Assembly: GCF_003096675.1 (NCBI RefSeq)
Contig: NZ_QEKW01000002.1
Coordinates: forward strand, 372,001 to 436,000
Reading direction: 5' to 3'
Length of the DNA: 64,000 nt
DNA from: Actinomycetospora cinnamomea
GTDB taxonomy: Bacteria; Actinomycetota; Actinomycetes; Mycobacteriales; Pseudonocardiaceae
A model generated the notes under the pieces. It saw only the letters and a list, made by a program, of their open reading frames with translations. It was not told the DNA's origin and did not search any database. This document shows positions 1 through 64,000 of the stretch, piece by piece. Both the position numbers and the translations under genes were made by a program. Every line of letters begins with the position of its first letter. The first letter of the stretch is position 1.

Positions 1-2
1 CC

Positions 3-287
3 AGCGCGGCCAACGCCGCGGTGCAGCTCGGGGTGGACGAGTCGGTGCGCGGGCGGGTCATGGGCCTGTGGATGGTGGTGCTGCTCGGCGGCACCCCGGT
101 CGGCGGACCGGCGCTGGGCTGGCTCGCCGCGGAGCTCGGCGGGCGCGCCCCGCTGGTTCTCGGCGGCGCCGCCTCGGCGCTGGTGGCACTGCTCGCGGGC
201 CTCTGGGTGGTGCTGCGACGGCGCAGGGAGGGTCAGCCGACCGGCCAGTCGTGGACCGGCTCGTTGGCCTCCATGCCCTCCAGGTAG
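3..287 (+). CDS. MFS permease, C-terminal fragment (cut by window edge)
   Basis: This is the 3' end of a gene that begins before the window; the frame is open from the first bases with no start needed. The visible 94 or so residues hold a run reading NAAVQLGVDESVRGRVMGLW, typical of the TM10 region of enterobactin-exporter-like (MFS_3) permeases. A glycine-rich loop and a final membrane helix (ALVALLAGLWVVL) follow, then a basic cytoplasmic tail. The last 55 bases overlap, tail to tail, the end of the ligase gene on the other strand. The substrate cannot be told from this fragment. Confidence 0.75.
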   Translation, partial: SAANAAVQLGVDESVRGRVMGLWMVVLLGGTPVGGPALGWLAAELGGRAPLVLGGAASALVALLAGLWVVLRRRREGQPTGQSWTGSLASMPSR

Positions 288-1747
288 GCGCGCATCATCC
301 GCCGGATCGCCGCGGGCCGGTCGGCGCCGTCCCGCTCGGCCTCGACCACCGTGCGCACCTGCCACGTCGCGCCCGTCGACCGGCGCACGCACCGCTGCTC
401 GACGATCCCCAGGTAGCGGTCGGCGGCCGCGGAGTCGACGCCCCACGCCGCCAGGCCCTCCTGGGCCAGGGGGAGCATCTGGCGCAGCGCGAGCTCGTCG
501 GCACGCACGGTGCCGATGCCCGGCCAGTACAGGGCGGCATCGATCCCGTGCCGCGCGCCGGCGTTGAAGTTGGCCTCCGCGGCGTCGAACGACATGAGCT
601 GCCACGGCGGGCGGTCGGACTCCGCGAGGGCGCGGATGAGCCCGTAGAAGAACATCGCGTTGGCGACGGCGTCGACGGCCGTGGGCCCGGCCGGCAGCAC
701 GCGGTTCTCGAGGCGCAGGTGCGCCACCCCGCCGGCGACGTCGTACACCGGGCGGTTCCAGCGCCACACGGTGCCGTTGTGCAGCCGCAGCTCGTGCAGG
801 CTGGGCGGACGGCCGGCGTCGAGCTCGGCGAACGGGTCCTCGTCCTCGGCCAGGGGCAGCAGCGCGCCGAAGTAGCGGACGTTCTCCTCGAACAGGTCGT
901 AGGCCGAGTGGGTCCAGCGGTCGCCGAACCACACCCGGGGCCGCACGCCCTGGTTGCGCAGCTCCACGGGCCGGGTGTCGACGGCCTGGGTGAACAGCGG
1001 CACCCGGGTCTCGGCCCACAGCCGGCGGCCGAGCAGGAACGGCGAGTTCGCCGCGAGCGCCACCTGCAGCCCCGCGATCGCCTGTGCCGCGTTCCAGTAC
1101 GCGGGGAAGGTCTCGGGCGTGAGCTGCAGGTGCAGCTGCAGGGACGTGCAGGCGGCCTCCGGCGCGATCGAGTCGACGTCGAGGACGAGGTGCTCGGCCG
1201 GCGCACCGCCGACGGGCCCGTGGCGCGGGGCGGGCGGCTCGGTGATGTCGAGGCGGAACGGCTCGCCGCGCGCGGTGAGCATCTGGCGGTTGAGCAGCGC
1301 GTAGCGCGGGTCCTCGGTGAGCTGGTCGGACGCGAGGTGCTCCGCGGCAAGGGTGGGCAGGATGCCGATGGTCACCGCGCGGGCGCCGACCCCCTGGGCG
1401 CACTCTCCGGCCTGGGACACGGCGTCGAGCACGTCCTGCTCGAGGTCACCGGCGGTGGCGCCGGGCAGCATCCGCGGCGGCAGGTTGATCTCGAGGTTCC
1501 ATCGCCCGAGCTCGGAGGTCAGGACGTCCGAGGCGGAGCGGTCGAGCACGGCGTGGTTGAGCATCGCCGGACGCATCTCGTCGTCGACGAGCGCCAGCTC
1601 GATCTCGACGCCGGTGCTGGGCTCCTCGGCGGCGAACCGGCCCTCGGTGACCATGCGCCCGAACGCCTCGAGGCACCGGTGTATCCGGGTCCGGTAGCGG
1701 GCCTGGTCCGAGGCCGTGAAGAGAGTGGCGGTGAGGTGCTGGCCCAT
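233..1747 (-). CDS. Glutamate-cysteine ligase family protein (GCS2 type)
   Basis: A 504-residue ATP-dependent carboxylate-amine ligase of the GCS2 family, which joins the gamma-carboxyl of glutamate to an amine, classically cysteine. Visible family marks are the entry strand GVEIELALVD near residue 47, WNLEINLPP near 83 (metal/substrate-binding Glu), a central LQLHLQL segment and the late HLRLENRVLP strand. It is longer than the YbdK type (about 370) and EgtA (about 430), but fits a 500-residue class I associate with actinomycetes. No egtB-D genes sit beside it, so an ergothioneine role is not supported by context. Mycothiol producers do not normally make glutathione, so the true acceptor is uncertain. 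The start is an ATG. Confidence 0.75.
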   Translation of the reverse strand: MGQHLTATLFTASDQARYRTRIHRCLEAFGRMVTEGRFAAEEPSTGVEIELALVDDEMRPAMLNHAVLDRSASDVLTSELGRWNLEINLPPRMLPGATAGDLEQDVLDAVSQAGECAQGVGARAVTIGILPTLAAEHLASDQLTEDPRYALLNRQMLTARGEPFRLDITEPPAPRHGPVGGAPAEHLVLDVDSIAPEAACTSLQLHLQLTPETFPAYWNAAQAIAGLQVALAANSPFLLGRRLWAETRVPLFTQAVDTRPVELRNQGVRPRVWFGDRWTHSAYDLFEENVRYFGALLPLAEDEDPFAELDAGRPPSLHELRLHNGTVWRWNRPVYDVAGGVAHLRLENRVLPAGPTAVDAVANAMFFYGLIRALAESDRPPWQLMSFDAAEANFNAGARHGIDAALYWPGIGTVRADELALRQMLPLAQEGLAAWGVDSAAADRYLGIVEQRCVRRSTGATWQVRTVVEAERDGADRPAAIRRMMRAYLEGMEANEPVHDWPVG

Positions 1748-1964
1748 TGCCCGCGCGGCTCCCGTCCACGATCCGACCCGACCGCCGGGCGCCTCTCCCG
1801 GCGCGCCCGAGCCTCATCCGCACCCCGACGACCGGTCACGCTGACACAGCCCGCGGGGACACGCCAGCCGCCGGCACCGTCCGCCCACGGAAAGCGTCCG
1901 TTCAGCGTAGGACACCGTCGAGGGCGACCATTCGTCCGCCCGCAGTGACCGGTGATCTCAGTGG

Positions 1965-2510
1965 CTAACCGCTGCGTCCGAAGTCCTCGGGGGAGATGTT
2001 GTCGAGGAAGGCGCGGAAGCGGTCGACCTCGTCCTCGTCGGTGCCCGAGCCGCTGCTCGAGGGGGTGTCTTCGGCCTCGTCGTCCTCCACGACGACCCCG
2101 GCGTCGGCGAGCACGCCCTCGGTGGCGTGGATGGGCACGTCGGCGTGCAGGGCGATGGCGATCGAGTCGCTGGGACGGGCGGAGACACGCAGTCCGCGAT
2201 CGAAGACGAGGTCGGCGTAGAAGGTGCCGCCGCGGACCTCGGTGATCTCGATCCGCTCGAGGCGGCGGCCGAGCGCGGATACCACGTCGGAGATCAGCAC
2301 GTGGGTCAGCGGGCGCTCGGGCAGGCGGCCCTGCTGCTCGAGGGCGATGGCCTCGGCCTCGGCCAGGCCGATCCAGATCTGGAGGCAGCGCTTGCCCTGG
2401 GTCTCCTGCAGGAGCACCACCGGGTGCCTGCTCTCCCCGGAGCCCGACGCGCCGCCCTGCTGCGTGGCGTCGTCCACGGCCAGCACGCCGACCACCCGCA
2501 TCTCGCTCAC
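1965..2510 (-). CDS. Bifunctional nuclease family protein (BFN/DUF151)
   Basis: A protein of about 181 residues of the DUF151 family. Conserved segments are PVVLLQETQGKRCLQIWIG, AEAIALEQQG, TFYADLVF and ARPSDSIAIAL, followed by an acidic C-terminal tail rich in Asp, Glu and Ser. Plant and thermophile members have been described as RNase/DNase enzymes; the role in actinobacteria is unclear. The GTG start at 2510 is chosen because GGGAGG lies eight bases upstream and the resulting N-terminus (SEMRVVGV) matches the family. A far longer open frame upstream is not supported. It stands alone, facing away from the TrmH gene. Confidence 0.85.
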   Translation of the reverse strand: MSEMRVVGVLAVDDATQQGGASGSGESRHPVVLLQETQGKRCLQIWIGLAEAEAIALEQQGRLPERPLTHVLISDVVSALGRRLERIEITEVRGGTFYADLVFDRGLRVSARPSDSIAIALHADVPIHATEGVLADAGVVVEDDEAEDTPSSSGSGTDEDEVDRFRAFLDNISPEDFGRSG

Positions 2511-2685
2511 AGGTCCAGCCTCCCACGTCCCCGAGCCCTCCCGGGGGCTTCCGTCCTGTCGATCGTGCGCCGATCCCGTCCGGCCACCGGGGTGCCCGAC
2601 CGGCCGCCCGCGACACCCGGACTCCGGCCCGGACCGCTCCTCGCCGCCCTCGGACCGGGTCGGCCAGGTCTGGGACGATACGCAC

Positions 2686-3498
2686 GTGGCGCGTGTGGTG
2701 GCGGTCGACGACGCGGCGGATCCGCGCCTCGCCGACTTCCGCGACCTCGCCCGCGCCGACCGCCGGCCCGACCGCCCCGGTGGCCGCGGGCTGGTGCTCG
2801 CCGAGGGGACCGTGGTCGTGCGGCGCCTGCTCGCCTCGCCGTACCCGCCGCGGGCGCTGCTCGGCGTGGCGCGCCGGATCGAGGACCTGGCGCCCGATCT
2901 GCGCGGTGCGGACGTCCCCGCCGACCTCACCGCCTATGTCACCGACGCCGACACCATGGCGCACGTCGTCGGCTTTCACCTCAACCGGGGCGTGCTCGCC
3001 AGCGCCGACCGCGCCCCGAGCCCGGAGCCCGCGGCCCTGCTCGCCGGCGCACGCCGGGTGGCGCTGCTCGAGGGCGTGAACGACCACGAGAACCTCGGCG
3101 CCCTGTTCCGGAACGCCGCCGCCCTGGGGGTCGACGCCGTGCTCGTCGGCACCGGCTGCGCCGACCCGCTCTACCGACGCAGCGTCCGCGTCTCGATGGG
3201 GCACGTGCTGCGCGTGCCGTTCGCGGCCTGCGGCCTGGGCCCGGCGGTGACCGCCCTGCGCCACGCCGGGTTCACCCTCGCCGCGCTGACGCCGGGTGGT
3301 GACCCCTCGGCGCTGGCCGCTCTCGCGAGCCACGAGCGTCTGGCGCTGGTGCTCGGCGCCGAGGGCCCGGGCCTGTCCGACGAGGCGCTCGCCGCCGCCG
3401 ACGTCCGCGTGCGCATCCCGATGGCCGACGACGTCGACTCCCTCAACGTCGCCACGGCCGCGGCCGTCGCCTTCCACGCCACCGGCGTGCCGCGGTGA
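2686..3498 (+). CDS. TrmH/SpoU family RNA 2'-O-methyltransferase
   Basis: A 270-residue SPOUT-fold methyltransferase that would methylate a ribose 2'-OH in tRNA or rRNA using SAM. The three SpoU motifs are present: NLGALFRNAAALGVDAVLVG (motif 1), LVLGAEGPGLSDEAL (motif 2) and IPMADDVDSLNVATAAAVAF (motif 3), which together form the knotted SAM site. The N-terminal 100 residues form the usual substrate-recognition domain. GTG at 2686 is chosen because upstream codons lose protein character. Its stop overlaps the next start (GTGA), so it is coupled to the DUF2537 gene. The neighbourhood (DUF2537, sepH, serC) is conserved with mycobacteria. Confidence 0.88.
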   Translation: MARVVAVDDAADPRLADFRDLARADRRPDRPGGRGLVLAEGTVVVRRLLASPYPPRALLGVARRIEDLAPDLRGADVPADLTAYVTDADTMAHVVGFHLNRGVLASADRAPSPEPAALLAGARRVALLEGVNDHENLGALFRNAAALGVDAVLVGTGCADPLYRRSVRVSMGHVLRVPFAACGLGPAVTALRHAGFTLAALTPGGDPSALAALASHERLALVLGAEGPGLSDEALAAADVRVRIPMADDVDSLNVATAAAVAFHATGVPR

Positions 3499-4178
3499 GG
3501 GTCGTCGAGCTGCGGGCCGTGCGCGGCCACGCGATGGTCGCGGGGGTACCGCTGTCCGACCGGACCGACGGGCGGACCTGGGGGCTGCCCACGGACCTCG
3601 TCGACGCGCTGCAGGAGTGGGCGCGGGTGGCCGCGTCGGTGGGCCCGTTCGCCGCCGTGCCGGGCGCCCGGCCCGCGCCGCCCGACGCCGCCGCCGAGGC
3701 GGTCAGCCGCCGGGGCCGCCAGCTCGCCGCGCGGCTGTCGGTCGAGCTCGCCGTGCCCGTCGACTACTGCGACCCCGTCACGGGCCACCGCGTCGCCCTG
3801 CGCGCCGTGACGCGCACGCCCCACCCGCCGCCGGTGCCGCCGCTGCCCGTCCGCTTCGTGGACCACGGCCCGCCGCACCCCGGCGACACCGGCACCCCCT
3901 CACCCGTGGCGGCCGCCGCCGAGCCCACGCCGTGGGGTACCGGCCTGGTGCTCGCGGTGCTGGTCGCGGGCCTGGTCCTGCTCGCCAACCTCGCCCTCGC
4001 CGCGCCCCTGATCACGGGGCTCGGCCCGCTCGGGCTGCTCGTCGACGCCGCGGTGGTCGCCGGCCTCGTGCCCGCGCTGTGGCTCAACCGCCACGTCCCC
4101 ACATGGCGCTGGGCGGTCTACGGCACCTTCGCCGGCACGGGTGTCGCGTTCCTGTTCCTCGCCGTGGCGGCCTTCTAG
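3495..4178 (+). CDS. DUF2537 family membrane protein
   Basis: A 227-residue protein of unknown function. The first 120 residues are soluble and Ala/Arg/Pro-rich. The C-terminal third holds three hydrophobic helices (GTGLVLAVLVAGLVLLANLAL, the LGPLGLLVDAAVVAGLVPAL stretch, and the final YGTFAGTGVAFLFLAVAAF). It starts with GTG overlapping the stop of the methyltransferase gene. The same pair occurs next to sepH in mycobacteria, from memory. It ends four bases before the convergent end of sepH. Confidence 0.8.
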   Translation: MRVVELRAVRGHAMVAGVPLSDRTDGRTWGLPTDLVDALQEWARVAASVGPFAAVPGARPAPPDAAAEAVSRRGRQLAARLSVELAVPVDYCDPVTGHRVALRAVTRTPHPPPVPPLPVRFVDHGPPHPGDTGTPSPVAAAAEPTPWGTGLVLAVLVAGLVLLANLALAAPLITGLGPLGLLVDAAVVAGLVPALWLNRHVPTWRWAVYGTFAGTGVAFLFLAVAAF

Positions 4179-4182
4179 CCGA

Positions 4183-5232
4183 TCACGAGCGCGGCGAGCG
4201 CGTGCCCAGCAGGACGTCCTCCCACGACGGGACGATCGGGTGCGACCGCCGGCCCCTCCGGCCCGCCTCGGGGGTCTCCGCGGCGGCCTCGTCGGCGTCG
4301 CGGCGCCCGGTGCGGGGCACGGGCACCTGCTCGCCGCCCGTGGCGGACGTGGGAGCCGAGCTCGGGGCGGAGGTGGACGTGGGCGCCGTCGGCTCGCCGG
4401 CGCCGCGCGGGGGTCGGGCGCCGCGACGTCCGGGTGCCCCGCCGCGGCGGGACGCGCCGCCGGTGGGTGCCGAACCGCTCGCGGGTCCCGCGGGGCGGCG
4501 GGCGGGGGCGGTGTCGCCCGCGACGGCCAGGGCCGGCGTCTCGTCCACCGCGTCGTGGGCCTCGTCGGCCTCGTGGGTCTCGGGGTGGGCCTCCGGCTCC
4601 GGCGTCCCGGCGGGGGAGCCGTCGGCGCGACGCGGGCCGCCGACCGGGTCGTGGCCGAGCAGCTCGCGGGCCGGGTCGTCGCGCGGTTCGACGGTGCCGC
4701 CGGCGCTGCCCGGGCGATAGGTCCAGCGGGCGGTGTTGTCCGAGCGCCCCGCCTGCCAGGCGAGCGTGACCACCCACTGGGCGTCCTCGCCCTTGCGCGC
4801 GTCCCAGCGGGCCTCGTCGTGGTCCTGGCCGCGGGCGGTGAACGTCGCGGCGACGATCTCGCCGAGCGTGCGCCCGTCGGTGCGCGCAGGGTCGGTCTCC
4901 AGCACCGGGTGCGCACGCCGGGCGATCTCGGCGACCCGGGCGCGCTCGAGCAGCACCGGGTAGGCGAACCGTTCGACGTGGGCGATGCTCACCCCGCCGG
5001 CCGCGGCCACCTCGTCGACGGACTCGCCGGCGCGCACCCGCGCCTGGATGTCACGAGGACGCATCGGGCTCGTCACCTCGATCTCCATCTGGCCGAGGCG
5101 GCGCACGTCGCCCCGGGCCGCGGCCCGCAGCCGCTCGTCGCCGGCCACGGCGAACCGCTCGTGCCGGATCGGGTCCTCGAGGATCACCGTCTCGTGGTCG
5201 TCTGCCAGGCCGACGACGCGCAGTTGACGCAT
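4183..5232 (-). CDS. sepH: Septation protein SepH
   Basis: A 349-residue cell-division protein of the DUF3071/SepH family, which in Streptomyces and mycobacteria binds FtsZ and promotes filament assembly. The N-terminal about 165 residues carry the conserved domain: MRQLRVVGL, a DPIRHERFAVAGDERLRAAARGD-like segment, RPRDIQARVRAGESVDEVA and ARWDARKGEDAQWVVTLAW, including a helix-turn-helix-like stretch. The rest is a low-complexity Pro/Gly/Arg/Thr linker that ends in a short conserved tail (HPIVPSWEDVLLGTRSP). ATG at 5232 has GGGGAGG five bases upstream. It converges on the DUF2537 gene and lies downstream of serC. Confidence 0.92.
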   Translation of the reverse strand: MRQLRVVGLADDHETVILEDPIRHERFAVAGDERLRAAARGDVRRLGQMEIEVTSPMRPRDIQARVRAGESVDEVAAAGGVSIAHVERFAYPVLLERARVAEIARRAHPVLETDPARTDGRTLGEIVAATFTARGQDHDEARWDARKGEDAQWVVTLAWQAGRSDNTARWTYRPGSAGGTVEPRDDPARELLGHDPVGGPRRADGSPAGTPEPEAHPETHEADEAHDAVDETPALAVAGDTAPARRPAGPASGSAPTGGASRRGGAPGRRGARPPRGAGEPTAPTSTSAPSSAPTSATGGEQVPVPRTGRRDADEAAAETPEAGRRGRRSHPIVPSWEDVLLGTRSPRS

Positions 5233-5390
5233 CCAGGCCTCCCCGTCGGCTCGCGGCCCGGCCCCGGACATCGGCGGCCGCCCTGGGTGGGCGGTGGTGG
5301 GGGCGCGGTGCTCGCCCACCGACGCTAGGCGACCGCCCGCCCCGGACGAGGGAGGCGCGCCGCCGGAGTGTTCCACCGACTCCGTGGCCA

Positions 5391-5420
5391 CGGACACGGG
5401 CGGACACGGGCGGACACGCG
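5391..5420. repeat. Three tandem 10-bp units between sepH and serC
   Basis: CGGACACGGG occurs twice in a row, followed by a third copy with one change (CGGACACGCG). It lies in the 254-bp gap between the 3' end of serC and the 5' end of sepH. No function is apparent; replication slippage is the simplest origin. Confidence 0.6.
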
Positions 5421-5486
5421 GTGGCGCCGCGGACCACCCGGACGAGCGGGCGCGGGGCACGCTCGCCCGCCCGGGGTGCGCGACGA

Positions 5487-9128
<3,642 letters not shown>

Positions 9129-9226
9129 TCACCCTGCCCCGGTGGTGACGCGGGGCCTGTCGCGCGGGGAGCCGGATGCCTACGGTGCCGCGAGCGGACA
9201 CCGGACGCGGACGACGAGGAGGCCGG

Positions 9227-9886
9227 GTGACGGACACGAGCACGGGCGCGGAGCTCCCGGGGATGCGGGAGGACTACCGGACGTCGTCGCTCGACGTCGC
9301 CGACCTCGCCCCCACCTGGCACGAGCAGCTGCTGGCCTGGATCGCGGCGGCCCGCGAGGCCGGCCTGCCGGACGCCAACGCCATGGTCCTCGGCACCGGC
9401 GACGACGAGGGCCGGCTGACCACGCGGACGGTGCTGGCCAAGGACGTCGACCCGCGCGGGGTCACGTTCTTCACCAACTACACCTCGGAGAAGAGCCACC
9501 AGTTGCGCCAGACGCGCCGCGCCTCGGCCACCTTCCCGTGGCTCGCGCTGCAGCGGCAGGCGACGGTGATCGGCACCGTCGAGCTGCTGCCCCGCGAGGA
9601 CACGATGGCCTACTGGCGCACCCGGCCCCGCGGGTCGCAGCTCGGCGCCTGGGCGTCGCCGCAGTCCGCGGTGGTGCGCGACCGCGCCGCCCTCGACGAC
9701 CTGCTCGCCACCGTCACCGAGCGGTTCGCCGACGACGAGGAGATCCCGGCCCCACCGCACTGGGGTGGCTGGCGCATCGTCCCCACCCACGTCGAGTTCT
9801 GGCAGGGCCGTCCCGACCGCCTCCACGACCGCCTGCGCTTCCGGCGCACCGACGCGGACTGGGTGGTGGAGCGCCTGGCGCCCTGA
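9227..9886 (+). CDS. pdxH: Pyridoxamine 5'-phosphate oxidase
   Basis: A 219-residue FMN enzyme that oxidises pyridoxamine or pyridoxine 5'-phosphate to pyridoxal phosphate. Conserved parts are MREDYRTSSLD, the NAMVLGTGDDEGRLTTRTVLAKDVD-like FMN region, FFTNYTSEKSHQL, and the C-terminal signature with WRIVPTHVEFWQGRPDRLHD and ending W-VERLAP. The start is GTG 9227 with GAGGAGG four bases upstream; a more distant ATG at 9176 would add an atypical basic leader. SerC upstream is PLP-dependent, but the two genes are divergent. Confidence 0.94.
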   Translation: MTDTSTGAELPGMREDYRTSSLDVADLAPTWHEQLLAWIAAAREAGLPDANAMVLGTGDDEGRLTTRTVLAKDVDPRGVTFFTNYTSEKSHQLRQTRRASATFPWLALQRQATVIGTVELLPREDTMAYWRTRPRGSQLGAWASPQSAVVRDRAALDDLLATVTERFADDEEIPAPPHWGGWRIVPTHVEFWQGRPDRLHDRLRFRRTDADWVVERLAP

Positions 9887-9903
9887 GGGCGCAGGATGCG
9901 TCG

Positions 9904-11244
9904 GTGGCAGGAGGGACGCGCAGCGGAGCGGAGTCGGACCCGTCGAAGGGGCGACGACCAGCGCGGGGGTTCCTCGCCGACACCACGCCGCTGCGCACAC
10001 CCGCGTTCCGCCGGCTCTGGATCGCCGCGATCGTCACCGTCGTCGGCGCGCAGCTCACCGTCGTCGCGGTGCCGACGCAGCTCTACCAGCTCACCGGGTC
10101 GTCGGCGTGGGTCGGGCTGACCGGGCTCTTCGGCCTCGTCCCGCTGATCGTCTTCGGGCTGTGGGGCGGCGCGATCGCCGACGCGGTGGACCGCCGCGGC
10201 CTGCTGGTGGTCACGGGCACCGGGATCGCGGTGACCTCGCTGCTGCTCGGGCTGGTGTCGGTCACCGGCGTCGGCGGGCCGTGGACGATCCTGACGCTCT
10301 ACGCGGTCCAGAGCGCGTTCCTCGCGGTCAACCAGCCGACGCGCGCCGCGGTGCTGCCGCGCATCCTCCCGCGCCACGAGCTCCCCGCGGCGAACACGCT
10401 GCTGTTCACCGTGAACCAGCTCGGGTCGATCGCCGGGCCGCTGCTGGCCGGGATCGCGCTGACGTTCACCTCGGTCGGGACGCTCTACTTCGTCGACGCG
10501 GCGTGCCTCACGGCCTCGATCTGGGCGGTGTACATGCTGCCCCGCCTGCCGGTCGCCGAGGGCGAGCCGGGCGGGCTGCGCGGCGCGGTGCGCGCGGTGC
10601 GGCGCAGCGCCGGCTTCCGCGACGTCCTCGCCGGCTTCCGCTACATCGCGATGAGCCAGGTCCTGCTGGTCTCGTTCCTCGTCGACATCATCGCGATGGC
10701 CGTCGGGATGCCCCGCGCCGTGTTCCCCGAGGCCGCCGAGCGGGTGTTCGGGGATCCACCGGGCGGCGGCCCGGCGCTCGGCGCCCTCTACGCGTCGATC
10801 GCGATCGGCGCGACGCTCGGCGGGCTGTTCTCCGGGCGCCTGCACGGCATCCGGCGTCAGGGCGTCGCCGTGACGGTCGCGATCTGCATCTGGGGCGCCG
10901 GCGTCGCGCTGTCCGGGCTGACCTCGATGCTGTGGCTCGCGGTCGGCCTGCTCGCGCTCGCGGGTGCCGCCGACCTCGTCAGCGCGGTGTTCCGGCAGAC
11001 GATGCTGCAGGTCGTCGCCACCGACGAGATGCGCGGGCGCATGCAGGGCACCTTCACCGTCGTCGTCGCGGGCGGCCCGCGCCTGGGCGACCTGTGGCAC
11101 GGCCCGGCCGCCGCGGCGCTGGGCACGGGCGCGGCGACGACGATCGGCGGCGTGGGCGTCATCGTGCTCACCGTGCTCGTGGTGATGATCTTCCCGGTGT
11201 TCTGGCGCTACCGGGCACCCGTCGGGGAAGAGGCCGACCGCTAG
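9904..11244 (+). CDS. MFS transporter (enterobactin-exporter-like, 12 TM)
   Basis: A 446-residue major facilitator permease. Starting with FRRLWIAAIVTVVGAQL there are about twelve hydrophobic segments. The MFS motif between helices 2 and 3 is GLWGGAIADAVDRRGLLV. NQPTRAAVLPRILPRHELPAANTL in helix 5-6 and DEMRGRMQGTFTVVVAGGPRLGD near helix 10 are hallmarks of MFS_3 exporters of siderophores and drugs. GTG 9904 follows pdxH by 17 bases and the genes may be cotranscribed. Its stop codon lies inside a CTAG that also holds the stop of the opposing ndh gene. The substrate is unknown. Confidence 0.82.
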   Translation: MAGGTRSGAESDPSKGRRPARGFLADTTPLRTPAFRRLWIAAIVTVVGAQLTVVAVPTQLYQLTGSSAWVGLTGLFGLVPLIVFGLWGGAIADAVDRRGLLVVTGTGIAVTSLLLGLVSVTGVGGPWTILTLYAVQSAFLAVNQPTRAAVLPRILPRHELPAANTLLFTVNQLGSIAGPLLAGIALTFTSVGTLYFVDAACLTASIWAVYMLPRLPVAEGEPGGLRGAVRAVRRSAGFRDVLAGFRYIAMSQVLLVSFLVDIIAMAVGMPRAVFPEAAERVFGDPPGGGPALGALYASIAIGATLGGLFSGRLHGIRRQGVAVTVAICIWGAGVALSGLTSMLWLAVGLLALAGAADLVSAVFRQTMLQVVATDEMRGRMQGTFTVVVAGGPRLGDLWHGPAAAALGTGAATTIGGVGVIVLTVLVVMIFPVFWRYRAPVGEEADR

Positions 11245-12686
11245 TTGGCCTGCTCCTGGCGCTGCTCCTGCGGCTGCTCGCCGTGCTGCTCGTTGCGCCG
11301 CGACCCGGGGGCGGCGGCGTGGGGGAAGCCGAGCCCGTGCTGGGGCACCTCCGGGGAGGCCGAGTCCAGCGGCACGGCCGGCGAGCGCACGAGCCCGAGC
11401 TGGGCGGTCTGGCGCTTCAGCAGCACGTCGAGGGTCCAGTCGACCGCCGTGCGGATGCGGTTCCCGGGCATCGAGATCAGGTGGTAGCCGCGGGCGACGA
11501 CGTGGGCGGGCTTGCCGGTCAGCTTAACGCCGAGCGGGTTGGCCGCGGCCTCGAAGCCCCCGAGGTCGACCACGAAGCCGAGGTCACGGTGCTTGTAGCG
11601 CTTCTCGCGCCCGTGGCCCAGGGACGCCGCGACGTTGCGGCCGGCGAGCTTGCCCTGGCGCTCGGCGTGCTGCGCGGTCATCGCGGTGTACTCGCCGGGC
11701 CGGGAGAGGTCGGGGACGGCGGCGGCGTCGCCGCAGGCGAACACCTCCGGGTAGCCGGGCACGCGCAGGTGGGAGTCGACCACGAGGCGGCCCTGGTCGA
11801 CCTCCACCCCGAGCTCGTCGATCAGCGGGTCGGGGCGCACGCCGACGCACCAGAGGAGCGTGCGGGTGGGGATGTGGTCGCCCGAGGCCAGACGGGCCCC
11901 GTCGCCCGTCGCCTCGTCCACCTGCTCGTGGGTGCGGACGTCCACGCCGCGCTCGCGCAGCACCCGGTCGGCGGTGTGGGCGAGGTGGGGGTCCAGCCCG
12001 GCGAGCACCTCGCCACGGCTGACCAGCACCCACCGGGGCTCCTCCGGCAGACCTCGGCTCGCCGCGAGCTCCTTCATGAACAGCTGCCCCTGGGCGGCGA
12101 CCTCGGTCCCGGTGTAGCCGGCGCCGACGACGACGCAGGTCAGCCGGGCGGCGCGCTCCTCCGGGTCGTCGCTCATGGCGGCGAGCTCGATCTGCCGGAT
12201 GAGGTGGTCGCGCAGGTAGAGCGCCTCGGGCACGCCCCGGAAGCCCTGGGCGTACTGGGTGACCCCGGGCACCGGCAGCACCTTGTGCACACTGCCCGCG
12301 GCGATCACCAGGCGGTCGTACGTCGTCTCGTGGTGGACGCCCTCGGGGTCGAGCCACCCGATGCGCTTCTCGTCGAGGTCGAGCTCGTCGACCTCGCCCG
12401 GGGCATGGCGCACGCACGCCGGCAGCGCCGCCGCGAGCGCCACCGAGATGCGACGGGGTTCCAGGATCCCGGCGGCGACCTCGGGCAGCAGCGGCAGGTA
12501 GAGGAAGTAGTTGGTGGGGCTGACCACCACGATGTCCACCGCGTCGCCCATGCGGCGCGACAGGGACTGGGCCGCCTTGAACCCCGCGAAGCCGCTCCCG
12601 ACGATGACCACCTTCGGCGGGCGGCCGGGCGCGGACCGGTCGCGCTCCGCCGCGCTGCGTGTCCCGGCCGCCGTGTCGTCCGTCAT
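11241..12686 (-). CDS. ndh: Type II NADH:quinone oxidoreductase (NDH-2), paralog 1
   Basis: A 481-residue FAD enzyme of the pyridine nucleotide-disulfide family, a single-subunit, non-pumping NADH dehydrogenase at the membrane. It has the FAD dinucleotide fold KVVIVGSGFAGFKAA, the quinone-site loop YFLYLPLLPEVAAG, the NADH fold TCVVVGAGYTGTEVAAQ, and the FAD motif EVFACGDAAAVPD followed by TAMTAQHAERQGKLAGRN. The C-terminus has a helix GNRIRTAVDWTLDVLLKRQ used for membrane binding, then an odd Gln/Glu-rich tail (EQHGEQPQEQRQEQAN). ATG 12686 is preferred (AAGGG eight bases upstream) over GTG 12695. A second NDH-2 is at 31964. Confidence 0.9.
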   Translation of the reverse strand: MTDDTAAGTRSAAERDRSAPGRPPKVVIVGSGFAGFKAAQSLSRRMGDAVDIVVVSPTNYFLYLPLLPEVAAGILEPRRISVALAAALPACVRHAPGEVDELDLDEKRIGWLDPEGVHHETTYDRLVIAAGSVHKVLPVPGVTQYAQGFRGVPEALYLRDHLIRQIELAAMSDDPEERAARLTCVVVGAGYTGTEVAAQGQLFMKELAASRGLPEEPRWVLVSRGEVLAGLDPHLAHTADRVLRERGVDVRTHEQVDEATGDGARLASGDHIPTRTLLWCVGVRPDPLIDELGVEVDQGRLVVDSHLRVPGYPEVFACGDAAAVPDLSRPGEYTAMTAQHAERQGKLAGRNVAASLGHGREKRYKHRDLGFVVDLGGFEAAANPLGVKLTGKPAHVVARGYHLISMPGNRIRTAVDWTLDVLLKRQTAQLGLVRSPAVPLDSASPEVPQHGLGFPHAAAPGSRRNEQHGEQPQEQRQEQAN

Positions 12687-12759
12687 GCCCGTCACCCTTG
12701 CCGCACAGAGGGTCCGGTCAAACCGGCCACGCGTGACCGCAAGCCGATCGTCACAGCGT

Positions 12760-12765
12760 TAACGT
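12760..12765 (+). promoter_or_regulatory. -10 element of a leaderless promoter
   Basis: TAACGT matches the actinobacterial TANNNT -10 pattern. Its last base is six bases before the GTG at 12772, so transcription would start at or next to the start codon. No Shine-Dalgarno sequence precedes that GTG, which fits a leaderless mRNA. Confidence 0.55.
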
Positions 12766-12771
12766 GATCGC

Positions 12772-13674
12772 GTGCCCCCCACCGGCGAGCAGATCGACCT
12801 CGTCGCCACGGACAGCCGCGCCGTCGTGACGGAGGTGGGCGCCGGGCTGCGGACGCTCACGATCGCCGGCCATGACCGCGTCGAGGGCTTCGAGGAAGAG
12901 GAGACGCCGCCGATGGGTGCGGGCGGGGTGCTCGTGCCGTGGCCCAATCGTGTCGCCGGCGCCCGGTACCGCTGGCGCGGCGCGGACCACGCCCTCGAGG
13001 TCACCGAGCCCGCACGCGGCCACGCCATCCACGGGTTCCTGCGCCACCGGCCGTGGTCGGTCACGGCCCGGGCCGACGACGCGGTCACCCTCATCGCCGA
13101 CGTCGACCCGTCCTGGGGCTGGCCCGGTCCGCTGCACGTCGCGACGACCTACGCGCTCGACCCCGGCGGCCTGACCGTCACCCACGCGCTGACCAACACC
13201 GGCGAGGTCGACGTGCCCGCCGGGCTGGGCACGCATCCCTACCTGCGGGCCGGCGACGCGGCCCCGGCCGGGTGCACGCTGATCCTCTTTGCCGACCGCG
13301 TCGTCGACGTCGACGACGCCCTGGTCCCGACGGGCGTCCGTCCCGTGGCGCCGGGGGAGGACCTGCGCGCGGGTCGCCGCGTCGGTGACCTGGCCCTCGA
13401 CACCTGTTTCGGCGCCGCGCCCGGCCCGGACGGCGTGCTCGGCGTGCTCACGGCCCCCGACGGCCGCGCCACCGCGCTGTGGGCCGACCCCGCCGTGCGC
13501 TGGGTGCAGGTGTTCACCCCCGATGACCTCGCCGGTCGCGGCCCGGCGGTGGCCGTCGAGCCGATGACGTGCCCGCCCGACGCGCTGAACTCGGGCACCG
13601 ACCTGCACGTCCTCGCGCCCGGGGAGACGTGGACCGTGCGCTGGGGGATCCGCTCCCGGGACGGGGCCGTCTGA
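12772..13674 (+). CDS. Aldose 1-epimerase family protein
   Basis: A 300-residue galactose-mutarotase-like enzyme of the aldose 1-epimerase family that interconverts sugar anomers. It shows VLVPWPNRVAGARYRW (substrate Asn-Arg), AIHGFLRHRPW (first catalytic-type His), the GLGTHPYLR strand with the second His, and late VAVEPMTCPPDALN with the catalytic Glu. The start is GTG 12772, six bases after a -10 element. It overlaps the PfkB kinase start by one base (TGATG), suggesting a two-gene sugar operon. The exact sugar is not determinable. Confidence 0.85.
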   Translation: MPPTGEQIDLVATDSRAVVTEVGAGLRTLTIAGHDRVEGFEEEETPPMGAGGVLVPWPNRVAGARYRWRGADHALEVTEPARGHAIHGFLRHRPWSVTARADDAVTLIADVDPSWGWPGPLHVATTYALDPGGLTVTHALTNTGEVDVPAGLGTHPYLRAGDAAPAGCTLILFADRVVDVDDALVPTGVRPVAPGEDLRAGRRVGDLALDTCFGAAPGPDGVLGVLTAPDGRATALWADPAVRWVQVFTPDDLAGRGPAVAVEPMTCPPDALNSGTDLHVLAPGETWTVRWGIRSRDGAV

Positions 13675-14630
13675 TGGGCGGGCGGGTGGTCGTCGGCGGC
13701 GAGGCGCTCGTCGACCTGGTGCCGGTGGACGGCGCGCACCACGGCGACCCGGCCCTGAGGCCGCTGGCCCCGCGCCTGGGCGGCGGGCCGTTCAACACCG
13801 CGGTGGGCCTGGGGCGCCTCGGGGTCCCGACGTCCATGCTCACCCGGCTGTCGACCGACCCCTTCGGCGACGCCCTCGTCGCGCGACTGGAGGCCAACGG
13901 TGTCGACACCTCGCTGCTGCAGCGGGGTCCCGAGCCCACGACGCTGGCCGTGGTCACCCTCGACGCCGCGGGCGCGGCCCGCTACGCATTCCACGTCGCG
14001 GGCAGCGCCGACCGTCTCGTCGCCGACCCCGGCGCGCTCCCCGGCGACACGGTGGCGCTGGCCGTGGGGACGCTCTCGCTGGTGCTGGAGCCGGGGGCGA
14101 GCCGCTACGCCGCGCTGGCCGAGCGCGAGGCGGCCCGCGGCCGCCTGGTGAGCCTCGACCCCAACCTCCGGCCCGGGCTCACCGACGACACCGCGACGGT
14201 GATCGCCCGGCTGGACGCGATCGCGGCGGTGGCCGGGCTGGTGAAGCTCTCCGACGAGGACGCCGAGCGGTGGGGACGCACACCGTCGGACCTCCTCGAC
14301 GCCGGGGCGGGCGCGGTGGTGCTCACGCGCGGCTCCTCCGGGCTCGCCGCGCACACCCGCGGGGGCGGGGTGGTGGAGGTGCCGGCCGACTCCGTGGGCC
14401 CGCTCGTGGACACGATCGGCGCGGGCGACAGCGTGCACGCCGCGCTGCTGGCCTGGCTGGCGGGTCGCGACGCGCTCGCCCGCGACGCCGTGGCCGGCCT
14501 CGACGCCGACGCCTGGACCGAGGGGCTCGGCGTCGCCGCGCGCGCCGCGGCCTGGACGGTCTCGCGGGCCGGGGCCGAGCCTCCCTGGCGACACGAGCTC
14601 GACGGCGCGTCACGCCCCCGTCAACAGTGA
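13674..14630 (+). CDS. PfkB-family carbohydrate kinase (fructokinase-like)
   Basis: A 318-residue ribokinase-family sugar kinase. The N-terminus reads VVVGGEALVDLVP, followed by the PfkB-1 motif GGGPFNTAVGLGRLGVPTS (with substrate Gly-Gly and Asn). The C-terminal PfkB-2 motif DTIGAGDSVHAALLAWL holds the anion hole GAGD and the catalytic Asp. LVSLDPNLRPGL is typical of fructokinases and 2-keto-3-deoxygluconate kinases. It is translationally coupled to the aldose epimerase (1-bp overlap), consistent with epimerisation followed by phosphorylation of a hexose. Confidence 0.87.
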   Translation: MGGRVVVGGEALVDLVPVDGAHHGDPALRPLAPRLGGGPFNTAVGLGRLGVPTSMLTRLSTDPFGDALVARLEANGVDTSLLQRGPEPTTLAVVTLDAAGAARYAFHVAGSADRLVADPGALPGDTVALAVGTLSLVLEPGASRYAALAEREAARGRLVSLDPNLRPGLTDDTATVIARLDAIAAVAGLVKLSDEDAERWGRTPSDLLDAGAGAVVLTRGSSGLAAHTRGGGVVEVPADSVGPLVDTIGAGDSVHAALLAWLAGRDALARDAVAGLDADAWTEGLGVAARAAAWTVSRAGAEPPWRHELDGASRPRQQ

Positions 14631-14634
14631 CGCG

Positions 14635-14651
14635 GGCCACGCCTCGTGGCC
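14635..14651. terminator. Short hairpin after the PfkB kinase
   Basis: GGCCACG-CCT-CGTGGCC is a perfect 7-bp stem with a 3-base loop, a few bases past the kinase stop. A second small stem (CACG-CTT-CGTG) follows. There is no U tract, as is usual in actinobacteria. Confidence 0.5.
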
Positions 14652-14834
14652 TCACGCTTCGTGATGCGTCGCGGACCGTCCGGGCGCTACGGTTCGCGCT
14701 CGTACGACCCCGACTGCTGCGGGAGCGCGTCGCGGGGAAACCCCGGCGGCCGGGCGGCTCCGGCACCATGTTTCACCTGCGCCGGCGCCGCCGACCCTCC
14801 CGCTCGCGACGAGCGTGAGAGGGACTGACTGCCG

Positions 14835-16139
<1,305 letters not shown>

Positions 16140-16146
16140 CCCCCTC

Positions 16147-16193
16147 GCAGCGAACGCGCTGTTCGCTGCCTCTATGCGTCCGAAGTCCCCGTT
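16147..16193 (+). repeat. Family B palindromic repeat, copy 1
   Basis: A 47-bp element directly after gltA. It is a perfect 9-bp stem (GCAGCGAAC / GTTCGCTGC) with a 5-base loop GCGCT, followed by a conserved 24-base tail ending CGAAGTCCCCGTT. A second copy with only four or so base changes lies just after the gene at 43831-44616. Its placement suggests a terminator or 3' processing role; conservation of the tail suggests more than a hairpin. Confidence 0.8.
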
Positions 16194-16272
16194 CGCTCGC
16201 CCGGTCCGGTGCGCTCACCGCGCCGGGCGGGCGGACGGGAGTGAGCCGGAGGTCCCGGGGTAGCCGGGTCTC

Positions 16273-17661
16273 ATGAGCGACTCCCGCGACGACACCGCGA
16301 TCGTCTGGTTCCGCCGCGACCTGCGGGTGCACGACCAGCCGATCTTCACCGCCGCCGCGGCGCGGGCGCGGCGTTCGCTGGCGGTGTTCGTGCTCGACGA
16401 GCGGCTCCTCGGGCCGGCGGGGAAGGCCCGGCGGACGTTCCTCTTTCGCAGCCTGCGCGACCTCGACGAGTCCCTCGGCGGGCGGCTGCTCGTCGTGCGC
16501 GGCGACCCCGTCGAGGCGATCCCGAAGCTCGCGGGCGCGGTGCGGGCGGGCAGCGTGCACGTCGCCGCCGACTTCGGCCCCTACGGCCGGGAGCGCGACG
16601 AGGCCGTCGAGAAGGCCCTGGGCGAGCGGGACGTCGACCTCGTGCGCACCGGTTCGCCCTACGCGGTCGACCCCGGGAAGATCACGAAGTCGGACGGCGA
16701 GCCGTACAAGGTCTACACGCCGTTCAGCCGCGAGTGGGCCCAGCGCGACAAGGGCGCCCCCGCCGACACCGACGCCTCGACCGTGGAGTGGATGCAGCCC
16801 TCGGAGAAGAACGGCGGGCCGCGGGCGGTGCGGATCCCCGCCGACGAGCCGCCCGAGGCCGAGCTGCCCGAGGCGGGCGAGCGCGCCGCCCACGAGCACT
16901 GGGAGGCGTTCGTCGACGAGCACCTGGCCGACTACGACGACCTGCGCGACCGTCCCGACAAGCCGGCGACCTCGCGGATGTCGGTGTACCTCAAGTACGG
17001 CGTCATCCACCCGCGCCAGCTGCTCGCCGGCGTCGGCGGCAGCGGCAAGGGCGTCAAGGGACCGGAGTCGTTCCGCAACGAGCTCTGCTTCCGCGACTTC
17101 TACGCCGCGGTGCTCTGGTTCTACCCCCGCTCGGCACGCGAGAACTTCGACCCGAAGTTCGACCGCATGCCCTACGACTCCGGCCCGGGGGCCGAGGAGC
17201 GGTTCCGCGCGTGGCAGGAGGGTCGCACCGGCTTCCCGGCCATCGACGCCGCCATGCGCCAGCTGCGCGGGCAGGCGTGGATGCACAACCGCATGCGCAT
17301 GGCGGTGGCGTCGTTCCTGGTCAAGGACCTGCACCTGCCGTGGTGGCGGGGCGCGCGCCACTTCCTCCAGCTCCTCGTCGACGGGGATCTCCCGTCGAAC
17401 CAGCACGGCTGGCAGTGGGCCGCGGGCACCGGCACCGACGCCGCGCCGTACTTCCGCGTGTTCAACCCGGTGACCCAGGGGGAGCGCTTCGACCCGCAGG
17501 GCGAGTACGTGCGCCGCTGGGTGCCCGAGCTCGCGGGGATCGAGGGCAAGAAGGTCCACCAGCCCTGGAAGCTCGCCGAACCCCCGGGCGACTACCCGGC
17601 GCCGATCGTCGACCACAAGGCCGAGCGCCAGGAGGCGCTCGATCGCTTCAACCGCCTGTAA
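16273..17661 (+). CDS. phr: Deoxyribodipyrimidine photolyase
   Basis: A 462-residue blue-light DNA-repair enzyme that splits cyclobutane pyrimidine dimers. The N-terminal antenna-binding alpha/beta domain begins IVWFRRDLRVHDQP. The FAD domain has TSRMSVYLKYGVIHPRQLL, FRNELCFRDFYAAVLWFYP, GRTGFPAIDAAMRQL, and the CPD-class signature region WMHNRMRMAVASFLVKDL followed by DLPSNQHGWQWAAGTGTDA, with the Trp residues of the electron-transfer chain. The length is normal for class I CPD photolyases. ATG start. It converges on the binding-protein gene at a strong hairpin. Confidence 0.93.
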   Translation: MSDSRDDTAIVWFRRDLRVHDQPIFTAAAARARRSLAVFVLDERLLGPAGKARRTFLFRSLRDLDESLGGRLLVVRGDPVEAIPKLAGAVRAGSVHVAADFGPYGRERDEAVEKALGERDVDLVRTGSPYAVDPGKITKSDGEPYKVYTPFSREWAQRDKGAPADTDASTVEWMQPSEKNGGPRAVRIPADEPPEAELPEAGERAAHEHWEAFVDEHLADYDDLRDRPDKPATSRMSVYLKYGVIHPRQLLAGVGGSGKGVKGPESFRNELCFRDFYAAVLWFYPRSARENFDPKFDRMPYDSGPGAEERFRAWQEGRTGFPAIDAAMRQLRGQAWMHNRMRMAVASFLVKDLHLPWWRGARHFLQLLVDGDLPSNQHGWQWAAGTGTDAAPYFRVFNPVTQGERFDPQGEYVRRWVPELAGIEGKKVHQPWKLAEPPGDYPAPIVDHKAERQEALDRFNRL

Positions 17662-17678
17662 CGCCGAGCGGGCCGCGA

Positions 17679-17707
17679 GGGCCCGGGATCCGCGGGGGTC
17701 CGGGCCC
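17679..17707. terminator. Bidirectional terminator hairpin
   Basis: An 8-bp perfect stem (GGGCCCGG / CCGGGCCC) around a 13-base loop, lying between the convergent photolyase and binding-protein genes. Confidence 0.65.
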
Positions 17708-17738
17708 GCACGGCCCACTCGACGTCACGACGTGCGCG

Positions 17739-18737
17739 TCACTGACTGCCGATGAGGCCCTGCTGCTGGAGGAACTCCCTCGCGACCTCGGCCGCGTCGC
17801 GGCCCTGCGACGAGATCTGCCCGTTGAGGTCGAGCATGACCTCGTTCGTCAGGCGCGGGGCGATCTGGTTGAACACCTCCACGACCTGCGGGTTCCGGTC
17901 GACGACCTCCTTGCGGATGGTGTTCGACGCGTTGTACTTCGGGAAGAAGTTCCGGTCGTCCTCGAGCGTCACGAGGTTCAGCGCCGGGATGCGGCCGTCG
18001 GTGGTGAACACCTCGCCGAAGTTGCACGGATTCCCGTTCGCCACGGCCTGGTAGATCGCGCCGGTGTCGAGCACGGTCAACGCGGGCGGCGAGTCGTAGG
18101 GACGGGTGACGCCGTAGGCCTTCAGAAGGTTGGGCAGGCCGTCGTTGCGGCTGGCGAACTCGGCCTCGACGCAGGTGGTGGCGGCCGGGTTGCCGCTGTT
18201 GATGAAGTTCGCCCAGTCCGTGGTCGTGCGCAGGCTGTTCTGCTGTGCGAAGTCGCGCCTCGTGGCGATCGCGTAGGTGTTGTTGAAGGGCGTGGGCTGC
18301 GTCCAGACGATCTGGTTCTGCTGCAGGTCCTGGTCGCGCGTGGCGATGTACTGCTGCTGCTCGTCGGGGATCGGGTTGGTGTTGCCGAGGTTCGCGATCC
18401 ACCCGGTGCCGGTGTACGACCACCCCATGTCGATCTCGCCCGAGAGCAGGGCCTGGCGGGCGGCGGCGGAGCCGGTGATGTTGCACCGGTCGTTGACGGT
18501 CGCGCCCACCGATTGCAGCGAGGCGACGCTCATCTTGCAGAGCAGCAGCTGCTCGTCGAACTCCTGGCCGCCGACCGTGTAGGTCTGGCCCTGGAGGTTG
18601 ATGCCGCTGGCGGCGAGGCTGCCGCCCGAGGCCTCGGGCTGGCCCGAGCCGGAGAGGCCGCCACAGGCGGCGAGCAGGAACGCGAGGGCGGCCAGGGCCA
18701 CTGCTGCGGCCGCGCGGGAGGACCGTCGGAGGAGCAT
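17739..18737 (-). CDS. Glycine betaine/osmoprotectant-type ABC substrate-binding lipoprotein (OpuAC family)
   Basis: A 332-residue periplasmic-binding-protein-like lipoprotein. The signal peptide ends in a lipobox L22-A23-A24-C25, so it is anchored by lipidation outside the membrane. The mature part fits OpuAC/ProX (quaternary ammonium) binding proteins: TYTVGGQEFDEQLLLCKM, GEIDMGWSYTGTGW, TPFNNTYAIATRR, TDGRIPALNLVTLEDDRNFFPKYN. Four extra Cys in the mature domain could form two disulfides. No permease or ATPase of the same system is adjacent; the ABC genes next door are an export-type pair. It may serve a transporter encoded elsewhere. Confidence 0.85.
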   Translation of the reverse strand: MLLRRSSRAAAAVALAALAFLLAACGGLSGSGQPEASGGSLAASGINLQGQTYTVGGQEFDEQLLLCKMSVASLQSVGATVNDRCNITGSAAARQALLSGEIDMGWSYTGTGWIANLGNTNPIPDEQQQYIATRDQDLQQNQIVWTQPTPFNNTYAIATRRDFAQQNSLRTTTDWANFINSGNPAATTCVEAEFASRNDGLPNLLKAYGVTRPYDSPPALTVLDTGAIYQAVANGNPCNFGEVFTTDGRIPALNLVTLEDDRNFFPKYNASNTIRKEVVDRNPQVVEVFNQIAPRLTNEVMLDLNGQISSQGRDAAEVAREFLQQQGLIGSQ

Positions 18738-18795
18738 CGCGTGATCCTGGCACCAGGAACGCTCCGTGGCGAGCCCGACGATCTCGGCCGGCCCG

Positions 18796-19992
18796 TCAGG
18801 CCCGGGCGCGCCCCAGGGCCTCGCGCAGGCTCACCCGCGCGCCGGTGCGCAGCACCGAGTTCGCGTAGATGCGCCCGCCGAGCCACAGCACCGCGGCGGT
18901 GAACGCGAGGGTCAGCGCGAAGGCCAGCACCACCTGCCCCACCGGTGCGACGCCGAGTGCGACGCGGGCGGGCATGAACAGCGGGCTGAACGGCGGGAGC
19001 AGCGAGAGCACGGTGATCGGGGTGCCCCGCGGGTCCGAGGTCAGCAGGTTGAACCCCACGACGAAGCCCAGCAGCACGGTGATCGTCACCGGCGAGAGCA
19101 CGCTCTGGGTGTCCTCCTGGCGCGAGACCAGCGACCCCGCCGCGGCGAACACCGTCGCGTAGAGGGCGAAACCCAGCAGGTACCAGACGACGACGGAGAC
19201 GAGCGTCGAGATCAGCCCCGCGTCCGCGGCCAGCACGCCCGCGGCGCCCGCGACGGCGAGCCCCGCCCCGCCGAGCACGACGAGCTGCAGCAGCCCCACC
19301 GCGCCGAGGCCGAGCACCTTGCCCAGCAGCAGCTGCCACGGCCGCACCGACGACAGCACGATCTCGACGACGCGGCTCGACTTCTCCTCGACGACGCCCT
19401 GGGCGACCATCGCGCCGTAGGTCTGGATGGAGAAGAACAGCAGGAACGCCCCGGCCAGCCCGAGGCCCAGCCGCTGGCCCGCCTGCGGGTCGGGCGGCTC
19501 GGCGGACACCACGGCGGGCCCGGCCTCGGCGACCACGGCGTCGAGGGCGGCCGGGTCGACCCCGCGTCCCTGCAGGTAGGCGTCGCGCGCCACGACGGAC
19601 GTCGCGTCGACGATCACGCGTTCGAGGTCGGCGTCGGGCTCGGACTGGACGAACACGCGCGGTCGCACGGGGTCGCCGGTGATCAGCGCGTCGAGGTCGC
19701 CGGCGCGCACCGCCGCCTCCGCGGCGGCCGGGTCGGGCGCGGCGACGACGGTGAGCGTCAGGCCCTCCGTGGGGGCGGCGCGCTCCAGGGGTCCGGTGAG
19801 GGCGGTCGCCGGGCCGGACACCGCGACGCGCGCCGTGTCCTCCCCGGACGCGATCGTCGCGATCACGGCCGCGTACACCCCGAGCAGCACGAGCACGACG
19901 AGCGTGCCGACCACGAACGCCCGGCCCTTGACCTTCGCCGCGAACTCGCGGCGGGCGATGAGGGCGACCGGGCGCAGGGCCGCCGGGGTCAC
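18796..19992 (-). CDS. ABC-2 type export permease (NatB-like)
   Basis: A 398-residue integral membrane protein. One helix near residues 25-50 is followed by a large extracytoplasmic domain (about 50-170) and a cluster of five helices in the C-terminal half, the ABC2_membrane_3 layout of NatB-like sodium or drug exporters. The motif VVEEKSSRVVEIVLSSVRPWQLLLGKVLG is typical of this family. The GTG start overlaps the stop of the ATPase gene (GTGA), so the two subunits are coupled. The substrate is unknown. Confidence 0.85.
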   Translation of the reverse strand: MTPAALRPVALIARREFAAKVKGRAFVVGTLVVLVLLGVYAAVIATIASGEDTARVAVSGPATALTGPLERAAPTEGLTLTVVAAPDPAAAEAAVRAGDLDALITGDPVRPRVFVQSEPDADLERVIVDATSVVARDAYLQGRGVDPAALDAVVAEAGPAVVSAEPPDPQAGQRLGLGLAGAFLLFFSIQTYGAMVAQGVVEEKSSRVVEIVLSSVRPWQLLLGKVLGLGAVGLLQLVVLGGAGLAVAGAAGVLAADAGLISTLVSVVVWYLLGFALYATVFAAAGSLVSRQEDTQSVLSPVTITVLLGFVVGFNLLTSDPRGTPITVLSLLPPFSPLFMPARVALGVAPVGQVVLAFALTLAFTAAVLWLGGRIYANSVLRTGARVSLREALGRARA

Positions 19993-20918
19993 GCCGCCAC
20001 CCCGGGCTCGACCGGTTCCCGCGGGGCGTCGGCAACGGTGTCGCGGTAGATCTCGGCGAGGGCGGGGCGGCGACGGCGGAACTCGTGCACCGGCCCGGTG
20101 CGGCGGGCCGCGTCCAGCACCCCGGTCAGCGTCGGCTCGGAAGCGTCGGCCAGCGTGAGCACTGTCCCGCCCTCGGCCGCCCGGGTGGCGGCGACGCCGG
20201 GCAGGCCGTCCGCCCACCCGCCCGGGGCGTCGGGCACGACGACGACGAGCTCGGTGCCCGACGCCTCGCGCAGCTCGTCGACCGTCCCCTCGGCGACGGT
20301 GCGCCCACTGCGCACGATGCCGACCCGGTCGCAGAGCCGCTCGACCAGCTCGAGCTGGTGGCTCGAGAACACCACCGGCGCGCCCGCGTCGCGGCGCTCG
20401 CGCAGGACCTCGCTCATCACGTCGACCGCCATCGGGTCGAGCCCGGAGAACGGCTCGTCGAGCACCAGGACGTCCGGGTCGGCGACGAGCGCGGCGGCGA
20501 GCTGCACGCGCTGCTGGTTGCCCAGGCTCAGGCGCTGCACCTCCTCGGTGCGGCGCTCGGCGAGGCCGAGGCGCTCGGTCCAGCGCTCGGCGGCGGCCCG
20601 GGCCTCGCTCGCCGACCGTCCGCGCAGCTCGGCCAGGTAGCGCAGCTGCGTCCCGACGGCCATGCGGGGATACAGGCCGCGCTCCTCGGGCATGTAGCCG
20701 ATCCGGCGCCGCGAGGCGGCGTCGAGCGGGCGCCCGTCCAGCCGGACCTCGCCCGCGTCGGCCTGCAGCACGCCCAACGCGATCCGCATCGTCGTGGTCT
20801 TGCCCGCGCCGTTCGCGCCGACGAAGCCGTAGAGCTCGCCGGGCCGCACCGTGAACGTCATGCGGTCGAGGGCCACCGTCGACCCGAACCGCTTGGAGAT
20901 CCCGTCGATCTCGAGCAT
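19989..20918 (-). CDS. ABC transporter ATP-binding protein (NatA-like)
   Basis: A 309-residue nucleotide-binding subunit. Walker A is GANGAGKTT (about 37-45), the signature is LSLGNQQRVQLA, Walker B is VLVLDEPFSGLDP and the switch His is in SSHQLE. The C-terminal about 90 residues form the DUF4162-like extension common in export ATPases. ATG 20918 has GGGGAGA three bases upstream. It is the first gene of a two-gene exporter operon with the permease at 18796. Confidence 0.9.
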   Translation of the reverse strand: MLEIDGISKRFGSTVALDRMTFTVRPGELYGFVGANGAGKTTTMRIALGVLQADAGEVRLDGRPLDAASRRRIGYMPEERGLYPRMAVGTQLRYLAELRGRSASEARAAAERWTERLGLAERRTEEVQRLSLGNQQRVQLAAALVADPDVLVLDEPFSGLDPMAVDVMSEVLRERRDAGAPVVFSSHQLELVERLCDRVGIVRSGRTVAEGTVDELREASGTELVVVVPDAPGGWADGLPGVAATRAAEGGTVLTLADASEPTLTGVLDAARRTGPVHEFRRRRPALAEIYRDTVADAPREPVEPGVAA

Positions 20919-21077
20919 CGCTCTCCCCAGTCGGAGCCGGCGACAGGATGTCCGACCGCACCGATCACGTCCACCGCAGGCGCCGGGACCGCATCGTGAC
21001 CCCGTTCGTCGTAACGAGACCTGGCGGTCGGTGCGACGTCCGCAGCAGAGTGCGAGGGCGACGGAAGGGGGACGGTC

Positions 21078-21383
21078 GTGCGGCTGCTGGTGGTGGTGGG
21101 CCTGACGCTGACGCTGTTGCTGGGCGCCGTGCCCCTGGCCGTCCCGGGGACCCCGCGCCTGCCCGGCGTGCCGCCCGCCGTGAGCGCGGCCCTGTTCGTC
21201 GTCGCCGCGGTGGCGCTGGTCGGCGGCCTCCTCCTGCTCGCGCACGGACGCCGGCTGCGACGGCGGGCCGAGGCGTCGGCGGACGCCGCCGACGCATCCC
21301 CGCCTCCGGCGCCGGCGCCCGCCACCGTCGTGCCCGGGACGACGCCCGGCCGGGGGTACGTGACGGTGCGGACGCGCTGGTAG
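21078..21383 (+). CDS. Small two-helix membrane protein, unknown
   Basis: A 101-residue protein. Residues 1-20 (RLLVVVGLTLTLLLGAVPLAV) and about 35-56 (SAALFVVAAVALVGGLLLLA) are membrane helices. They are followed by a basic HGRRLRRRAE stretch and an Ala/Pro-rich tail ending GRGYVTVRTRW. GTG 21078 has GGAAGGGGG six bases upstream. It lies divergent from the ABC exporter and four bases from the end of the opposing GGCT-like gene. No family was recognised. Confidence 0.6.
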   Translation: MRLLVVVGLTLTLLLGAVPLAVPGTPRLPGVPPAVSAALFVVAAVALVGGLLLLAHGRRLRRRAEASADAADASPPPAPAPATVVPGTTPGRGYVTVRTRW

Positions 21384-21387
21384 CGGG

Positions 21388-22395
21388 TCACCGCCCGCCG
21401 GGCGGCCAGGGCGCCGTCAGCGGCGCCCCGTGCACGGGGCCGGGCCACGTCCACACCCACGCGGGCACGCGCTCGCCCTCGGTGTGGGCGACCGCCCGCT
21501 CGCGGCGGTAGTCGGGGCCCTCGTACGCGTCGAGCCGGGGCAGGGCGGCGGGCGGGTCCGCCAGCCGCAGCAGGGCGCCCCGGGCACGTCCCGGCCCGCC
21601 CCGCACGAGCGCCGGGTAGCCGCGCCCCGTGTCGTGCACCCGCCCCGGCAGCCAGGCCTCGACCGGCTCGCCGACCACGTGCCGCGCCATCAGGGGCCAC
21701 GCGCGCCGCCCGGGCATGAGGGTGCCGTAGACGAAGACGCGGTCGGGCCAGGCGTGCGGGTCGGGCGTGCCCTGCTCGACGGTCACGGCGTCCGGGACGG
21801 CGCTGGCGGGCTCGCCCACCAGGTCACGGGCCGCGTCCTGGGCCACCGCGCTCACCGCCACCGGGGCGCCGTCGACGAGCAGCGGCGCGCGCACCGGTCC
21901 GCCCGCCCAGTAGGTCCAGACGCGGTCGAGGCGGGCGCCGTCCTCGGCGACCACCCGGCCGACCTCCAGACGCACGAGGTCGTAGCGCTCGCCGCGTCCC
22001 TCGCAGCGGTCCAGCACCGCGACCTGGTCCGCGGTCGCCATCCACACCGCGTGTGTCTCCACCGCGCCCGGTGCAGGGGCCAGCGTCGCCGGCCGCGCAC
22101 CGTCCCGGGTGCGCAGCCCCGCGGCCCACACGGCCGCGAGCCCCTCGACCCGCGCCCGGAGCACGACGACCGGGCCCACGAGCCCGAGGTGCTCGCGCAG
22201 CCACGTCAGCTTGCCCGGGCAGCGGTTGGACCCGAACGTGAGCACCGGCACCCGGTCGGCCATCGGCGCCGCCGCGCGCTCGGCGAGCCAGCGGTCGAGA
22301 TCGCAGCCATCGAGGTCGTCACCACCGTCCACCGTCCACCCGGCGGCGGCGTCCGCCGACGGCTCCAGCCGGCGGCTGACCGCGTCGAGGTGCAC
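21388..22395 (-). CDS. Gamma-glutamylcyclotransferase-like protein with two GGCT-type domains
   Basis: A protein of at least 335 residues. The C-terminal half (about 215-330) is a clear GGCT/AIG2-like domain: VFVYGTLMPGRRAW at its entry and LDAYEGPDYRRERAV with the catalytic-type Glu. The N-terminal half has a matching but divergent pair, VLTFGSNRCPGKL and LDRCEGRGERYDLVRLEV, suggesting an internal duplication. The first standard start is GTG 22395. However, the same frame stays open back to the MBL stop and reads EYPADPYPGVAPGFSFVH, so translation may begin earlier, perhaps at CTG 22464. It follows mscR and the hydrolase and is probably cotranscribed. Confidence 0.7.
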   Translation of the reverse strand: MHLDAVSRRLEPSADAAAGWTVDGGDDLDGCDLDRWLAERAAAPMADRVPVLTFGSNRCPGKLTWLREHLGLVGPVVVLRARVEGLAAVWAAGLRTRDGARPATLAPAPGAVETHAVWMATADQVAVLDRCEGRGERYDLVRLEVGRVVAEDGARLDRVWTYWAGGPVRAPLLVDGAPVAVSAVAQDAARDLVGEPASAVPDAVTVEQGTPDPHAWPDRVFVYGTLMPGRRAWPLMARHVVGEPVEAWLPGRVHDTGRGYPALVRGGPGRARGALLRLADPPAALPRLDAYEGPDYRRERAVAHTEGERVPAWVWTWPGPVHGAPLTAPWPPGGR

Positions 22396-22479
22396 GAACG
22401 AGAAACCCGGCGCGACCCCGGGGTAGGGGTCGGCCGGGTACTCGGCGTCGGCGTGCGCGGTCAGCGGCTCACCAGGTGC

Positions 22480-23124
22480 TCAGTAGCCCCGCTCGCGGTA
22501 CTCCTCGAGCCGCGAGGCCTCGTCCCCGACCTTCGTGGTGTCCCCGTGCCCGGTGCGCACGATCGTGTCGCCGGGCAGCGTGAAGACCTTCTGGGCCAGC
22601 GACTCGATGATCACGTTGAAGTCGGAGTACGACGGCCCGGTGGCGCCCGGGCCCCCGTTGAACAGGGTGTCCCCGGAGAACAGGGTGCCGAGGTCGGGCG
22701 CGTAGAACACCGTCGACCCCGGCGAGTGCCCCGGCGTGTGGATGGCCCGCAGCTCGATCCCGCCGACGGTGAACGTCTCGCCGTCGGTGATCTCGCCGTC
22801 GGGCTCGCGGTCGGGGTAGGTCAGGTTCCAGACCACCCGGTCGTCGGGGTTGAGCAGGATCGGTGCGTCGAAGGCCTGCGCGATCGCCGGCGCGGCGTTG
22901 ACGTGGTCGTTGTGCGAGTGCGTGCACAGGATCGCCACGACGTTGCGGTCGCCGACGGCCTTCTTGATCGCCTCCGCGTCGTGCGGGGCGTCGAGCAGGA
23001 CGACCTCCGACGAGTCGCCGACGATCCAGACGTTGTTGTCGACGTCGAAGGAGTTGCCGTCGATCTGGAACTGGCCCGACGTCGTGAGGTGCTCGACGCC
23101 CTCGCCCACCTTCTGCGCGGTCAC
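22480..23124 (-). CDS. MBL-fold hydrolase, probable S-formylmycothiol hydrolase
   Basis: A 214-residue metallo-beta-lactamase-fold hydrolase. The zinc motif THSHNDH is near residue 82, [11 protein letters not shown] near 136, SGDTLF near 155 and RTGHGDTT near 194. The GTG start overlaps the mscR stop (GTGA), so it is translated together with the formaldehyde dehydrogenase. From memory, the same pair occurs in M. tuberculosis (Rv2259-Rv2260). The inferred reaction is hydrolysis of S-formylmycothiol, the product of MscR, releasing formate and mycothiol. Confidence 0.82.
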
Positions 23125-24209
23125 AGGACCACCACCGAACGCAGCACGTCGCCGTGGTGCATCTTCTCGAAGGCCTGCTCGACGTCGTCGAGGGAGATCC
23201 GCTCGGTGACGAACTTGTCGAGCGGGAACCGGCCCTGCAGCGCGAGGTCGATGAGCATCGGGAAGTCGCGGCTCGGCAGGCAGTCGCCGTACCAGGACGC
23301 CCGCAGCGACCCGCCGTGGGAGAAGAACGGCTGGAAGTCGGCCTCGAGCTTCATGTCCGGTGACGGCACGCCGACGAGGACCAGACGGCCGGCGAGGTCG
23401 CGGGCCTCGAACGCCTGCTTCCAGGTGGCCGGGATGCCCACCGCGTCGACGACCACGTCGGCGCCGAAGCCGTCGGTGAGGTCGCGGATGCCCTGCACGG
23501 GGTCCTGGCTCTTGGCGTTGATCGTGTGCGTCGCACCGAAGCCCTTGGCCCACTCGAGCTTCCGGTCCTCGGTGTCGACGGCGATGATCGTCGTGGCGCC
23601 CGCGAGCGCCGCCCCGGCGATCGCGGCGTCGCCCACTCCACCGCAGCCGATGACGGCCACGGTCTCACCGCGCTGCACCTGGCCGGTGTTGATCGCCGCC
23701 CCGGCGCCGGCCATGACGCCGCAGCCGATGAGGCCGGCGGCGGCCGGGTCGACCTCCGGGTTGACCTTGGTGCACTGCCCGGAGTGGACCAGCGTCTTCT
23801 CGATGAACGCACCGATGCCCAGCGCCGGCTTGAGCTCCTCGCCGGTGTCCTTGAGCGTCATCGGCTGCGCGGCGTTGTGGGTGTCGAAGCAGAGGTGGTG
23901 CTGGCCCTTGCGGCACGCGCGGCAGACGCCGCACACCGCTCGCCAGTTGAGGATCACGAAGTCGCCGACCTCGAGGCCCTCCACACCCTCCCCCAGCGAC
24001 TCGACGACCCCCGCGGCCTCGTGGCCGAGCAGGAACGGGTAGGCATCCTCGATGTTGCCCTCGCGGTAGTGCAGGTCGGTGTGGCAGACCCCGCAGGCCT
24101 GGATCGCGACCACGGCCTCGCCCGGCCCGGGATCGGGGACGACGATCGTCTCGACCGTGACCGGCTTGCCCTTCTCCCGGGACACGACGCCCCGGACCTC
24201 CTGCGGCAT
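23121..24209 (-). CDS. mscR: S-(hydroxymethyl)mycothiol dehydrogenase / S-nitrosomycothiol reductase
   Basis: A 362-residue zinc-dependent class III alcohol dehydrogenase that oxidises the formaldehyde-mycothiol adduct with NAD and also reduces S-nitrosomycothiol. Catalytic zinc ligands are C39 (ACGVCHTD) and H63-E64 (LGHEAAG). The structural zinc cysteines are C93, C96, C99 and C107. The coenzyme fold is [19 protein letters not shown]. It agrees with the mycobacterial enzyme over its whole length. ATG 24209 has GGAGG five bases upstream. It heads an operon with the MBL hydrolase and the GGCT-like protein. Confidence 0.93.
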
Positions 24210-24402
24210 GTGTGCCTCCGTCTTCTCCTGAGTGTGCTCCCGGTCACCTGTGCCCGGGCGTCCACCCTGGCATGCACACCCGGCCATGGTCACCGCCGTC
24301 GGCATGATCACCGCGAGTCGCGGGTCCGCGGACGGCGCCCCGCGCGCCCCCGGGGCATCCGGTTCGGCGCAGCATCCGGCTCGGCGGTTCCCCTCGCACG
24401 AC

Positions 24403-24438
24403 GACGCGGCGGCCGCCCCTCGGGGTGACCGCCGCGTC
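24403..24438. terminator. Hairpin beyond the thiolase gene
   Basis: GACGCGGCGG and CCGCCGCGTC form a perfect 10-bp stem with a 16-base loop that contains a small nested CCCC/GGGG stem. It lies 62-97 bases past the thiolase stop, just after repeat C copy 1 in the direction of transcription. Confidence 0.6.
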
Positions 24439-24489
24439 GAGCGTGTGGCGTCACGGACACTGGGTGTCAGCGGTGCCACACCGCCGACA
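24439..24489 (+). repeat. Family C palindromic repeat, copy 1
   Basis: A 51-bp intergenic element starting GAGCGTGTGGCGTCACGGAC. It includes a perfect GACAC-TGG-GTGTC stem and then a larger stem (TGTCAGCGGTG with CACCGCCGACA, one mismatch). A second copy in the opposite orientation occurs at 36000-36050. Here it lies ten bases past the thiolase stop. Confidence 0.75.
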
Positions 24490-24499
24490 TCGGGACGGG

Positions 24500-25678
24500 T
24501 CAGGCGTGGAAGATTAGCGCCGACCCCTGGCCGCCGCCGCCGCAGAGGCTCGCGACGGCGTAGCCGCCGCCGCGGCGCTGCAGCTCGTGGGCGCAGTGCA
24601 CGGCGAGGCGGTTGCCGGTGCAGCCGATGGGGTGGCCGAGAGCAATGGCGCCGCCGTCGGTGTTGACGTTGTCGGAGTCGAGCCCGAGCTCGCGCGCCGA
24701 CTGGATCGCGACCGCCGCGAACGCCTCGTTGATCTCCCACAGCGAGACGTCCGAGGGCTCGATGCCCTCGCGGCGCAGCGCCTTGAACGCGGCGTTGGAC
24801 GGCTGCGAGAGCAGCGAGTTGTCCGGGCCGGCGACCCAGCCATGGCTGCGGACCTCGCACAGCGGCGTGATGCCCAGCTCCTCGGCCTTGCGCGCCGACA
24901 TGACGACGGTGGCCGACGCACCGTCGGAGACCTGGGAGGAGCTGCCCGCCGTGATCGCGCCCTCCTTGTCGAACGCCGGCCGCAGCTTGCCCAGCCCCTC
25001 GGCGGTGGTGTCGCCGCGGACGCCCTCGTCCTCGGTCACCGTGATCGGGTCGCCCTTGCGCTGCGGGACCTGGACACCGGTGATCTCGGCCTCGAACCGC
25101 CCGTTCTTGGCGGCGTCGGCGGCGCGCTGGTGCGACGCGGCGGAGACCTCGTCCATCTCCTGGCGCGAGAGGCCGGCGGCCTTGGCGAACCGCTCGGTCG
25201 AGGCGCCCATCGACTCGTGGTCGTAGCTGTCGGTCAGGCCGTCGTGGTCGGTGGCGTCGAGCAGCTGGCCCGGGCCGTACTTGTAGCCCTGGCGGGCCTT
25301 CGGGAGCATGTGCGGCCCCGCGGTCATGGACTCCATGCCGCCGGCCACGACGATGTCGTACTCGCCGGCCTGGATCATCTGGTCGGCCAGCGCCACGGCG
25401 TCCAGCCCGGACAGACAGACCTTGTTGAGCGTGAACGACGGCGTGGACATCGGGATGCCGGCATCGGTCGACGTCTTGCGGGCCGGGTTCTGGCCGTTGC
25501 CGGCCTGGATCACCTGTCCCATGATCACGTACTCGACCTGCTCGCCGCTGATGCCCGCGGCCTCGAGCGCGGCCTTGATCGCGGTGGTGCCCAGGTCACC
25601 GGCCGTCATGCCGGCGAAGGCGCCGGAGAGCTTGCCGATGGGGGTGCGCTTGCCGGAGACGATGACGGAACCGGGCAT
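24500..25678 (-). CDS. Acetyl-CoA C-acetyltransferase (thiolase)
   Basis: A 392-residue biosynthetic-type thiolase that joins two acetyl-CoA to acetoacetyl-CoA. The acyl-enzyme nucleophile is C88 ([11 protein letters not shown]), the catalytic His is H349 (GHPIGCTG) and the second Cys is C379 (CGGGGQG). NEAFAAV and GGMESMT are also present. ATG 25678 has AGGAGG eight bases upstream. It lies in the same direction as, and downstream of, the PhaC-like gene, with FabG/PhaB-like divergent. Together these could make and polymerise 3-hydroxybutyryl-CoA. Confidence 0.92.
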
Positions 25679-25876
25679 GCGGGAGACCTCCTGGTCGATG
25701 GATGGCACGACGGTGGGCCGGCGACGACCGACCACCGGGGTGGTCACGGCGCGGTGGTGCCCTCCGCCGGTGCGAAGGGCCAGGTATCTGGAACGTACCC
25801 GCGGGCCGGGGTCGAAACCCAGGCCCGCGGGCTGACGATCCCCGGTCGGCTACGGGATCGGTCCAGCAACGTCCGT

Positions 25877-27142
25877 TCAGCCGCGGCGGGAGTGCTCCGC
25901 GACGGCGGCCATGAGCGGCGGCCACTCGTGGCGCAGCGCCTGGTTGCCCATGAACAGGCCGAGGTGCCCGCCGGGGGCGGTGCGCCGGGTGACCTGGTCG
26001 GCCGGGGTGGACACGTGGTCCGCGGCCGCGAAGACCTGGACGGGCGGCGTGATGTGGTCGGTCGCGCCGCCGAGCAGGAACAGCGGGCAGGAGATGTCGC
26101 GCATGTCCACCCGCCGCCCGCCGACCTCGAGCGTGCCCGCCACCAGCTCGTTGCCGGCGAAGAGGTGCTCGACCAGCCAGAGGTAGAACGTCCCCGCGAC
26201 GTCCTGCGTGTGCTTGAACCAGTCCTCGAACGCCTCGTAGCGCGCGATGGCCTCGGGGTCGTCCAGGTGGCGCAGCAAATCGACGTGCTTGGCGATCTCG
26301 GCGTCGGGCCGGATCGCGATGAACCCGCCGAGGACGAACGCGCCGGGCATGACGCCGCCGCCGGCGGCGACCATCGCGCGGTAGGGCAGCTGGCCGAACC
26401 GCTGGGTCATCACCCGCGACGACGCCCCGATCGGGGTCTCGCCGGCGTGGAAGTCGATGGGCGCGCCGGCCAGGGTCAGGGTGTTGACCTTCTCCGGGTG
26501 CAGCGCGGCGTAGATCGTCGCGAGCCACCCGCCCTGGCAGTCGCCGACGAGGTTCACGGCGTCGTGGCCGGTCGTCGACCGGCAGTGCTCCACCGCGCGG
26601 TCGACGACCGCGACGTAGTCCTCGATCGTGCTCGTCGAGGTCGCCCGTGTCGCGCCGACCCAGTCGAGGGTGAACGCGCGGGTCAGGCCGGCCTCGCGGA
26701 TCACCATCATCTGTGACTGCCGGGGCTGGAAGTCGACGATGCAGGAGTCGTGACCGGCCTGCGGTGGCAGGACGAGGGTGGGCGCGACGTCGTCGGTGGA
26801 GCCTTGGGAGAAGTCCCGCAGGCGTGCGATCGGCGTCTCGAAGACGATCTCGTGCTCGTTGTGCCAGCGCGGGCGGCGGCGGCCCAGCACGAGCCGCCAC
26901 CAGCGGCGCGCGTCACGGCTGTTGCGGCCGGGGGTGGCCGTCTGGCGCAACGCCCGGGACAGCACGTAGCCCGCGCCCTTGGTCATCTCCGTCGCCCCGC
27001 GCACGGCGGCCGTGAGGTGGTAGCCGCGCAGGTAGGCCGCCGGGTCGGTGGCGGGGGCCTCGGTCTGGACCGCCGTGGGGTCGGGGTCCGTGATCCCGGG
27101 AGCCTCGGGGACGTCGACGTGCTCGTCGGTCGGGGCCGTCAT
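25877..27142 (-). CDS. PhaC-like alpha/beta hydrolase (polyhydroxyalkanoate synthase family)
   Basis: A 421-residue alpha/beta-fold protein related to PHA synthases. The lipase-like box is VGDCQGGW with Cys202 as nucleophile, the hallmark of PhaC rather than of Ser esterases. The Asp and His of the triad are in GGATDHITPP and PGGHLGLF. It is shorter than class I PhaC (about 560-600). ATG 27142 has GAGGAGG six bases upstream. It sits between a thiolase and a divergent acetoacetyl-CoA-reductase-like gene, the classic PHB set. True polymerase activity remains an inference, since short PhaC-like proteins with other functions exist. Confidence 0.78.
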   Translation of the reverse strand: MTAPTDEHVDVPEAPGITDPDPTAVQTEAPATDPAAYLRGYHLTAAVRGATEMTKGAGYVLSRALRQTATPGRNSRDARRWWRLVLGRRRPRWHNEHEIVFETPIARLRDFSQGSTDDVAPTLVLPPQAGHDSCIVDFQPRQSQMMVIREAGLTRAFTLDWVGATRATSTSTIEDYVAVVDRAVEHCRSTTGHDAVNLVGDCQGGWLATIYAALHPEKVNTLTLAGAPIDFHAGETPIGASSRVMTQRFGQLPYRAMVAAGGGVMPGAFVLGGFIAIRPDAEIAKHVDLLRHLDDPEAIARYEAFEDWFKHTQDVAGTFYLWLVEHLFAGNELVAGTLEVGGRRVDMRDISCPLFLLGGATDHITPPVQVFAAADHVSTPADQVTRRTAPGGHLGLFMGNQALRHEWPPLMAAVAEHSRRG

Positions 27143-27382
27143 GGCACACCTCCTCGCGCCCGGCTCGCGGGCGCTCGACCACACCCTGCTCTGGGTGCTG
27201 CACGGAACGTACGGGCGCTTGGGATGTTTCGCAACGACCTGTTTACCCACGGGTAGAGGGCCCGCCTCTTCCCGAGAGGGCCCGTCGCGGGTTTCGATGG
27301 GGCACGGACCGTGTGGTCCCGACCACCTTCCGGGTAGGTAGGTGCCGACCGACGACGGTGTCGAACCAGCGAGGGAGCACGC

Positions 27383-28126
27383 ATGGGAGACATGACCGGA
27401 CAGGTGGCGATCGTGACCGGGGGTGCCCGGGGCATCGGCCGCGCGATCAGCGAGCGCCTCGCGAAGCGGGGCATGAAGGTCGCGGTGGGTTACTCGTCGG
27501 ACCCGACGTCGGCCGAGGAGCTCAAGTCGCAGTACCCCGACCAGATCACCATCCACCAGGGCAACATCGGCAACCGCGGCGACTGCGAGCGCGTCTTCGA
27601 CGAGGTGATGCAGGCCCACGGCCGGGTGGACGTGCTGGTCAACAACGCCGGCATCACCGCGGACAAGATGGTGGCCAAGATGGAGGTCGACGACTGGGAC
27701 CGCGTGGTCCAGGTCAACCTCTCGGGCACCTTCTACATGTCCCAGCTCGCCTACCTGCACATGGCCGAGCGGGGGATGGGCCGCATCGTCAGCATCAGCT
27801 CGGTGATCGGCGAGAAGGGCAACGCCGGCCAGGTGAACTACGCGGCGACGAAGTCCGGCCTGTTCGGCATGACGATGTCGATGGCCCAGGAGGGCTCGCG
27901 CAAGGGCGTCACCGTCAACTGCGTGGCGCCGGGTTACATCGAGACCGACATGGTCGCCGCGGTGCCGGAGAAGGCGATGGAGAAGATCCTGGCCGGGATC
28001 CCGATGCGGCGCCTCGGCCAGCCCGACGAGGTGGCCCGGGTCGTCGAGTTCCTCGCCGACCCGGAGTCCGAGTACATCACTGGGCAGGTCTACTCGGTCA
28101 ACGGCGGCATGCACATGGACGCCTGA
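27383..28126 (+). CDS. Acetoacetyl-CoA / 3-oxoacyl reductase (FabG/PhaB-like SDR)
   Basis: A 247-residue short-chain dehydrogenase. The cofactor site is VTGGARGIGRAI, NNAG occurs near 90, and the catalytic Ser (SISSVIGEKGNAGQ) precedes the Y-x-x-x-K in NYAATKSGLFG. The C-terminus SVNGGMHMDA is typical of PhaB acetoacetyl-CoA reductases. It probably reduces acetoacetyl-CoA to 3-hydroxybutyryl-CoA with NADPH, supplying the divergent PhaC-like enzyme. A role in fatty-acid synthesis is possible. ATG 27383 follows GAGGGAG. Confidence 0.85.
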   Translation: MGDMTGQVAIVTGGARGIGRAISERLAKRGMKVAVGYSSDPTSAEELKSQYPDQITIHQGNIGNRGDCERVFDEVMQAHGRVDVLVNNAGITADKMVAKMEVDDWDRVVQVNLSGTFYMSQLAYLHMAERGMGRIVSISSVIGEKGNAGQVNYAATKSGLFGMTMSMAQEGSRKGVTVNCVAPGYIETDMVAAVPEKAMEKILAGIPMRRLGQPDEVARVVEFLADPESEYITGQVYSVNGGMHMDA

Positions 28127-28141
28127 GCTCCGGCCGGGTCG

Positions 28142-29089
28142 TCAGGCGAGGCGTGCGGTCAGCTCGGCGCAGACGTCGTCGAGCGCCGCCGCCGAGGCCC
28201 GGCACACACCGGGGAACGACAGGAAGCCGTGCACGGCCCGGGCGTGGTCGGTGTGCCGCACGGGCACACCGGCCTCGCCCAGCCGGCGGGCGTAGTCCAC
28301 GCCGTCGTCGTGCAGCGGGTCGAGCGCGGCGGTGACGACCAGGGCGGGTGGGAGCTCGCCCAGGTCGGGCGCGAACAGCGGCGAGCAGAGCGGGTCGGTG
28401 GGATCGCCGTCGCAGCCCAGGTAGTGCGACCGGAAGACCTCCATGTCCGCGCGGGTGAGCACGGGGCCGTCGGCGAAGCGTTCGACCGACGGGCGGCTGA
28501 ACGTCAGGTCCAGCGTGGGGTAGAGCAGCACCTGCGCGTCGATCGCGGGGCCCGCCTCCCGCGCCAGCAGGCAGACCACGGCGGCGAGGTTGCCGCCGGC
28601 GCTGTCGCCCATCACGGCCAGACGGTCGGGCCGCGCGCCCAGCGCCTCGGCCTCGCGCGCCGCCCACGTCACCGCGGCGTAGCCGTCCTCCCGGCCCGCG
28701 GGGTACGGGTGCTCGGGCGCGAGCCGGTAGTCGACGGACACCACCAGGGCGCCCACCCGTGACGCGACGTGCGCGCACAGCCAGTCCGACTGGTCGAGGT
28801 TGCCCAGCGTGCCGCCCCCGCCGTGGAAGTTGACGACGACGGGCAGGGCGCGGGCGGTCAGCGGGCGGTAGAGGCGGACGGGACGCGGCCCCAGGTCGGT
28901 CTCGGCGACGCGGTCGGAGACGAACACCCCGCGCGGCATCGGCCCGAACACCTGCGAGGTGACGACGTTGTGGCTCAGCCGGCGGGCCCGCGCGCGCTCG
29001 ATCTCCTCGGGGCCCATGCGGCTGACCGCCACGGCCCCGGAGACGTCGGCGAACCACGTGAACATGCGCAGCCGGACGCCGATGTCCAT
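28142..29089 (-). CDS. Alpha/beta hydrolase, hormone-sensitive-lipase (LipH/Lip) family esterase
   Basis: A 315-residue carboxylesterase. The oxyanion-hole motif is FHGGGGTLG (HGGG), the nucleophile elbow is GDSAGGN, DYRLAPEHPYPAG follows, and the Asp and His are in AALDPLHDDG and RAVHGFLSF. It hydrolyses short acyl esters in the cytoplasm or at the membrane. It lies tail to tail with the FabG/PhaB-like gene, 15 bases apart. The ATG start at 29089 is followed by a normal family N-terminus. Confidence 0.87.
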   Translation of the reverse strand: MDIGVRLRMFTWFADVSGAVAVSRMGPEEIERARARRLSHNVVTSQVFGPMPRGVFVSDRVAETDLGPRPVRLYRPLTARALPVVVNFHGGGGTLGNLDQSDWLCAHVASRVGALVVSVDYRLAPEHPYPAGREDGYAAVTWAAREAEALGARPDRLAVMGDSAGGNLAAVVCLLAREAGPAIDAQVLLYPTLDLTFSRPSVERFADGPVLTRADMEVFRSHYLGCDGDPTDPLCSPLFAPDLGELPPALVVTAALDPLHDDGVDYARRLGEAGVPVRHTDHARAVHGFLSFPGVCRASAAALDDVCAELTARLA

Positions 29090-29266
29090 GCGTCACCTCC
29101 CGCGACCCGCCGCCACGGTGATCACCGGCGAGGCCGCCAGAGTGCCCCATCACCCGTCCTCCGTGCGCCACGGACGGACCACCGATCGGGGGCCGTCGGT
29201 GACCGGCAGCCGTCGTACGGGGACGAGCGGGTGAGGCGCGTGTCGCACACGACGACACTCCCGGTG

Positions 29267-29303
29267 GTACCGGCGGGCGGTACGGCCGGACGGCCGCCGG
29301 TAC
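29267..29303. terminator. Hairpin beyond the PRC-barrel gene
   Basis: GTACCGGCGG and CCGCCGGTAC form a perfect 10-bp inverted repeat around a 17-base spacer, 24-60 bases past the PRC-barrel stop on the minus strand. The gap 29090-29326 holds nothing else recognisable. Confidence 0.55.
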
Positions 29304-29326
29304 GCGCCCTGCCCGCCGCCGACGCC

Positions 29327-29686
29327 TCAGCGGCGCGCGAGCCGCCGCTCGCCGAGTGACCCCGTGCGGTACTCGAGCCCGTAGTGCGCGAACAGGCCCG
29401 GTTCGTCCTCGGCGAGCAGCTCGCCGTCGGTGTCGATCGACGGGGCCTCGCGCACGAGTTCCTTGCCGAACGCGACCTTGAGGTGATCGGGCGTCACGAC
29501 CGCCCCGCTCAGCGGCGCGAACACCAGGCGGCTCCTCCCGAACAGCGAGGACACCTTGACGGTGGCGAACACCGGCTCGTCGCCGAGCGTGTCGTAGTAG
29601 ACCGCCTCGAGCTCCCCGATCTTGGCGCCGTCGGGGTCGAGCACGGGGCGCCCGCGCCAGTCGCGGACGTTCTCGGCGGGGATCAC
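29327..29686 (-). CDS. PRC-barrel domain protein
   Basis: A 119-residue protein with one PRC-barrel domain (about 1-80): the N-terminal NVRDWRGRPVLDPDGAKIGELEAVYYDT matches the family's first beta strands, and VKVSSLFGRSRLVFAPLSGA follows. The C-terminal 40 residues are acidic and then basic. Actinobacterial PRC-barrel proteins of this size are cytosolic and of unclear function. It stands alone. Confidence 0.75.
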   Translation of the reverse strand: MIPAENVRDWRGRPVLDPDGAKIGELEAVYYDTLGDEPVFATVKVSSLFGRSRLVFAPLSGAVVTPDHLKVAFGKELVREAPSIDTDGELLAEDEPGLFAHYGLEYRTGSLGERRLARR

Positions 29687-29734
29687 GGGCGGTCCTCTCG
29701 GGCGGTGGGGACCTCCAGCGTAGTGCGGGCGGGG

Positions 29735-30610
29735 TCACACCCGGCGCAGGAGCGGGGCGCCGGGGTGCGTGGCCGTGTCGGGCCGGGTCTGCTGGTCGGA
29801 CTCGTCGGTGGCCGGGAGGTCGTCGCGGGTGACCCGTCCACCGCGGGCCAGGGCGGCGCCGATCGGGTAGCGGCACGCGATCGCGGGCAGCGTCCCCTCG
29901 TCCCCGCCCAGGTGCACCCGGACCCCGGCGGGCTCGGCCGCGGGGTCCTCGGGCAGCCCGAGGCGACGCAGGGCCTGCCCGGCGACGGCGCGGGAGCTGT
30001 CGTGCAGCCCGGTGCCCGGCGGCAGCGCGGCGAGGATGTCGTCGACCACCAGCGGGTAGTGGGTGCACCCGAGCACCACCGACCGGCACCGGGCCGGGGT
30101 GCGTCCCGCGGCGACCGCGACGGCGTCGCGCACCGCGGCGGGATCGGCGTCCTCGACCGCGCGTGCGAGCCCGGGGCACGCGACGGCGTCGGCCTGGCCG
30201 GGCGCGGCGAACCGTTCGAGCAGGTCGCGCTGGTACTCGCTGCCGGTCGTGCGCTCCGTGGCCCACACGGCGAACGGCAGTCCGGTCGCCCCCGCGGGCT
30301 TGACGGCCGGGACCGTGGCCACGACCGGACGCTCCGGCTCGACCGCCGCGCGCAGCGGCACCACGGCGGTGACCGAGGCCGTGTTGCACGGCACGACGAT
30401 CGCGTCGGCGCCCCGGGCGATCGCGAGGCGCCCGGTGTCGAGCACGCGGTCGACGATCCAGGCCGACGACTTCGACCCCCACGGCATGCCCTCGGGGTCG
30501 AGGTAGAGATCGAGGGCGAGGTCCGGGCGCAGGTGGCGCAGCCAACCGGCGGTGGGCAGCAGGCCGAACCCCGAGTCGATCAGGGCCACACGCGCGGGTT
30601 GCCGGACCAT
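29735..30610 (-). CDS. Glutamate/aspartate racemase family protein (MurI-like)
   Basis: A 291-residue member of the Asp/Glu racemase family. The two catalytic cysteines are in VVPCNTASV and VVLGCTHYPLVVDD, and the N-terminus ALIDSGFG holds the Asp-Ser pair. The N-terminus differs from the usual MurI 'DSGVGG' and the protein lacks the normal peptidoglycan-gene context. It may be a second or broad-specificity racemase rather than the main source of D-glutamate. A -10 element TAGACT lies eight bases before the ATG, suggesting leaderless expression. Confidence 0.72.
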   Translation of the reverse strand: MVRQPARVALIDSGFGLLPTAGWLRHLRPDLALDLYLDPEGMPWGSKSSAWIVDRVLDTGRLAIARGADAIVVPCNTASVTAVVPLRAAVEPERPVVATVPAVKPAGATGLPFAVWATERTTGSEYQRDLLERFAAPGQADAVACPGLARAVEDADPAAVRDAVAVAAGRTPARCRSVVLGCTHYPLVVDDILAALPPGTGLHDSSRAVAGQALRRLGLPEDPAAEPAGVRVHLGGDEGTLPAIACRYPIGAALARGGRVTRDDLPATDESDQQTRPDTATHPGAPLLRRV

Positions 30611-30618
30611 CGCCGGCG

Positions 30619-30624
30619 AGTCTA
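30619..30624 (-). promoter_or_regulatory. -10 element upstream of the racemase gene
   Basis: On the minus strand this reads TAGACT, a close match to the TANNNT -10 pattern, and ends eight bases before the ATG at 30610. No ribosome-binding site lies between them, so a leaderless transcript is likely. Confidence 0.45.
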
Positions 30625-30636
30625 GGCCCCCCGCCC

Positions 30637-31734
30637 TCACACCATCGCGGCGCTGCCGACGTCGGGGTGCTCGCGGTGGTACGCCACCATCGCGCCGACG
30701 TGCTCGGCGAACGACGGGCAGCGCACCCCGACCTCGTCGAGCAGCGCGGTGGTGGCGGCGACGTCGTAGACGGTGGGGTGGGTGAGGTAGTCCAGCGTCG
30801 ACGACGGCAGCCGGAACACCCGCCCGACACCGGGCAGGTGGTCGATCGCGAACCGGGAGAGCACGGTCGGCACCGGCACGACCTTCAGGCGCTTTCCGGT
30901 GTGCGCCGCGAACGCCTCGCACATCTCGAGCACCGACGGCGGGTGCGGCGCGGCGAGGGCGACGGTGCGGCCGAGCGCGCCCGGGTGCGGGGCCAGCGCG
31001 GCGATCGCATCGACGACGAAGTCGCTCGGCACGAGGTTGAACTGGACGCGCGACGGGTCGCCGGGCAGCGGCATCACCGCGACGCGGCCCTGGCGGGCGA
31101 TGAGCTGCAGCGCGTAGTACGGCCCGTCGTACTTCTGCGTCTCGCCGGTGCGGCTGTCCCCGACCACGACCGACGGCCGGTAGATCGTCACGGGCACGCC
31201 GGCGTCGCGCGCCTTCACCACGACCCGCTCGGCCTCGTGCTTGGTGTGCTCGTAGTGGTTGGAGAAGGTCTGCCCGAGCTCGAGGTCGTCCTCGGAGAAG
31301 ATCCCGGGGTAGCGGCCCGAGACGTAGCAGGTACTGACGTACTGCAGCCGCACCAGCTCGTCGGCGCCCTGCGCCAGGGCGACGACGTTCCGCGTGCCCT
31401 CCACGTTGACCGACCACGCGAGGTCCGCCGGCACCGACAGGTCGTACACCGCGGCGAGGTGGAAGATCTCGAGCGGCCCCTCGCGCAGGGCGTCCAGCTC
31501 GTCGTCGTCGAGCCCGAGTCCGGGGCGGGTGATGTCGCCGGCGACCAGCCGCGTGCGGCCCGCGATCCGGGGCTCGTCGGCCTCGAGCCGGGCGAGCGTG
31601 CGCCGCGCCTGGTCGAGCCAGCGCTCCTGCACCAGCGCGACGGCCGTGGCCTCGGGCGCGCGCTGCAGCGTCCGGGGCAGCAGGGCGGTCCCGAGGAAGC
31701 CGGGGAAGCCGGTGAACAGCACGGTCGTCGGCAC
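30637..31734 (-). CDS. Extended SDR / thioester-reductase-like (NAD_binding_4) protein
   Basis: A 365-residue NAD(P)-dependent oxidoreductase. The Rossmann motif is FTGFPGFLG at residue 7. LVAGDITRPGLGL and IFHLAAVYDLS follow, then the YEHTKHEAE segment containing the Y-x-x-x-K pair. The pattern fits the NAD_binding_4 group, which includes fatty-acyl-CoA reductases and thioester reductase domains, rather than sugar epimerases. The substrate is unknown; an acyl-thioester or sterol-like compound is plausible. It lies upstream of the racemase on the same strand, separated by the racemase promoter. Confidence 0.72.
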   Translation of the reverse strand: MPTTVLFTGFPGFLGTALLPRTLQRAPEATAVALVQERWLDQARRTLARLEADEPRIAGRTRLVAGDITRPGLGLDDDELDALREGPLEIFHLAAVYDLSVPADLAWSVNVEGTRNVVALAQGADELVRLQYVSTCYVSGRYPGIFSEDDLELGQTFSNHYEHTKHEAERVVVKARDAGVPVTIYRPSVVVGDSRTGETQKYDGPYYALQLIARQGRVAVMPLPGDPSRVQFNLVPSDFVVDAIAALAPHPGALGRTVALAAPHPPSVLEMCEAFAAHTGKRLKVVPVPTVLSRFAIDHLPGVGRVFRLPSSTLDYLTHPTVYDVAATTALLDEVGVRCPSFAEHVGAMVAYHREHPDVGSAAMV

Positions 31735-31963
31735 GCGGGCCTCCCGGGACGGCGGGCGGGGTCGGGGTGCGGGGAGCAGACCACGCCCGGCGCGCCACCG
31801 CCCGACGACGGCACCCGGTCGGGCGGGCTGTGACCACGCTCATGGGGGTCGCCGACGCGGCGCGTTCGTGCGGGGAGGTGTCGCGAGCGCCACCAGGGGA
31901 AACTCACCACGGACGAAATCTGCCCTCGGGCACCAGCTCGGGCACGACGGGAGGACGACTCGG

Positions 31964-33331
31964 ATGAGCGCGCAGCGCATCGTGGTGGTCGGCGCCGGGT
32001 TCGCCGGCTTGAAGTGCGTCCAGCGCCTCGAACGTGAGCTCAAGGGCGAGCTGTCGCGCGGCGAGGTGGAGGTCGTGGTGGTGAACCCCCACGACTACAT
32101 GCTCTACCTGCCCCTGCTCCCGCAGGTGGCCGCGGGGGTCATCACCGCGCAGTCGGTCACGGTGCCGCTGCCGCGGGCGATCAAGCGGGCCGCGCGCCTG
32201 CCGGGTCAGGTGGTCGGGCTGGACCTCGAGCGCAAGGTCGCCGTGGTCAAGAAGATCAGCGAGGAGGTCGTCGACCTCCCCTACGACCGCCTCGTCATCG
32301 CCGCGGGCAGCGTCACCCGTCAGTTCGACATCCCCGGGCTCGAGGAGCACGGCCTGGGCATGAAGAACCTCGGGGAGGCCGCGTACCTGCGCGACCACGT
32401 GCTCTCCCAGCTCGAGCTCGCCAACGCGTCCACCGATCCGGCCGAGCGCGCCGCGCGGTGCAGCTTCGTCGTGGTGGGCGGCGGCTACGCGGGCGTCGAG
32501 ACCGCGGCGTGCCTCGAGCTGCTCACCGACGCCGCGCTGAAGCGCTTCCCGCGCCTCGACCCGACGCTCGTGCGCTGGACGGTGGTCGACATCGCCCCGC
32601 GCCTCATGCCCGAGCTCGGGCAGCGCCTCGGCGAGGAGGCCCTCGACCTGCTGCGCCGCCGCGGGATCGGCATCCGGCTGGAGACCGGCGTCGAGCAGGT
32701 CACCGCCGACGACGTCACCCTCACCGACGGCAGCACGATCCCGACCAAGACGCTGGTGTGGACCGCGGGCGTCACCGCCAGCCCGCTGGTCAAGACGCTC
32801 GGCGTGGAGCTGGTGCGCGGCCGGGTCAAGACGCGCACCGACCTGCGCCTCGACGGCTACGACGACGTGTTCGTCCTCGGCGACGCGGCCGCGGTGCCCG
32901 ACCTCACCGCGGACGACCCGGACTCGGCGATGTGCCCGCCCACCGCGCAGCACGCCGTGCGCCAGGCGGTGACCGCGGCCGACAACGTGGTCGCCTCCCT
33001 GCGGGGCGAGCCGCTGCGCGAGTACAAGCACCACGATCTCGGCCTCGTGGTCGACCTCGGCGGCACCCAGGCGGTGGCCCACCCGCTGGGCCTGCGGCTG
33101 AAGGGGATGCTCGCCCAGACCGTGACGCGGGCCTACCACCTCTACGCCCTGCCGCTGACGCGCACGCGGGTGCGGGTCGTCGCCAACTGGATCCTCCACC
33201 TGTTCGGTGGCGACGACTTCATCCGCATCGGCTTCCTCGCCGGGCGCAAGAACGAGACGTCGTCGTTCGAGGAGTCCCGCGAGTACCTCTCCGAGGAGGA
33301 GATGAAGGAGCGGGCCGCGGCGGCATCCTGA
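31964..33331 (+). CDS. ndh: Type II NADH:quinone oxidoreductase (NDH-2), paralog 2
   Basis: A 455-residue FAD-dependent NADH dehydrogenase. It has RIVVVGAGFAGLKCVQRL (FAD fold), YMLYLPLLPQVAAG (quinone loop), FVVVGGGYAGVETAA (NADH fold) and VFVLGDAAAVPDL, then PPTAQHAVRQA. The C-terminal amphipathic helix region reads RVVANWILHLFGGDDFIR. ATG 31964 has GGGAGGA eight bases upstream. An alpha/beta hydrolase follows five bases after its stop. It is clearly paralogous to the enzyme at 11241, so the strain has at least two NDH-2 proteins. Confidence 0.9.
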   Translation: MSAQRIVVVGAGFAGLKCVQRLERELKGELSRGEVEVVVVNPHDYMLYLPLLPQVAAGVITAQSVTVPLPRAIKRAARLPGQVVGLDLERKVAVVKKISEEVVDLPYDRLVIAAGSVTRQFDIPGLEEHGLGMKNLGEAAYLRDHVLSQLELANASTDPAERAARCSFVVVGGGYAGVETAACLELLTDAALKRFPRLDPTLVRWTVVDIAPRLMPELGQRLGEEALDLLRRRGIGIRLETGVEQVTADDVTLTDGSTIPTKTLVWTAGVTASPLVKTLGVELVRGRVKTRTDLRLDGYDDVFVLGDAAAVPDLTADDPDSAMCPPTAQHAVRQAVTAADNVVASLRGEPLREYKHHDLGLVVDLGGTQAVAHPLGLRLKGMLAQTVTRAYHLYALPLTRTRVRVVANWILHLFGGDDFIRIGFLAGRKNETSSFEESREYLSEEEMKERAAAAS

Positions 33332-33336
33332 CGTCC

Positions 33337-34287
33337 GTGACGACCCCCGAGGACGGCGGCGGATACGTCGAGGACGTGATCGCCCGCGACGGCACACGCC
33401 TGCGGCGCTGGGACAACGGCGCCACGGGCGTGCCCGTCGTGGTGTCCAACGGCCTGGGCGCGAGCCCGACGGCGTGGACCTTCCTCCACGGGGAGGACTG
33501 CGGATACCACGCCACGACCTGGCACCACCGCGGTCTCGGCGGCTCGGACCGCCCCTCCGACGAGACCCACATCCGCGTCGAGGACCACGTCGACGACCTG
33601 TTCACGGTGATGGACGCCGCAGGCATGGAGTCCGCGCTCGTCGTCGGCTGGTCGCTGGGCGTCCCGATCGCGATCGAGGCCGCGCGGCGGGCACCGGATC
33701 GGGTGGCGGGCCTGATGGTCCTCGGCGGGGCGGCCACCGGGACGTTCCGCGTGCTGCCACAGCTCTCCCCGCTGCCCACCGGCGTCCCCGAGGGCGTGCA
33801 CCGCCGCGCGGCGCAGCTCGGAGGCTGGCTGCTGCGCGTCGTCGGTCCGCCCGTGGCCGGGGTGATCGACCTGCTGCCGCGCAGCCTGGACGCGAGCCGG
33901 GACGCGCTCGACCGCGCCGGGGTCGACCCCGCGCAGCTCGACCCGACGGGCACGGCGGCGCCGCTGGTCACCCTCGCCGAGGTGGCGCGGCAGTTCGCCC
34001 GGCACGACTGGACCTGGTTCTCGCGCATGGTCCTGGCCGGCGCCCAGCACGAGCAGCTCGACGACGCCGACCTCGCGGCGATCACGGTGCCGGTCACCGT
34101 GGTCAGCGGGAATCTCGACACCCTCGCCCCGCCCGCGGACATGGCCGCCCTGGCCGCGGCCCTGGGCGACGCGCGGCTGGTGCGCCTGCCGGGCTCGCAC
34201 TTCCTGCCGCTGCAGTTCCCCGACGCCCTCGCCGGCGAGCTCGCCAGGCTGGCCGACCGCAGCCGCCTGCGCGGGGACCAGGCCTGA
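33337..34287 (+). CDS. Alpha/beta-fold hydrolase
   Basis: A 316-residue alpha/beta hydrolase. VVVSNGLGASPTAW forms the oxyanion region, VVGWSLGVPIAIEAA the nucleophile elbow (G-W-S-L-G), and LPGSHFLPLQFP the catalytic His. A helical cap occupies about 140-240. It begins with GTG five bases after ndh, so cotranscription is likely, but no functional link to respiration is evident. Substrate unknown. Confidence 0.8.
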   Translation: MTTPEDGGGYVEDVIARDGTRLRRWDNGATGVPVVVSNGLGASPTAWTFLHGEDCGYHATTWHHRGLGGSDRPSDETHIRVEDHVDDLFTVMDAAGMESALVVGWSLGVPIAIEAARRAPDRVAGLMVLGGAATGTFRVLPQLSPLPTGVPEGVHRRAAQLGGWLLRVVGPPVAGVIDLLPRSLDASRDALDRAGVDPAQLDPTGTAAPLVTLAEVARQFARHDWTWFSRMVLAGAQHEQLDDADLAAITVPVTVVSGNLDTLAPPADMAALAAALGDARLVRLPGSHFLPLQFPDALAGELARLADRSRLRGDQA

Positions 34288-34294
34288 CGCACGA

Positions 34295-34756
34295 TCACGT
34301 CCGGCGCACGATCCGCTCCGCGAGGAAGCGCAGTGCGAGGTCGTAGCCGGTGACCCCGGCGCCGGCGATCACGGCCGTGGCCACCGGCGACACGTACGAG
34401 TGCGACCGGAACGCCTCGCGGGCGTGGACGTTCGACAGGTGGATCTCCACCACGGGCACCGGCAGCGCGGCCAGAGCGTCGCGGAGGGCCACGGACGTGT
34501 GCGTGTAGCCGCCCGGATTGATGATCACTCCGCCGTGGCCGGTCATGGCCTCGTGGACCGCGTCGATGAGCACGCCCTCGTGGTTGCTCTGCCGCGCGTC
34601 GACCTCGAGGCCGAGCTCGCCCGCGACCCGCCGGCAGCGATCCACCAGGACGTCGAGGGTGTCGGTGCCGTAGACCTCCGGCTCGCGCCGCCCCAGGAGG
34701 TCCAGGTTCGGGCCGTTGACGACCAGCACGCGCGGTGGATTCGCCTGCGGGCTCAT
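34295..34756 (-). CDS. aroQ: 3-dehydroquinate dehydratase, type II
   Basis: A 153-residue shikimate-pathway enzyme. VLVVNGPNLDLLGRREPEVYG holds the catalytic Tyr, RQSNHEGVLIDAVHEA the substrate loop, IINPGGYTHTSVALRDAL the Asn and His, and VEIHLSNVHAREAFR the second conserved His. Length and motifs are normal. ATG 34756 is chosen over the ATG four codons upstream because GGAG sits six bases before it. It is tail to tail with the hydrolase gene and isolated from other aro genes. Confidence 0.93.
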   Translation of the reverse strand: MSPQANPPRVLVVNGPNLDLLGRREPEVYGTDTLDVLVDRCRRVAGELGLEVDARQSNHEGVLIDAVHEAMTGHGGVIINPGGYTHTSVALRDALAALPVPVVEIHLSNVHAREAFRSHSYVSPVATAVIAGAGVTGYDLALRFLAERIVRRT

Positions 34757-34890
34757 GTGCCACTCCATCGGGGGTTCATAACCACGCCCTTGTCATTCGG
34801 GGGTCAAGCGGACGGGTGGGGTGACCGATGAGGGGAACAGCGCCCACCGTGCCCACGGTCGGGCGGTCTCCCCACCCGGACGGAGTCTGT

Positions 34891-35499
34891 ATGAGGACGG
34901 TTCTGATCTGCGACGACCGGCGCAGTGTCCGTGAGGGCCTGACGCGGGTCATGTCCGCGGTGCCCGGGGTCCAGCGCATCGACTGCGTCGCCACCGCCGA
35001 CGAGCTGCTCACCCGCTACGCCCGGCAGAGCGCCGACGTCGTGTTCGTCGGCACGCAGCGCGCGGTGGCCTCGGGCGCGGAGGCGACCCGACGCCTCATG
35101 TCCGCCCACCCCCAGGCCAACGTCATGGTCTTCGGCGCCCCCGACGACGCCGGCAGCATCGCCGCCGCGATCGCCGGCGGGGCCCGCGGCTACCTGCGCT
35201 GGGACGCCTCGCGCCCCGAGCTGGTCGCGGCGCTCGCGCACTCGGCCGTCGGCGCCGAGGCCGGGACGATGCCCATGCAGCGCACCGCCTCGCCCGGCGC
35301 GAGCGTCAACCTCACCGAGCGCGAGATGCAGGTGCTGCGCGGGATGAGCCAGGGCAAGAGCAACGGCCAGATCGGCCGCGAGCTCTACCTGTCCGAGGAC
35401 ACCGTGAAGACCCACGCCCGCCGGCTGTTCCGCAAGCTGTCGGCGGCCGACCGGGCGCAGGCGGTGGCCCAGGGCTTCCGCTGCGGTCTCGTCTCCTGA
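34891..35499 (+). CDS. LuxR/NarL-type regulator with a degenerate receiver domain
   Basis: A 202-residue response-regulator-like transcription factor. The receiver (1-120) starts VLICDDRRSVREGL with the acidic pair D8-D9, but the phosphoacceptor position reads VVFVGTQ, with Gly54 where Asp is expected. The later conserved Lys is replaced (GYLRWDAS). The C-terminal LuxR helix-turn-helix is intact: LTEREMQVLRGMSQGKSNGQIGREL followed by LSEDTVKTHARRLFRKL. It therefore probably works without phosphorylation. ATG 34891 follows CGGAG. No histidine kinase is adjacent. The sequence resembles a regulator I recall as strongly conserved in Pseudonocardiaceae. Confidence 0.85.
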   Translation: MRTVLICDDRRSVREGLTRVMSAVPGVQRIDCVATADELLTRYARQSADVVFVGTQRAVASGAEATRRLMSAHPQANVMVFGAPDDAGSIAAAIAGGARGYLRWDASRPELVAALAHSAVGAEAGTMPMQRTASPGASVNLTEREMQVLRGMSQGKSNGQIGRELYLSEDTVKTHARRLFRKLSAADRAQAVAQGFRCGLVS

Positions 35500-35638
35500 C
35501 GGGCCCCTCGGGAGGACACCGGAGACGACGTCCCGCCGGGTCGGAGGCGGCAGGAGGTCGTCGGGACGGTGGACAGCCCCGGTCACCGGCTGGTGTCGCC
35601 CGCACGGCGAGCGGTACCAGCCGGTGACCGTGCCGTCG

Positions 35639-35863
35639 TCACGGACCGACGACGGTGCGGATGCGGTCGTCGCGCAGCTCGGTGCGCGCGCGGCGGTGGG
35701 CCCCGAAGCGGTGACGGATCCCGTCGGGGCCGGAGAGCCAGCCCTGGTAGGCGTCGACCTCGTAGTCGCGGCGCTCGCCGGACTCGTCACGCACGGTGAT
35801 CCGGTAGGTGGTGTCGCGGGCGAAGGTGAAGCGCGGCGCGGGGGAACGGGACGGGGCGGCCAT
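35639..35863 (-). CDS. Small hypothetical protein
   Basis: A 74-residue basic, strand-rich protein (FTFARDTTYRITVRDESGE, then YEVDAYQGWLSGPDG and HRFGAHRRARTEL). The alternating polar/hydrophobic pattern suggests a small beta domain. ATG 35863 has no ribosome-binding site, but a TACGAT -10 element lies eight bases before it, which fits a leaderless mRNA. A longer frame to 35920 is less likely. No family recognised. Confidence 0.5.
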   Translation of the reverse strand: MAAPSRSPAPRFTFARDTTYRITVRDESGERRDYEVDAYQGWLSGPDGIRHRFGAHRRARTELRDDRIRTVVGP

Positions 35864-35871
35864 CACCGTCG

Positions 35872-35877
35872 ATCGTA
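35872..35877 (-). promoter_or_regulatory. -10 element of the small hypothetical gene
   Basis: Reads TACGAT on the minus strand (TANNNT), ending eight bases before the ATG at 35863. Confidence 0.4.
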
Positions 35878-35999
35878 CGAGCACGGAGTACCGACCCCCC
35901 ACGCTCCCACGAACGATCACACGAGAAGGTGATCGAGGTCTCGGCGCCCGCCCGGACCGGGGAGGTCCGCGTGCTCGCGTGTCGTTCCTCGGCGTGTCG

Positions 36000-36050
36000 T
36001 GTCAGCGGTGGGCCATCGCTGACACCCAGTGTCCGTAACGCCACACGCTC
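36000..36050 (-). repeat. Family C palindromic repeat, copy 2
   Basis: This is the reverse complement of the element at 24439-24489. GAGCGTGTGGCGTTACGGAC and the GACAC-TGG-GTGTC stem are conserved with a single change in the first 20 bases. The large stem here is TGTCAGCG with CGCTGACA. It stands free in an intergenic region with no close upstream gene end, unlike copy 1. Confidence 0.75.
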
Positions 36051-36249
36051 GCTCGCGAGGTCGTGCTGATCGTGCGCGGCGTCGCCGACGGCGTCGTCCC
36101 GTGCGGAGCAGGACCGCGAGCCGGCGGCACAATGGCGCGCGCAGCGGGCGACGGCGCCACGCGTGCCGACGCCCGCCACGCACGTCGGGGCGCCACCCGC
36201 GGGTTCGCGGCGGCGCTCCCGTTCCTCGAGGCCCGCGTCGCCGGGCGGG

Positions 36250-36264
36250 AGGTGGTGTCCACCT
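36250..36264 (+). promoter_or_regulatory. Hairpin covering the ribosome-binding site of the aldolase gene
   Basis: AGGTGG-TGT-CCACCT is a perfect 6-bp stem with a 3-base loop that ends at the base before the GTG start. It contains the only Shine-Dalgarno-like purine run (GGGAGG), so pairing would hide it and could damp translation. Confidence 0.4.
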
Positions 36265-37044
36265 GTGGCTGACCCCGTGACCGACACCGTCCGGGCCGCC
36301 TGGGCCGCGGGTCGCGCCGCCCGCAACGGATGGCTCACCGTGGCCGACCCGCACCTGGTGGAGGTCGTCGCCGCGCGCGCCGCGGGCCACGACCTGCTCG
36401 ACGCGCTCACCCTCGACCTCCAGCACGGGCTGTTCGACCGGGCCCGCACGGCCGACGCGGTCCGGGCGATCGCCGCGCATGGGCTGGCCCCGCTGGTGCG
36501 CCTGCCCGCCGTCGACGACGCCGAAGTCGGCTTCGTGCTCGACGTCGGCGCGCACGGCGTCATCGCGCCGATGGTGTCCGACCCCGCGACCGCCGCCGAG
36601 CTCGTCGCCGCCTGCCGCTACCCGCCGGCCGGGCGCCGCTCGTTCGGCCCCGTGCGCACCGCCCTGCGCGCGGGCGACGACCCGGTCGCCGCGGCGGACC
36701 GCGTCCTGGTGCTCGCGATGATCGAGACGGCGGACGCGCTGGAGCGCGCCGACGCGATCGCCGCGGTGGACGGGCTCGACGGGCTCTTCGTCGGGCCCGG
36801 CGACCTCGGGGTGGCCCTGGGCCTGGGGCCGGCGCAGGACCGCGAGGAGCCGGCGATCCACGACGCGTTCCGCCGGGTGCTCGACGCGTGCGCCGCCGCC
36901 GGCGTCCGCGCGGGCGTGCACGCCACCCGCGCCGCGTACGCCGCGGCCCGCGCCCGCGACGGCTTCGCGCTGGTCACCGTGTGGTCGGACGTGCCGGCGC
37001 TCCTGGGCACGCTCGACGCGGCCGCGGCGGGCTTCACGCCCTGA
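36265..37044 (+). CDS. HpcH/HpaI aldolase family protein
   Basis: A 259-residue class II (metal-dependent) pyruvate aldolase. LTLDLQHGLFD carries the catalytic His region, LVRLP the Arg that holds pyruvate, LAMIETADALE the metal Glu, and LFVGPGDLGVALG the Asp of the second metal ligand with the family glycine pattern. Such enzymes cleave or form 4-hydroxy-2-oxo acids from pyruvate and an aldehyde. Starts at GTG 36265 and GTG 36277 are both possible. No aromatic-degradation cluster surrounds it. The WYL regulator follows 43 bases later. Confidence 0.85.
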   Translation: MADPVTDTVRAAWAAGRAARNGWLTVADPHLVEVVAARAAGHDLLDALTLDLQHGLFDRARTADAVRAIAAHGLAPLVRLPAVDDAEVGFVLDVGAHGVIAPMVSDPATAAELVAACRYPPAGRRSFGPVRTALRAGDDPVAAADRVLVLAMIETADALERADAIAAVDGLDGLFVGPGDLGVALGLGPAQDREEPAIHDAFRRVLDACAAAGVRAGVHATRAAYAAARARDGFALVTVWSDVPALLGTLDAAAAGFTP

Positions 37045-37087
37045 GGAGCGGACCGCTCCCGTCCGCGTCCCGCGGCACACTGGGTGG

Positions 37088-38098
37088 GTGCTCGAGACCT
37101 CGGCCCGCCTGCTGCGCCTGCTCTCGCTGCTCCAGGCCCGCCCCGAGTGGACGGGCCCCGAGCTCGCCGAGCGCCTCGGCGTCACCACCCGCACCGTGCG
37201 GCGCGACGTCGACAAGCTGCGCGGCCTCGACTACCCCGTCGAGGTCGACTACGGGCCGGGCGGCGGCTACCGGCTGGGTTCCGGTGCCGCGCTGCCGCCG
37301 CTGCTGCTCGACGACGACGAGGCGGTGGCCGTCGCGGTGACCCTGCGCACCGCGGCCGGCTCCGGGGTCGCGGGCACGGGGGAGACCGCGCTCGCGGCGC
37401 TGCTCAAGCTCGAGCGCATCCTCCCGTCGCGCCTGCGCCACCGCGTCGCGGCGATGCCGGTGGCCACCGTCGCGCCCCGCGTCGCGTCGCCGGTCGACCC
37501 CTCGGTGCTGGCCGTCCTCGGCGCCGCCTGCCACGACCGCCGCGTCCTCGAGGTCGACTACACGGCCCGCGACGGGGCGTCGACACGGCGGCGGATCGAG
37601 CCCGTCCACCTCGTGGCGTGGGGACGGCGCTGGTACCTCGCCGCGTGGGACCGCGACCGTGACGACTGGCGGACGCTGCGCGTCGACCGCCTCGTCCCGC
37701 GCCTGGGACCGGACGGCCTGCCGACCGGGCCGCGCTTCGCGCCACGCGCGATCCCCGGCGGCGACCCGGCCGCCTTCGTCGCCCGCCGGGTCGCGGACGT
37801 CCGCCCGTTCCGGTCCGTCGTGCGCGTCGAGGCGCCGGCCGAGCGGGTGCGGCAGACGATCTGGACCGACCAGGTGCGCATCGAGGCGCTCGGGCCCGAC
37901 GCCTGCCGCGTCGCGCTGTCGACCGACGACGCGCGGGCGGCGGGGATCATCCTCACGGGGCTCGACGCCGACTTCGTGGTGGAGTCGCCCGACGCGCTGG
38001 TCGACGAGCTGCGGGAGATCGCCGCGCGCTACGAGCGCGCGGCAGGTCCGTCTCCGGGTCAGCCCACCGCGCCGCCGACCAGCCAGCCGATCCCGTAG
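37088..38098 (+). CDS. WYL-domain transcriptional regulator (HTH_11/YafY type)
   Basis: A 336-residue regulator. The N-terminal winged helix-turn-helix (1-60) reads ARLLRLLSLLQARPEWTG then LAERLGVTTRTVRRDVDKLR. The WYL domain (about 140-215) ends in VHLVAWGRRWYLAAWDRDRDDWRTLRVDR, with the ligand-binding basic residues intact. A WCX-like C-terminal domain follows. WYL regulators often sense nucleic-acid or small ligands. Its last 40 bases overlap, convergently, the end of the VIT gene. The target is unknown. Confidence 0.85.
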   Translation: MLETSARLLRLLSLLQARPEWTGPELAERLGVTTRTVRRDVDKLRGLDYPVEVDYGPGGGYRLGSGAALPPLLLDDDEAVAVAVTLRTAAGSGVAGTGETALAALLKLERILPSRLRHRVAAMPVATVAPRVASPVDPSVLAVLGAACHDRRVLEVDYTARDGASTRRRIEPVHLVAWGRRWYLAAWDRDRDDWRTLRVDRLVPRLGPDGLPTGPRFAPRAIPGGDPAAFVARRVADVRPFRSVVRVEAPAERVRQTIWTDQVRIEALGPDACRVALSTDDARAAGIILTGLDADFVVESPDALVDELREIAARYERAAGPSPGQPTAPPTSQPIP

Positions 38099-38796
38099 GT
38101 GGCGGCCAGGCCGAGCGCGCCGCCGAGCACCACGCGCAGCACCGCGCGCTGTGCCGGCGCCCCGCCGAGCCGGGCCCCGAGCCCGCCGGCGAGCCCCAGG
38201 GCCAGGAGCACCACCGCGACGGTGATCGGCACACGCCAGCTCGGGGGGGTCGCGAGCACCGCGACCAGCGGGAGCAGTGCGCCGAGCACGAACGACACCG
38301 CCGAGGCCCCGGCGGCGCGCCACGGGCTGGTCAGCTCCTCGGGGTCGAGGTGCAGCTCGACCTCGAGGTGCGCGGCGAGGGCGTCGTGCTCGGTCAGCTC
38401 GGTCGCCACCTGCCGCGCGGTGGCGGGGGAGAGCCCCTTGGCCTCGTAGAGCTCGACGAGCTCCTCGAGCTCCTGCTCGGGCGTCTCGCGCAGCTCGCGG
38501 GTCTCCTTGGCCAGCTGCGCCCGCTCGGCGTCGCGCTGGCTGGAGACGCTGACGTACTCGCCGAGCGCCATCGACACCGCGCCGGCCACGAGGCCCGCCA
38601 CCCCGGCCGTGGCGATCGGCGCCCGCTCGATCGTCGCGCCGGCCACCCCGACCACCAGCCCGGCGGTCGAGACGATGCCGTCGTTCGCGCCGAGCACTCC
38701 GGCCCGCAGCCAGTTCAGGCGCTGCGACAGCTCGCCGCCGTGCGGCTCGGGGTGGACGTCGCCCGGGACGTCCGTGCCGTTGACGGGTTCGGCCAT
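38059..38796 (-). CDS. VIT1/CCC1 family iron/manganese transporter
   Basis: A 245-residue membrane protein of the vacuolar-iron-transporter family. The first helix holds LNWLRAGVLGANDGIVSTAGLVVGVAGA, the family signature, and AGLVAGAVSMALGEYVSVSSQ forms helix 2. A charged, Glu-rich cytoplasmic metal-binding domain follows (about 85-165, with EQELEELVELYEAKGL and HDALAAHLEVEL), then three more helices. It probably moves Fe(II) or Mn(II) out of the cytosol. ATG 38796 has GGAGG eight bases upstream. A possible DtxR/IdeR box lies 37-55 bases upstream. Confidence 0.85.
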   Translation of the reverse strand: MAEPVNGTDVPGDVHPEPHGGELSQRLNWLRAGVLGANDGIVSTAGLVVGVAGATIERAPIATAGVAGLVAGAVSMALGEYVSVSSQRDAERAQLAKETRELRETPEQELEELVELYEAKGLSPATARQVATELTEHDALAAHLEVELHLDPEELTSPWRAAGASAVSFVLGALLPLVAVLATPPSWRVPITVAVVLLALGLAGGLGARLGGAPAQRAVLRVVLGGALGLAATYGIGWLVGGAVG

Positions 38797-38832
38797 GCCC
38801 CGACCCTCCCACGAAGACTGGAACGCTTCCAG

Positions 38833-38851
38833 AAAGCTGAGCCTCACCTCG
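38833..38851 (-). promoter_or_regulatory. Possible DtxR/IdeR-type iron box upstream of the VIT gene
   Basis: On the minus strand this reads CGAGGTGAGGCTCAGCTTT. It agrees at about 12-13 of 19 positions with the recalled consensus TTAGGTTAGGCTAACCTAA, and the centre AGGTNAGGCTCA is the best part. It lies 37 bases before the start of an iron-transporter gene, which adds weight to a weak match. Confidence 0.35.
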
Positions 38852-38948
38852 CTCCCCCGCTCCTCACCGCGAACCGGCGCCGGGAGGCGCACGATGGAGG
38901 TGCCGCATCGGGCGCGCCGGGGGCGTCCGCGCGGCGGGAGGAGGCGCC

Positions 38949-39455
38949 GTGGACACGGACCGACCGGGCGGACAGGACCGGGACGACGAGCGCGGGGGGC
39001 GGGCGGACCTGCGCGTGGGCGACGCCGACCGGGCCGCGGCGCTCGACGCCCTGGGGCGGCACCTGGAGGCCGGGCGGCTGGACGTCGACGAGTTCGGCGA
39101 GCGCTCGGCGCGCGCGTCGATCGCGGTGCACTGCTCCGACATCCGCGTGCTGTTCACCGACCTGCCGGCGCCCCACCCGCCGCTGCCGCGGCCCCCGGCG
39201 CCGGAACCGGCGCCCGAGGCCCGGCCCGAGCCGCCCGCGGATCCTCGACGCGCGCCGGCCGTGCCGGAGCACCACCACCCCGGGCTGCCCCCGGCCCTGC
39301 GCGCCGGCATCCTCGCGGCGGCGGTCGCCCTGCCGGTGATGCTGATCCTCGCCGCGGGCCCCGGCGGTGGCGGGCTGCTGGTCCTGCCGCTGCTGATCCT
39401 GCTCATGAGCGGGATGCACCGCGGGCACCGGCACGGGCCCGGAAATCGGTGGTGA
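38949..39455 (+). CDS. DUF1707 domain membrane protein
   Basis: A 168-residue protein. The DUF1707 domain (about 18-70) reads DLRVGDADRAAALDALGRHL then EAGRLDVDEFGERSARA, a SHOCT-like short helical domain. A Pro-rich linker (70-115) follows, then a hydrophobic hairpin (ALRAGILAAAVALPVMLILA and LLVLPLLILLMSG), ending in a His/Arg-rich tail. GTG 38949 has GGGAGGAGG four bases upstream. Function unknown. Confidence 0.75.
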   Translation: MDTDRPGGQDRDDERGGRADLRVGDADRAAALDALGRHLEAGRLDVDEFGERSARASIAVHCSDIRVLFTDLPAPHPPLPRPPAPEPAPEARPEPPADPRRAPAVPEHHHPGLPPALRAGILAAAVALPVMLILAAGPGGGGLLVLPLLILLMSGMHRGHRHGPGNRW

Positions 39456-39481
39456 CCGGGGGCTGGCGCCGGCGCCGAACA

Positions 39482-39500
39482 TGAGGTTAGGTTTGCCTCA
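39482..39500 (+). promoter_or_regulatory. DtxR/IdeR-type iron box candidate
   Basis: TGAGGTTAGGTTTGCCTCA matches 14 of 19 positions of the recalled consensus TTAGGTTAGGCTAACCTAA and has outer palindromic arms ATGAGG/CCTCAT. It is one of the few AT-richer patches here. The next gene downstream is a siderophore-type acyltransferase, but a terminator-like hairpin lies between. Confidence 0.5.
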
Positions 39501-39544
39501 TCGCTGCGCGGGTGTTGTGGTGGCGCCCAGCGGCAGCGGCGAGA

Positions 39545-39581
39545 GGTGGGCCCGGGCTCGAGGGACGAGCCCGGGCCCACC
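39545..39581. terminator. Strong GC hairpin (16-bp stem)
   Basis: GGTGGGCCCGGGCTCG and its exact complement CGAGCCCGGGCCCACC enclose a 5-base loop; flanking GAGA/TCTC can extend the stem after a bulge. It probably ends transcription from the DUF1707 gene. Confidence 0.7.
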
Positions 39582-39801
39582 GACCTCTCCTGGATACCAT
39601 GTCACGGGCTCCGGCGTCCGCCGTCGAGCACTCCGCGTCCTGTTCTGCCCGGCTTCCCCGGCGAGGCCCGTGCAGGCCGTCGGCTCGCGCCGCGTGATCG
39701 TGATCCGCGCCACGGCAGGAGGTCGAGTCCCGGAGGGCCCGCCCGGTTGCGTCCTGGTCGTGGGTGGCGCACGCCCGATTGCCCGGTGAGGGGAGCCTTG
39801 C

Positions 39802-40389
39802 TTGACTCGCCGCGTGTCGGAGGACGACGGAGACCCCGCCCGCCTGCCCCTCCGGCCGCCGCCGGTGCCGGCACTCGACGCGCCGTGGTCGCTCCGGCTC
39901 GTCACCCCGCACGACGCGGCGACCGTGCACGCGTGGATGCACCGCCCGCACGTCGCGACGCGGTGGGACCAGGCGTGGAGCCGCGAGCGGTGGGACGCCG
40001 AGATCGCCCGCCAGCTCGCCGGGGAGCACAGCCGCCCGTGCCTCGTGGCGCGCGACGGCCTGGAGCTGGCCTACGTCGAGATCTACCGGGTGGCGCGCGA
40101 CGGCCTCGCCGAGCACTACGACGCCGGCCCGGACGACCTGGGCCTGCACGTCGCCATCGGCGAGGAGGACCGGACCGGGTTCGGGCTGGGCACGGCCCTG
40201 CTCACCGCCCTGGCCGAGGCGCTGCTGGCGGCGGACCCGGCGTGCGAGCGCATCGTCCTCGAGCCCGAGGAGGGCAACGCCGCGATGCACCGGGCGCTGG
40301 CCAAGGCGGGTTTCGTCGCCACGGCGCGCGTACGGCTGCCGCACAAGGTCGCCCTGCTGCACGTGCGCGAGCGCGTCACGGCCGCGTGA
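39802..40389 (+). CDS. Siderophore-type GNAT N-acyltransferase (MbtK/IucB-like)
   Basis: A 195-residue GNAT protein of the Acetyltransf_8 (IucB/RhbD/MbtK) group, which acylates the N6-hydroxylysine or related amine of siderophores. It has VHAWMHRPHVATRWDQAW near 50, CLVARDGLELAYVEIYRVARD in the middle, and HVAIGEEDRTGFGLGTALLT followed by CERIVLEPEEGNAAMHRALAKAGF for acyl-CoA binding. TTG 39802 has GGGGAG six bases upstream; GTG 39814 is the alternative. No NRPS, hydroxylase or IucA/C gene is in the window, so it is an orphan. An iron box lies about 300 bases upstream. Confidence 0.78.
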   Translation: MTRRVSEDDGDPARLPLRPPPVPALDAPWSLRLVTPHDAATVHAWMHRPHVATRWDQAWSRERWDAEIARQLAGEHSRPCLVARDGLELAYVEIYRVARDGLAEHYDAGPDDLGLHVAIGEEDRTGFGLGTALLTALAEALLAADPACERIVLEPEEGNAAMHRALAKAGFVATARVRLPHKVALLHVRERVTAA

Positions 40390-40453
40390 TCACCGCGTTC
40401 GGCCGGGCGCTCCGAGGTGCCGCCGCGGGCGTCACGGGGGAAGCTGGAGGGCG

Positions 40454-41047
40454 ATGGGGATCATCGAGAGGGTCGTGCTGCTCGACGAGTCCGGCCGGGT
40501 GGCCGGGACGGCGGCCAAGGCCGAGGTGCACCACGACTCCACCCCGCTGCACCTGGCGTTCTCCTGCTACGTCTTCGACGCCCGCGGGGAGCTCCTGGTG
40601 ACGCGGCGAGCGCGCAGCAAGACGACGTTCCCGGGCGTGTGGACCAACACCTTCTGCGGCCACCCCGCGCCCGGCGAACCGATGGACACCGCGATCCGTC
40701 GCCGCGCCCGCCAGGAGCTCGGTCTCGAGCTCGACGCCCTGCGCCTCGTGCTGCCCGGGTTCCGCTACCGCGCCGAGCAGGGCGGGGTGTTCGAGAACGA
40801 GATGTGCCCGGTGTTCGTCGCCCGGACCGCCGCGGCGCCCGGCGCCCCCGACCCGTCCGAGGTCGACGAGGTGCGCGCGGTGGCCTGGGCGCCGTTCCGC
40901 GACGACGTCCTCGCCGGCACCTGGCCGGGCATCTCCCCGTGGTGCGCCGACCAGGTCCGCGACCTCGCCCCGCTGGGCCCGGACCCCGGACGCTGGGCCG
41001 ACGGCGACCCCCGGGCCCTCCCGCCCGCGGCGTTCCTGGAGTCCTGA
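40454..41047 (+). CDS. idi: Isopentenyl-diphosphate delta-isomerase, type I
   Basis: A 197-residue Nudix-fold enzyme that interconverts IPP and DMAPP for isoprenoid synthesis. The catalytic Cys68 is in NTFCGHP, Glu116 is in FENEMCPVF, and the metal His residues are in HHDSTPLHLAF and CGHP. The Nudix-like segment reads AIRRRARQELGLE. Length is normal. ATG 40454 has GGAGG upstream. It follows the acyltransferase by 64 bases. No carotenoid or other terpene genes are adjacent. Confidence 0.93.
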   Translation: MGIIERVVLLDESGRVAGTAAKAEVHHDSTPLHLAFSCYVFDARGELLVTRRARSKTTFPGVWTNTFCGHPAPGEPMDTAIRRRARQELGLELDALRLVLPGFRYRAEQGGVFENEMCPVFVARTAAAPGAPDPSEVDEVRAVAWAPFRDDVLAGTWPGISPWCADQVRDLAPLGPDPGRWADGDPRALPPAAFLES

Positions 41048-41055
41048 CCCCGGGC

Positions 41056-41949
41056 TCAGGGGCGGCCCGCGTGCGGGACGTCGACGCGCACCGCGAGCAG
41101 CGCCGCCTCCCGGGCCTGCCGGCGGGCCTCCTCGTGGAAGTCGGGCGCGGCACAGGCGAACAGGGTGCGGCCGTCGTCGCCGCCGAGCATGCAGGCGAAC
41201 ACGCCGGTCCCGACGGGGAGCTCGTCGGCGACCTCCCCGCCCGCGCGGATCCGCAGGAGGCGTCCGCCGAGCGCGTCGGCGATCCACAGCGCGCCCTCGG
41301 CGTCCAGGCAGCAGCCGTCGGGCGCGACCGCGAGCTGACCGAGCGCCTTCTCCAGCTCCCGCTCGGTGGGCGGGTCGCCGAACGAGGCCCACGTCCGGCG
41401 CTCGGAGAGCGCGCCGTCGGGGGCGATGTCGAAGGCGCTCACCCGGTTGCCGAACGTCTCGTCGACGAGCAGCACGCCGTCGTCGGTGATGACGCTGCCG
41501 TTGGCGAACCACAGGTCCTCGGCCACCCGAGTGACAGTGCCGTCGGGGTCGACGCGCAGGAGCGCGGCCGTCTCGACCGGCGCCCCGCCCATGAGGTCGA
41601 AGCCGAAGTTGCCGACGTAGGCCCGCCCCCGGTCGTCGACGACCATGTCGTTGGGGTGGCCCCCCACGTGGGCGCCGAGCTCGGCGTGGGTGACCAGCTG
41701 CCCGTCGGCCTCGCGGCGCAGCAGCCGCGCATCGCGCATCGAGACCACGAGCAGGCGGCCGTCGGGCAGCCAGCCCAGCCCCGAGGGCTGCGCCGGCACC
41801 TCGGCCTCCACGCGCAGGTCGCCGCCGTCCTCGCGGGCCGAGAACACCCGGTGCGTGTAGAAGTCGACGAACCAGATCCGGCCCTCGTGCCAGCGCGGGC
41901 ACTCCAGGTACGACATCCCCTCGACCACCGGGGTGAACTCGCGCTCCAC
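41056..41949 (-). CDS. SMP-30/gluconolactonase/LRE-family lactonase
   Basis: A 297-residue six-bladed beta-propeller hydrolase. The metal Glu is in GMSYLECPRWHEGRIWFVD, the Asn in HPNDMVVDDRGRAYVGNFG, another in WFANGSVITDDG, and the catalytic Asp in DGCCLDAEGALWIADA. It likely opens a lactone ring. GTG 41949 has GAGGAGG five bases upstream. It is divergent from the TetR gene, and its promoter carries the TetR operator, so it belongs to the same regulon as the LLM oxidoreductase. Confidence 0.85.
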   Translation of the reverse strand: MEREFTPVVEGMSYLECPRWHEGRIWFVDFYTHRVFSAREDGGDLRVEAEVPAQPSGLGWLPDGRLLVVSMRDARLLRREADGQLVTHAELGAHVGGHPNDMVVDDRGRAYVGNFGFDLMGGAPVETAALLRVDPDGTVTRVAEDLWFANGSVITDDGVLLVDETFGNRVSAFDIAPDGALSERRTWASFGDPPTERELEKALGQLAVAPDGCCLDAEGALWIADALGGRLLRIRAGGEVADELPVGTGVFACMLGGDDGRTLFACAAPDFHEEARRQAREAALLAVRVDVPHAGRP

Positions 41950-41972
41950 GCGGCCTCCTCGTCGACGACCCT

Positions 41973-41992
41973 GTGACTGAGCGCATAGTCAC
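41973..41992. promoter_or_regulatory. TetR operator, site 1
   Basis: GTGACTGAGCGCATAGTCAC is an imperfect palindrome (GTGACT-NN-GCGC-NN-AGTCAC) between the lactonase and tetR genes. The exact reverse complement occurs at 42710-42729. Confidence 0.8.
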
Positions 41993-42014
41993 TGTGCCGC
42001 GGTTAGGGTGTCAA
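41985..42014 (-). promoter_or_regulatory. Promoter of the lactonase gene, overlapping operator 1
   Basis: On the minus strand TTGACA (42014-42009) is followed after 18 bases by GACTAT (41990-41985) inside the operator. The LLM promoter has the identical layout, so the same regulator should block both. Confidence 0.65.
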
Positions 42015-42034
42015 GCCGCGAGAGGGGAGCGGTC

Positions 42035-42691
42035 ATGGCAGGTCGGCGCGGCCGCGCGGCGGTCCGGGAGGAGGCGCCCCCGGCGGGCTCGGAGGCTCCG
42101 GTGTGGGGGGACGACCTCGGCGAGGTCCCCCGCACGCTGCTCGACTCCGCGGTGCGGTGCTTCGCCGAGCGCGGCTTCCACGCCACGACCACCCGGGACG
42201 TCTCCGCGGGCGCGGGGCTGAGCCCGGCCGCGCTGTACGTGCACTTCCCGTCGAAGGAAGCCGTCCTGTACGAGATCACGCGGCGGGGCCACGAGAGCGC
42301 GCTCGCGGTCGTCCGGGACCCGGCCGTCACGGACATCCCCGAGGCCGCGACCCGCCTGCGGGCGATCGTCGCGGCGTTCGTGGCCTGGCACGCGCGTCAC
42401 CACGTGGTGGCGCGCGTCTGCCAGTACGAGCTCGCGTCCCTGACCGCGGAGCACCACGAGGACATCCGCCGGCTCCGGCGCCGCTTCAACACCGTGTTCC
42501 GGGACGCGGTGGTCACCGGCACGGCGCAGGGCGTCTTCGCCACCGGGGACGTCGACCGCGTCGTGCGGGCCATGCTCTCGCTGGGCATCGACCTGGTGCG
42601 CTGGTACCGCCTGGGGGGTGCCGACTCGCCCGAGGACCTCGGCGCGTTCTACGGCGAGCTGGCGGTGCGGATGGTCACGGCCGGCGCTTGA
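42035..42691 (+). CDS. TetR/AcrR family repressor
   Basis: A 218-residue regulator. The N-terminal helix-turn-helix (about 30-75) reads LLDSAVRCFAERGFHATTTRDVSAGA followed by LSPAALYVHFPSKEAVLYEI, a standard TetR DNA-binding domain. The C-terminal ligand domain is all-helical and resembles TetR regulators of lipid or steroid catabolism. ATG 42035 has GAGGGGAG upstream. Identical operators flank it at 41973 and 42710, so it probably represses the lactonase, itself and the LLM-SnoaL genes. The effector is unknown. Confidence 0.88.
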   Translation: MAGRRGRAAVREEAPPAGSEAPVWGDDLGEVPRTLLDSAVRCFAERGFHATTTRDVSAGAGLSPAALYVHFPSKEAVLYEITRRGHESALAVVRDPAVTDIPEAATRLRAIVAAFVAWHARHHVVARVCQYELASLTAEHHEDIRRLRRRFNTVFRDAVVTGTAQGVFATGDVDRVVRAMLSLGIDLVRWYRLGGADSPEDLGAFYGELAVRMVTAGA

Positions 42692-42717
42692 CACCTCCTC
42701 GCCGTGGCGGTGACTAT
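42688..42717 (+). promoter_or_regulatory. Promoter of the LLM gene, overlapping operator 2
   Basis: TTGACA (42688-42693, containing the tetR stop) and GACTAT (42712-42717) are 18 bases apart. The -10 element lies within operator 2, 54 bases before the LLM start. Confidence 0.65.
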
Positions 42718-42729
42718 GCGCTCAGTCAC
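42710..42729. promoter_or_regulatory. TetR operator, site 2
   Basis: GTGACTATGCGCTCAGTCAC is the exact reverse complement of the site at 41973-41992. A 20-base exact match at two promoters flanking a tetR gene is far beyond chance. Confidence 0.8.
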
Positions 42730-42770
42730 ACCCGAGCCACAGCCACACCCGAGGCCACTGGGAGGCCCCC

Positions 42771-43760
42771 GTGGAGGTGTCCTGCGCGTTCCCGACGACG
42801 CTGCACTCGCCCGACGACATCGCGCTCGCCGAGCGCCTGGGCTACGACCGGGCGTGGGTGTACGACACCCCGCAGCAGAGTCCCGACGTCTGGATGACCC
42901 TCGCCCTGGCCGCGGAGCGCACCGAGCGGATCGGGCTGGGCCCGGGCGTGCTGATCCCGAGCCTGCGCCACCCCATGGTCAACGCGGCGGCGACGGCCAC
43001 GCTCGCGGCGCTCGCGCCGGGCCGCACGGCGGTCGCGTTCGGCACCGGCTTCACCGGACGCCGCGCGATGGGCTACCGCGCCATCCCGTGGTCGTTCATG
43101 GCCTCCTACCTGCGTGCCTACCGCGGGCTGCTCCGCGGGGAGGTCGTCGAGTGGGAGGGCGCGCGGATGCAGATGCTGCACCCCGACGGGCACGCCCCGG
43201 CCCGGCCCGTCGACGTGCCGGTGCTCGTGGGCGCGCTCGGGCCGAAGGGTGACGCCGTCGCCCGCGAGCTCGGCGACGGCCTGTTCGTGACCCTGCAGAT
43301 GCCCGACTTCGCCCCGGAGCACCGGTGGGTGCCGTACCTGGCGTGGGGCACCGTCCTCGACGAGGGCGAGGCGGCGGACTCCGAGCACGCGCGGCTCGCG
43401 GCGGGCCCGGGCTGGGCGCTGGCCTACCACGGGGCCTACGAGTTCGGCGGGGCCGACGCGGTGCGCGACCTGCCGGCGGGGGACGCGTGGATGGACGCGG
43501 TGGAGAAGGCCCCGCCGGAGGAGCGCCACCTCGCCGTCCACGACCGCCACTGCGTCGCCCTCAACGACGCGGACCAGGCCGCCTGGGACGCGGGCGGGCA
43601 CCAGATGCTGCGCGACGCCACGCTCAGCGGCACCACCGACGAGCTGCGGCGGCGTCTGGACGAGCTCGGCGAGCAGGGCGTCACCGAGATCGTGTTCCAG
43701 CCCTGCGGCCCCGACACCGAGCGCGAGCTCGAGCGGTTCCTGGAGACCGCGCGCCGCTGA
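42771..43760 (+). CDS. LLM-class (F420/flavin-dependent) oxidoreductase
   Basis: A 329-residue luciferase-like monooxygenase-fold protein. Typical parts are an N-terminal strand VSCAFPTTLHSPDDIALAERLGYDRAWVYD, ERIGLGPGVLIPSLRHP, LAALAPGRTAVAFGTGFTG, and VPVLVGALGPKGDAVARELGDGLFV. It agrees best with the F420-dependent branch (MER-like) found in actinobacteria. It is the first gene after operator 2 and is followed 70 bases later by a SnoaL-like protein. The substrate is unknown, perhaps a lactone- or steroid-related compound given the lactonase in the regulon. Confidence 0.83.
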   Translation: MEVSCAFPTTLHSPDDIALAERLGYDRAWVYDTPQQSPDVWMTLALAAERTERIGLGPGVLIPSLRHPMVNAAATATLAALAPGRTAVAFGTGFTGRRAMGYRAIPWSFMASYLRAYRGLLRGEVVEWEGARMQMLHPDGHAPARPVDVPVLVGALGPKGDAVARELGDGLFVTLQMPDFAPEHRWVPYLAWGTVLDEGEAADSEHARLAAGPGWALAYHGAYEFGGADAVRDLPAGDAWMDAVEKAPPEERHLAVHDRHCVALNDADQAAWDAGGHQMLRDATLSGTTDELRRRLDELGEQGVTEIVFQPCGPDTERELERFLETARR

Positions 43761-43830
43761 GCGATGAGTCCCCGCGGCCGCGGGAGTTCCACCGGGTGAG
43801 GACACGGGAACCGACCCGGGAGGGACCACC

Positions 43831-44616
43831 ATGGCCGACGACGAGCACGAGATCCGCGCGCTGATCGAGCGCTGGGCCCACGCGGTGCACGCGGGCGACC
43901 TCGACGGGGTGCTCGCCGACCACACCGACGACGTCGTCATGTTCGACGTCCCGCCGCCGCAGGACGGCGTGCGCGGCCTCGACGACTACGCCGCGACCTG
44001 GCCGCCGTTCTTCGCGTTCCAGGCGGGCGGGGGCAGCTTCGAGATCGTCGAGCTGGACGTCACCGCCGGCGTCGACGTCGCCTTCGCCCACGCCCTGCTG
44101 CGCTGCGACACCCCGGCGGGGCCGGCCGCGCACTCCGACCGGCGCCTGCGCCTGACCCTCGGCCTGCGCCGGGAGGGCGGGCGCTGGCTGGTCGCCCACG
44201 AGCACCACTCGTTCCCCGACGAGACCCCGGTCCCCGCCGACGACGAGGCGGCCGTGCGCGAGGTCCACCGGCGCTGGGCCGAGGACACCGCCGCCCGCGA
44301 CCTGGACGGGCTCGTCGCGCCGGTCGCCGACGAGGTCGTCTCCTACGAGCACGCCGGTCCGTTGCAGTACGTCGGCATCGACGAGGTGCGCGAGGTGTGC
44401 CGCGCCGGGCTCGAGGCCTCACCGGAGCCGGTGACCTGGGTGATCCCCGACCTGCGCGTCGTCGCGAGCGGCGACCTCGCCGTGTCGTGGGGCATCGACC
44501 ACCTCACCCCCGGCGGCGGCGACACGATCCACTCGCGCGGCACCCGCGTGTTCCGCCGCACGGCCGGCGGGTGGGAGATGATCCACCAGCACCTGTCGTT
44601 CCCGGCGGCCAACTGA
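43831..44616 (+). CDS. Tandem SnoaL-like (NTF2-fold) protein
   Basis: A 261-residue protein made of two SnoaL/ketosteroid-isomerase-like domains. Domain 1 (1-130) has IRALIERWAHAVHAGDLDGVLADHTDDVVMFDVPPP and ends RWLVAHEHHSFPDE. Domain 2 (about 140-260) repeats the pattern with VREVHRRWAEDTAARDLDGLVAPVADEVVSYE and ends GWEMIHQHLSFPAAN. Such domains bind small hydrophobic substrates or act as isomerases or hydrolases. It follows the LLM gene and is likely in the same TetR-controlled unit. Repeat B copy 2 starts two bases after its stop. Confidence 0.82.
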   Translation: MADDEHEIRALIERWAHAVHAGDLDGVLADHTDDVVMFDVPPPQDGVRGLDDYAATWPPFFAFQAGGGSFEIVELDVTAGVDVAFAHALLRCDTPAGPAAHSDRRLRLTLGLRREGGRWLVAHEHHSFPDETPVPADDEAAVREVHRRWAEDTAARDLDGLVAPVADEVVSYEHAGPLQYVGIDEVREVCRAGLEASPEPVTWVIPDLRVVASGDLAVSWGIDHLTPGGGDTIHSRGTRVFRRTAGGWEMIHQHLSFPAAN

Positions 44617-44618
44617 GA

Positions 44619-44665
44619 GCAGCGAACGCGCTGTTCGCTGCTTCTACGCGCGCGAAGTCCCCGTT
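44619..44665 (+). repeat. Family B palindromic repeat, copy 2
   Basis: The same 23-base perfect hairpin (GCAGCGAAC-GCGCT-GTTCGCTGC) as at 16147 is followed by a near-identical 24-base tail ending CGAAGTCCCCGTT. It begins two bases after the SnoaL-like gene's stop and lies in the gap before the convergent VOC gene. Confidence 0.8.
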
Positions 44666-44697
44666 GATCACGGGGGCCTCGGGCCGGCGCCACGACC

Positions 44698-45117
44698 TCA
44701 GGGCCGCGGCGCACCCGGGTAGGTGCCGAACTGCCAGTGGTTGCCCTCGGGGTCGCGGAGCGCGACGTCGTGCGAGCCGTAGTCGGTGTCGTAGGGGCCC
44801 TGGACGACCGCGCCGCGGCCGTCGTCGCGCACGCGGGCGGCGAGGGCGTCGATCTCCGCCGCCTCCGGCAGCACGACGTACGCGGTGAAGCTGCCGGTGG
44901 GGGTCGCGCGGCCCTCGGCGCCCGGGCGCTGCTGGCCCATCATGATCCCGCCGCCGGCCGGTCCGGCGAGCTCGGCGTGCTGGATGACGCCGTCGTCGCC
45001 GGCGTAGTCGACGACCTCGGTGAAGCCGAGCACGTCGGTGAGGAAGGACATCAGGGCGCGGGCGTCGCGCGCGGCGAGGGTGGGCCAGACCTGGGGGGCA
45101 GGCGTCTTGTCGTTCAT
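44698..45117 (-). CDS. VOC-fold (glyoxalase/bleomycin-resistance-like) protein
   Basis: A 139-residue vicinal-oxygen-chelate protein of the PhnB/YdcG-like type. It has TLAARDARALMSFLTDVLGFTEV, the IQHAELAGPAGGGIMMGQQ strand, and the C-terminal SHDVALRDPEGNHWQFGTYPG. It probably binds or modifies a small molecule. ATG 45117 overlaps the stop of the AraC gene (ATGA), so both are translated from one mRNA. Pairing of an AraC regulator with a VOC gene is common in actinobacteria. Confidence 0.85.
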   Translation of the reverse strand: MNDKTPAPQVWPTLAARDARALMSFLTDVLGFTEVVDYAGDDGVIQHAELAGPAGGGIMMGQQRPGAEGRATPTGSFTAYVVLPEAAEIDALAARVRDDGRGAVVQGPYDTDYGSHDVALRDPEGNHWQFGTYPGAPRP

Positions 45118-45980
45118 GGCTCCGCATCCTCCGCCGCGAGCCCCGGGGCGTCTTGGACGTTCCCGATCTCCTCGGCGAGCCAGCGGGTGGGCGAGCAGCC
45201 GGCGAGCGCGGAGAACTCGCGGGTCAGGTGCGCCTGGTCGGCGTAGCCGCCCTCGGCGGCGACGTCGGCCAGGCGCAGCGGCGCCCCGGCGACCGCCCGG
45301 GCGGCGAGGCGGCGTCGCGCGCGGTCGAAGCGCGCCATCCGCCCCGCGACCTTCGGGGGCACGCCGACCTCGGCGCGGAACCGCTGGCCGAGGTGGCGCT
45401 CGCTCCAGCCGACCTCGTCCGCGAGCGCGTGCACCGGGATCGTGCCGCCGGAGCCGACGACGCGGCGCCAGGCGTGGCGTACCTCGGGCGCGACCGGGCG
45501 GCCGGCGGCACGCGCCGGGGACGCGCGGTCGAGCGCGCGCTGCAGGACCGCGTCGAGCGCGGCGAAGCGCCCGTCCCAGCCGTCGGCGTCCTGCACCCGC
45601 TCCGCCACCTCGCGGGCGAGGCCGCCGAGGACCTCGTCCCCGTCGACGGTCACCCCCGCGAGCTCGGACGCGGGCCGGCCGAGCAGGGCCCGCGCGGCGA
45701 GGGGGTCGAGCACCACGTGCACGCCGGACTGGTGGCCGTCGTGGACGATCGACTCGGGTGTGGTGTGCAGCCCGCCGAGCGCCACCGCCCGCTCCACCAG
45801 GCCGCCGTCGGGCGCCCGCATGACGAGCGGGCGGTCGAACGTGACGATCAGCGTCAGGTACGGCGAGGGCAGGCCGCGGTGCACGCCCGGCGGGCCGCCG
45901 CGCAGGTCGTAGCCGTGGTAGGCGACGTGGCCACGCAGGGCCCCGGAGGGCGCGCTCGACCGACCGTCCGTGCTGGGCAC
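45114..45980 (-). CDS. AraC family transcriptional regulator
   Basis: A 288-residue regulator. The N-terminal about 160 residues are the sensing domain (YHGYDLRGGPPGVHRGLPSP, LTLIVTFDRPLVM). The C-terminal AraC double helix-turn-helix (about 180-275) reads IPVHALADEVGWSERHLGQRF then LADVAAEGGYADQAHLTREFSALAG. ATG 45980. It lies 15 bases after the desaturase-fusion gene and overlaps the VOC gene, so it may be the last regulator of a three-gene operon. Confidence 0.87.
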   Translation of the reverse strand: MPSTDGRSSAPSGALRGHVAYHGYDLRGGPPGVHRGLPSPYLTLIVTFDRPLVMRAPDGGLVERAVALGGLHTTPESIVHDGHQSGVHVVLDPLAARALLGRPASELAGVTVDGDEVLGGLAREVAERVQDADGWDGRFAALDAVLQRALDRASPARAAGRPVAPEVRHAWRRVVGSGGTIPVHALADEVGWSERHLGQRFRAEVGVPPKVAGRMARFDRARRRLAARAVAGAPLRLADVAAEGGYADQAHLTREFSALAGCSPTRWLAEEIGNVQDAPGLAAEDAEP

Positions 45981-45995
45981 GCCCCCAGTCTGGCC

Positions 45996-48119
45996 TCAGC
46001 CACCGTCGTAGTCGACGGTCAGCGCCTCGCTGGTGGGACGGGCCTGGCAGGTCAGGATGCGGCCGTCGGCCACCTCGGCGTCGGTCAGGGCGTGGTGCAC
46101 CGCCATGTGCACGGTGCCCGAGCGCAGCGTCGCGACGCAGGTGCCGCACGCTCCGCCGGCGCACGAGTACGGGGCGTCGAGACCCGCGGTCAGGGCCGCG
46201 TCGAGCACGGCCTCGTCGGGCCCGCAGTCGACCTCGGTGGTGCTGCCGTCGAGCGTGACGGACACCGTCGCCGCGGTGGCGCCCTCGACCGGCCCCTCCG
46301 GCGTGCCGCTGGTGAACAGCTCGCGGTGCACCCGCTCGCCCGGTACCCCGTGGGCGTCGAGCCCGCTCACCAGCGCGTCGGTGAGCGCCTCCGGTCCGCA
46401 CAGGAACCAGCCGTCGACCTCCTCGGGCCGCGACACGTGGGACAGGACCCGGTCGACGTCGAGGCGACCGGCCTCGACGGTCTCCCAGCGCACCTGGTCG
46501 TCACGGGGGTCCTCCGGACGCTCGCCGGCCGCGACGTCGGCCCGTGAGTGCACGTGGACCAGGCGCAGGCGGCCCTCGGCCCGCGCGACGAGCATCGACA
46601 GCTCGTCGGCGAACATCGTCGAGCCGGCGTCGCGGTTGCCCACCAGCAGCGTCACCCGCGTCGCGGGCTCGGCGTCGAGCAGGTCCGCGACGATCGGCAG
46701 CACCGGCGTGATCCCGCTGCCCGCGGCCACCGCGACGACCCGCCGCCCGGACCCGAGCCCGGCGGGCGGCTCGGGCGTGAACCGGCCCGAGGGCGCGGCG
46801 ACCTCGAGGGTGTCGCCCGCGGCCAGCTCCGATCCGGCCCACGTGGAGAAGCGGCCGCCGTCGACCGTGCGCACCCCGATCCGCAGCACTCCGGACCCCG
46901 GCGCCGAACAGACCGAGTAGGTGCGGCGGACCTCTTCGCGACCGGCCCCGGCAGAGCTGTCGGCGCGGTCGAGCCAGGCGCGCACCGTGACGTGCTGCCC
47001 GGCCCGGTGGGCGAACGTCGCGGCGAGCTCGTCGGGCACGTCGAACGTGACGGCGACGCTGTCCGGGGTGAGCCGGCGGACCTCGGCCACGCGCAGCCGG
47101 TGGAAGCCGGGACGGACCTCGCCGGCGGGCAGGTCCATCCCGTCGGTGAGCCCGCGCCACGCCCGGTACTCCGCGGGCGTGAGCTCGGTGCCCCACGCCG
47201 TGGCGATCGGGACGTCGCGGGCGAGGAAGTCGTCGCGGGTGTTCTCCCAGGCGCGCACGTAGCGGTAGAAGGGGATCGTCGGGTGGATGTGGTGCACCAG
47301 GTGGTAGTTCTGGTACAGCATCACCGGCGTCATGAACCATTCGCGGCCCACGCGCACCCGCGTGGCGCGGAAGCGGTCGGTGCGCGCGGTGACGCCGAGG
47401 TCGTGGTGGGGCAGCCAGTCGAACCACCAGGCCAGCACGCCGATCCCCAGCCGCTGCGGCAGCAGGTAGATCATCAGCAGGGCGAGCCCGTGGCCCGTGA
47501 CGACGAGGGTGACGGCCAGCCCGATCACCATGGCCAGGTTCACCAGCGCACCGATCACCTCGCGGCGGGGCCGGGAGGCCATGCGCGGGCCGTAGAAGCG
47601 GAAGTACCAGCCGTCGATCGCGAGCCAGCGCAGCGGGCGCTGCCACGTCGGCCCGCCCTCGACCCACGCGTCGGGGTCGACCAGCACGTCCTCGTTCGTG
47701 TGCCGGTGGTGCTCGATGTGGATGAAGCGCACGAGCGGGAACGTCGCCCACGCCACGACGAACGGCATCGACACCCGCCCGAGGACGTCGTTGATCCACC
47801 GCAGCCGGCCCGCGGCGTGGTGGGTGGCCTCGTGCAGGACGGTGAACATCGTGAAGGTGACCAGTGCGTGCGCCGGCACCGTCGCCACCAGCCACCACCG
47901 GCTGACCCCGCCACCGAGCGCCGCCAGCGCGAGGACGGTCGCACCCACCCAGAGCGCGAACGACCCGGCCCACAGGGCGACGGTCGGCCAGGCGACGGAG
48001 GGGAGGGGGATGCCGGGATCGGGCACCCCGCGGCGGACGGCCGCGGCCTCCTCCTCGCTGAGCACCCGGCGCGACGGCGCCGACGGCTGCGGCGACTGCG
48101 ACGACTCGGTGGCGGTCAC
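45996..48119 (-). CDS. Fusion: membrane fatty-acid desaturase/hydroxylase - FAD/NAD reductase - 2Fe-2S ferredoxin
   Basis: A 707-residue three-domain protein. Residues 40-320 are a membrane di-iron desaturase/hydroxylase with His boxes H96-EATHH, H134-IEHHRH and H273-LVHHIH plus four or so helices. Residues 335-590 are a ferredoxin-NAD(P) reductase-type module: the FAD motif R399-TYS, the NAD loop GSGITP at 467, and CGPEAL at 574. Residues 615-707 are a plant-type 2Fe-2S domain with C653, C658, C661 and C691. The layout gives electron flow NAD(P)H-FAD-FeS-diiron in one chain. GTG 48119 follows GGGAGGA. Substrate unknown: a lipid, alkane or carotenoid is plausible. Confidence 0.9.
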   Translation of the reverse strand: MTATESSQSPQPSAPSRRVLSEEEAAAVRRGVPDPGIPLPSVAWPTVALWAGSFALWVGATVLALAALGGGVSRWWLVATVPAHALVTFTMFTVLHEATHHAAGRLRWINDVLGRVSMPFVVAWATFPLVRFIHIEHHRHTNEDVLVDPDAWVEGGPTWQRPLRWLAIDGWYFRFYGPRMASRPRREVIGALVNLAMVIGLAVTLVVTGHGLALLMIYLLPQRLGIGVLAWWFDWLPHHDLGVTARTDRFRATRVRVGREWFMTPVMLYQNYHLVHHIHPTIPFYRYVRAWENTRDDFLARDVPIATAWGTELTPAEYRAWRGLTDGMDLPAGEVRPGFHRLRVAEVRRLTPDSVAVTFDVPDELAATFAHRAGQHVTVRAWLDRADSSAGAGREEVRRTYSVCSAPGSGVLRIGVRTVDGGRFSTWAGSELAAGDTLEVAAPSGRFTPEPPAGLGSGRRVVAVAAGSGITPVLPIVADLLDAEPATRVTLLVGNRDAGSTMFADELSMLVARAEGRLRLVHVHSRADVAAGERPEDPRDDQVRWETVEAGRLDVDRVLSHVSRPEEVDGWFLCGPEALTDALVSGLDAHGVPGERVHRELFTSGTPEGPVEGATAATVSVTLDGSTTEVDCGPDEAVLDAALTAGLDAPYSCAGGACGTCVATLRSGTVHMAVHHALTDAEVADGRILTCQARPTSEALTVDYDGG

Positions 48120-48174
48120 GGCGTCCTCCCGCGGGTTCGTCGAGGGCTGACCCGACGGTAGGTTCCGTGCGCCG

Positions 48175-48202
48175 CTGAAACAATAGTGATTTTTTGTCTC
48201 AG
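48175..48202. promoter_or_regulatory. AT-rich inverted repeat, candidate operator/promoter of the desaturase fusion
   Basis: The core has TGAAACAA and TTGTCTCA (7 of 8 complementary) about ten bases apart and includes a run TGATTTTTTG, very AT-rich for this genome. On the minus strand TATTGT fits a -10 element about 60 bases before the fusion start. On the plus strand TAGTGAT could serve the divergent monooxygenase gene. The layout suggests a TetR- or GntR-type operator. Confidence 0.5.
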
Positions 48203-48308
48203 CACCGCTCCGCGCGGACCGTGGCGGGTGACGACCCGGGCGCGCGAGGATGACCGCCGACCGACGGGCCGTGACACGAGGCGGCCGGCGACGAGAGAGG
48301 GAGCCCCG

Positions 48309-48632
48309 TTGATCCTCATCAACGTCAAGTGGACGGTGAAGCCGGAGTACGCCGAGCAGTTCCCGTCGTTGGTGAAGGAGTTCACAGACGCGGTGCGTCA
48401 GGAGCCCGGCAACATCTTCTTCGAGTGGTCGCGGCACCTCGAGGAGGAGAACACCTACGTCCTCGTCGAGGCGTTCCAGGACGACGCGGGCGAGGCCCAC
48501 GTCCAGTCCGATCACTTCAGGAAGTTCGTCGCGCAGGCCCCCGACTGGGTGGCGACGACGCCGAAGATCATCAACGTCCAGAACGTCCCGCAGGACGGCT
48601 GGGGCGAGATGGGCGAGATCCAGCCGCGGTGA
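48309..48632 (+). CDS. Antibiotic-biosynthesis-monooxygenase (ABM) domain protein
   Basis: A 107-residue dimeric alpha/beta-barrel protein. It has LINVKWTVKPEYAEQF, GNIFFEWSRHLEEENTYVLVEAF and HVQSDHFRKFVAQAP, as in YgiN-like quinol monooxygenases. TTG 48309 is the only start that gives a family-length protein and has GGGAG five bases upstream. It is divergent from the desaturase fusion and shares its AT-rich regulatory region. Confidence 0.85.
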   Translation: MILINVKWTVKPEYAEQFPSLVKEFTDAVRQEPGNIFFEWSRHLEEENTYVLVEAFQDDAGEAHVQSDHFRKFVAQAPDWVATTPKIINVQNVPQDGWGEMGEIQPR

Positions 48633-48657
48633 CGCGACGGCCGGTACGGTCCCGCCG

Positions 48658-50124
48658 TCACACGGCGGCGGGCTCGCGGTCCGCGGTCGCGGTGTCGCGC
48701 CGCAGCAGGCGCCACGCGCCCACGGCGGTCAATGCCAGCACGACCGTTCCCACGACAGCGGCACCCTGCAGGCCGAGGACGAACGCCTCGCCCGCGTCGG
48801 CGAGCAGGGTCGCCCCGGCCTCGGCGGGCATCCCGGCGGCGTGCGCGACCGCGCCGCCCAGCGTCTCCTGGCCCGTGCGCCCGGTGAACACCGCGGCGGC
48901 GATGCTGCCGAGGACCGCCGTACCCAGCGCGCCGCCGAGCTCGTAGCCGGTCTCGGAGATCGCCGAGGCCGCGCCGGCACGATCGGCGGGTGCGGCGGCG
49001 AGGATGAGGTCGTTGGTGAGCGCCTCGGCCAGCGCGACCCCGCCACCGAGCAGGACGAAGCCGGCGACCACGCCGGCGAGGCCGCCGACGAGCGCGACGA
49101 CGAGCAGCCCCGCGGCGGCTGTCGCGAACCCGAGGCCGACCAGCGCCGGCGCACCGAGGTGCCGACCCAGCCGGGCGCCGCCGAGGGCCCCGGCGACCCC
49201 GGCCACCGACCCCGGCAGCATCCACAGAGCGGCGGTGAGCGGGCCCATGCCGAGCACGAGCTGCAGGTACTGCGGCAGCAGCAGGAGCAGTCCGACCAGC
49301 GCGAAGACCCCGAGCAGGTTCGCCGTCACCGACACCGAGAACGCGCGCCGGGCGAACAGGTCCAGGTCGAGCAGCGGGTGGGCGAGGCGGCGCTGGCGGC
49401 GCACGAAGACGGCGCCGGCGACGACCCCGAGCGCGGCGGCCAGGCCCGCGCCGCCGGTCGCGCCCTCGGTCGCGAGGGTCTTCAGTGCGTAGACCAGCGG
49501 CAGCATCGCGACCAGCGACAGGGCGGCGGAGGGCAGGTCGAAGGGGCCGGGGTGCGGATCGCGGCTCTCGGGCACCGCGACGGGACCGACCGCGAGCAGC
49601 AACGCGATCACCGGAACGTTGACGAGGAACACCGCGCCCCACCAGAAGTGCTCGAGGAGCACGCCGGCGACCACCGGGCCGGCGGCCGCACCACCGGCGA
49701 ACGCCGCGGACCACACGGCCACCGCGGTGGCCCGTCGCCGCGGCTCCGGGAACACCGTCTTGATCAGGGAGAACGTGGAGGGCAGGAGCGTCGCCCCGCC
49801 GATGCCGAGCAGTGCCCGGGCCGCGACGAGCGTCCCCGCGCTCGGCGCGACCGCCGCGAGCACCGACGCGACGCCGAAGGCGGCGGACCCCCACAGGAGC
49901 AGCCGGCGCCGCCCGATGCGGTCGCCGAGCGTGCCCATGGTGACCAGCAGCCCGGCAAGGACGAACGAGTAGGCGTCGACGATCCAGAGCTGCGCGGCGG
50001 CGCCGGGACGCAGGTCCTCGGCGAGGGCGGGCAGCGCCGTGCCCAGCACCGTCATGTCGATGCTGACGAGCAGCACGGGCAGCACCAGCACGGCGAGCGC
50101 GATCCACGGCGACCGGCGGGACAT
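48658..50124 (-). CDS. DHA2-family MFS drug exporter (EmrB/QacA, 14 TM)
   Basis: A 488-residue permease with about 14 helices. Motif D1 is VSIDMTVLGTALPALAEDL, motif A is GTLGDRIGRRRLLLWGS, and motif C is AFAGGAAAGPVVAGVLLEHFWW in helix 5, the antiporter signature. The fold matches QacA/SmvA-like exporters driven by protons. ATG 50124 has AGGAGGAG five bases upstream. A perfect 16-bp palindrome sits 20 bases before the start. It lies tail to tail with the ABM gene. Confidence 0.9.
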   Translation of the reverse strand: MSRRSPWIALAVLVLPVLLVSIDMTVLGTALPALAEDLRPGAAAQLWIVDAYSFVLAGLLVTMGTLGDRIGRRRLLLWGSAAFGVASVLAAVAPSAGTLVAARALLGIGGATLLPSTFSLIKTVFPEPRRRATAVAVWSAAFAGGAAAGPVVAGVLLEHFWWGAVFLVNVPVIALLLAVGPVAVPESRDPHPGPFDLPSAALSLVAMLPLVYALKTLATEGATGGAGLAAALGVVAGAVFVRRQRRLAHPLLDLDLFARRAFSVSVTANLLGVFALVGLLLLLPQYLQLVLGMGPLTAALWMLPGSVAGVAGALGGARLGRHLGAPALVGLGFATAAAGLLVVALVGGLAGVVAGFVLLGGGVALAEALTNDLILAAAPADRAGAASAISETGYELGGALGTAVLGSIAAAVFTGRTGQETLGGAVAHAAGMPAEAGATLLADAGEAFVLGLQGAAVVGTVVLALTAVGAWRLLRRDTATADREPAAV

Positions 50125-50143
50125 CGTCTGCTCCTCCTGAGTG

Positions 50144-50159
50144 GACCGTCCGGACGGTC
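50144..50159. promoter_or_regulatory. 16-bp perfect palindrome upstream of the exporter gene
   Basis: GACCGTCCGGACGGTC is a perfect palindrome between the exporter ribosome-binding site and its likely promoter. TetR-family repressors of QacA-like exporters often bind such sites, but no tetR gene is adjacent. Confidence 0.55.
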
Positions 50160-50386
50160 TGTCGGCCGAGCGCGGCCGGACCCGGGCTGCCGAGGTGATC
50201 GGCGCTGGACGGCGGGGTGACGGCCCCGCGCCTGACCCGCAGGGCCCGTCCGCGCCCAGCGGTCGCTCCTGCGCGCCGAGGGTCGCGGACGGGGGAGGGC
50301 GGGCGTGGCGTCCCCGCTGGTCGACGCGTCGCGTCGGTGGCCGAGGACACGTGCCGATTGTGCGCGACCTGCCGCACCCTGGACGC

Positions 50387-50707
50387 GTGGAGCAGTACGA
50401 CCGGCCCCGACCGACCGGGCCCACCGACCCCTTCACCGCCATCGTGCACGCCCTCGCGCGCCAGGACCCGCGGTTCGTCCGGCGCATGACCGCGCCCGCT
50501 CCGGGCGGGCTCGGCGTCGCCGACCTCATGATCGTCGTCGGCCTGGTCGCCACCGTGCTGCTCGGCGTCCTCCCGCTGGCACTGGGGGTCGCCTACTCGC
50601 TCGCCGCCCTGACCGTCGCGGGGGCGGCCGGGTGCCTGCTCCTGCCGGTCGGGGCACCGCTGGCCGTGCGGACGCTCCTGCGCCACCTGCGGCCGATGAT
50701 GTCCTGA
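50387..50707 (+). CDS. DUF3040-like small membrane protein
   Basis: A 106-residue protein. The N-terminus ends in LARQDPRFVRRM, which resembles the DPRF-R motif of DUF3040. It is followed by two hydrophobic helices (about 46-65 LMIVVGLVATVLLGVLPLAL and 68-92). GTG 50387 is the chosen start. It lies five bases from the convergent Crp gene. Function unknown. Confidence 0.6.
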   Translation: MEQYDRPRPTGPTDPFTAIVHALARQDPRFVRRMTAPAPGGLGVADLMIVVGLVATVLLGVLPLALGVAYSLAALTVAGAAGCLLLPVGAPLAVRTLLRHLRPMMS

Positions 50708-50711
50708 GCCG

Positions 50712-51413
50712 TCACACCGCCACGGCGTCGACCCGCCGGCGCAGCGTCGGCAGGTCACGCACCACGATGTGCCGGCCGTCCTTGACCAGGACGCCCTCGG
50801 CGACGAGGCGGGAGAGCTCGCGGCTCGTGGTCACCCGGGTGAGCCCCACCATCAGCGCGAGCTCGTCCACCGACGGCCGCACGCTCAGTCGCGCCGACGA
50901 GCCGAGCGCGCCGTGACCGTAGGCCTCGACGAGGTGCCCGAGCAGCAGGACGACCCGCTCGTGCGCGGGCAGGCCGTCGAGGAAGACGTGCAGGTGCAGC
51001 ACCCGCTGCTTGTGGGCGACGCGGCGCACGACCTCGACCAGCAGTTCCGGGTCGTCGCGGGCGGCCTCGATCAGGACGTCGCGGCCGACGGCGAGCACCT
51101 CGCAGGCGGTGAGCGCGGTGGCCGACACCGGGTTCAGTCCGCCGTCGAAGCAGACGCCCTCGCCCAGGCTGGCGCCGGGCTCGGCCCAGGAGATGACGCG
51201 CATCGTGCCGTCCGGGCGCAGCATGTGGACCCGCACCCGGCCGGAGACCAGCACGTGGAAGGACGACGACGTCTCGCCCTGGCGGTAGAGGTGCTCGCCT
51301 TCCCGCACGGTGCGCGGGACCCCGAGGGCCTCGACCCGCCGGCTGACCGCCCCCGGCTCCGCGAGCAGGAACGGGGAGACCGTCGGTGTGGGCACGACGC
51401 TGCGCGGGGCCAT
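50712..51413 (-). CDS. Crp/Fnr family transcriptional regulator
   Basis: A 233-residue regulator. The cyclic-nucleotide-binding-like domain (about 20-135) has VREGEHLYRQGETSSSFHVLVSGRVRVHM, then SWAEPGASLGEGVCFDGG. The C-terminal winged helix (about 165-225) reads PSVDELALMVGLTRVTTSRELSRLVAEGVL. The phosphate-binding cassette lacks the usual RxS of CRP (it reads GLNPVSATAL), so cAMP binding is doubtful. No FNR cysteine cluster is seen. ATG 51413 follows GAGGA. Targets unknown. Confidence 0.85.
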   Translation of the reverse strand: MAPRSVVPTPTVSPFLLAEPGAVSRRVEALGVPRTVREGEHLYRQGETSSSFHVLVSGRVRVHMLRPDGTMRVISWAEPGASLGEGVCFDGGLNPVSATALTACEVLAVGRDVLIEAARDDPELLVEVVRRVAHKQRVLHLHVFLDGLPAHERVVLLLGHLVEAYGHGALGSSARLSVRPSVDELALMVGLTRVTTSRELSRLVAEGVLVKDGRHIVVRDLPTLRRRVDAVAV

Positions 51414-51519
51414 CGGCGTCCTCGATCCGGGCCGCCGGAGGACCGGCGGGGGTGAGGGGAGGGTACGGCGCGGACGTGCGCCCGGAAAGGGAGGATCCGG
51501 GCGCCCGTCCGGCCGGTTC

Positions 51520-52842
51520 TCAGGCCGCTGCGGGCTCGGGCGAGGTGGTGATGGACGCGGCGTCGGTGTCGGGCAGGGCGAGCGTGCACAGCAGGCTCAC
51601 CAGCGACAGGCCGGCGAGCAGGATGCCGATCGCGAGGCTCGATCCGAGCGACGCCACCAGCGCCGTCGCGATGAGCGGCACGATGCCGCCGCCGAGGACG
51701 CCGGCGAGGTTGTAGGCCATGCCGGCACCGGTGTAGCGGTAGTGCGTCGGGAAGAGCTCCGGCAGCTGCGCGCCCTGCGGGCCGTAGGCGATGCCGACGA
51801 CGCCGAGCACGACGGCCAGCCCGAGCCCGAACGCCCAGGCGGTCGCGATGTCGAGGATCGGGAAGGCGATGATCCCCGCGACCACGGCCGAGGCGTTGCC
51901 GATGATGATCATCTTCCGGCGTCCGACGCGGTCGGAGAGGATCGCGCCGGCGATCGTCGTCCCGGCGAAGACGAGGCCGCCGATGATGCCCATCGCGAGC
52001 ACGGTGGTGCGCGGCAGCCCGAGGTTCTGGGTGCCGTAGCTCGTCAGGTACGTGACACCGATGTAGAAGAACGCGAACACGGCCATGGTCGAACCGGCGC
52101 CGAGCAGAACGCGGCGCGGGTGGGTGGTCAGCACCTCGGCCACCGGCATGCGCGTGCTCACGTTCTTGTCCCGGGACCGGAAGGCCGCGGTCTCGGTGAT
52201 GGCCAGCCGGACGTAGAGGCCGACCGCGACGAGCAGGACGCTCGCGATGAACGGGACCCGCCAGCCCCAGGCCACGAAGGCCTCGTTGCTCATGGTCAGC
52301 GCGGTGGTGAGGAAGGTGGCGCTGGCCAGGGCGAAGGCGAGCGACGGGCCGAGCTGGGGGAACAGCGCGTACTTGCCGCGCGCCTTCCCGGGAGAGTTCT
52401 CGGCGGTGAGCAGCGTCGCGCCGGCCCACTCGCCGCCGACCGCGAGGCCCTGCAGGATCCGCAGGACGACGAGCAGGATCGGGGCGATCACGCCGATCGT
52501 CCCCGTGGTGGGCAGCAGGCCGATGGCCAGCGTCGAGAGGCCCATGAGCAGCAGCGTCGTCACCAGCGTGCGTTTGCGCCCGAGCTTGTCGCCGAAGTGC
52601 CCGAACAGCACCGAGCCGAACGGGCGCGCGACGAACGCGACACCGAACGTCGCCAGCGCCAGTGCCGTGCCCGCGGCCGCCCCGAGCTCGGGGAAGAAGA
52701 CCTTGTTGAACACGAGGGCGGCGGCCGTGCCGTAGATGAAGAAGTCGTAGAACTCGATCACCGTGCCGGTCATGCTCGCGATCGCGATGCGGCGCATCGG
52801 TGGGGCCGCGGTGCTCGGCGTCGACGCGTCGGGGCTGCTCAA
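51520..52842 (-). CDS. MHS-family MFS metabolite:proton symporter
   Basis: A 440-residue 12-helix transporter of the metabolite:H+ symporter group (ShiA, ProP, KgtP relatives). The MHS start ASMTGTVIEFYDFFIYGTAAALVFNKVFFP is followed by FVARPFGSVLFGHFGDKLGRKRTLV (motif A), LQGLAVGGEWAGATLL and RGKYALFPQLGP. TTG 52842 is chosen because AGGAGG lies five bases before it. The substrate is an organic acid or betaine-like solute that cannot be resolved. A perfect 7-bp inverted repeat lies about 58 bases upstream. Confidence 0.9.
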   Translation of the reverse strand: MSSPDASTPSTAAPPMRRIAIASMTGTVIEFYDFFIYGTAAALVFNKVFFPELGAAAGTALALATFGVAFVARPFGSVLFGHFGDKLGRKRTLVTTLLLMGLSTLAIGLLPTTGTIGVIAPILLVVLRILQGLAVGGEWAGATLLTAENSPGKARGKYALFPQLGPSLAFALASATFLTTALTMSNEAFVAWGWRVPFIASVLLVAVGLYVRLAITETAAFRSRDKNVSTRMPVAEVLTTHPRRVLLGAGSTMAVFAFFYIGVTYLTSYGTQNLGLPRTTVLAMGIIGGLVFAGTTIAGAILSDRVGRRKMIIIGNASAVVAGIIAFPILDIATAWAFGLGLAVVLGVVGIAYGPQGAQLPELFPTHYRYTGAGMAYNLAGVLGGGIVPLIATALVASLGSSLAIGILLAGLSLVSLLCTLALPDTDAASITTSPEPAAA

Positions 52843-52899
52843 CGGGACCTCCTGAACGTTCGTACGGGCACGGCGAGTGTCCGGTCCAGGAAGCGGGCG

Positions 52900-52921
52900 G
52901 TCTGTATCACACACTACAGAC
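52900..52921. promoter_or_regulatory. Inverted repeat upstream of the MHS transporter
   Basis: GTCTGTA and TACAGAC are perfect complements separated by eight bases (TCACACAC). The AT-richer core and its position fit an operator, possibly GntR-like, over the promoter of the MHS gene. Confidence 0.5.
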
Positions 52922-53087
52922 TGATGACGCTCCACGTGCTGGGTGAGGCACGTGACCGCGGGATCACGCCGGGGCGCGGACGCCCGGCGCGGACCCCGCC
53001 GACCCGACGAGGGCGCGACGCGGCCGGCGGACCTATCGTCGGGGGCGGATGTCCGACGGGGGACACCGCCGAGCCACCGGAGCACCG

Positions 53088-53426
53088 ATGACCATCCTGG
53101 TCGCCGTCACCGACGACGCCGAGGGCGCCGCGGCGCTGAAGGGCGCACTCGCCGAGGGTCGGCGCCGCGACACCGACGTGGTGGCACTCAACCTGCGGCC
53201 CGAGCCGCTCGCCGTCCCGTCCGACGCCCGCCTCACCGTCGTCGACCGCACCTTCGGGGTCGAGGACGGCGACGCGGTCCTCGAGCGACTGGAGAAGGAC
53301 GTCGAGGTCGACCTCCTCGTCATCGGCCTGCGCCGGCGCAGCCCGGTGGGCAAGGCGTTCCTCGGCGACGTCGCGCAGCGCCTCCTGCTCGAGGCACCCG
53401 TGCCCGTGCTCGCGGTGAAGCCCTAG
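53088..53426 (+). CDS. Short universal stress protein (UspA-like)
   Basis: A 112-residue single-domain USP. ILVAVTDDAEGAAALKGAL starts the fold. The C-terminal nucleotide-loop region reads VIGLRRRSPVGKAFLGDVAQRLLLEAPVPVLAVKP, close to the G-2x-G-9x-G(S/T) pattern but without the first Gly. It is shorter than most (about 140). ATG 53088. Its TAG stop lies in a CTAG shared with the stop of the opposing CNNM gene. Confidence 0.8.
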   Translation: MTILVAVTDDAEGAAALKGALAEGRRRDTDVVALNLRPEPLAVPSDARLTVVDRTFGVEDGDAVLERLEKDVEVDLLVIGLRRRSPVGKAFLGDVAQRLLLEAPVPVLAVKP

Positions 53427-54451
53427 GAGCCCGTCCCGGCGTGGTGGATCTCGCCGACGAGTGCCGCGAGGACGTCGTCGAGCGCGACGACGCGGTCGGG
53501 ATCCGCGCCCGGGTCGGCGACGAGGGCGAGGTGGGCGCCGCTGCGGCGCATGCCGCTCAGGGCCTCGGCGAGCGTCGTGTCGGGGGACAGCGTCGCCAGC
53601 CGCCGCACGAGCCGCGCCGGCACCGGGCGGTCGCGCGGCGGCGCCGGGGGCGCGAGCAGGTCCTTGACGTGCACGTAGCCGTGCCAGCCCCGCTCGTCGC
53701 GCAGCGGTAGGCGTGAGAACCCGTGCTCGTGGGCCAGCGCCTCGAGCTCGGCCACCGTCGCGCCCGGACGGGCGGTGACGACGTCGTCCACCGCGACCGA
53801 GGCCAGCGTCGCCTCGGAGAACCCGAGCGCACCGTGCACCAGCGCCGCCTCGTCCCGGTCGAGCAGGCCGTGGGCGCGGGACTGCTCGACCAGCCCGGCG
53901 ACCTCGTCGCGGCTGAACGCGCTGGCGATCTCGTCGCGCGGCTCGACACGCATCGCCCGCAGGGTGAGGTTGGCCAGGCCGTTGAGCACCCAGAGGAACG
54001 GACGCAGCACGGTCACGACCGCCACCAGTGGCGGCGCCAGCACGAGCGCGGCGCGGTCCGGGACGGCGAGCGCGATGTTCTTCGGCACCATCTCGCCGAC
54101 CGTCACGTGCAGGTACACGACGATCATCAGGGCGATCGCGAACGCCACCGGGTGCACGGCGGCCTCGGGCAGGCCGAGCGCGGTGAACGCCGGCTCGATC
54201 GCCGCGGCCACCGCGGGCTCGCCGAGCGCGCCCAGGCCGAGCGAGCAGATCGTGATGCCCAGCTGCGCGCCGGCCATCATCAGCGAGACGTTCTCCATGG
54301 CGCGCACGGTGATCCGCGCCGCCCGCGACGTCGCCGCGCGCGGCTCGAGCGAGGCGCGGCGGGCGGAGATCAGCGCGAACTCGGCGCCGACGAAGAACGC
54401 GTTGAGCGCCAGCAGCACGATCGCCGCGGCGATCGCGGGCTCGATGCTCAT
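53423..54451 (-). CDS. CNNM/HlyC-family membrane protein, DUF21-CBS (short form)
   Basis: A 342-residue 'hemolysin family' protein. The N-terminal DUF21 membrane domain (1-180) has NAFFVGAEFALISARRASLE, SLMMAGAQLGITICSLGLGALGEPA and VTVGEMVPKNIALAVPD, the Pro-Lys-Asn site conserved in magnesium-transporting CNNM proteins. Two CBS motifs follow (about 205-335). It lacks the C-terminal CorC_HlyC domain present in its partner. The start overlaps the partner's stop (ATGA). Likely role: divalent cation (Mg or Co) efflux or sensing. Confidence 0.87.
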   Translation of the reverse strand: MSIEPAIAAAIVLLALNAFFVGAEFALISARRASLEPRAATSRAARITVRAMENVSLMMAGAQLGITICSLGLGALGEPAVAAAIEPAFTALGLPEAAVHPVAFAIALMIVVYLHVTVGEMVPKNIALAVPDRAALVLAPPLVAVVTVLRPFLWVLNGLANLTLRAMRVEPRDEIASAFSRDEVAGLVEQSRAHGLLDRDEAALVHGALGFSEATLASVAVDDVVTARPGATVAELEALAHEHGFSRLPLRDERGWHGYVHVKDLLAPPAPPRDRPVPARLVRRLATLSPDTTLAEALSGMRRSGAHLALVADPGADPDRVVALDDVLAALVGEIHHAGTGS

Positions 54452-55803
54452 GCGCTCACCTCCTCGGCGGGCAGCAGCTCGAGTCGCACGGCGGCGACGC
54501 GCCAGCGCTCGACGGTCTCGACGGTCAGCCGCACGGCACGTTCCTCGACGTCGCCGAGCTCGTCGCCGGCCCGTGTCGCGGTGACCGTGACGGTGTCGCC
54601 CTCGTCCGGTACGCGGCCGAGATGCTCGGCGAGCAGGCCGGCGAGCGTGTCGTACTCCGGCGACTCGGGCAGCGACCAGCCCAGCAGCGCCGATGCCTCG
54701 TCGGGCCGCAGACGGCCGTCGCAGCGCCAGGCGCCGTCGCCGAGGTGTTGTCCGGGCGGGGCGCTCGGGTCGTGCTCGTCGCGGACGTCGCCGACGATCT
54801 CCTCGACGAGATCCTCGAGCGTCACCAGGCCCGCGAGGTCGCCGTACTCGTCGACGACCAGCGCGAGCTGTGCCTCGCCCCCGCGCAGCAGGGTGAGCAG
54901 GCGGTCGAGGTCGACGGTCTCGGGGACGACCTCGACGGGGCGCGCCAGCTCGGCGACCGTCGTGCCCGCCCGGTCGGCCTCGGCGAGGCCCAGGGCGTCG
55001 CGGACCTGGACCACCCCCGGCTCGGCTCGGTCGTCGGGCTCACCCAGCACCGGGAAGCGCGAGTGCCCCGTCGCGGCCGCGCGCTCGAGCAGCGTCGTGA
55101 CGGTGTCGCCCGGCGCGAGGGTCTCCGTCGCGCCGCGCGGGGTCATCACGTCGGCGGCGTGGCGCTCGGTGAAGGCGAGGGTGCGCTGGACCAGCGTCGC
55201 GGTCTCGCCCGGCAGCGTGCCCTGGTCGGCGGAGCGTCGCACGAGCGAGAACAGTTCCTCCGGGGAGCGGGCGGATGCCAGCTCCTCGGTGGGCTGCACG
55301 CCGACGGCGCGCACGACCACGTTGGAGCTGTTGTTGAGCAGCAGCACCAGCGGACGCGTGACGGTGGTGAAGGCGCGCATGGCGCCCTGGACGGCCTTGG
55401 ACGTCCGGACCGGCTCGCTGATGGCGAGGTTCTTCGGGACCAGCTCGCCGAAGATCATGGTGATCGCGGTCGAGAGCGCGAGCGCGATGGTGAGCGACAC
55501 CGCCGACGCAGCGCCGCCGCTGAGGCCGAGATCGGTGAGCGGGCCGCTGATCAGCCGTGCGATCGCCGGCTCGGCGAGGAAGCCGATCGCGAGGTTGGTG
55601 ACGGTGATGCCGAGCTGCGCGGCCGAGAGCTGGGTCGAGAGCGAGCGCAGGGCCGAGAGCACCCCGCGGGCCCGCCGGTCGTGCTCGGCCTCACGCTCGA
55701 TCGACGCGCGGTCGACGCCGACGAAGGCGAACTCGGCGGCGACGAAGACGCCGCAGGCGCCGACGAGCAGCACCGCCGCGAGGATCAGGAGGGCCTCGAT
55801 CAC
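54448..55803 (-). CDS. CNNM/HlyC-family membrane protein, DUF21-CBS-CorC_HlyC (full form)
   Basis: A 451-residue protein with DUF21 (1-190: AAEFAFVGVDRASIE, LSAAQLGITVTNLAIGFLAEPA, MIFGELVPKNLAISEP), a CBS pair (about 210-340, ending LVVDEYGDLAGLVTLEDLVEEIVGDVRDE) and a C-terminal CorC_HlyC domain (about 355-450). The start is GTG 55803. It is the first gene of a two-gene unit with the shorter paralog, which arose by duplication and domain loss. The pair may form a heterodimeric cation transporter. Confidence 0.9.
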   Translation of the reverse strand: MIEALLILAAVLLVGACGVFVAAEFAFVGVDRASIEREAEHDRRARGVLSALRSLSTQLSAAQLGITVTNLAIGFLAEPAIARLISGPLTDLGLSGGAASAVSLTIALALSTAITMIFGELVPKNLAISEPVRTSKAVQGAMRAFTTVTRPLVLLLNNSSNVVVRAVGVQPTEELASARSPEELFSLVRRSADQGTLPGETATLVQRTLAFTERHAADVMTPRGATETLAPGDTVTTLLERAAATGHSRFPVLGEPDDRAEPGVVQVRDALGLAEADRAGTTVAELARPVEVVPETVDLDRLLTLLRGGEAQLALVVDEYGDLAGLVTLEDLVEEIVGDVRDEHDPSAPPGQHLGDGAWRCDGRLRPDEASALLGWSLPESPEYDTLAGLLAEHLGRVPDEGDTVTVTATRAGDELGDVEERAVRLTVETVERWRVAAVRLELLPAEEVSA

Positions 55804-56006
55804 GGGACGACCGAGGGGACGGGCCGTCGCGGACGGCGGGACATGGGCTCCCCAGGGTGGGACTCGAAGCGGACATCCGCGACAACGAGCCGGAGCTTGG
55901 TCGAGTTCCCGGCGGTGTGTCGGCGTCGGCTCGCGGGTGGTGGCCCGCGGAGCCGCGGTGGTGTTCGGTCCGGGGGTCTGGTGCTGTCACCGCGATGGAA
56001 TGAGAG

Positions 56007-56417
56007 GTGAAGGTGGACACCATCGAGATCCGGCCCATCGGGCACGTCGAGTCGACCCTGACCGACCTCGCCGACGCCCCGAAGCAGGCGGACGAGGGTG
56101 CTCCCGAGGCCTGGCTCGTCCTGCACGACGGCCTGCAGGCGGCGGCGGCCGACATCCACCCCGGCGACGGGCTCGTGGTGGTCACGTGGCTGCACGAGGC
56201 GGACCGCGACGTCCTCGTCGTCCACCCGCGCAGCGACACCACCCGTCCGCTCACCGGGGTCTTCAGCACCCGCTCCCCGGCGCGACCGAACCCGCTGGGC
56301 CTGCACCCCGTCACCGTGCTCGGGGTCGACGGCCTGCGCATCCACGTCGACGCCCTCGAGGCGGTCGACGGCACGCCGATCGTCGACGTCAAGTCCGACC
56401 TCGGCCGGGACCGCTGA
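56007..56417 (+). CDS. TrmO-family tRNA (N6-threonylcarbamoyladenosine37-N6)-methyltransferase
   Basis: A 136-residue protein of the TrmO/UPF0066 family, which in E. coli methylates t6A37 in tRNA using SAM. It has IRPIGHVES, the signature FSTRSPARPNPLGLHPVTVL, and DGTPIVDVKSDL near the end. It is shorter than E. coli TrmO (235), consisting of the core beta-barrel only, as in many actinobacterial members. GTG 56007 or GTG 56013 could be the start. A 17-bp-stem terminator follows immediately. Confidence 0.82.
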   Translation: MKVDTIEIRPIGHVESTLTDLADAPKQADEGAPEAWLVLHDGLQAAAADIHPGDGLVVVTWLHEADRDVLVVHPRSDTTRPLTGVFSTRSPARPNPLGLHPVTVLGVDGLRIHVDALEAVDGTPIVDVKSDLGRDR

Positions 56418-56418
56418 C

Positions 56419-56457
56419 ACGATGCGGGACCCGGGGCGCGCCCGGGTCCCGCATCGT
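56419..56457. terminator. Bidirectional terminator, 17-bp perfect stem
   Basis: ACGATGCGGGACCCGGG and its exact complement flank a 5-base GCGCG loop. It lies between the convergent TrmO and sortase genes, one base after the TrmO stop. Confidence 0.8.
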
Positions 56458-56460
56458 CGG

Positions 56461-57072
56461 TCAGATCCTCTGCACCTCGACGAGGTCGGCGTAGACGATC
56501 ACGTTGGAGAGGTACGACCGGGCACCCCGGTCGAAGTCCCCGCCGCAGGTGATGAGACGCAGCTGCGGGTTGGCCGTGTCGTTGTAGACGGCGTCGGTCG
56601 GGAAGGAGTCCTTCGGGATCGTCTCCACCCGCGAGACCTCGAACACCGCGCGCTGACCGTCGACGCGGTCGACGAACACCTGGGCGCCGGCGACCACGTC
56701 CTTCAGGTTGGCGAAGATGCCCGGTTGCCCGCCCCCGTTGACGTGCCCCAGGACGATGCTCGGCCCGATCTCGCCCGGGGTCGGGCTCTGGTCGAACCAG
56801 GACGCCTGCATCGGCTGGAAGACCGGCGGGACCTCGAGGCTGCCGTTCTCCTGGAGCCCGGTCGGGACGAGGCTCGACTCCGCCGAGATCGACGGCACCG
56901 TGACCCGGCTCGGGGCCGACGCGGCCAGCGGCTCCGGGGACGTGAACGCGGACGGACCCGATCCCATCCCGGCGACCAGGGCCAGGCCGACCAGGACCAC
57001 GATCAGTCCGATCGAGATGTTCGTCATCGAGATCCCGGACTTCTGGTCCGGGCTCTTGTCGGTGATGGCCAT
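56461..57072 (-). CDS. Class F sortase
   Basis: A 203-residue sortase. One N-terminal membrane helix (about 17-37, ISIGLIVVLVGLALVAGM) anchors it with the catalytic domain outside. The triad residues are H110 (VLGHVNGGG), C176 (LITCGGDFD) and R185 (GARSYLSNVIVYA). VPSISAESSLVPTGL opens the beta-barrel as in class F enzymes. It would cleave a sorting motif and join the protein to the cell wall. It is the last gene of a four-gene set with the repeat protein 11 bases upstream. No LPXTG-type substrate is visible in the window. Confidence 0.88.
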   Translation of the reverse strand: MAITDKSPDQKSGISMTNISIGLIVVLVGLALVAGMGSGPSAFTSPEPLAASAPSRVTVPSISAESSLVPTGLQENGSLEVPPVFQPMQASWFDQSPTPGEIGPSIVLGHVNGGGQPGIFANLKDVVAGAQVFVDRVDGQRAVFEVSRVETIPKDSFPTDAVYNDTANPQLRLITCGGDFDRGARSYLSNVIVYADLVEVQRI

Positions 57073-57083
57073 CGCCGGCTCGC

Positions 57084-57908
57084 TCAGTTCCCCGTGTCGA
57101 CGCCGCCGACCGGCACGCGCTTCACCTGCGTCGCGTACACCTCACCGACGGGGCGGTAGTCGTACCAGTAGTGGTGCACCGAGCTGTTGTAGTAGCACAC
57201 GGTGCGGTCGTATCCGTGGTGGCCGTAACCGTGACCGCGGCGGTAATCGTAGCCGGAGTCGTAGTTGTCGCCCTCGTCCGTGGTCGTGAGGGTGGCTTCG
57301 CTGCGGTCCAGATCGGAGTCGACGTTCGAGCCCGAGTCGGTGCCCGAGCCCGAGTCGGTGCCCGAGCCCGAGTCGGTGCCGGAGCCCGAATCAGTGCCCG
57401 GGGCCGGCACGCTCGCGCGGAGCCCCAACGTGCCGGCGGGGGCCACCGAGGGAACGCCGCCGCCAACGGTTACCGACTCATCCCCACCCATGCCTCCAGA
57501 GGTGTCGGACGACTCGGATGTTTCTGTGAGTTCGGGTGTTTCGGTGAGTTCGGGTGTTTCGGTGAGTTCGGGTGTTTCTGTGAGTTCGGGTGTTTCGGTG
57601 AGTTCGGGTGTTTCGGTGAGGCCGGGCGTTTCGGTGAGGCCGGGGATCTCGGTGAGACCGGGGATCTCGGTGAGACCAGGGATCTCGGTGAGGCCTGGGA
57701 TACCGGTGCTGTCGGTCGAGCCGTCCGTGCTGCTGTCGGTGCGGCTATCGCTGCTGCCGTGGTGGCGCGGGTGGTAGTGGGTCGACACTTCGACGCAGTT
57801 GCTGTTCGTGTACGACGTCGCCGAGGCCGAGCCGACACCGAGCGATCCGATGAGCAGCACGCCCGCCCCCAGCACCAGGGCCCGGTGTCCCATCCCCTGA
57901 CTTGTCAT
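57084..57908 (-). CDS. Secreted low-complexity protein with Glu-rich hexapeptide repeats
   Basis: A 274-residue exported protein. A signal peptide (1-30, MGHRALVLGAGVLLIGSLGV, ending ASA) leads to a short His/Ser/Asp stretch. Ten or more 6-residue repeats follow at about 68-130, IPGLTE at first and then TPELTE, each with one or two Glu. A four-fold GTDSGS repeat (about 170-195) and a Tyr/His/Asp-rich C-terminal domain with two Cys (C37 and a later CYYN) come next. No LPXTG motif or C-terminal membrane anchor is present. Start and stop overlap its neighbours. It is probably a surface protein handled by the sortase or the HTTM protein. Confidence 0.75.
   Translation of the reverse strand: MTSQGMGHRALVLGAGVLLIGSLGVGSASATSYTNSNCVEVSTHYHPRHHGSSDSRTDSSTDGSTDSTGIPGLTEIPGLTEIPGLTEIPGLTETPGLTETPELTETPELTETPELTETPELTETPELTETSESSDTSGGMGGDESVTVGGGVPSVAPAGTLGLRASVPAPGTDSGSGTDSGSGTDSGSGTDSGSNVDSDLDRSEATLTTTDEGDNYDSGYDYRRGHGYGHHGYDRTVCYYNSSVHHYWYDYRPVGEVYATQVKRVPVGGVDTGN
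57331..57402. repeat. Minisatellite: four 18-bp units (GTDSGS coding)
   Basis: Four tandem copies of CCCGAGTCGGTGCCCGAG, the first two identical and the others with one to four changes, code for the GTDSGS repeat of the secreted protein. Confidence 0.9.
57519..57698. repeat. Minisatellite: ten 18-bp units (Glu hexapeptide coding)
   Basis: Ten tandem 18-bp units run without a break, e.g. TGTTTCGGTGAGTTCGGG, grading into GATCTCGGTGAGACCGGG at the 5' end of the gene. Several units are identical, implying recent expansion. Copy number is likely variable between strains. Confidence 0.92.
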
Positions 57909-59134
57909 GTCCTCTCTCCGTTCCCGGCTCGTGCCGGCCCGTTCCCTGCGCTGACCGCCGCCCCGTCGACGTTGTCCGTGTCGACCATCACCCGTTCGTT
58001 GTTACTCGCGGGGAGCACCGTGATGAAAGCGTTAGGTCCGCTGCCGGGCAGGCCGTTGGGCTCACCGTCGGACTGAGGCTCCGCGCGACCCTCGGCGCTC
58101 ACGCCGATCCCCTGCGCGGCCTCGGCGACAGGTTGCGACTCGGCGTCCACGCACTCCCGGGCCGCCGGGGTCGGCCGGTCCTCGGGTTCGGGCCCCTCCT
58201 CGCTCGCCGGCGTCCTCGTCGGGCGCCGCCGTCCTCGGCACCCGACCCGGTCGCGGACCCACCGCAGGACCTGCTCGGCACGGTCGGGCGGGAGGAACGC
58301 CAGGTAGAGGGTCACGATCGTGAGGCTGAAGAAGCCGACGGCGAGGGTGATCTCGATCGAGAGGTGGAGGAGCACGCCGAGGGCGAGAACCCAGGGCCGG
58401 GCCGCCCGATTCCAGACGAGGACGCCGATCGCGAGCTCCGCGGCGAGCGTTCCGTAGGTCGCCAGCTCGGCGAGCAGCGGCGAGCCGGTGACGAACGACG
58501 GCACCGGGACGCGGCTGACCTCGCCGATGCGCACCGCGTACGAGACCGCGGTCCCGTCGCGCCAGCGCGCGCCGCCCGCCTTCTCCCACACGGTGGAGAC
58601 GTAGATGACACTGAGCTGGATCTGCGCGAGGCGCAGGGCCCACGGCGCACGACGGGGAAAGCTCCACAGGTGCTCGGGATCGGCGCGCCACCGGTCCACC
58701 GACGCCGCGGACCCCGCTGGCATGAGGAGCACGTAGAAGGCGACGAGCCGCAGCAGGCCGTCTCCCGCGTTGAAGGCGAGCGGCGCCGAGCGGGTCACCG
58801 ACATGATCACGACGAAGACGACCAGAGCCGCCACGCGCGTGCGGAACCCGACCGTGAGCGCGACCGCGCCGAGCACGCCCGCCAGCCACAGCACCCAGAT
58901 CAGCGGTGAGCCCTGGACAAGGCTGAAGAGCGTCCAGCCGCCGACGGGCAGCTCGCGCACCGGGATAGCGCCGTCGCGGCCGAAGAACGGGTCCAGGACG
59001 GGGACGAGCGAGAGCATCCACACCGTCGTCACGACCCCGAAAGCGATGCGGAGGACCTCCACCGGGGCCGTCGACTGCGGGGCGAACCAAAACCGGTCCC
59101 AGCCGTCGCGGAGCCGGACCAATGACGCGGTCAT
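57905..59134 (-). CDS. HTTM-domain membrane protein (vitamin-K gamma-carboxylase-like)
   Basis: A 409-residue membrane protein with the horizontally transferred transmembrane (HTTM) domain, related to the N-terminal membrane part of vitamin-K-dependent gamma-glutamyl carboxylase. It has VEVLRIAFGVVTTVWML, FNAGDGLLRLVAFYVLLMPAG and AQIQLSVIYVSTVWEKAGGARWRDG. Lys185 aligns by eye with the catalytic Lys region of GGCX, while the GGCX catalytic His has no clear partner (Asp125 nearby). The C-terminal about 105 residues are a disordered acidic/Pro tail. ATGA overlaps join it to both neighbours. Confidence 0.82.
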   Translation of the reverse strand: MTASLVRLRDGWDRFWFAPQSTAPVEVLRIAFGVVTTVWMLSLVPVLDPFFGRDGAIPVRELPVGGWTLFSLVQGSPLIWVLWLAGVLGAVALTVGFRTRVAALVVFVVIMSVTRSAPLAFNAGDGLLRLVAFYVLLMPAGSAASVDRWRADPEHLWSFPRRAPWALRLAQIQLSVIYVSTVWEKAGGARWRDGTAVSYAVRIGEVSRVPVPSFVTGSPLLAELATYGTLAAELAIGVLVWNRAARPWVLALGVLLHLSIEITLAVGFFSLTIVTLYLAFLPPDRAEQVLRWVRDRVGCRGRRRPTRTPASEEGPEPEDRPTPAARECVDAESQPVAEAAQGIGVSAEGRAEPQSDGEPNGLPGSGPNAFITVLPASNNERVMVDTDNVDGAAVSAGNGPARAGNGERT

Positions 59135-59706
59135 CGCTGGGCGACCGGCGTCGTGAAGAACGGGATCTCGCGCCCGGAGCCCGCGTCGGGTGCGGGTCCT
59201 CCCGGTGGGGCGTTGGGCCGGACGGCGCGCACCAGAGTGACGCGCACCGGCCGGTGGCCCGCGGCGCGGTCCCGGTCGGCGACCCAGCCGGCGAAGGCCG
59301 CGCGCTCCCGCTCGGCGGAGCGCTTCTTCCACATCTGCTCGCCGTACTTGCGCCAGCGGTAGTCCCAGTACTCGGTGAGCCCGTTCCCGCCGTGCAGCGG
59401 GTAGACGCCGACGGTCCCGTCCGCGCGCTCGACGCGCGCGACGACCTCGTTCGTCACGCGAGGCGGACTGGGCGCGAACACACCCCACGCCTGGTCGAGC
59501 CCGGTGGCGAGGAGGTAGGGGCGCGTCAGGTCGAGGAGGCCGTCCTTGATCACCCCTCTTGGGGCGGTGCTGGCGAGCATCCCCACCAGGGTCAGGAGGA
59601 TGAGCGCCGTGATCCCGAGCCGCCTGCCCCGGCTCATCGAGGCCGGCTCGTCCTGCTCAGCACGCGCCGGTCCGGAGGTGTCCGTCTCCCGGGTCGTCGT
59701 CCCCAT
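59131..59706 (-). CDS. DUF5819-like membrane-anchored protein
   Basis: A 191-residue protein. A Thr/Glu-rich cytoplasmic N-terminus (1-30) is followed by one membrane helix (about 35-55, LGITALILLTLVGMLAST) and an outside domain with the pattern WGVFAPSPPRVTNEVVARVE, then YWDYRWRKYGEQMWKKR. This fits DUF5819, which I recall as a regular neighbour of HTTM proteins. ATG 59706 is preferred to the distant 59778. Its stop overlaps the HTTM start, so the pair is coupled and may form a complex. Confidence 0.72.
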   Translation of the reverse strand: MGTTTRETDTSGPARAEQDEPASMSRGRRLGITALILLTLVGMLASTAPRGVIKDGLLDLTRPYLLATGLDQAWGVFAPSPPRVTNEVVARVERADGTVGVYPLHGGNGLTEYWDYRWRKYGEQMWKKRSAERERAAFAGWVADRDRAAGHRPVRVTLVRAVRPNAPPGGPAPDAGSGREIPFFTTPVAQR

Positions 59707-59808
59707 GTCCCCCGACCTCTCCACCGACGCGTCGTCCTGGAGAGGGATCGGCGGAGCGCGCTGAGCGTTACGGAGCACGCGGCGAGGGCCGGTCGGGCGG
59801 ACCGCTGA

Positions 59809-60492
59809 TCACGGCTCGAACCGGTACCCCCGCGCGGCTTCCGTCACCAGGTGACGCGGGTGGGACGGGTCGGGCTCGAGCTTGCGACGCAGGTGGGCGA
59901 GGTAGACGCGCAGGTAGTGGCCCTCGGTGCCGTAGGACGGGCCCCAGACCTCGCGCAGGATCTGCTGCTGGGTGACGAGCATCCCCGGGTGACGGGCCAG
60001 GTGCTCCAGCACGCCCCACTCGGTGGGGCTCAGGTGCACCTCCGCGCCGTCGCGCACGACCTTCTTGGCGACGAGGTCGACGGTGAAGCTCGCCGTCTCG
60101 ACCACCGGCGTCCCCTCGGGGACCACGACGGCGGCGCGGCGGACCGCGGCGCGCAGGCGCGCGAGCAGCTCGGGGACGCCGAAGGGCTTGGTCACGTAGT
60201 CGTCGGCGCCGGCGTCCAGCGCGGCGATCTTGTCGGCGGAGTCGGTGCGCGCCGAGAGCACGATGACCGGCACCGAGCTCCAGCCCCGCAGGCCGGCGAG
60301 CACGTCGAGGCCGGGCATGTCCGGCAGCCCGAGGTCGAGCACGACGACGTCGGGCGGCGGGTGGTCGGCGCTCGCGCGCAGGGCGGCGGCGCCGTCGGCG
60401 GCGAGCACGACGGTGTGGCCGTGCGCGGCGAGGTTGATCCGCAGCGTGCGGCGCAGGTGGGGATCGTCGTCGACGACGAGGACGCGGCTCAC
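59809..60492 (-). CDS. kdpE: Response regulator KdpE
   Basis: A 227-residue OmpR-type regulator that activates the potassium-pump operon. The receiver has acidic residues D8-D10, phosphoacceptor D53 (VVVLDLGLPD) and a conserved Lys in DDYVTKPFGV. The C-terminal winged helix includes LSPTEWGVLEHLARHPGMLVTQQQIL and HYLRVYLAHLRRKLEPD, characteristic of KdpE. GTG 60492 overlaps the kdpD stop. It is the last gene of the kdp set. Confidence 0.93.
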   Translation of the reverse strand: MSRVLVVDDDPHLRRTLRINLAAHGHTVVLAADGAAALRASADHPPPDVVVLDLGLPDMPGLDVLAGLRGWSSVPVIVLSARTDSADKIAALDAGADDYVTKPFGVPELLARLRAAVRRAAVVVPEGTPVVETASFTVDLVAKKVVRDGAEVHLSPTEWGVLEHLARHPGMLVTQQQILREVWGPSYGTEGHYLRVYLAHLRRKLEPDPSHPRHLVTEAARGYRFEP

Positions 60493-63089
60493 GGGACCAG
60501 CGAGTCGGGTCGGGTTCCCCGATCGCCGTGCTCGGCTGACTGCGTGTCCCGCAGCGGGCGGGAGGCCGCCGGCAGCGACAGCGCCATCGTCAGCCCGCCG
60601 CCCGGGGTGTCCTCGGCGTCGAGCGTGCCGCCCATCGCCTCGGCGAAGCCGCGCGCGACGTGCAGCCCGAGGCCCACGCCGGTGGCGCGGCGGCGGTCGC
60701 CGAGCTGCTGGAACGGGGTGAACAGGCCGTCGAGCTGCTTGCGGGGCACACCCGGTCCGCGGTCGACGACGCGCAGCTCGACGCGGTCGGCGTAGGCGCT
60801 GGCGCGCACCGCGACCGTGCCGTCCCCGCCGTGGCGCAGCGCGTTGTCGACGAGGTTGGCGACGACCCGCTCGGCGAGTCCGGGGTCGGCGCGCACGTCG
60901 GGCAGGTCCTCGGCCACGTCGACGACCATGCGATCGCCGTCGGCGGACGACAGCCCCGTCAGGGACGCCGCGACGATCCCGTCGAGCCCCACCGGGGCGG
61001 CGACGGGCGTGACCGCGCCCGCGGCCAGGCGCGAGGAGTCGAGCAGGTTGTCGACGAGACCGGTGAGGCGGTCGGCGGACTCCTCGACCGTGGCGAGCAG
61101 TTCCTGGCGGTCGGCGGTGGACATGCGCAGCACGGGGTCGCGCAAGCTGCCGGCCGCCGCCTTGATCGCGGTCAGCGGCGTGCGCAGGTCGTGCCCGACG
61201 GCGGAGAGCAGCGCGGTGCGCAGGTCCGCGGCGTCCGCGCGGCGCTGGGCGTCGGTGGCCTGGGCGGCCATGCGGCGGTTGCGCAGCGCCAGCAGCGCCT
61301 GCCCGCTGACCGCGGAGAACAGCGCGCGCTCGCTGGCGGTGAGCGCGCGGCCGGTGCCGACGAGGTGCACGCCCTCGTCGATCTCGACGTCGGCGTCGGC
61401 GTCGGCAGGCCTGGCGCAGGGGTTGCCACCGGTGCACGCGGTGACCTCCCAGGTCGCCTGCGGACCGCGCTCGAGCAGGGCCACCGCGGAGAGCCCGAAC
61501 GCCTCCCGGACGCGTTCGAGCAGCTTGGGCAGCGGGTCCGAGCGCGAGAGGACGACGCGGGCGAACGACGCGAGCAGCGTCGCCTCCGTGCGGGCCTGGG
61601 CGGCCTGGGCTGCGCGGCGGTCGGCGCGGTCGACGACAGCGGCGACGAGCAGGGCGACGACCACCATCGCGACGATGGCGAACGCGTTCTGCGGTTCGGC
61701 GATCGTGAACGTGTGGAGCGGCGGGGTGAGGAAGACGTTGAGCAGCAGGCCGCCGCCGATCGCGGCGACCAGGGCCGGCGCGAGGCCACCGATCATCGCC
61801 GTGACGACCGTGGCCAGGAGGAACAGCACGACGTCGGTCGACAGGTCGACCTCCTCGCGCAATCCCACACCGATCAGCGTCGCCAGCACCGGCAGCAGCA
61901 CCGCCGCGGGCCACCCGTAGCGGTGGCGCCGCGCGGGCAGCGCGAGCCGCAGTCGCCGTCGTCGCCCCTCGCCCGCCTCGGTGTGGCTGACGAGGTGCAC
62001 GTCGATCGAGCCCGACTCGGCGATGGTCCGGGCGCCGATCCCGGGGTCGACCAAGCGCGCCCAGCGGGAGCGCCGCGACGTCCCGAGCACGAGCTGGGTG
62101 GCGTTGGCCGCACGGGCGAACTCGAGCAGGGCCGCCGGCACGTCGTCACCCACGACGGTGTGGAACGACGCGCCGACGTCCTCGGCGAGCCGACGCAGGC
62201 CCGGCCCGCTGGTGCCGGGCGGACCGGTGCCCGCCAGCCCGTCGCTGCGCAGCACGTGCACGCACAGCAGGTCGGCCGACCCGGCACGACGCGCGATCCG
62301 CGCGGCCCGACGCATCACGGTTGCGCTCTCCGGCCCGCCGGTGACGGCGACGACGACGCGCTCGCGCGCCTCCCACACCTCGGAGATGGCCTCCCGGCTG
62401 CGGTAGCGCTGCAGCGCGACGTCGACCTGGTCGGCGACCCAGAGCAGCGCGAGCTCGCGCAACGCGATGAGGTTGCCGGTGCGGAAGTAGTGGGCCAGCG
62501 AGGCGTCGATCTTCTCGGGCCGGTAGATGTTCCCGTGGGCCATGCGCCGGCGCAGCGCCTCGGGGGTGATGTCGACCAGCTCGATCTGGTCCGCCGCGCG
62601 CACCACGGCGTCCGGGATCGTCTCGCGCTGGCGCACCCCGGTGATGCGCTCGACGACGTCGCCGAGCGACTCGAGGTGCTGCACGTTCACCGTCGAGATC
62701 ACGTCGATCCCGGCGGCGAGCAGGTCCTCGACGTCCTCCCAGCGCTTGGCGTGCCGCGAGCCGGGCGCGCAGGAGTGCGCGAGCTCGTCGACGACGCAGA
62801 CCTCGGGCGCCCGGGCGAGCACGGCGTCGACGTCGAGCTCGGTGAGCTCCGTGCCGCGGTGATCGAGGACCTTGCGGGGCAGCACCTCGAGGCCCTCGAG
62901 CAGAGCGGCGGTCCGCGCCCGCCCGTGGGTCTCGACGAGCCCGACGACGACGTCCGTGCCGCGTTCGAGCCGGCGGCGGGCCTCGTTCAGCGCGGCGTAG
63001 GTCTTGCCGACCCCGGGGGCGGCACCGAGGTGGATGCGCAGTTCACCGCGGCGCGGGGCGTCCTGCGAGGTCACCTCCTCATCGTGCAC
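60489..63089 (-). CDS. kdpD: Potassium sensor kinase KdpD
   Basis: An 866-residue sensor kinase. The N-terminal KdpD domain (about 10-225) carries a Walker A-like GAAPGVGKTY and DELAHSCAPGSRHAKRW, followed by a USP-like domain (about 245-370). Four helices (about 390-510), a GAF-like region, and the kinase follow: H box VGHDLRTPLTAIK, N box VANLVDNALRHG, G boxes RGPGVPRKQL and GVGLGLHVARGFAEAMGG. The start is uncertain among GTG 63095, 63089 (best ribosome-binding site, GAGGA) and 63074. It overlaps kdpC upstream and kdpE downstream. Confidence 0.94.
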   Translation of the reverse strand: MHDEEVTSQDAPRRGELRIHLGAAPGVGKTYAALNEARRRLERGTDVVVGLVETHGRARTAALLEGLEVLPRKVLDHRGTELTELDVDAVLARAPEVCVVDELAHSCAPGSRHAKRWEDVEDLLAAGIDVISTVNVQHLESLGDVVERITGVRQRETIPDAVVRAADQIELVDITPEALRRRMAHGNIYRPEKIDASLAHYFRTGNLIALRELALLWVADQVDVALQRYRSREAISEVWEARERVVVAVTGGPESATVMRRAARIARRAGSADLLCVHVLRSDGLAGTGPPGTSGPGLRRLAEDVGASFHTVVGDDVPAALLEFARAANATQLVLGTSRRSRWARLVDPGIGARTIAESGSIDVHLVSHTEAGEGRRRRLRLALPARRHRYGWPAAVLLPVLATLIGVGLREEVDLSTDVVLFLLATVVTAMIGGLAPALVAAIGGGLLLNVFLTPPLHTFTIAEPQNAFAIVAMVVVALLVAAVVDRADRRAAQAAQARTEATLLASFARVVLSRSDPLPKLLERVREAFGLSAVALLERGPQATWEVTACTGGNPCARPADADADVEIDEGVHLVGTGRALTASERALFSAVSGQALLALRNRRMAAQATDAQRRADAADLRTALLSAVGHDLRTPLTAIKAAAGSLRDPVLRMSTADRQELLATVEESADRLTGLVDNLLDSSRLAAGAVTPVAAPVGLDGIVAASLTGLSSADGDRMVVDVAEDLPDVRADPGLAERVVANLVDNALRHGGDGTVAVRASAYADRVELRVVDRGPGVPRKQLDGLFTPFQQLGDRRRATGVGLGLHVARGFAEAMGGTLDAEDTPGGGLTMALSLPAASRPLRDTQSAEHGDRGTRPDSLVP

Positions 63090-63793
63090 CCGCACTCCTC
63101 ACCGACCCCCGGAGCCGTTGGGGTCAGGGCCGAGACGAGGGCCGCGTTCAGCTCCGGCACGGTCACGCGCGGCTCGCCGAGCACGCCGAGCACGCGCCCG
63201 TCGGTGGCGTCGGCGACCAGCGCCCGGACGCGGTCCTCACCGAGCCCGGACACGCGGGCGACGCGGGGCACCTGCAGCGCCGCGTACTCCAGGCCGATGT
63301 GCGGGTCGAGACCGGAGGCCGAGGCGGTGAGCGCGTCGGGCGGGACGGCGGCGGGGTCGATCCCCTCGCGGGCCGCGATCGCGGCGCGGCGCTCCGCCAC
63401 GGCGGCGCCCAGGTCCTCGGCGTCGCCGCCGAGGTTGGAGCCGCCCGAGGTGGTGGCGTCGGCGGGGCCGAGGCCCGGCGCCGGGACCGATCCGGGGTCG
63501 TCGGGTGCCGACGCCGACGGCCGGGTGTGGAACCACGGGTCGGCGGCGGGATCCGCCGGGACGGGGTCGATGCCGATCAGGCTCGAGCCGCCGCTCGGCA
63601 TCACCGAGCCCTCGGCGTTCCCGTGCAGTCCCGGGAGCCGGGAGAGGCCCCAGATCGCGGCGGGGTAGACGACGCCGAGCAGTACGGTGAGCACGAGCAG
63701 GACCCGGATCGCGGCGCCCGCCTGGCGCCGCAGCTGGGCACCGGTGACGGCGGAGGTCCCGGACTCGGTGTCGGGTTCGAGGAGGGTGGTCAC
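63071..63793 (-). CDS. kdpC: Potassium-transporting ATPase subunit KdpC
   Basis: A 240-residue KdpC. One N-terminal helix (about 28-50, AIRVLLVLTVLLGVVYPAAIWGL) is followed by an outside domain with GSSLIGIDPV, WFHTRPSAS, SGGSNLGG and the signature ASASGLDPHIGLEYAALQVPRVAR. It assists K+ binding in the KdpFABC pump. It is about 45 residues longer than E. coli KdpC owing to inserts. GTG 63793 lies five bases after the kdpB stop. Confidence 0.94.
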   Translation of the reverse strand: MTTLLEPDTESGTSAVTGAQLRRQAGAAIRVLLVLTVLLGVVYPAAIWGLSRLPGLHGNAEGSVMPSGGSSLIGIDPVPADPAADPWFHTRPSASAPDDPGSVPAPGLGPADATTSGGSNLGGDAEDLGAAVAERRAAIAAREGIDPAAVPPDALTASASGLDPHIGLEYAALQVPRVARVSGLGEDRVRALVADATDGRVLGVLGEPRVTVPELNAALVSALTPTAPGVGEECGCTMRR

Positions 63794-63798
63794 GGCGG

Positions 63799-64000
63799 TC
63801 AGCCGATCCCCGGGACGAGCCGGACGACGAGGTCGATTCCGACGATGCCCACGAACGGGACGATGACGCCGCCGAGCCCGTAGACGAGCATGTTGCGGCG
63901 CAGCAGGCGGTCCGCGGACGAGGGCCGGAAGCGCACCCCGCGCAGGGCCAGCGGGATGAGCGCGACGATGATCAGCGCATTGAAGACGACCGCCGAGAGG
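63799..64000 (-). CDS. kdpB: Potassium-transporting ATPase subunit KdpB, C-terminal fragment
   Basis: The gene runs off the window edge. The 66 visible codons read [21 protein letters not shown] at the start, then [20 protein letters not shown] and a final [20 protein letters not shown], which is the C-terminal membrane part of the KdpB P-type ATPase. The TGA stop is at 63801-63799. Gene order kdpB-C-D-E on the minus strand is the usual one. Confidence 0.92.

Follow-up and report, generated by a model that had tools for sequence, protein, structure and literature searches.

A DUF5819-like/HTTM protein pair encoded with a likely class F sortase substrate in Actinomycetospora

The four-gene locus

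The window analysed here, a stretch of 64,000 nucleotides from an Actinomycetospora genome, holds four neighbouring genes on the minus strand, as are all features below, encoding a DUF5819-like protein (P0002, 191 aa, 59131..59706), an HTTM protein (P0001, 409 aa, 57905..59134), a secreted repeat protein (P0003, 274 aa, 57084..57908) and a class F sortase (P0004, 203 aa, 56461..57072). P0002 and P0001 are joined by an ATGA overlap, as are P0001 and P0003, and an 11-bp gap (57083..57073) lies between P0003 and P0004; the coordinates confirm the arrangement described in an earlier sequence-only reading of this DNA. When 20 DUF5819 loci of the genus were scored for the complete unit, defined as a DUF5819-like protein, an HTTM protein, a secreted repeat protein and a class F sortase, it was found at 15. 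At L215, L218 and L219, also of the genus, the DUF5819-HTTM pair is present with the repeat protein and sortase not in view, L219 being a short contig.

P0002 has a single N-terminal membrane helix (residues ~29-47) and an outside domain that carries the core DQAWGVFAPSPP (residues 71-82). Against PF19136 (DUF5819) it reaches 16.7 bits, under the Pfam gathering cut-off of 27.1, and the DUF5819 label of the sequence-only reading thus fails the Pfam threshold. However, we retain the name DUF5819-like because of the shared QxWxxFxPxP core, the HTTM gene that follows, and the profile links: by profile, P0002 and 12 relatives group as one family, and profile A3, built from P0002 relatives, retrieves proteins above the PF19136 cut-off (three of the four proteins tested). 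A one-helix protein with this core and an HTTM gene next to it is what we took to mark a DUF5819 protein, and P0002 has both. A PF19136 search of the own genome gave no match, but none was obtained in any control genome either, making this search uninformative. At the 68 loci surveyed below, an HTTM gene was found directly after 88 of 89 DUF5819 frames by script and after the remaining one by eye; the HTTM gene at L169 had no DUF5819 match.

P0003 begins with a signal peptide (residues 1-30, 57819..57908), cleaved after ASA as judged by inspection. A Glu-bearing hexapeptide repeat follows (residues ~69-132, 57513..57704), for which the sequence-only reading had given about ten units; we counted ten of the form LTE[I/T], starting at residues 73-127, and the maximum in 2000 shuffles of the protein was one. 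Further on are TDSGSG units as a second repeat (residues ~171-196, 57321..57398). Relatives of P0003 have other repeats in the place of the hexapeptides, and it is the C-terminal region that is conserved. Cys38 and Cys238 are invariant in 5/5. A profile of the C-terminal 39 residues, run against 296 genomes of the class, returned no convincing match outside the own genome, the 14 others having E values of 0.019-0.09.

P0004 (NF033748, PF04203) scores 187.8 bits against NF033748, above the cut-off of 166, and carries H110 in GHVNG and C176 in LITC, which we take to be the catalytic His and Cys of class F sortases. The sequence-only reading was wrong in seeing no sorting motif in the repeat protein: P0003 ends in VPVGGVDTGN (residues 265-274, 57087..57116), where GVDTG occupies residues 269-273. 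GVDTG-type motifs are strongly enriched at class F sortase loci, being found at 27/30 such loci of the family and 14/16 in a second set (41/46 together), compared with 2/63 and 0/12 control loci. This enrichment suggests that P0004 and P0003 are enzyme and substrate, as that reading had proposed. In having a class F sortase and a protein ending in GGVDTG, the locus resembles the known class F sortase/GVDTG systems (NF033748, NF058571). In contrast to NF058571 proteins, where the motif is followed by a membrane helix and a basic tail, P0003 has a single residue beyond the motif and neither of these elements, and it gave no match to NF058571 (GVDTG sorting domain) up to an E value of 1.

Comparison of the HTTM protein with GGCX and SdpB

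P0001 consists of a GGCX/SdpB-related membrane domain (residues ~18-284) followed by a variable polar C-terminal tail. It matches PF05090 (HTTM) at 61.9 bits (cut-off 27.7), and the HTTM profile A4 aligns with solved human GGCX at an E value of 3.6e-6, which bears out the proposed relationship to this enzyme. The GGCX structures of this comparison are 9wfn and 9l20. Lys185 (codon 58580..58582) aligns with the GGCX catalytic base K218, and the position is Lys in 89/91 HTTM frames and 12/12 SdpB-type open reading frames (ORFs). The quinone-pocket residues W223 and F299 of GGCX align with W191 and F269 of P0001, which are kept in 91/91 and 88/91 frames, respectively. In GGCX, N159 and H160 hold the Glu, and the roles of K218, W223 and F299 come from the same source (PMC12589487). 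In contrast to these retained positions, N159 and H160 are replaced by A123 and G124 in P0001, so that Gly stands where the sequence-only reading could find no catalytic His. The Gly124-Asp125 codons lie at 58760..58765; position 124 is Gly or Ser and position 125 is Asp in all 91 HTTM frames, and neither Asn at 123 nor His at 124 occurs across these frames and the 12 SdpB ORFs. The GGCX F294 position is Leu in P0001. The luminal propeptide-binding domain of GGCX (Y395, R436) is also missing, as the domain match stops at residue ~284 and is followed by the variable polar tail. In contrast to GGCX, this system has no conserved Glu substrate.

The arrangement also recalls SdpA-SdpB (TIGR04034, TIGR04033), where an HTTM protein and a small one-helix partner are encoded together with a secreted protein. 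SdpA and SdpB are reported to be required for the processing of secreted SdpC, whose hydrophobic C-terminal region constitutes SDP (PMC6818787). P0002, P0001 and P0003 likewise form an A-B pair beside a secreted gene, whose product would be the substrate. SdpB has the same Lys/Trp/His/Phe positions as P0001, and the SdpB-type ORFs at SdpA loci show the same signature in 12/12. However, P0001 falls below the TIGR04033 (SdpB) cut-off (46 versus 178.4 bits), and the SdpB rows form a separate branch on the tree. Unlike in the Sdp system, the partner here is DUF5819-like, and what is encoded next to the pair is a low-complexity protein bearing a sorting motif. DUF5819 and SdpA profiles were aligned by hhalign at the QxWxFF core with 48-55% probability (controls, 0.1-1.5%), dropping to 3.8% without the first 40 residues, and we regard homology between these families as suggestive only; TIGR04034 (SdpA) had no match in the own genome.

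Partner proteins across families

Our survey comprised 68 DUF5819-HTTM loci that were chosen by hand and are not a random sample, with families given as codes. At 38 of these loci, spread over 8 family codes, the pair has as its neighbour a secreted low-complexity protein that is often LPxTG-anchored and acidic. The script returned 37/68, from which L138 and L150 were dropped as false or unsafe and to which L017, L078 and L079 were added by hand; the L017 partner is one gene away from the pair. Secreted low-complexity ORFs made up 40/115 of those adjacent to the pair versus 44/1133 elsewhere, and the partner label needed nine changes on the HTTM tree. Together with the complete unit in the genus, this supports the idea of the sequence-only reading that these genes form a system for handling surface proteins. 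The partner at L125 in f34 is a choice-of-anchor G protein (NF033766, 225.3 bits) with a long low-complexity stalk and an LPDTG signal beside the pair; unlike it, P0003 has no such domain.

The composition of the partners was examined in the 38 proteins kept by script at 35 loci. In 31/38, L[PA]xTG stands close to the end of the protein and is followed by a helix. Asp and Glu together make up at least 10% of the low-complexity part in 34/38 proteins; Glu by itself is common outside the genus, where it reaches at least 10% in 17/38, 14 of which belong to f34, and is at most 2% in 14/38. Asp and Glu are both missing from four of the 38 sixty-residue cores, other cores are Asp/Ala/Val, and no residue is common to all repeats. 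Within the genus, the lowest-entropy 50 residues contain 14 Glu in the unit of the window, 2 in one other unit and none in 13 of the 15 complete units, indicating that Glu is not the conserved target. The co-occurrence of the four families holds at most loci of the genus; among the complete units, the Glu-rich repeat is found in that of the window alone. As a general rule, the changed site would not be the repeat Glu, although acidic side chains, and not Glu alone, may be the target.

The pair stands without a secreted low-complexity partner at 30 of the 68 loci, including 18/18 in f33. These loci and the lack of a residue common to the repeats were counted against the explanation favoured below, as were the suggestive-only SdpA homology, L215, L218 and L219, L169 and the non-random choice of loci.

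Proposed function and alternatives

The explanation we favour, tentatively and at close to even confidence, is that an SdpAB-like membrane pair has as its target a surface protein of the same locus, which the class F sortase anchors. P0002 and P0001 would assemble into an SdpA/SdpB-type complex of two proteins whose membrane core is homologous to that of the vitamin K carboxylase. This complex would act outside the cytoplasm on P0003 from the same operon, after which P0004 would link P0003 to the cell envelope at the C-terminal GGVDTG. Reduced quinone would be used, with Lys185 as the probable base. We infer that P0001 binds P0002, that the complex contacts P0003 and that the change is covalent. 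What sequence comparison shows is that the four genes are linked, that P0003 carries a sorting motif, that DUF5819 and HTTM are paired, that the Lys/Trp/Phe/His/Asp signature is conserved and that the residues holding Glu in GGCX have been lost. A more specific version, which we consider rather unlikely, makes the pair a two-gene relative of GGCX that uses menaquinol chemistry to place a new modification on disordered, often acidic, sortase-anchored stalks outside the cell. DUF5819 would have the role of the luminal domain, and SdpAB would represent a branch of this enzyme class that makes toxins. That the product would be a new modification follows from the retention of the base-forming half of GGCX and the replacement of its Glu site by a Gly-Asp motif.

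A minor but real possibility is that the pair works in the metabolism of quinones, lipids or small molecules, its proximity to surface proteins being incidental or secondary. Most f33 pairs lie among phenylacetate genes (PaaN match at 15/18 loci, PaaA at 13/18), one neighbour gene, which we take to be EtfB-like, recurs in 16/20 f34 loci, and two of three f10 loci have what are presumably purine genes nearby. However, incidental siting leaves both the excess of secreted low-complexity ORFs next to the pair and the four-gene unit of the genus unexplained. About as likely is that the pair makes no chemical change and only holds or presents P0003, keeping the secreted chain at the membrane for the class F sortase, given that P0003 has no C-terminal membrane helix to retain it there. 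In all 15 complete genus units the proteins end 1-6 residues past the motif, whereas 11 other class F loci, which have no DUF5819 or HTTM within 5.5-6 kb, encode 12 proteins that continue for 33-40 residues beyond it. Elsewhere in the family, however, 16/32 motif matches are also too short for a helix and show no pair in the 2.4-3.5-kb loci viewed, most partner proteins of the pair do have a helix behind L[PA]xTG, and the near-invariant Lys of the HTTM frames suggests catalysis.

The sequence-only reading had the HTTM enzyme gamma-carboxylating the Glu of the P0003 hexapeptides, which now appears improbable. The ten Glu-bearing units, the retained counterparts of K218, W223 and F299, the Glu-rich partners concentrated in f34 and a VKOR-family gene on a different contig of the genome agree with it. 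It is contradicted by the Glu-free repeat windows and Glu-poor partners, by the missing propeptide-binding domain and by Gly and Ala in place of the Glu-holding H160 and N159 (PMC12589487). As Glu is not conserved and the residues that hold it are lost, we reject gamma-carboxylation as the best reading of the general function. Least probable of all is a toxin system like SdpABC with P0003 as an antimicrobial peptide precursor, in spite of a gene order like that of sdpABC and the SdpB-type signature of P0001. P0003 has a polar C terminus ending in a sorting motif, in contrast to the hydrophobic SDP region described for SdpC (PMC6818787), and the genome gave no SdpA match; we set this reading aside for want of a hydrophobic C terminus in P0003.

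Class F sortases are found here beside proteins of the GVDTG type that lack the membrane helix usual for them. One study reports that Actinoplanes missouriensis showed no phenotype after deletion of its four class F sortases (PMC13251363), and candidate substrates of these enzymes are useful for that reason. Open-licence papers linking HTTM with SdpB or SdpB with gamma-glutamyl carboxylase, or dealing with DUF5819, were not found, nor was any description of the DUF5819-HTTM-repeat protein-sortase module in that literature. To our knowledge, no chemistry is known for SdpB and most HTTM proteins; the human member, the vitamin K enzyme GGCX, underlies blood clotting. The present data link HTTM proteins of several actinobacterial families with a constant partner and with identified surface proteins, so that a direct test in non-pathogenic strains becomes possible.

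The four-gene unit in Actinomycetospora

The gene cluster described in the sequence-only reading is real: four minus-strand genes lie at 56461..59706; the first three are joined by ATGA overlaps (59134/59131 and 57908/57905), and 11 bp separate the third from the sortase gene. The scores of the HTTM protein (P0001) and the class F sortase (P0004) exceed the curated cutoffs, the DUF5819 assignment of P0002 falls below the family cutoff, and a profile built on P0002-type proteins (A3) picks up over-cutoff DUF5819 proteins in other genomes (three of four tested). The secreted protein P0003 carries a Glu-bearing hexapeptide repeat of 10 units. Judging from the translations, we take the upstream flank (59809-63095, minus strand) to be kdpE/kdpD-like and the downstream flank (56007-56417, plus strand) to encode a TrmO-like methyltransferase.

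With P0001 as the query against named genomes, six loci were found, four in Actinomycetospora (L014 to L017; 70 to 85% identity) and two in planctomycete bins (L018 and L019; 29%). DUF5819 matches were present in 17 of 18 genomes of the genus, at 20 places, and all 20 were inspected (the window, 16 newly fetched loci, and 3 from the sortase survey). The co-occurrence of the four families, which the sequence-only reading had put forward for a survey, was borne out within the genus, with the unit of DUF5819, HTTM, GVDTG-type protein, and class F sortase complete at 15 of the 20 loci. The four genes are consecutive in 14 of these; in the other, L211, which is the same locus as L017, the HTTM and tail protein genes are separated by a transferase-like gene. 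Among the five incomplete loci, L215 and L218 have the pair only, as does L219, whose contig is 3.3 kb long; L222 is incomplete at a contig end. At L213 (6793-7953, minus strand; genome 84% complete), DUF5819 and sortase sequences share one frame and a search for the HTTM gene found none, reflecting either a deletion or a misassembly.

The repeat and the sorting signal of P0003

The Glu repeats of P0003 had been proposed as a substrate of the HTTM enzyme, with the sortase attaching or processing the product. Conservation in this protein, however, lies outside the repeat. In the four named relatives (L014 to L017), the repeats are STSG, DPVTDP with SSGGGT, TTDLP, and STGITTLP, while the signal peptide, Cys38, and the C-terminal region ending VxxVPxGGVDTGN are constant. 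Across the 15 complete units, the lowest-entropy 50 residues hold 14 Glu in P0003, 2 in L221, and none in the other 13, which leaves gamma-carboxylation of the repeat unsupported.

ORFs with the C-terminal motif, P[x]G[AGSP][PVAI]xTG, no more than 60 residues from their end occurred at 27 of the 30 best-scoring class F sortase loci of the host's family and, in Actinomycetospora, at 14 of 16 additional class F loci. Because an initial inspection of the 30 family loci had shaped the pattern, the second figure is the cleaner one. Together, 41 of 46 class F loci (L035 to L064 and L171 to L186) had C termini of the type PxG[AGSP][PVAI]xTG, compared with 2 of 63 loci with DUF5819-HTTM in other genera and none of 12 SdpA loci. 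The GVDTG signal itself is already known, since NCBIfam holds it as a sorting domain (NF058571), against which the L171 protein scores 27.3 bits (cutoff, 29). In 16 of 32 family motif hits, near-copies L035 and L037 among them, the protein stops 4 to 15 residues past the motif, leaving no room for a membrane helix. In the complete units, it ends 1 residue past the motif in 8 of 15 and 5 to 6 residues past it in 7 of 15, the latter being a distant kind (in L174, L177, and L181, P0002 is 36 to 37% and P0004 60 to 63% identical to those of the window). The genus also has 12 motif proteins with 33 to 40 residues past the motif, at 11 loci with no DUF5819 or HTTM in view. We regard P0003 as a probable substrate of the class F sortase, its GVDTG-type signal lacking the helix. 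The A. cinnamomea genome has 10 class F sortase model matches at an E value of ≤0.001, the highest number among 100 genomes searched (tied with genome G464); at least 4 of them, among the matches listed, are over the cutoff.

Comparison of the pair with GGCX and the Sdp system

A profile of seven HTTMs matched the solved human vitamin K-dependent carboxylase, GGCX, with an E value of 3.6e-6. Residue roles were taken from passages of PMC12589487, according to which N159 and H160 hold the substrate Glu. In P0001, K218, W223, and F299 of GGCX are kept as K185, W191, and F269, whereas N159, H160, and F294 align with A123, G124, and L264; H257 pairs with a GGCX His to which those passages give no role. 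Lys185, which the sequence-only reading had singled out, is aligned with K218, and 89 of 91 HTTM frames have Lys there. The two with Arg at this catalytic position, L079 and L116, group as sisters on the tree, and their neighbors are acidic or TSP3-repeat proteins. W191 and D125 are found in all 91 frames, H257 and F269 in 88 each, and every frame has Gly or Ser at position 124. Twelve SdpB-type ORFs at SdpA loci (one locus fetched twice) show the same K, W, H, F, and G124 signature without exception, with Asp (10) or Glu (2) at D125. In both branches, base- and quinone-side residues are therefore kept and Glu-side residues are not. We assign P0001 to the HTTM proteins, in a branch next to SdpB, and count it as neither GGCX nor SdpB.

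DUF5819-like and SdpA profiles aligned over the membrane helix and a QxWxFF segment, with match probabilities of 55% (13 sequences) and 48% (64 sequences), compared with 0.1 to 1.5% for reversed and sortase controls; with the first 40 residues removed, the match was only 3.8%. Two scans each also gave one DUF5819 frame that matched the SdpA profile (L130 and L143; E value of ~5e-4). These profile matches point to a possible common origin of the two proteins. In Bacillus subtilis, according to PMC6818787, processing of secreted SdpC to SDP requires SdpA and SdpB.

The pair and its neighbors beyond the genus

Of 394 genomes in the class, 78 had an A3 match. By script, 88 of 89 DUF5819 frames adjoined an HTTM frame, and the 89th (L167) has one just beyond the distance limit; conversely, an HTTM frame in L169 lacks a DUF5819 match. 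Among 68 pair loci (the window copy, L014 to L017, 8 found with P0001, and 55 hand-chosen from A3 matches), an automatic test found a secreted low-complexity neighbor at 37. Two of these, L138 and L150, were dropped as false or unsafe, and reading by hand added L078, L079, and L017 (where one gene intervenes), for a final 38 of 68. By bacterial family, partners were found at 5/5 loci in f1, 2/2 in f5, 4/7 in f8, 19/20 in f34, 5/5 in f41, 1/1 in f50, 1/4 in f51, and 1/1 in f59, and at none in f33 (0/18), f10 (0/3), f25 (0/1), and f18 (0/1). The test was passed by 40 of 115 adjacent ORFs (the L138 and L150 cases counted) versus 44 of 1,133 nonadjacent ones, some of the latter being wrong-frame readings or the same repeat genes. 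Of 38 partner proteins (35 loci, hand-added loci left out), 31 have an L[PA]xTG motif close to the C terminus with a helix after it; the one at L125 belongs to the choice-of-anchor G proteins (225.3 bits).

In f8, secreted repeat proteins of 1,374, 951, and 1,048 amino acids (L078:6974-11098, L079:6661-9516, and L119) lie directly upstream of the pair; their tails are hydrophobic and amphipathic-looking, and two finish in WW plus 1 to 2 residues. A multihelix putative glycosyltransferase is encoded near the pair at L017:5927-7648 (between the HTTM and repeat genes) and L079:3370-5118 and also at L177, L181, L217, and L220; it matches NCBIfam LA_3751/LA_3752 weakly (19.9 bits; cutoff, 200) and has no Pfam match.

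Repeat cores of the partners include VDGTE, DADA, ADAQ, STTN, TTQ, and SGTSG, among others, and no residue is common to all. In the low-complexity part, Glu makes up ≤2% in 14 of the 38 proteins and ≥10% in 17 (14 of them in f34), Asp reaches ≥10% in 33, and Asp plus Glu reaches ≥10% in 34 (exceptions: L077, L081, L118, and L151). In L014, L015, L081, and L118, neither Asp nor Glu occurs within the 60 residues of lowest entropy. Acidic stalks are thus common among the partners examined, the figures being for partners alone, so that an acidic side chain is a possible target in many of them. When 60 pair HTTMs were placed on a tree with 11 SdpB rows as the root, the per-locus partner label required at least nine changes; this count does not distinguish gain from loss, and the quick method used has weak spots.

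The pair may instead be tied to quinone-linked metabolism as a shared theme. In f33 (L129 to L131 and L135 to L149), where no pair adjoins a low-complexity surface protein, it mostly lies amid phenylacetate catabolism genes, with matches to PaaN at 15 and PaaA at 13 of the 18 loci (named by NCBIfam), and at 16 of 20 f34 loci (e.g., L125 and L133), a nearby gene is one we take to be EtfB-like. These neighborhoods may alternatively be due to chance. The single VKOR-family gene of A. cinnamomea, on another contig than the window, says little here because VKOR has other roles in actinobacteria.

The cluster is more widely founded than the sequence-only reading could see, as a conserved membrane pair with a surface protein, which the pair may modify, process, or merely present.
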